DNA from: Candidatus Sumerlaeota bacterium
Lineage (GTDB): Bacteria; CG03; SLGR01
Reading direction: 5' to 3'
Assembly (NCBI GenBank): GCA_007136585.1
Contig: SLGR01000055.1
Location: 1 to 18,175, forward strand
DNA length: 18,175 nucleotides
Translations under genes and position numbers: made by a program
The notes under the pieces: generated by a model
Database searches by the model: none
Told to the model about the DNA's origin: nothing
What the model saw: only the letters and a program-made list of their open reading frames with translations
In this document: positions 1 through 18,175 of the stretch, piece after piece
Layout of the letters: each line of letters begins with the position of its first letter
Numbering within the stretch: the stretch's first letter is position 1

Positions 1-533
1 ATAATATGGATTACGGTTATGTGGGCCTCCTGTATATGAGAGGTAATATCGGAGGGAACAGCAACCATAACATCGCAGAGATCTTTCAGTAAGCCGCCTG
101 AAGAACCGGTCAACCCCACCGTTTTTGCGCCAACCTCGCCGGCGGCAGCGGCAGCCTTGAGCACCGGATCAGAATTTCCCGAAGTGGATATGAGAACCAC
201 CGCGTCATCATCCGCAGCCAGGGCTCTTACCTGCCTGCTGAACACATGGCTGAAATCATAATCATTGGAAACGGCTGTAAGAAGCGAGGTGTTTGTTGTA
301 AGCGCCAGCGCCGGGAGCGGAGAACGGTCTTTTCTGAACCTGCATTGAAGCTCAGTGGCAAAATGCTGCGCATCCGCAGCCGAACCTCCGCAGCCGAGAA
401 CCAGCACCCGGCCGCCGGAGTCCAGGGATTTTTTCAGAATTTCCGCCGCGTGCTCTATATCTGCGGTAATCTCCCTGAGCCCTTCAACCGCGTCGGATGC
501 CTTTTCAAGGTATGCGGTTATCACACTGCGCAT
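1..533 (-). CDS. gmhA: Sedoheptulose-7-phosphate (phosphoheptose) isomerase GmhA, 3' end cut by window edge
   Basis: Partial gene with 177 complete codons before the left edge, against about 190 in the family, so only the C-terminal tail is missing. GmhA converts sedoheptulose 7-phosphate to D-glycero-D-manno-heptose 7-phosphate, the first step of ADP-heptose synthesis for LPS inner core; it is a cytosolic SIS-domain enzyme. The reading shows CGGSAADAQHFATEL, which carries the His and Glu metal ligands, then TTNTSLLTAVSNDYDF, the phosphate-binding TSGNSD, LTGSSGG and the IQEAHI motif with catalytic Gln and His. DiaA is a related SIS protein, but the NDYDFSHVFSRQ stretch and the metal ligands favour GmhA. 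The ATG lies 4 nt after the accC stop with no clear Shine-Dalgarno, so translation is probably coupled to accC. Confidence 0.9.
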   Translation of the reverse strand, partial: MRSVITAYLEKASDAVEGLREITADIEHAAEILKKSLDSGGRVLVLGCGGSAADAQHFATELQCRFRKDRSPLPALALTTNTSLLTAVSNDYDFSHVFSRQVRALAADDDAVVLISTSGNSDPVLKAAAAAGEVGAKTVGLTGSSGGLLKDLCDVMVAVPSDITSHIQEAHITVIHI

Positions 534-537
534 GGGT

Positions 538-1875
538 TTAAAGACTCATCTCATCCTGGATAAAATGAGTATTGAAACTGCCTTTTAAAAACTTCTTGTT
601 CTTCAGAACTTCTATATGAAAGGGTATCGTGGTACTGACCCCTCCTATTTCAAACTCGTTTAAGGCCCGGCGCATACGGGCTATGGCCTCTTCCCGGTCG
701 GAACCGTGAGAGATAACCTTGGCGATCATTGAGTCGTAATAAGCCGGTATCTCATACCCCGCATGAACAGCCGTATCAACCCTTATACCGGGACCTCCCG
801 GAAGATTAAATACTGTAATGAGCCCCGCTGAAGGCATAAAGTCCCTCGTGTGATCTTCCGCGTTTATCCGGCACTCTATGGCGTGTCCGTAAGGCTCTAC
901 ATGTCCCGGACTGAGCTCTTCACCGGCAGCCAGCCTTATCTGCTCCTTGACCAGATCAACTCCGGTAACCTCCTCGGAAACCGGATGCTCAACCTGGATC
1001 CGGGTATTCATTTCCATAAAATAAAAATTCTCATTTTCATCCACCAGGAACTCCACCGTTCCCACGGTAACATAGTTTATTGATTTTGCCGCCCTTATGG
1101 CAGCCTTGCCCATCCTCTTTCTCAACTTCATATTAACTGCGGGGGAAGGAGATTCCTCAATGAGTTTCTGGTGCTTACGCTGAATAGAACACTCTCTCTC
1201 CGGGAAATAATGCACGTTCCCTTTCTTATCCGCGGATATCTGGAACTCAATATGCCGGGGAGCCTTGAGGTATTTTTCAATATATATGCCGCCTTTGCTG
1301 AAAGCCTTTTTCGCCTCGTTCTGAGCCGAGACAAACCCCTTCCTCAGGGACTCCTCGTCTTCCACTATGCGCATACCTTTTCCTCCGCCCCCCGCGGCGG
1401 CCTTAAGGATAACCGGATATCCGATCTTTTTTGCTACCCTGACGGCTTTCTCAACCTTGTTCAGAATAGTCTTGCTTCCCGGTATTATGGGCACTCCTTC
1501 GCGGTCCATTATTTCCCGTGCCCGGGCTTTATCCCCCATGGAGAGGATAGCCTCCTTGGAGGGACCTATGAACTTAATGCCGCAGGTCTCGCAGATTTCG
1601 GCAAAATGAGAATTTTCAGCAAGAAACCCGTACCCGGGATGTATGGCATCAGCGCCGGAGATCTCCGCTGCGCTTATAATATTTGCCATATTAAGGTAGC
1701 TCTCAGAGGCAGGGTCAGCCCCCACGCATATACTCTCGTCGGCGTTACGGGTGGCAAACGAGTTTCCGTCAACCTGCGAGTGTATCACCACCGTCTTTAT
1801 ACCAAGCTCCTTGCAGGCTCTTATTATCCTAAGGGCTATCTCCCCGCGGTTTGCTATGAGTATTTTTTTAAACAC
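538..1875 (-). CDS. accC: Biotin carboxylase subunit of acetyl-CoA carboxylase
   Basis: AccC uses ATP and bicarbonate to carboxylate the biotin on AccB, the first half-reaction of acetyl-CoA carboxylase, which makes malonyl-CoA for fatty acid synthesis. The 445-aa length matches the family. It opens with the biotin-carboxylase N-terminal FKKILIANRGEIALRIIRAC and HPGYGFLAENSHFAEIC. Next come the ATP-grasp glycine loop AAAGGGGKGMRIV and the FMEMNTRIQVEHPVSEEVTG active-site block with the ATP/Mg Glu residues and catalytic Arg. The C-terminal lid domain contains AIECRINAEDP-like AIECRINAEDH. Start is GTG, overlapping the end of accB by 8 nt with only a weak GAAG upstream, so coupling to accB is likely. 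The carboxyltransferase subunits AccA and AccD are not in the window. Confidence 0.97.
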   Translation of the reverse strand: MFKKILIANRGEIALRIIRACKELGIKTVVIHSQVDGNSFATRNADESICVGADPASESYLNMANIISAAEISGADAIHPGYGFLAENSHFAEICETCGIKFIGPSKEAILSMGDKARAREIMDREGVPIIPGSKTILNKVEKAVRVAKKIGYPVILKAAAGGGGKGMRIVEDEESLRKGFVSAQNEAKKAFSKGGIYIEKYLKAPRHIEFQISADKKGNVHYFPERECSIQRKHQKLIEESPSPAVNMKLRKRMGKAAIRAAKSINYVTVGTVEFLVDENENFYFMEMNTRIQVEHPVSEEVTGVDLVKEQIRLAAGEELSPGHVEPYGHAIECRINAEDHTRDFMPSAGLITVFNLPGGPGIRVDTAVHAGYEIPAYYDSMIAKVISHGSDREEAIARMRRALNEFEIGGVSTTIPFHIEVLKNKKFLKGSFNTHFIQDEMSL

Positions 1876-2308
1876 TTTCTTCTATCTCAAAAAGTTCCTG
1901 TCCGTACTGCACAGAGTCGTTATTTTTTATAAGCTTAACGGCAATACGGCCGGAGACCGGAGCAAGTATCTCCTTCATTATTTTCATGGATTCAACCGCT
2001 CCCAGAACCTCTCCTTTATCAACCTTCTGCCCGGACCTCACTGATGCTTTCCTGCTGGGCGGGACCACATCCCGGTATATCCCGACCGAATGGGAATAGA
2101 CTGTTACTTTTTTCTTTTCACCGCTTTCTTCAGGGCCCCGGGCCTGTTCCTTCCCGGGTTCAGCAGCAGCCGTTTCCTCTTTATTATCCGGCATCCTGAC
2201 AACTAAAATATTATTGCTTCCCGAAGCGTACTCTATCTCCTGAATATCGGTATCCTTCATAGCGGAAGCAAGCTCTTTTATCTTTTTTTCAGCATCCTTA
2301 AATCTCAT
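1868..2308 (-). CDS. accB: Biotin carboxyl carrier protein of acetyl-CoA carboxylase
   Basis: AccB (146 aa) carries the covalently bound biotin that shuttles CO2 from AccC to the carboxyltransferase. The N-terminal segment (about 1-40) is a short helical region, the middle (about 45-70) is an acidic, Ala/Glu-rich linker typical of AccB, and the C-terminal 75 residues form the biotinyl/lipoyl domain. The biotinylation site reads AVESMKIMKEI, so the target lysine is present but the common AMKM context is SMKI here, a mild variant. KVDKGEVLGAVE and APVSGRIAVKLIKNNDSVQYGQEL are standard for the fold. The ATG overlaps the efp stop as ATGA and has a good GAGGG ribosome site 7 nt upstream. The gene directly precedes accC, the usual arrangement. 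Confidence 0.95.
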   Translation of the reverse strand: MRFKDAEKKIKELASAMKDTDIQEIEYASGSNNILVVRMPDNKEETAAAEPGKEQARGPEESGEKKKVTVYSHSVGIYRDVVPPSRKASVRSGQKVDKGEVLGAVESMKIMKEILAPVSGRIAVKLIKNNDSVQYGQELFEIEESV

Positions 2309-2865
2309 GAATCTGCCCTCGAAATATACTCTCCCGTCCTTGTATCTACAATCACTTTTTCCCCCTGCTCTATGAAAAGCGGAACATCCACCTCAAGACC
2401 GGTCTCAAGCTTAACCTTCTTTGTAGCACCGCTTACCGTGTTTCCTTTAACCCCCGGGGCTGCCTGGGTCACTTCCATAACAATTTTGGGAGGAAACTCC
2501 ACATCAAGTATCTCGGTTCCGTACATTATGAGGTCTGCTTCGTTCCCCTCTATCAGATACTCTTTTTTATCTCCTATAAGAGTGGAATGAACGTTCAACT
2601 GGGAGAAATCACCCGTATCCATAAAAACAAAAGATTCCCCGTCTCTGTAGAGAAACTGCATTGTCTTTTTTTCAACTATAGCCTGGGTTACCTTTTCCGT
2701 GGCCCTGAAAGTTTTCTCAACTATCTGCCCAGTGCTTACATTCTTTGCCTTAACCTTCATATAGGCGCCGCCTTTGCCGGGTTTATGATGCTGAAACCAG
2801 ACCACGCTGCATACCGAACCGTCCAGGAGAAGGTAGATCTTGTTGCTTATTTTATTTACGGGGAT
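2305..2865 (-). CDS. efp: Translation elongation factor P; no canonical start codon
   Basis: EF-P binds ribosomes stalled at proline runs and helps peptide bond formation. The three OB-type domains are recognisable: KPGKGGAY in domain I, MQFLYRDGESFVFMDT in domain II and a C-terminal GNTVSGATKKVKLETG...TRTGEYISRA domain. The first usable ATG/GTG/TTG in frame is GTG at 2805, which would cut about 20 residues off domain I (166 aa). The frame stays open upstream to TGA at 2914-2916, and residues encoded there (NKISNKIYLLLDGSVCSVV) align with the EF-P N-terminus spacing for spacing (N, 12 residues to the DG pair, then VV before FQH). A start at ATC 2863-2865 gives 186 aa, the usual family length, so I annotate that. 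The tip lysine (K31 in that numbering) is present; no EpmA/EpmB-type modification gene is visible. The stop overlaps accB by 4 nt. Confidence 0.85.
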   Translation of the reverse strand: MPVNKISNKIYLLLDGSVCSVVWFQHHKPGKGGAYMKVKAKNVSTGQIVEKTFRATEKVTQAIVEKKTMQFLYRDGESFVFMDTGDFSQLNVHSTLIGDKKEYLIEGNEADLIMYGTEILDVEFPPKIVMEVTQAAPGVKGNTVSGATKKVKLETGLEVDVPLFIEQGEKVIVDTRTGEYISRADS

Positions 2866-3893
2866 TGTCTGGTTAACTGTTCGCTCCCTTCCGAAGTTAT
2901 AAGATACGTATCCTCAAGCCGCATCCCTCCTGCCCCGCGGATATATATCCCGGGCTCAACCGTAACAACCATTGATTCCTTAAGCACAGTGCGGGATTCC
3001 GGAACAAGCCGGGGCCCTTCATGAACATCAAGTCCCACCCCGTGCCCGAGCCCGTGAGTAAAATATTTCTCAAAACCGTAACGCTTAAGCACGCCCCGGA
3101 CCGCGGAATCAATATCGGAACATACGGCCCCCGGACGAAGTTTTTTTTCCCCGGCAGCCTTGGCCTCGCCAAGTATTCCGAGAAGGTTTTCCGAATCAAA
3201 ATTACTAACAAATTTAGACAAAATAAGCGTTCTTGTCAAGTCACTGCAGTATCCTTTGTATCTTATCCCGTAATCAATTTTCAGCCACCCGAAGCCTATT
3301 ATATCGTCTGAAGGCATATGGTGGGGCCTGGCTGAGTTTTTACCGGAAGCAACCACGGGAGTAAAAGAGCATCCGGAAAACCCGTCCTGCCAGGCCTTCA
3401 TCTGCAGGTACCCGGCAAGCTCCGCTTCAGTTTTCCCCATCCACCTGCCGGGTTCCACAGATTCAACTATCTCCGCAGCCTTCCGGCAGGCCCGCCTTAT
3501 CAGCTCAATCTCACCGGGCTCTTTTACGGACCGCATCTCCGAAACAAACCCGGCCTGTTCGCCTCCCAGGGAAGTTAATTTACTGAAATTCTCGCAGGAA
3601 AGAAGCTCGGCTTCAAAAAAAAACCTGCGGCGGCCTATAAACTCCTTAAGCTCCTCCGGCCACCCCCCCTTGAACCTGCGGCACTCCACAGCTTCTGAAG
3701 ATGTTTCAAGGGCCTGAGTAAAGTTTACAGGAGGGCTGAAAAGGATACTTCTCTCTGAATCCACAAAAAGGACCCCGCCGCTCTGGGAGGCGGTCAGGTA
3801 GTATATGGAAGAGCTGTCAAGTATTACACCGGCCTCAAACCCCCCGGCGGAGGCCCTTTTTATCAGTCTATCTATCCTTGCTTTTTCATTCAC
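2856..3893 (-). CDS. pepQ: M24 family aminopeptidase (Xaa-Pro aminopeptidase/dipeptidase-like)
   Basis: A cytosolic metallopeptidase of the pita-bread (M24B) family, which removes N-terminal residues preceding proline or splits Xaa-Pro dipeptides. The N-terminal creatinase-like domain (about 1-125) is followed by the catalytic domain with all five metal ligands: Asp in KIDYGIRYKGYCSDLTRT (two Asp), His in THGLGHGVGLDVHEGP, Glu in VTVEPGIYI and Glu in GMRLEDTYLIT. About 345 aa, normal for the PepQ/YpdF/YqhT group. I chose GTG at 3893, which has GAGG about 9 nt upstream and overlaps the aroQ stop by 8 nt; a TTG at 3908 is possible but lacks a ribosome site. Adjacency to efp is common in many bacteria, and both genes deal with proline-containing sequences. 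Exact substrate (aminopeptidase or dipeptidase) is not decided by sequence alone. Confidence 0.88.
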   Translation of the reverse strand: MNEKARIDRLIKRASAGGFEAGVILDSSSIYYLTASQSGGVLFVDSERSILFSPPVNFTQALETSSEAVECRRFKGGWPEELKEFIGRRRFFFEAELLSCENFSKLTSLGGEQAGFVSEMRSVKEPGEIELIRRACRKAAEIVESVEPGRWMGKTEAELAGYLQMKAWQDGFSGCSFTPVVASGKNSARPHHMPSDDIIGFGWLKIDYGIRYKGYCSDLTRTLILSKFVSNFDSENLLGILGEAKAAGEKKLRPGAVCSDIDSAVRGVLKRYGFEKYFTHGLGHGVGLDVHEGPRLVPESRTVLKESMVVTVEPGIYIRGAGGMRLEDTYLITSEGSEQLTRQSP

Positions 3894-4311
3894 CTGCCGC
3901 CGCCTCAAGCGCCATAATATAACTCTTTGAACCGAAGCCGCATATAACTCCTTCAGCCGCGGGGGCCGTCACCGAACGTCGCCTCGCCTCGTCCCGGCCC
4001 AGAATATTGCTCATATGCACTTCTATAACCCTGCCCCGGAAAGCCTTCAGCGCATCCAGGAGGGATATACTGGTATGGGTAAGTCCGGCCGGGTTTATTA
4101 TTATCGTTCCGGCATCAGAAGATGATATGCGGTCTATTATAGCTCCTTCGTGGTTTGACTGGAAAAACTCCGCCGCCACATTGAGTTCTCCGGCTTTTTC
4201 ACGTATTCGGCTGTTTATATCATCCAGTGTCTCAGTCCCGTATATCTCAGGTTCGCGGGTTCCCAGCGTATCCATATTAGGCCCGTGAATCACAAGTATT
4301 TTAGCGCTCAT
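3886..4311 (-). CDS. aroQ: Type II 3-dehydroquinate dehydratase
   Basis: AroQ dehydrates 3-dehydroquinate to 3-dehydroshikimate, step three of the shikimate pathway. At 141 aa it has the size of the small dodecameric type II enzyme. Seen: [19 protein letters not shown] (the catalytic Arg and Tyr lie in REPEIY), [48 protein letters not shown] with the catalytic His, and GVICGFG. It differs mildly from the common forms: GPNLNLLG reads GPNMDTLG and GAYTHTS reads AGLTHTS; the catalytic residues remain. The ATG has GGGAGG 8 nt upstream and overlaps the slipin stop by 11 nt. AroB, which makes its substrate, is encoded upstream in the same run, separated by nfeD and the slipin gene. Confidence 0.95.
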
Positions 4312-5047
4312 TTTTGCCGCCTCCCTTCAGAAAAGCGTTCAGCAGGTCCACGGGGACAGGAAATATGGTTGTTGAATTATTCTCCATTGCTATCTCCGTG
4401 AGAGTCCTTAAAAACCTCAGCTGTATGCCTACAGGATTTTTTGACAGAACTTCCGCGGCCGCTGCAAGCTTCTCCGAAGCCTGGAACTCTCCTTCGGCGT
4501 TTATGATCTTGGCCCTCCTGTCTCGCTCAGCCTCCGCCTGCGCGGCTATCGCCCGCTGCATCTGCTCAGGTATCTGAACATCCTTTATCTCCACCATACT
4601 CACCTTTATACCCCAGGGGTCGGTGGCCTTGTCTATTATACTCTGCAGTTTGCTGTTAAGTTTCTCCCTCTCAGAAAGGACTTCGTCAAGCTCAGCCTCC
4701 CCCACTACGCTTCGCAAGGTCGTCTGCGAAACCTGGGAAGTTGCCATAACGTAATTCTGAACCTCTACTATAGCCTTTGAAGGATCCATAACCCGGAAAT
4801 AGACTACCGCGTTAACGCTTACAGGAACATTATCCCTGGTTATGACTTCCTGAACAGGCACATCAAGGACTATTGTCCTGAGCGATACCTTGATTATCTT
4901 GTCTACCATAGGAATTATAAAGAAAAGCCCCGGACCTTTCGCCCCTACCAGACGCCCCAGCCTGAAAATAACCCCTCTTTCATACTCATCCACTATCCTT
5001 ACCGCTGAAACAAATATTACAACAGCTACAATTATTACAGCATACAT
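4301..5047 (-). CDS. Slipin/stomatin-like SPFH (band 7) membrane protein
   Basis: A 248-aa prokaryotic slipin. One N-terminal membrane segment (about residues 2-16) is followed by [15 protein letters not shown], the [13 protein letters not shown] signature, the SPFH domain with [30 protein letters not shown] (about 60-85), [21 protein letters not shown], and a charged Ala/Glu-rich helical coiled coil (about 170-200, [23 protein letters not shown]). Such proteins form large oligomers on the membrane, and in archaea and bacteria they pair with NfeD proteases (the P. horikoshii PH1511/PH1510 pair is the studied case). Here nfeD ends only 12 nt upstream. The ATG has AGGAGG 7 nt upstream, one of the strongest ribosome sites in this window. 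Likely an inner-membrane scaffold or regulator of the NfeD protease; this is inference from the pairing. Confidence 0.93.
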
Positions 5048-5059
5048 CCGAGAACCTCC

Positions 5060-6337
5060 TTAATCATTCTTCTTTACTCTGACCCTGTTTCCCGAAACTT
5101 CCGTTACCGTAACCTCAGATCCTGCCGGGATGAACCCGGAGTCGCTTACAGCTGCCCATATCTCTCCGCGCACAAAAACCTCACCTGACGGCTCCAGAGG
5201 AGTTCTTGTCTCCCCTGAAAGTCCCACCATACCTTCGGATCCGGTACTTACTTTCTTTAGCTGCGCCCTTATCCCGGAGCCGGCCGCAAATACAAAAAAA
5301 AGAGCTGTAGAGGCGGCGGCGCCGGCTATAAGGCTCACAGAAAGATCCAGGGGAAACTCTTTTATATCGTAAAGAGTAAGAGAACCTATAATAAAACTTA
5401 TAAGCCCGCCGGCCGTTAAGACCCCGAATGAGGGAACCCATATATCCATAACCATAAGCATAACACCCAGGATTATAAGCAGGAGACCTGCAGTATTTAT
5501 GGGAATCACCTGGAAAGCCAGCATCGCAAGAAGCAGGGAAACCCCGCCCAGGGCGGCCCCGAAACCTATTCCGGGGTTTGTAACCTCATAGATAAGCCCG
5601 TATACTCCAAGCAGCATAAGGATATAGGCCAGGTTGGGATGAGCTATATGATTGAGGAACCTCCTGGAGAAACTCATAGCGTGCTCCTCTACCCCCTCCC
5701 CGAAACTTAACGTATGCTCCACCCCGTGCTTAAAGACCTTTTTCCCTTCAAGAACTTCAAGCATTCCCACAAAATCGTCCGTGAGATATTCAATCACGTT
5801 TTTCTCAAGAGCCTCGGAAGAAGCGGCGCTTATGCTCTCATATACAGCCCGTTCTGCCCAAGAAACGTTGCGGGAACTTTTCTCCGCAAGTCCCCGCATA
5901 AGAGCGGCGGCGTCCTCCGCCGCTTTCTCCTGCACAGTATCACTGTCGCCTTCGCCGTCGCCGCCGGAACCCATTCTGACAGGATGGGCGCTTCCGATAC
6001 TGGTCCCCCGGGCCATAACCGCTATATCCGAAGCCATTACTATGAAGGCACCCGCAGAGGCAGCGCGCGCCCCGCTTGGCCCCACATAGACAATTACAGG
6101 GAAAGGCGCCGCCTGGATATCCCTTACTATCTGCCTCATAGAGTCCATCAACCCGCCCGGGGTATCCACTCTTATTATGACAGCCGAGACATCATCCCTG
6201 CCAAGCCCCTCCGATATATAATCGGCAACCACAGGATTCACGGGCCCGTCCAGCTCAAGAAGATATACCCTGCCGTAAGCAGAAACGGCGGTAAAAGCAA
6301 AGATAACCGGAAGAAAAAGCGCCTTAAGCTTGTTCAA
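5060..6337 (-). CDS. nfeD: NfeD-type membrane-bound ClpP-class serine protease (long form)
   Basis: Long NfeD protein, 425 aa. Residues 1-21 look like a signal peptide (hydrophobic LKALFLPVIFAFTAVSAYG). The ClpP-class protease domain spans about 24-195: IIRVDTPGG, then SGARAASAGAF with the probable nucleophile Ser94, SIGSAHPV, and Lys138 in VQEKAAEDAA as the likely general base (Ser-Lys dyad as in P. horikoshii PH1510-N). About four to five membrane helices lie between 233 and 352, and a C-terminal OB-fold NfeD domain covers about 360-425 (GLSGETRTPLEPSGEVFVRGE). The protease domain should face the periplasm. Its partner slipin is immediately downstream. The start is TTG, inside the end of aroB (14-nt overlap), with AAGGGA only a few nt upstream; no better in-frame start is seen. 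The role, degrading or trimming membrane-associated substrates, is known only in outline for this family. Confidence 0.93.
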   Translation of the reverse strand: MNKLKALFLPVIFAFTAVSAYGRVYLLELDGPVNPVVADYISEGLGRDDVSAVIIRVDTPGGLMDSMRQIVRDIQAAPFPVIVYVGPSGARAASAGAFIVMASDIAVMARGTSIGSAHPVRMGSGGDGEGDSDTVQEKAAEDAAALMRGLAEKSSRNVSWAERAVYESISAASSEALEKNVIEYLTDDFVGMLEVLEGKKVFKHGVEHTLSFGEGVEEHAMSFSRRFLNHIAHPNLAYILMLLGVYGLIYEVTNPGIGFGAALGGVSLLLAMLAFQVIPINTAGLLLIILGVMLMVMDIWVPSFGVLTAGGLISFIIGSLTLYDIKEFPLDLSVSLIAGAAASTALFFVFAAGSGIRAQLKKVSTGSEGMVGLSGETRTPLEPSGEVFVRGEIWAAVSDSGFIPAGSEVTVTEVSGNRVRVKKND

Positions 6338-7403
6338 GTTCCCTTATAACCTCTTTTATAAGCTTCTCTTCAACCTCCACGCCGGGGCGAACCTCACCCG
6401 GTGAAAACGGCAGCACAAACTCTATTCTGCCCCGGCGGACCTTCTTATCAAGTTTCATTATCTCAATAAGCTTCTCCGGGTCATGGTCTCCGGTTATGCC
6501 GACCGGAAGCCCAAGCCTCTCAAGAACCTCAACGACCTCTTCCGTAATTGATTTACCCCCCAGGTACTCCGATATACGGCAGGCGGCGACCATACCTATT
6601 GATACCGCCTCACCGTGAGTCAGCTTCCCGTACCCCCCGGATGTCTCAAGGGCGTGCCCGAGAGTATGGCCCAGGTTAAGAACCCTCCTTAAACCTCTCT
6701 CTTTCTCGTCTTCAACCACAACCGAGGCCTTTATCTTAACGCATTCCGAGACCGCCACCTCCATAACCGCGCTATCCCTGGATAATATGCTGTCAGCGTT
6801 ATCCCGGATAAACCCTAAAAACCTCTCTCCCTGGATAAGCGCGTGCTTCACCACCTCGGCAAGCCCGCTTGCGTACTCGCGCTCCGAAAGCGTTCCCAGA
6901 AGCTCTGTATCGGTGTGAACATAAAGGGGCTGATAAAAGGTGCCCACAAGATTTTTTCCCGACGGAAGGTTTACACCGGTCTTGCCGCCCACAGCGCTGT
7001 CTACCTGGGCCAGGAGAGAGGTGGGAACGTTTATAAAAGGAACCCCGCGCAGGTAAGTAGATGCGGAGAAACCAGCCAGGTCCCCCACCACACCCCCGCC
7101 GAACCCCAGAACCGGAGTGAACCGTTCAACCCGGCGCCGGCTCATCTCCATGTAAATTTCCTTCGCCTTATGAAGGGATTTGGATCCTTCCCCGTCTTCT
7201 ACAATAAAAATATCAAACTTTAAACCGCATTTTTTCAGGGCCGCGGAAACCCTGTCAATGTAAAGCCCCGAAACACTCCGGTCCGATACGATAAATACCC
7301 TCTCAGAATCGGTATATTCCTTTACTCTTATACCAAGCTCCTCAATACTCTCCCCAACCCTGACCAGGTAGGGAGAGAACGGCAGATCAACTTTTATCAG
7401 CAT
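6324..7403 (-). CDS. aroB: 3-dehydroquinate synthase
   Basis: AroB cyclises DAHP to 3-dehydroquinate (step two of the shikimate pathway) using NAD+ and a divalent metal. Length 359 aa, normal. Visible are the phosphate/NAD motif DGEGSKSLHKA, GGGVVGDLAGFSASTYLRGV, the long conserved block PTSLLAQVDSAVGGKTGVNL with the catalytic Lys, KNLVGTFYQP, the metal ligand Glu in GLAEVVKHALI, and the two metal-ligand His in NLGHTLGHALE and LTHGEAVSIGM. The ATG overlaps the end of aroK by 17 nt and has AAGGG 6 nt upstream. The aroK-aroB order is classic; DAHP synthase itself is not in the window. Confidence 0.97.
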   Translation of the reverse strand: MLIKVDLPFSPYLVRVGESIEELGIRVKEYTDSERVFIVSDRSVSGLYIDRVSAALKKCGLKFDIFIVEDGEGSKSLHKAKEIYMEMSRRRVERFTPVLGFGGGVVGDLAGFSASTYLRGVPFINVPTSLLAQVDSAVGGKTGVNLPSGKNLVGTFYQPLYVHTDTELLGTLSEREYASGLAEVVKHALIQGERFLGFIRDNADSILSRDSAVMEVAVSECVKIKASVVVEDEKERGLRRVLNLGHTLGHALETSGGYGKLTHGEAVSIGMVAACRISEYLGGKSITEEVVEVLERLGLPVGITGDHDPEKLIEIMKLDKKVRRGRIEFVLPFSPGEVRPGVEVEEKLIKEVIRELEQA

Positions 7404-7914
7404 TGTTTTCCCTTAACTTTCTGATCATACATACTATCTTTTCAGCCGATTCTTCGGGTTTAAGCCCGGTAGTATCAATAGAGAAGTCGCACCTGGCGTA
7501 CAGGTTCTCCCGCTCCGAGGCTATTTTCTCTATAGCTTTTACAGGGTCTTCAACATTAAGAAGCGGTCTGGCGGAACTCTCTGAGACTCGTCTCCGGATC
7601 TCCAGGGGAGAGGCCTTCAGGCAGACTATGAGAGAGTTCCTCTCAAGTTCTTCCATATTTCCGGGATCCTTAACAACTCCGCCCCCGGTAGCTATCACGA
7701 AATTATTCAGAAGCGAGACCATTCTCACAGCCTTCTTTTCAATCTCCCGGAAAGCCGGTTCCCCGTCTTCAGAGAAAATCCGGGATATTTTTTTACCGGT
7801 ATCCCTTTCTATCATATCATCCGTATCCACAAACTCCATATCCAGAATATCCGCCAGCTTCCGGCCCACTGAACTCTTCCCCGTACCCATCATTCCGGTA
7901 ATTGCTATATTCAT
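7387..7914 (-). CDS. aroK: Shikimate kinase
   Basis: AroK phosphorylates shikimate at the 3-OH with ATP, step five of the pathway. The 175-aa NMP-kinase fold shows the Walker A loop GMMGTGKSSVGRKLA (residues 7-21), the shikimate-binding VDTDDMIE, FREIEKKAV, ATGGGVV, and the lid region with SSARPLL. The ATG overlaps the stop of the preceding 55-codon ORF as ATGA and has no good ribosome site of its own (only GGG more than 8 nt away), which suggests coupling to that ORF. It overlaps aroB downstream by 17 nt. Confidence 0.96.
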   Translation of the reverse strand: MNIAITGMMGTGKSSVGRKLADILDMEFVDTDDMIERDTGKKISRIFSEDGEPAFREIEKKAVRMVSLLNNFVIATGGGVVKDPGNMEELERNSLIVCLKASPLEIRRRVSESSARPLLNVEDPVKAIEKIASERENLYARCDFSIDTTGLKPEESAEKIVCMIRKLRENNADKS

Positions 7915-8078
7915 CGAAAAATACCCACTACTACATTTGCAGTCTGCGGCGGTACGGGTTTCCGGGTTTGCTCCGTCCTTCGGACGGAACCCCTCGGAGC
8001 CGGAGGCGAGAATGAGGAAAACCGTGCCGCCGGGGGCTGACTCAGGACTTCAAACGTTTTTTGTGAGTCTATGCTCAT
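7911..8078 (-). CDS. Small hypothetical ORF spanning a palindromic element, coupled to aroK
   Basis: A 55-codon ORF (starts MSIDSQKTFEVLSQPP, ends TANVVVGIFR) fills the only sizeable spacer of the aro block. I do not recognise it. Its middle, rich in Pro, Ser and Arg (PPAPRGSVRRTEQTRKP), is encoded by the 86-bp palindromic element described separately, so only about the first 16 and last 10 residues come from unique sequence. In favour of translation: the stop overlaps the aroK ATG as ATGA, as in the rest of this operon, and aroK lacks its own ribosome site. Against: no clear ribosome site, low-complexity middle, no known relatives. It could extend upstream to 8132 inside aroC, but that part is antisense to nothing and simply a second frame of aroC. 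It may be a leader-like coupling ORF, a decayed gene, or chance. Confidence 0.35.
   Translation of the reverse strand: MSIDSQKTFEVLSQPPAARFSSFSPPAPRGSVRRTEQTRKPVPPQTANVVVGIFR
7947..8032. repeat. 86-bp palindromic (REP/MITE-like) element between aroC and aroK
   Basis: Outer arms 7947-7963 (CGGCGGTACGGGTTTCC) and 8016-8032 (GGAAAACCGTGCCGCCG) are inverted repeats matching at 15 of 17 positions. Inside is a perfect 7-bp hairpin TCCGTCC-TTC-GGACGGA (7972-7988), then a weaker stem CTCG/CGAG (7993-7996 with 8007-8010). The likely fold is a long stem topped by two hairpins. This architecture fits small dispersed palindromic elements moved in trans. I found no second copy in the window, so its status as a repeat family is inferred. 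No T-run follows, so it does not look like a simple terminator. Confidence 0.6.
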
Positions 8079-8097
8079 GGGCGTTTCATCTTCTTTC

Positions 8098-9258
8098 TCA
8101 GAAATTCCTGAGCTGCTCAAGGTAAGATTCATAGTTCCTCTTCATCTCCCCCACGGAATCCCCGCCGAACTTCTCTTTCAAGGCGCGGGCCACCTCAAGC
8201 GCGGTAGCGGCTTCCCCGACTATTCCCGCAGCAGGGACGGCGCAGACATCCGACCTTACTATTTCCGAGAGAACTTTTTCCTTGCTCTTCATATCAACGG
8301 ATTCAAGGGGTTTTCTAAGCGAGTTTATGGGTTTCATGGCGGCGCTGAGAATGATATCCTCCCCGTTTGTGATACCCCCTTCAAACCCGCCTGAGTTATT
8401 GCTGTTTCTCCTGAAGATACTCCTCTCCGGATCGTAGAGTATGGTATCGTGCATCTCAGACCCCGGCATCGCCGCGGCGCCGAAACCGGCACCAGCGCCT
8501 ACACCCTTTATAGCCTGTATGGACATAAGCGCAAAGGCCAGACGGGCGTCAAGCTTCATATCCCACTGGGTATGGGAACCAAGCCCGACCGGCACACCCC
8601 TTATTACGATAGTAAAAACTCCGCCCAGCGTATCCCCGTCTTCGGATGCCCGGTCAATCAGTTTCATCATCCCGGCCTCCGCGCCGCTATCCGGGCACCT
8701 TAAAGGAGAGCTGTCAACGGTCTCAGGGTCCAAAGCATCTGTATCCTTAATATCCGCGGATATATCTCCTATCCGGCAGGTGTAGCTTAGTACCGTTACC
8801 CCGAACTCTTCAAGAAGTTTCCGGGCCAGAGCCCCGGCCGCGACCCTGGCGGCTGTCTCGCGAGCGGAGGCCCTTTCAAGTATATCCCTCATATCCTCCC
8901 GGTTATATTTAAGCGCCCCGGCAAGATCGGCGTGCCCCGGCCGGGGTTTTGTAAGGTACTTCTCCCTGTCCCGGGAAGTTCCGGATATATCCATTATATC
9001 CCGGCAGTTATCCCAGTCCCGGTTCTTTACCGAAAGGCATACAGGGCTGCCTATGGTCTCTCCCCAGCGGATACCGGCTGTGATCTCCACCGTATCTTTT
9101 TCAATATCCATCCGGCCGCCCCGGCCGTACCCGGCCTGCCTCCTGGCCAGCTGGCGGTCTATATAACCGGGGGTTATCTTAAGCCCTGCGGGGATCCCGT
9201 CTATTATGGCGCTTACCGATTTCCCGTGAGATTCTCCGGCTGTCATATATCTAATCAT
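8098..9258 (-). CDS. aroC: Chorismate synthase
   Basis: AroC eliminates phosphate from EPSP to give chorismate, the last shared step to aromatic amino acids and folate; it needs reduced FMN. Length 386 aa, normal. It opens with MIRYMTAGESHGKSVSAIIDGIP, then RRQAGYGRGGRMDIEKD, KPRPGHADLAGALKY, DILERASARETAARVAAGA, and GFEGGITNGEDIILSAAMKPIN, all family signatures. In the last one the common form (R/K)AAMKPIST reads SAAMKPINS, a small change. The ATG sits 6 nt after AGGGTGG and overlaps the aroE stop by 8 nt. Confidence 0.97.
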   Translation of the reverse strand: MIRYMTAGESHGKSVSAIIDGIPAGLKITPGYIDRQLARRQAGYGRGGRMDIEKDTVEITAGIRWGETIGSPVCLSVKNRDWDNCRDIMDISGTSRDREKYLTKPRPGHADLAGALKYNREDMRDILERASARETAARVAAGALARKLLEEFGVTVLSYTCRIGDISADIKDTDALDPETVDSSPLRCPDSGAEAGMMKLIDRASEDGDTLGGVFTIVIRGVPVGLGSHTQWDMKLDARLAFALMSIQAIKGVGAGAGFGAAAMPGSEMHDTILYDPERSIFRRNSNNSGGFEGGITNGEDIILSAAMKPINSLRKPLESVDMKSKEKVLSEIVRSDVCAVPAAGIVGEAATALEVARALKEKFGGDSVGEMKRNYESYLEQLRNF

Positions 9259-10162
9259 CGCTGCCCACCCTTTCTTTAAGGTACCTGGTCATCTTCTCCT
9301 TAATCTTTCGCTGTTTCCGGGGATTTACCCTGCGCCTGTACCATATCTTGAAGGCCTCCAGTCCCTGGCCGGCCAGCATTCCGGCCCCGCCGGAATTACT
9401 AAGCCCCAGAGAACCGGCCTCCTTCAGGAGTTCGGTCCGGCGGTTATAAATAAGATCGTATACCGCAAGACCTCGGATCCTCTTAAGCAGCCCGGTTTCA
9501 ATGGGGGGTTCATCCCCTTCCCCCATCCCGGCCGGAGAGGCGTTTACAAGAATTGAGACTTTCCCAAGGATATCCCCGAAAGAGTCCGCGTCCTCCGCTG
9601 CGTAAACGGAAAGAGCTCCCGGAACCCGGCCAGCATCGGCTGCAAGTTCACGGGCCTTCTCACTCTCAATATCATAAAGATAAACCTCCCCGCTTAACTC
9701 GGAGGTCTCAGAAGCATAACGAAACGCTTCTATTACCGCGCGTGCTGCTCCGCCGCACCCTATAAGTGCCGCTTTCTTACCCGCCGGGTCAACCCCAAGG
9801 GAAGCCTTTATATCCTCAAGGAAACCCTTCCAGTCCGTATTAAACCCCGCAAGTTTCCCGTCCGGCTCTTTCCTGACCGTATTCACCGCTCCTACCCGGG
9901 CAGCAGCAGGGTCAACCTCATCAAGATACTCCATTACTGTCTGTTTATGAGGTATGGTTACGTTAAACCCCAGGCACGGGTTACTCCGCGCGTAATTCAT
10001 AAAACCCTGAAGCTCTCCGGCACCCCTGATCTCTCTCTTTATATACTTCCAGTCGAGACCCAGCGTATCATATATAACCTGATGCATTCCCGGAGAAAGA
10101 GAATGTTCAACGGGGCTGCCTATAAGAAAACAGGTATTTGCGTTCTTACCTTTTTCCGACAC
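9251..10162 (-). CDS. aroE: Shikimate 5-dehydrogenase
   Basis: AroE reduces 3-dehydroshikimate to shikimate with NADPH (step four). At 303 aa it is slightly longer than the usual 270-290 because of a basic C-terminal tail (RRRVNPRKQRKIKEKMTRYLKERVG). Motifs: GSPVEHSLSPGMHQ (substrate serines), FNVTIPHKQTVMEYLDEVD with the catalytic Lys, GAVNTVRKEPDGKLAGFNTDWKG with the catalytic Asp, the Rossmann loop LIGCGGAARAVIEA, NASPAGM, and the C-terminal GGAGMLAGQGLEAFKIW. The start is GTG, 24 nt after the small membrane protein gene; no strong ribosome site is visible. Confidence 0.96.
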   Translation of the reverse strand: MSEKGKNANTCFLIGSPVEHSLSPGMHQVIYDTLGLDWKYIKREIRGAGELQGFMNYARSNPCLGFNVTIPHKQTVMEYLDEVDPAAARVGAVNTVRKEPDGKLAGFNTDWKGFLEDIKASLGVDPAGKKAALIGCGGAARAVIEAFRYASETSELSGEVYLYDIESEKARELAADAGRVPGALSVYAAEDADSFGDILGKVSILVNASPAGMGEGDEPPIETGLLKRIRGLAVYDLIYNRRTELLKEAGSLGLSNSGGAGMLAGQGLEAFKIWYRRRVNPRKQRKIKEKMTRYLKERVGSDD

Positions 10163-10186
10163 GGCTAAAATACCCGAGGCATACCC

Positions 10187-10390
10187 CTACCACAGCGCAA
10201 GAAGAAGAAGCATCAATCCGGAAAAAATCAGTAAAACTCCCGTCTTTCTCCTGCTGATTATCAGGTGCCTGTCGCTGAAGAGATTATTCCTGCACCAGCT
10301 GTTGAAAGAAGAGACTTTATCAGGCCTGCAAAGGTACCCCGCGCCCAGAAGCAGCATAAAAAGACCTATAAAAAAACCGGCCGGTCTCAC
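10187..10390 (-). CDS. Small two-helix membrane protein of unknown function
   Basis: 67 residues, not recognised. Two hydrophobic stretches, about 5-21 (GFFIGLFMLLLGAGYL) and about 50-67 (TGVLLIFSGLMLLLLALW), flank a polar loop with RPDKVSSFNSWCRNNLFSDR and a basic HLIISRRK. Its shape is like short uncharacterised two-helix proteins with an LNRW-type loop found in many Gram-negative bacteria, but I cannot tie it to a named family. It is very probably real: GTG start with AAGGAG 5 nt upstream, GTGA overlap with the GNAT gene stop, and position inside a compact operon. The loop is expected in the cytoplasm by the positive-inside rule. Confidence 0.75.
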   Translation of the reverse strand: MRPAGFFIGLFMLLLGAGYLCRPDKVSSFNSWCRNNLFSDRHLIISRRKTGVLLIFSGLMLLLLALW

Positions 10391-10857
10391 CGCAGCTCCT
10401 TTACCATAAGGATTTCGTCACAATCCGGAAAATGCGGGCACTTTATGCACTCCGACCATATCTTATGAGGCATTGTATCTTTTTCTCCTATTTTAAAACC
10501 CAGTTTTTCAAAAAATCCGGGAACGTAAGTCAGCGCAAAGACCTTATTGATCTCAAGCTGCCCGCACTCGCTTATACAGGCCTCCACCAGTTCTCTGCCC
10601 AGCCCCTTGCTCATATGATCTTCACTTACCGCAAGGGATTTTATCTCCGCCATATCTTCCCATAGAGGATGAAGAGCGGCGCAGGCTATAACCTCTCCCT
10701 CACTTTCCACGACCCAGAAATCCCTTATGTTCTCATATATCTCGTTAAGGGATCTCTGGAGCATAAGGTTTTTAAGGGAAAAACTGTTAATAATCCCCTG
10801 TATCATCCTGGTATCACTAAGAGTGGCCTTTCTCATAATGTAGTTTTTTCTGTTCAT
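10387..10857 (-). CDS. ArgA-like GNAT N-acetyltransferase
   Basis: A 156-aa GNAT protein of the short N-acetylglutamate synthase-like type. Core starts at MRKATLSD (residue 8), with LMLQRSLNEIYENIRDFWVVE (31-51, the typical R-S-L-x-E-Y-E-x-I-R pattern), CAALHPLWEDMAEIKSLAV, the acetyl-CoA loop SKGLGRELV, FALTYVPGFFEKLGF and a C-terminal PHKIWSECIKCPHFPDCDE with four cysteines that recurs in this subfamily. Such single-domain proteins lacking the amino-acid-kinase half of classical ArgA are proposed to acetylate glutamate for arginine synthesis; activity here is inferred. No arginine genes are nearby. ATG overlaps the recN stop as ATGA; an internal ATG at codon 8 is an alternative start. Confidence 0.85.
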   Translation of the reverse strand: MNRKNYIMRKATLSDTRMIQGIINSFSLKNLMLQRSLNEIYENIRDFWVVESEGEVIACAALHPLWEDMAEIKSLAVSEDHMSKGLGRELVEACISECGQLEINKVFALTYVPGFFEKLGFKIGEKDTMPHKIWSECIKCPHFPDCDEILMVKELR

Positions 10858-12506
10858 TTTCTTTCTATGAGCCTGCGGGCATGTTTCAGGGGCATTTCTT
10901 TCTCTTTTCCCCCGAGCATCCTGGCAAGCTCCTCAACCCTGCCCTCCCTGTCAAGTTTTTCAATTACCGCCGCGGTGCTTCCTTCGCTTTTGCTTTTCCT
11001 CACGGAGAGATGAAGATCGGCTCTGCCGGCTATCTGGGGAAGGTGTGTTACCGAAATCACCAGATGATACCCGGCAAGGCGCCGCAGCTCTTCCGCCACC
11101 TCTTCCGCCGTATCGGCCCCTATCCCGGCATCAATCTCGTCAAAAATAAGGACCGGAACATCATCGGCCCCGGCCAGGGCGGATTTTACAGCAAGCATCA
11201 CACGTGATACCTCTCCTCCGGAAGCCACCCTTTTAAGGTCCATTTTGGAAGTGCCGGGATTTGTCTTGATTAGAAACTGTACGCGCGAACCTCCGGAAGG
11301 GCCGGGGTCTGACTTAATAACAACCGCCTCAAACTCCGCTCCTTCCATACCCAGCCGACCCAGTCTTCCGGTAACCTCGCCTGAAAGCTTTTCTGCGCCT
11401 TCGGAGCGTTTTTTAAAGAGCTTTAAAGAGTGTTTCTTATAACGTTTAAGCGCAGCAGAGGTCTCTTCTTCAAGTTTTTCAATGATATCACCAAACTCTT
11501 CAAACTCACGCAGCTGACGCTCTATACGGTCCCGGTAACTTAGGACTTCCTCAACACTCCCCCCGTATTTTCTCTTAAGTGTACTTATCCTGTCTCTCAG
11601 TTCAAGAATTTCCTCAAGCCTGCCCGGGGTTTCCGTATCATAATCAAGGCGCCCTCTCAGGAGTTCTCCGGTTGATTCACTCTCGGCCAGGGCAGCATTG
11701 AGAGATTCGCAGAGGGGTTTAAGGGAAGCATCTATACCTGCCAATTCCCCCGCCAGGGAGACAGCGGACGATAGGTTCTCCGTAACAGAACCTTCTGATT
11801 CATAGATCAGAGAATAAAGCTCTCCTATGCCGCGGCAGAGCGCCTCCGCGTTACTCAGAACGCGGTACTCGGCCTCAACTTCGTTCTCAATTCCGGGGCT
11901 CAGCTCCGCCGCATCTATCTCGTTTAGCTCAAAACTGAGCCTCTCGGCTTCCAGGCGGGTCTTCTCCTGCCGCTCCAGGAGCTGTTCTTTTTCCTTAACA
12001 GAGGATTCATACTCCTTCCAGGCCCCCGAGGTTTCTTTCAAAATATCCCCGCAGGAGATGTAATCATCCAGTATCTCAGTCTGTCTGGAAGGTTTCAGAA
12101 TATCCTGGTGCTGGTTCTGGGAATGAATATCCACGAGAAGCTCGCCCAGGTCTTTTATGGTGGCGAGGGTCACTCGCCTGTCATTTATATAACATTTGCT
12201 CCGGCCGGCTATCTCAAAGACCCTTCTTATGAAAAGCTCTCCGGGCTCAATCCCCAGCCCTTTAAGAAAGGAGCCTATCCTGCTCTCACCGGAACTCTCA
12301 CTAAAAACCGCCTCAACCTCGCAGTAACTCTCTCCCTCCCTCACTATCTCTCGCCCCACTCTCTCCCCGAGAACCATGCTAAGCGCGCCTATAAGAATGG
12401 ATTTCCCGGCTCCGGTCTCTCCCGTAATTACATTGAGCCCGGGTTCAACCTCCATAACAGCGTTCTCCAGCAGCGCAAAGTTCCGGATACTTAAACTTTC
12501 AAGCAC
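10854..12506 (-). CDS. recN: DNA repair protein RecN
   Basis: SMC-like ATPase for double-strand break repair. 550 aa, typical. Seen in order: SIRNFALLENAVMEVEPGLNVITGETGAGKSIL with Walker A near residues 30-38, DIHSQNQHQDIL (a RecN hallmark, about 130-142), a long coiled coil of Glu/Leu-rich sequence (about 155-350), the ABC signature RVASGGEVSRVMLAVKS, Walker B VLIFDEIDAGIGADTA, and the switch HLPQIAGRADLHLSV. The start is GTG with AAAGG immediately upstream and a 3-nt gap from the nadK stop. The nadK-recN neighbourhood is common in bacteria. No LexA-like operator is evident, since the gene has no upstream spacer. Confidence 0.97.
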   Translation of the reverse strand: MLESLSIRNFALLENAVMEVEPGLNVITGETGAGKSILIGALSMVLGERVGREIVREGESYCEVEAVFSESSGESRIGSFLKGLGIEPGELFIRRVFEIAGRSKCYINDRRVTLATIKDLGELLVDIHSQNQHQDILKPSRQTEILDDYISCGDILKETSGAWKEYESSVKEKEQLLERQEKTRLEAERLSFELNEIDAAELSPGIENEVEAEYRVLSNAEALCRGIGELYSLIYESEGSVTENLSSAVSLAGELAGIDASLKPLCESLNAALAESESTGELLRGRLDYDTETPGRLEEILELRDRISTLKRKYGGSVEEVLSYRDRIERQLREFEEFGDIIEKLEEETSAALKRYKKHSLKLFKKRSEGAEKLSGEVTGRLGRLGMEGAEFEAVVIKSDPGPSGGSRVQFLIKTNPGTSKMDLKRVASGGEVSRVMLAVKSALAGADDVPVLIFDEIDAGIGADTAEEVAEELRRLAGYHLVISVTHLPQIAGRADLHLSVRKSKSEGSTAAVIEKLDREGRVEELARMLGGKEKEMPLKHARRLIERK

Positions 12507-12509
12507 CTT

Positions 12510-13292
12510 TTACAGTCCCCAGTTCATCTTCCCGGAAAGAAGCGAGAAGAAATCCCGTCCGGATCTCGCCAGCTTCAGGCGGTAGGGAGAAGCCGTTACG
12601 GTAACGCTTCCCGGGACCTTTATTCTGCGCTGCACCTGTCCGTCCGAGGTAAGAAAAACCTCATCCCCCTCCATCAGGGCGGAGACCTCCAGCCTTCTGG
12701 AGTGTCTTATAACAAGAGAACGGGAATTAAGAGAATGGGGGTTGAGAGGAGTGACTATGATAACATTAAGATCCGGCTCAACCACGGGTCCGCCCGCGGC
12801 AAGGGAATAAGCGGTGGAGCCCGTAGGTGTAGAGATTATTATCCCGTCACCCTTTATACTGCTTACTAAATCCGAATCTATACTAAGCTTAAGGCTGATA
12901 ACCCTTGCCGTTTCTCCGTTCTTAATAACTATATCGTTAAGGGCAGGTGTCTCAAACCCTACGGCGGATGCGGAGAGCATCATACGCTCCTGAATCTCAA
13001 ACTCTCCCTTAAAGAGGCTTTCAATGTAATCGGAAATCTTCTCAGGCTCCTCCCCCATGAACCCCAGGGTGCCGGTATTTATATGGGCAAGCGGAACCCC
13101 GGCCGGACCCGCTTTCCTGGCGGCCTTGAGTACCGTCCCGTCTCCGCCCACGCTTAGGGCAAGGTCAGATCCGGAGACATCACCGCCTTCCTTGACCGCT
13201 ATGCCGGCTTCCTCCGCCTTATCTTTTATAAGGGAAGCTATACCGTCGGAGCGGTCCTTTCCGCTGTCGTAAAAGAGGCAGATGCGGTCCAT
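12510..13292 (-). CDS. nadK: NAD kinase
   Basis: Phosphorylates NAD to NADP, in effect supplying the NADPH used by AroE. 260 aa, within the shorter range of the family. Signatures are LALSVGGDGTVLKAAR (the GGDGT motif, about 47-62), NTGTLGFMG, ALNDIVIKNG (the usual NE reads ND), GDGIIISTPTGSTAYSLAAGGPVV and TPLNPHSLNSRSLVI. The ATG follows the lipoprotein gene stop by 2 nt, with AGG about 9 nt upstream, and recN follows after 3 nt. Confidence 0.95.
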   Translation of the reverse strand: MDRICLFYDSGKDRSDGIASLIKDKAEEAGIAVKEGGDVSGSDLALSVGGDGTVLKAARKAGPAGVPLAHINTGTLGFMGEEPEKISDYIESLFKGEFEIQERMMLSASAVGFETPALNDIVIKNGETARVISLKLSIDSDLVSSIKGDGIIISTPTGSTAYSLAAGGPVVEPDLNVIIVTPLNPHSLNSRSLVIRHSRRLEVSALMEGDEVFLTSDGQVQRRIKVPGSVTVTASPYRLKLARSGRDFFSLLSGKMNWGL

Positions 13293-13294
13293 TA

Positions 13295-14539
13295 CTAAAA
13301 CCTGCTGTCAACCGTATCAGAGCGGTTATCTTCAAAAGTATTCCCGCTCTGCTCGGGGCGGGAGTATTCCGAAATAAGCAGAGCGAACCTGTTTGCCCTG
13401 AAGGTATTCCCCGTTATAACCGGGGCAGAGCGGCCCTCAACCCTGGTTCCGTACTCATTCTCAAAGATACTGTTGGCCGTTATCTCCGGAGAAGAGTTTC
13501 CCGTTACCACGATTGCCGGACCGCTGCCGGTAAAATTATTTTCCGTTACAGAACCCGAGGCCCTCTCGCCGAAACTGGCCCCGGCGCCGTTTGCGCTGAA
13601 AAAATTTCCCCGTACCTCGGGTGAAGATTCGTCTACCGCCAGAATACCAACTATATTAGAGTGAAAATAATTATCGTTAATAAGGGGCGAGGACTCGTTC
13701 CAGCACCCCACCCCGGAGCCGTTTCCCGCCACGGTGCTCTTATATATTACCGGGGAGGACTCATTTCCGGAGGCTATGCCCACATTATTCCCCGAAACTT
13801 CCGAGCCGGATATCCTTCCTGCGCTTAACCCTTCAAAGAACACGCCCGCGGCGGAGTTATTGCGGACCACGCTTTCTTTTATAACAGGCGAGGCATATCC
13901 CGAAGCTCCTATACCGTACTTGGTGTTTTCAATCAATGCCCCGGCTATTGTGGGGGAGGCCCTGTCCCAGCACCCCACCCCGCCTGCCTCGGTATCTGTT
14001 ACCGTTAACCCGGTAATATCAGGGGACCGGAAATCATAGAGCCTTACACCTATATAACCGCCTTTAACCATAAGGTTCGCTATGGAAGAGTTTCCCTGGT
14101 TTCCTATAAAATTTATCCCTCCGGCCCGGGACGGGTCTCCGGAAGGAGCCTGCAGTACTACGGGGTTCTCCGGGGTTCCGCTGATATCAAGGTCCCCGGC
14201 AACAATTATCTCTATCCTTGACTCGCTGAAGAGGTCGTAAGTTCTTCCTTCCGAACTCCTCAGGTGCTGTATCTCGCTTTTTATTCTCCCGCCGGTATAA
14301 CGGATAAGAGTTCCGGGAAGTACGGTAAGTTTGACTCCCGGCTCAACATATATATCCCCCTCAAGAAGAACGCGACCCTGCCATATGGTATCGGAGCTTA
14401 TCCGGCCGTGAAACCTCTCACCCCTGAAACACCCGGAGAACAGTAAAGCGGTTAAGATAAGAAAAGCAGCGAAAAACCCTGCTCCTGAACCGGGTCTTCC
14501 GTATATATATTTAAAGCGGAAAGAAGATATATCTTCCAT
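13295..14539 (-). CDS. Right-handed parallel beta-helix lipoprotein
   Basis: About 414 aa. A basic N-terminus and hydrophobic helix end in LTALLFSGC, a plausible lipobox (Phe at -3 is unusual), so the protein is probably lipid-anchored in the envelope. It continues with a right-handed parallel beta-helix: after an IWQGRVLLEGDIYVEPGVKLTVLPGTLIRYTGG cap (pectate-lyase-like/PbH1 entry), about ten rungs of 22-24 residues follow, most ending in SSP or ASP plus Ile/Val and rich in Asn and Gly (for example SSPLINDNYFHSNIVGILAVDE). This is a NosD/CASH-like fold used for carbohydrate binding or processing, and no catalytic residues can be named. I prefer ATG at 14539; a TTG at 14566 is possible. AAGGAGG lies 14 nt upstream of the ATG, farther than usual. 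It is the first gene after the promoter at 14589-14618. Confidence 0.8.
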   Translation of the reverse strand: MEDISSFRFKYIYGRPGSGAGFFAAFLILTALLFSGCFRGERFHGRISSDTIWQGRVLLEGDIYVEPGVKLTVLPGTLIRYTGGRIKSEIQHLRSSEGRTYDLFSESRIEIIVAGDLDISGTPENPVVLQAPSGDPSRAGGINFIGNQGNSSIANLMVKGGYIGVRLYDFRSPDITGLTVTDTEAGGVGCWDRASPTIAGALIENTKYGIGASGYASPVIKESVVRNNSAAGVFFEGLSAGRISGSEVSGNNVGIASGNESSPVIYKSTVAGNGSGVGCWNESSPLINDNYFHSNIVGILAVDESSPEVRGNFFSANGAGASFGERASGSVTENNFTGSGPAIVVTGNSSPEITANSIFENEYGTRVEGRSAPVITGNTFRANRFALLISEYSRPEQSGNTFEDNRSDTVDSRF

Positions 14540-14588
14540 ATATTCTACTCTGGCCTCCTTCGGCAACTATAACCCTGCGGCAAAGTAA

Positions 14589-14618
14589 AATATACCATAA
14601 CCTCAGTTATATTTTCAA
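14589..14618 (-). promoter_or_regulatory. Sigma70-type promoter upstream of the lipoprotein-nadK-recN-aro run
   Basis: On the minus strand, -35 TTGAAA (14613-14618) and -10 TATATT (14589-14594), each 5/6 to consensus, are separated by 18 nt; the -10 is preceded by TGG, giving an extended -10. The -35 overlaps the rsmD stop. Start of transcription would fall near 14582, about 40 nt before the lipoprotein ATG. Confidence 0.6.
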
Positions 14619-15163
14619 GCGGTATCCTTAACGAAAAAATCCAGGGCTGTGATACCGTAAACCCTGGAATCTATTTTACGGTACCCGGAATTATCCACAT
14701 CTTCTTTTCTGTGGTGCTGGATCACAACCAGGTTATCCTCTGACGCGATCCCGGCCTCCAGGCAGTGTCTTAATATACCGGACGAAAGATTACCCCTGTA
14801 CGGGGGGCCGGCAAATATTATATCAGGAGAGATACCGGAGGGATAGAACCCGAAGACATCGGACTCATATACCTCTATGCGGTCACGCAGACCCAGCTTA
14901 TCCGCATTCCTGTATATAAGCCCCAGGGACCGGGGATCCTTCTCTACCATAACCGCCCGCGAAGCTCCGCGGGAGAGGGCTTCAAATGAAACGTTTCCGG
15001 TCCCGGCAAACAGATCAAGGAAAAGAGAACCGGGGACTCTGGCGGAAATTATAGAGAAAAGAGACTCCTTGATACGCCCGGAAAGGGGCCTCAGCGATTT
15101 TCCCGGAAGAGACTCAAGTTTCCTGTTTTTAAAATCCCCTGCCGTAATCCTGAGTTCTGTCAA
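14615..15163 (-). CDS. rsmD: 16S rRNA (guanine(966)-N(2))-methyltransferase RsmD
   Basis: Methylates G966 (E. coli numbering) of 16S rRNA in the small subunit, using SAM. 182 aa, normal. The N-terminus ITAGDFKNRKLESLPGKSLRPLSGRIKESLFSII is the RsmD hallmark, then the SAM-binding LFLDLFAGTGNVSFEALSRGA, the acidic motif VMVEKDPRSL and the catalytic motif. That last motif reads DIIFAGPPYRG, whereas the family has (D/N)PPY: the Asp/Asn is Gly here (codon GGC, one base from GAC). The start is TTG with a strong GAGGGG 6 nt upstream. A promoter-like site overlaps its end. What the change does to activity is unknown. Confidence 0.9.
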   Translation of the reverse strand: MTELRITAGDFKNRKLESLPGKSLRPLSGRIKESLFSIISARVPGSLFLDLFAGTGNVSFEALSRGASRAVMVEKDPRSLGLIYRNADKLGLRDRIEVYESDVFGFYPSGISPDIIFAGPPYRGNLSSGILRHCLEAGIASEDNLVVIQHHRKEDVDNSGYRKIDSRVYGITALDFFVKDTA

Positions 15164-15175
15164 AGTACGCCCCTC

Positions 15176-15589
15176 TTAACCGCGGGCGCACAAAACTACT
15201 TTTCTCTGACGGGGCGAGGTATCGAAATCAATAACAACAATCTGCTGCCAGGTCCCGAGGACCGGTTCGCCGGAAATAACAGGTATGGTCTCGGAGGGTC
15301 CCACAACCGAGGCTCTTATATGAGAGTGCCCGTTATAATCTCCCCAGGTCTGGTGGTGATGATAATCGGAATCAGCCGGCGCTATCCTTTCCATTGCCTC
15401 CCTGAAATCTTTTACAAGGTTAGGCTCATACTCAATAGTGGTTACCGCCCCTGTAGAGCCCTGGACAAAAACAGTAACAGACCCGGTCTTTATCCCCGCC
15501 TTTATCACGAAAGCTCTGATCTCTTCCGTAATATCAATCATATGGGCGTTCCCCTCCGTTTCAAGGATAAGTTCCTTTACAGTACTCAC
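15176..15589 (-). CDS. yjbQ: YjbQ/UPF0047 family protein (thiamin phosphate synthase-like)
   Basis: 137 aa, full length for UPF0047. Seen are TGSVTVFVQGSTGAVTTIEYEP, VKDFREAMERIAP, the His-rich YHHHQTWGDYNGHSHIRASVVGPSETIPVISGEPVLGTWQQIVVIDFD and SPRQRKVVL. The common HTTA reads GSTGA here, so one conserved His is replaced. E. coli YjbQ has weak thiamin phosphate synthase activity in vitro and its true role is unsettled; I would not assign one. The start is GTG overlapping the stop of the TIM-barrel gene as GTGA, with GGAG 4 nt upstream. Confidence 0.9.
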   Translation of the reverse strand: MSTVKELILETEGNAHMIDITEEIRAFVIKAGIKTGSVTVFVQGSTGAVTTIEYEPNLVKDFREAMERIAPADSDYHHHQTWGDYNGHSHIRASVVGPSETIPVISGEPVLGTWQQIVVIDFDTSPRQRKVVLCARG

Positions 15590-16353
15590 TTTTCTCCAAG
15601 CAGCCTTTCCAGGAACTTTTTACTGTAAAGAAGGTATTCCCTTTCCCCGGTAAAAACCTCAAGGGTTAAGGTAGAATCGTACCCGTAACGTCTTAAAATG
15701 GATATTATACGAGCCCAGTCAATGTTTCCGCATCCAAGGGGAAGGTGGCGGTCCAGATCCCCGTGATTATCAGAAAGGTGAACGTGTACTATCCGTTTAC
15801 CGAAAACCCTGAAGAACTCATCTACAAGGTCCCTGTCAGTACTGATATTGCAGTGCCCCACGTCAAGATGAACCATTATATCTTCCATCCCGTCAAGAAG
15901 CCTCTCAAAGATTTCCGGGGTATTAAAAGGCTTGAGGACCGTCTCAACCATTAAGGTTATCCCCTTCTCTCGGCATATACGGTTAACTTTGGAGATGAAC
16001 TCACGGTTATACCTGAAAACACTCTCCGGATCCATAAGCGGGATGCTGTCGGAAGGATGCAGATTCATCAGGGATACACCCAGCCTGCTGAAGAAATCAA
16101 TATACCCTGAAAACTCCTCAAAACTTGCCTGGCGTATTTTCTTAAGGGGAAATATAACAGGAAGGAAGGGGCTTGTGTGACCGATCACCTCTATACCCGA
16201 TTCTTCCAGGGCCTGTTTCACATTTCCCGGATCAACTTCCCTGCTGAAAAGGGGTTCCAGGGTAAGGTCAACAAAATCAAACCCCTCCGAGGCTATGAGT
16301 TTTATCTCATCGCAAAGGTCGTTCCTGAAATCGTTAACAGCCCCTATTTTCAA
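15586..16353 (-). CDS. Sugar phosphate isomerase/epimerase-like TIM-barrel protein (AP endonuclease 2 superfamily)
   Basis: 255 aa with the xylose isomerase-like/AP endonuclease family 2 TIM barrel. Candidate metal ligands are Glu in GITLMVETVLKPF, Asp and His in MVHLDVGHCNIS, His and Asp in VHVHLSDNHGDLDRHLP and Glu in STLTLEVF, followed by GNIDWARII. This pattern is shared by DNA endonuclease IV and by sugar isomerases/epimerases such as IolE; without endonuclease IV's full nine-residue trinuclear site, an isomerase/epimerase on an unknown sugar is more likely. The start is TTG (KIGAVNDF reading) with no Shine-Dalgarno, 40 nt after the tRNA gene. Confidence 0.85.
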   Translation of the reverse strand: MKIGAVNDFRNDLCDEIKLIASEGFDFVDLTLEPLFSREVDPGNVKQALEESGIEVIGHTSPFLPVIFPLKKIRQASFEEFSGYIDFFSRLGVSLMNLHPSDSIPLMDPESVFRYNREFISKVNRICREKGITLMVETVLKPFNTPEIFERLLDGMEDIMVHLDVGHCNISTDRDLVDEFFRVFGKRIVHVHLSDNHGDLDRHLPLGCGNIDWARIISILRRYGYDSTLTLEVFTGEREYLLYSKKFLERLLGEK

Positions 16354-16393
16354 TTTACGGAGTTTCTATAAAGTATGATAAAATAAGAAAGTC

Positions 16394-16469
16394 TGGTGGA
16401 GGTGAGGGGGCTCGAACCCCTGACCTTTTGGCTGCCAGCCAAACGCTCTCCCAGCTGAGCTACACCCCC
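16394..16469 (-). tRNA. tRNA-Ala (anticodon GGC)
   Basis: 76 nt with CCA encoded. The 7-bp acceptor GGGGGTG/CACCTCC includes the G3-U70 wobble that identifies alanine tRNA. D-stem GCTC/GAGC, anticodon stem TTTGG/CCAAA with loop CTGGCAG (anticodon GGC, reads GCC and GCU), and T-arm AGGGG-TTCGAGC-CCCCT are all intact. A strong promoter lies just upstream and the TIM-barrel gene 40 nt downstream. Confidence 0.96.
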
Positions 16470-16483
16470 GTTTATACCGCACG

Positions 16484-16512
16484 AGTATACAAAATAACCG
16501 TCCCTATTTCAA
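16484..16512 (-). promoter_or_regulatory. Sigma70-type promoter for tRNA-Ala
   Basis: Minus strand -35 TTGAAA (16507-16512) and -10 TATACT (16484-16489), both 5/6 to consensus, with an ideal 17-nt spacer. The tRNA starts 14 nt after the -10. Readthrough could also serve the TIM-barrel, yjbQ and rsmD genes, as I see no terminator between. Confidence 0.7.
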
Positions 16513-16534
16513 CTGTTTGCAGAACCCGGAGAAG

Positions 16535-16873
16535 TTATTTTTCCGAACTTCTTTTCCGTTTCAGAGCCGAAAGAGATACTTTTTTTCCGCGGATTTTATT
16601 ATCAATATCCTGTATCTGCTGGTAAAGCTCCTCAAGGGCCTTGTTGCTGATCTTCTTTCTCCTTATGAGCGAATAACTCTTCTCTCCCAGCTTTGTGAGC
16701 AGCTTATTTTTCTCGTTCTCAAGGGTAAGCTGTTCAACCTTGATCATCCCGGCTTTGGTGCCGTAGCTGGCATCATCCTTAAGCATCCTGGCGATCTCTC
16801 CGCCCCTGTGCCCCAGATCCTTCAGCATCATCTCTGTCTTCTTAAGAAAACTCCTGCTTTCTTCTTGTTCCAT
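16535..16873 (-). CDS. Small coiled-coil protein of unknown function
   Basis: 112 aa, not recognised. Highly charged and largely helical, with no signal peptide, membrane segment or cysteine. A first helix (about 4-35, SRSFLKKTEMMLKDLGHRGGEIARM) and then two heptad-like stretches (about 40-65, KVEQLTLENEKNKLLTKLGEKSYSL, and 75-100, NKALEELYQQIQDIDNKI) suggest a coiled coil. It resembles in kind the short helical proteins of many candidate-phylum genomes. ATG at 16873 has a perfect AGGAGG ribosome site 7 nt upstream, so expression is likely; a GTG one codon earlier is less well placed. It follows nrdJ by 16 nt and probably shares its transcript. A 7-bp inverted repeat AGAAGTT/AACTTCT spans its stop but has no T-run. 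Confidence 0.75.
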   Translation of the reverse strand: MEQEESRSFLKKTEMMLKDLGHRGGEIARMLKDDASYGTKAGMIKVEQLTLENEKNKLLTKLGEKSYSLIRRKKISNKALEELYQQIQDIDNKIRGKKVSLSALKRKRSSEK

Positions 16874-16880
16874 CACTCTG

Positions 16881-16886
16881 CCTCCT
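16881..16886 (-). promoter_or_regulatory. Ribosome binding site deciding the start of the coiled-coil gene
   Basis: AGGAGG on the minus strand, 7 nt before ATG 16871-16873; this favours the ATG over the GTG at 16874-16876. Confidence 0.75.
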
Positions 16887-16889
16887 TTT

Positions 16890-18175
16890 TCAGTTTTCTG
16901 AACATTTTTCGCACGCGCAGGCTATATTCATAACCTGCTGCCTGCGGCTGAACTGCCTGTATACCGTAATACCCTTGCATCCCAGGCGGAAAGCCCGGAA
17001 TATTATATCTTCAACCTCTCTTACCGTAAAATCTTCCGGAAGGTTTACGGTCTTTGATATCGCGTTATCCGTGAAACGCTGGAAAGCCGCCTGCATCGCA
17101 ACGTGGTAACGGGGATTAATCTCCGTAGCCGACAGAAAAACCCTTTTTGCCTCTTCCGGGAGGATATCCGACCGGGATACACCACCTTTCTCCGCTACTT
17201 CTCTCATCGCCTTATCGGGATCAATATTATTTATTTCAAGGTAATTAATGAAATTCCTATCGGTTATACTGAAAACCTCAGAATCTCCTATAACCCTCTC
17301 GGTGTAAAGGGAATATACCGGTTCTATCCCGCTTGAAGTGCCGGCTATGAGAGCAAGGGTGCCTGTAGGAGCTATTGTTGTAACCATCGCGTTTCTTCTT
17401 TTCTCCTTAAGCCGGGAGCGGTAAAACGAGGGAAACTCCCCCTTTTCCTCTCCCAGCTCCCCTGAAGCGGCATGGGCCTCATCCCTTATGAACCTCATCA
17501 CCCGGGAGGCTGTCCTTATGCCTTCGGGGGACGCGTAGGGGATATTAAGGCGCATAAGCATTGAAGCAAACCCCATAACCCCGAGCCCTATTTTCCTGTT
17601 CCGCCTGACCGTATCTTCTATCTCTTTCAAAGGATATTCGCTCATATCCAGCGCATCATCCAGGAACCTTACCCCTGTCGAAACAGTATTTTTGAGCCTC
17701 TCCCAGAGTATTTCTCCATCCTGAGTATGATTCTCCAGGTTCACCGAACCCAGGATACAGGCCTCGTAGGGAAGAAGAGGCTGCTCACCGCAGGGGTTGG
17801 TGGATTCTATCTCCCCAAGCGGGTTCAGGGGATGCTTCCGGTTAACCCGGTCAATAAATATAATTCCCGGCTCACCGTTCTTCCAGGCACCCCTTGCCAT
17901 CTTTGCCAGCACCTCCCTTGCAGGAAGTTTCCTGTAAGGTTTTCCTCCGGGAGGGAAAGAGAGAGTATAATCACTTCCCTTCTTTACGGCCTCCATGAAC
18001 TCATCGGTAACCGCCACGGATATATTGAAGTTATTCAGTTTTTCCTCGTCAAGCTTGGCCTCAATGAACTCCTCTATATCCGGGTGATCCACGCGCAGAA
18101 CCCCCATATTGGCCCCGCGTCTTCTACCCCCCTGTTTTATCGCCTCTGTCGCCTTATCGTAAACCCCAATAAACG
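16890..18175 (-). CDS. nrdJ: Adenosylcobalamin-dependent (class II) ribonucleotide reductase, 5' end cut by window edge
   Basis: 427 residues of the C-terminal part are visible; the frame runs open to the right edge (FIGVYDKATEAIKQGGRRRGANMGVLRVDHPDIEEF is continuous when read in two parts), so the ATG at 18107 is internal. Class II RNR reduces ribonucleotides to deoxyribonucleotides with a B12-generated thiyl radical and works with or without oxygen. Seen are the radical-site motif STNPCGEQPLLPYEACILGSVNL (Asn, Cys, Glu triad), NRKIGLGVMGFA, VTTIAPTGTLALIAGTSSGIEP, and FTDNAISKTVNLP with CKGITVYR. The C-terminus ends soon after, in IACACEKCSEN, providing Cys for disulfide exchange, but lacks the longer zinc-ribbon-like tail of many NrdJ. 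B12 use is inferred from family motifs. Confidence 0.92.
   Translation of the reverse strand, partial: FIGVYDKATEAIKQGGRRRGANMGVLRVDHPDIEEFIEAKLDEEKLNNFNISVAVTDEFMEAVKKGSDYTLSFPPGGKPYRKLPAREVLAKMARGAWKNGEPGIIFIDRVNRKHPLNPLGEIESTNPCGEQPLLPYEACILGSVNLENHTQDGEILWERLKNTVSTGVRFLDDALDMSEYPLKEIEDTVRRNRKIGLGVMGFASMLMRLNIPYASPEGIRTASRVMRFIRDEAHAASGELGEEKGEFPSFYRSRLKEKRRNAMVTTIAPTGTLALIAGTSSGIEPVYSLYTERVIGDSEVFSITDRNFINYLEINNIDPDKAMREVAEKGGVSRSDILPEEAKRVFLSATEINPRYHVAMQAAFQRFTDNAISKTVNLPEDFTVREVEDIIFRAFRLGCKGITVYRQFSRRQQVMNIACACEKCSEN

Follow-up and report, generated by a model that had tools for sequence, protein, structure and literature searches.

The efp gene in an order of Candidatus Sumerlaeota lacks a canonical start codon and is probably initiated at AUU or GUU within the overlapping pepP gene

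To our knowledge, very few genes are conserved with start codons of the AUH class, the textbook case being infC. Papers cited in PMC5472188 describe for this gene, which encodes IF3, an AUU start with autocontrol in Escherichia coli and an ATC start in Streptomyces. Streptomyces sigR has a proven GTC start that is repressed by IF3, and the promoter and ribosome site of rsrA are internal to the upstream sigR (PMC5472188). We analysed efp, the gene of EF-P, in an 18,175-nt stretch of DNA from a Candidatus Sumerlaeota bacterium (contig SLGR01000055.1; hereafter the window), where it overlaps the end of pepP, a gene of the Xaa-Pro peptidase family. From the comparison with related genomes, we consider it likely that transcription of efp begins at least partly within pepP and that ribosomes start de novo at AUU, or at GUU in the window, probably under limitation by IF3. 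The literature searched, which took in few subscription journals, contained no report of a non-canonical start of efp.

On the minus strand of the window, the efp frame (2305–2913) is open downstream of a TGA at 2914–2916 and ends with the stop codon at 2305–2307. The proposed coding sequence (2305–2877) comprises 190 codons from GTT, followed by TGA. Its product scored 225.6 bits against NCBIfam TIGR00038 (cut-off 185.8), with positions 3–184 of the 184-position profile aligned, and matched PF08207, PF01132 and PF09285 (KOW-like, OB and C-terminal OB domains), each above the gathering score. The HHKPGKG motif, which includes the modifiable lysine, is present in 5/5 aligned EF-P orthologs, and EF-P is conserved at 65–70% identity, with intact domains. 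A structure model of the product had a pLDDT of 90.6 and adopted the EF-P fold, and EF-P structures of the PDB matched it with query-normalised TM-scores of 0.82–0.89 (top seven). The first ten residues of this model had a mean pLDDT of 92 and included a strand at residues 3–6. As judged from these features, efp, which is found once in the genome of the window, is a functional, single-copy EF-P gene. The first ATG, GTG or TTG (NTG) within the frame is the GTG at 2803–2805, which would lose the N-terminal strands and is not conserved as a start. The earlier note had claimed that efp is without any such start codon; this was confirmed in the window, and the positions given there for ATC (2863–2865), ATA (2848–2850), GTA (2857–2859), GTT (2875–2877) and GGGAG (2884–2888) were all correct.

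Comparison with relatives, as suggested in that note, covered seven other genomes of the order. The 5′ end of efp was readable in five of them (G001, G002, G003, G005 and G006), and G004 and G007 yielded no efp. Together with the window, the readable relatives represent four families, and all are metagenome assemblies. As in the window, efp has no NTG start in any of the five, and the first NTG occurs at codon 14, 18, 25 or 40, depending on the genome. In G003, it comes at codon 40 and thus past the KPGKG loop, so that no canonical start could give a working EF-P there. Internal NTG codons were therefore rejected as the efp start, their position not being conserved and their use being fatal in G003. 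Outside the order, an NTG was found within 0–2 codons of one alignment column in 25/25 EF-P genes of further lineages, among them the sister family f5, where efp starts with ATG. This canonical column corresponds to codon 4 of the proposed gene, which is ACA (2866–2868, minus strand) in the window and varies across the six genomes (ACA, GAT, TTA, GTA, GAA or AAA) without ever being a start in the order. Given that five relatives also lack NTG and that 25/25 outside genes have it, its absence is far from chance. The proposal that efp truly has a non-AUG start was thus borne out.

The aligned 5′ ends read ATT AAC CAR xxx ATH CCN GTW AAY in the five relatives and GTT AAC CAG ACA ATC CCC GTA AAT in the window. 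Codon 1 of this alignment, which is GTT (2875–2877, minus strand) in the window and ATT at the aligned place in 5/5 readable relatives, precedes the canonical ATG position by three codons. It is preceded in the window by a Shine-Dalgarno-like AAGGGAG (2884–2890, minus strand), with an aligned spacing of 5–6 nt to GTT and 17–18 nt to ATC, and its counterparts in the relatives are GGAGGT, GGAG, AAGGA, AAGGA and GGAGG. Overall, a Shine-Dalgarno match of 4–6 nt was found in 6/6 genomes at 5–10 nt from codon 1 and 17–22 nt from codon 5, and the near-cognate codon at Shine-Dalgarno distance is ATT in 5/6. Moreover, an in-frame stop two or three codons upstream of ATT in G002 and G003 bounds the start there. 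Codon 5, the ATC at 2863–2865 (minus strand), is ATA in four relatives and ATT in one; its counterpart in ordinary EF-P is Ile2, and it was read as an internal isoleucine. No regulatory RNA hairpin was found at the efp start, the z-scores of −0.2 to 1.2 indicating an unstructured start region. We infer from this conservation that efp is initiated at codon 1, the start most likely being AUU across the order and, departing further from AUG, GUU in the window. The GTT of the window differs from AUG at two bases, so that it is not of the AUH class itself.

The last 22 nt of pepP (2856–3908, minus strand, with the start as mechanically listed and the TAA stop at 2856–2858) overlap efp in the window, and the two genes overlap in all relatives. 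Over the efp start, pepP encodes Leu-Thr in the +1 frame with TTAACC (2871–2876, minus strand), and the same codons are used in 6/6 genomes. The leucine is TTA throughout, although TTA accounts for 4.6–34% of Leu codons (frequency product 2.9e-6 for six genomes, with lineages assumed independent), and the threonine is always ACC. This is set against a diverged PepP, which in the relatives has 40–49% identity to that of the window. Among 36 fully conserved PepP columns of four- or sixfold degeneracy, the same codon is used across the six genomes in only six; two of these lie over the efp start and four within the promoter motif described below. Codon 1 of efp takes its first base from the wobble position of a PepP codon and the other two from the start of the Leu codon. 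An NTG is barred at this place, since a G in the third position would turn the PepP codon into TGN (Cys, Trp or stop), which would read TGA given the A that follows. The PepP leucine thus leaves AUU as the only single-mismatch start. The A of ATT is the wobble base of a PepP codon in five genomes and a rare choice in three, where the codon supplying it has a frequency of 9.6% (G003), 16% (G002) and 4.2% (G001). In the window, the corresponding PepP codon, CAG, which makes up 92% of Gln codons of the genome, ends in G, so that the efp start reads GTT. The conservation of ATT is partly forced by PepP coding, as its last T is fixed by the leucine; the codon-frequency products, here and for the promoter motif below, serve to tell such coding constraint apart from conservation of the signal itself. 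The PepP constraint leaves unexplained why the lineage lacks the ATG at codon 4 that is present in the sister family, so that selection for a weak efp start is possible.

Inside pepP, a promoter was predicted at 3211–3239 (minus strand), comprising TTGACA (3239–3234), a spacer of 17 nt and TAAATT (3216–3211). The motif is found exactly 362 nt upstream of efp codon 1 in 6/6 genomes, and its spacer holds TTTTG or TATTG. The four single-codon PepP columns within it are TTG, ACA, AGA and then TTG, in the D-L-T-R-T region, which we take to be that of the PepP metal site. Leu TTG, as found in the motif, makes up 2.8–12.5% of Leu codons, and the frequency product, which again covers six genomes and treats lineages as independent, is 2.2e-7. 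Across 1.6 million strand-bases of the order, TTGACA-17-TAAATT occurs at eight sites, six of which are those in pepP. The motif has −35 and −10 hexamers within the 16–18-nt spacing of sigma-70-type promoters and is conserved beyond coding constraint, although it overlaps the conserved D-L-T-R-T stretch, so that amino-acid conservation contributes. Most pepP genes of the sister family have TTGACG-17-TAAYAT at the same alignment place, as read by eye from the codons. Conservation of the motif thus supports a sigma-70-type promoter within pepP, whose activity we infer. Transcripts from such a promoter would include efp and accB-accC but not the start of pepP. On these, efp would have to be initiated independently, which speaks against coupling as the sole route. 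Of note, the efp stop and the accB start share ATGA (window 2305–2308), and this overlap makes it probable that accB-accC are on the efp transcript.

A start at the isoleucine codon four codons downstream of codon 1 (ATC 2863–2865 in the window, ATA or ATT in relatives) would yield an EF-P of the canonical 186 residues and was the choice of the earlier note. Codon 5 is ATH in 6/6 genomes, adjoins the canonical ATG position and belongs to the same class as the ATA and ATC starts of infC in the order, and the ATC of the window, with one difference from AUG, is nearer to it than GTT. However, the Shine-Dalgarno spacing to codon 5 is 17–22 nt, and the upstream ATT/GTT column is well spaced in 6/6 genomes. 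The third base of codon 5 is A, C or T and never G, though a single change would give ATG, which fits an internal isoleucine. A start there would moreover cut the first predicted strand and leave the rare upstream TTA unexplained, and we regard it as quite improbable. Sequencing or assembly error, or decay of the gene, would account for the unusual codon otherwise, and the assembly of the window is indeed a fragmented metagenome (257 contigs, 88% complete) in which GTT differs from ATT by a single base. As the missing NTG is common to five other, independent assemblies, the base error that the earlier note had raised as its cause was ruled out. With EF-P being single-copy and conserved in sequence and domains as described above, error or decay is very hard to credit as a whole.

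Were efp translated only by termination-reinitiation after pepP, coupling and not IF3 would set its level, as could be expected from the pepP-efp overlap of the window and all relatives. Against this, a conserved promoter in pepP would give transcripts without the pepP start, and a separate Shine-Dalgarno site precedes efp in each genome. We consider exclusive coupling unlikely; as it could operate at the same start codon, this grading does not compete with that of the main explanation, and coupling to pepP could add to the EF-P level. A PepP-EF-P fusion would instead result from programmed −1 frameshifting near the pepP stop, and the two frames do overlap in the right relative phase for it. 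The ribosomal E site would not accommodate such a fusion. Furthermore, a slippery heptamer and a conserved structure are absent at the pepP end, and the efp-frame stops just upstream of ATT in G002 and G003 leave few codons for the shift, so that frameshifting is scarcely believable. Returning to de novo initiation at AUU or GUU, the sigma-70-type promoter within pepP would drive efp, at least in part, and ribosomes would start through Shine-Dalgarno pairing and fMet-tRNA with no need for pepP translation. With such a poor start codon, little EF-P would be made, and its synthesis would respond to IF3, as is the case for infC.

IF3 probably limits the translation of efp, judging by its handling of such codons in E. 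coli and Streptomyces, as reported in literature cited in PMC5472188. A match to infC was found in 8/8 genomes of the order searched, although in G000 it was no more than a fragment at a contig edge. Six genomes of the order have no NTG start in infC, which reads ATA in five (L154, L155, L156, L157 and L159) and ATC in one (L158), these starts being preceded by AGGAGG-like Shine-Dalgarno sites; in the sister family f5, infC starts with GTG or TTG. The AUA and AUC starts of infC in the same order render a link between efp and IF3 more plausible. More tentatively, IF3 may control both its own synthesis (infC, AUA/AUC) and that of EF-P (efp, AUU/GUU), with the overlapping peptidase gene holding AUU in place and the internal promoter uncoupling efp, a scheme that we hold to be plausible rather than probable. 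The two genes found with non-NTG starts kept across the order are efp and infC.

Start codons elsewhere were surveyed by coding potential in parts of three genomes, an approach that misses genes with another NTG shortly after the true start. Among 258, 192 and 79 genes, 6, 9 and 0, respectively, were flagged at the final threshold; most of the flagged genes have a regular ATG close by, and in G003 efp ranked first. Sampled starts of G003, as assigned by the best ribosome site, were 195 ATG, 24 GTG and 15 TTG. A clade-wide relaxation of start choice was therefore rejected, as sampled genes start ordinarily and flagged exceptions are few. Among individual cases, rsmD of G003 (L185, minus strand, frame 542–1106) has no NTG before codon 37, and an ATA aligns with the TTG start of the window. 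Several relatives have ordinary NTG starts, so that this exception is not conserved, and it would be an oddity of a single genome or a sequence error. In G001, a gene that resembles the YlmD/PgeF family by eye (L208, minus strand, frame 14116–14782) has an apparent GTT or ATA start and no NTG for 45 codons. In the same genome, the frame of a large, signal-peptide-like product (L189, minus strand, frame 16412–19244) opens with CTG immediately behind a stop codon, and 90 codons pass without an NTG.

If the proposed start is correct, efp would be a second translation factor gene with an AUH-class start, across four families, which would widen the set of genes under fidelity control by IF3. EF-P, which relieves stalled peptide bonds, would then be tied to initiation fidelity. 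The locus also illustrates how the coding needs of one gene can keep NTG out of the start codon of another that overlaps it. In practice, gene finders restricted to NTG will truncate or drop efp here, with loss of the first strand or even of the modified loop.

Compared with known systems, efp of this order resembles canonical bacterial efp in encoding a three-domain protein with the KPGKG loop. Unlike the canonical gene, in which the NTG is at codon 4 of the frame, its protein would begin three codons earlier, at ATT or GTT, and sequences such as V-N-K-I-S-N-K replace the canonical N-D-F-R-x-G motif. As in infC, a gene for part of the translation machinery has an AUH start downstream of a Shine-Dalgarno site; unlike in infC, the start lies inside an upstream gene, and control by IF3 is presumed. 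The closest parallel to the codon of the window is sigR, in which a non-NTG codon beginning with G (GTC, against GTT here) likewise follows a Shine-Dalgarno site and is conserved within a clade, whereas sigR encodes a sigma factor and has a longer Shine-Dalgarno sequence (AGGAGGTG) than the 4–6 nt found here. Finally, the location of both the promoter motif and the ribosome site of efp inside the upstream gene is shared with rsrA (PMC5472188).
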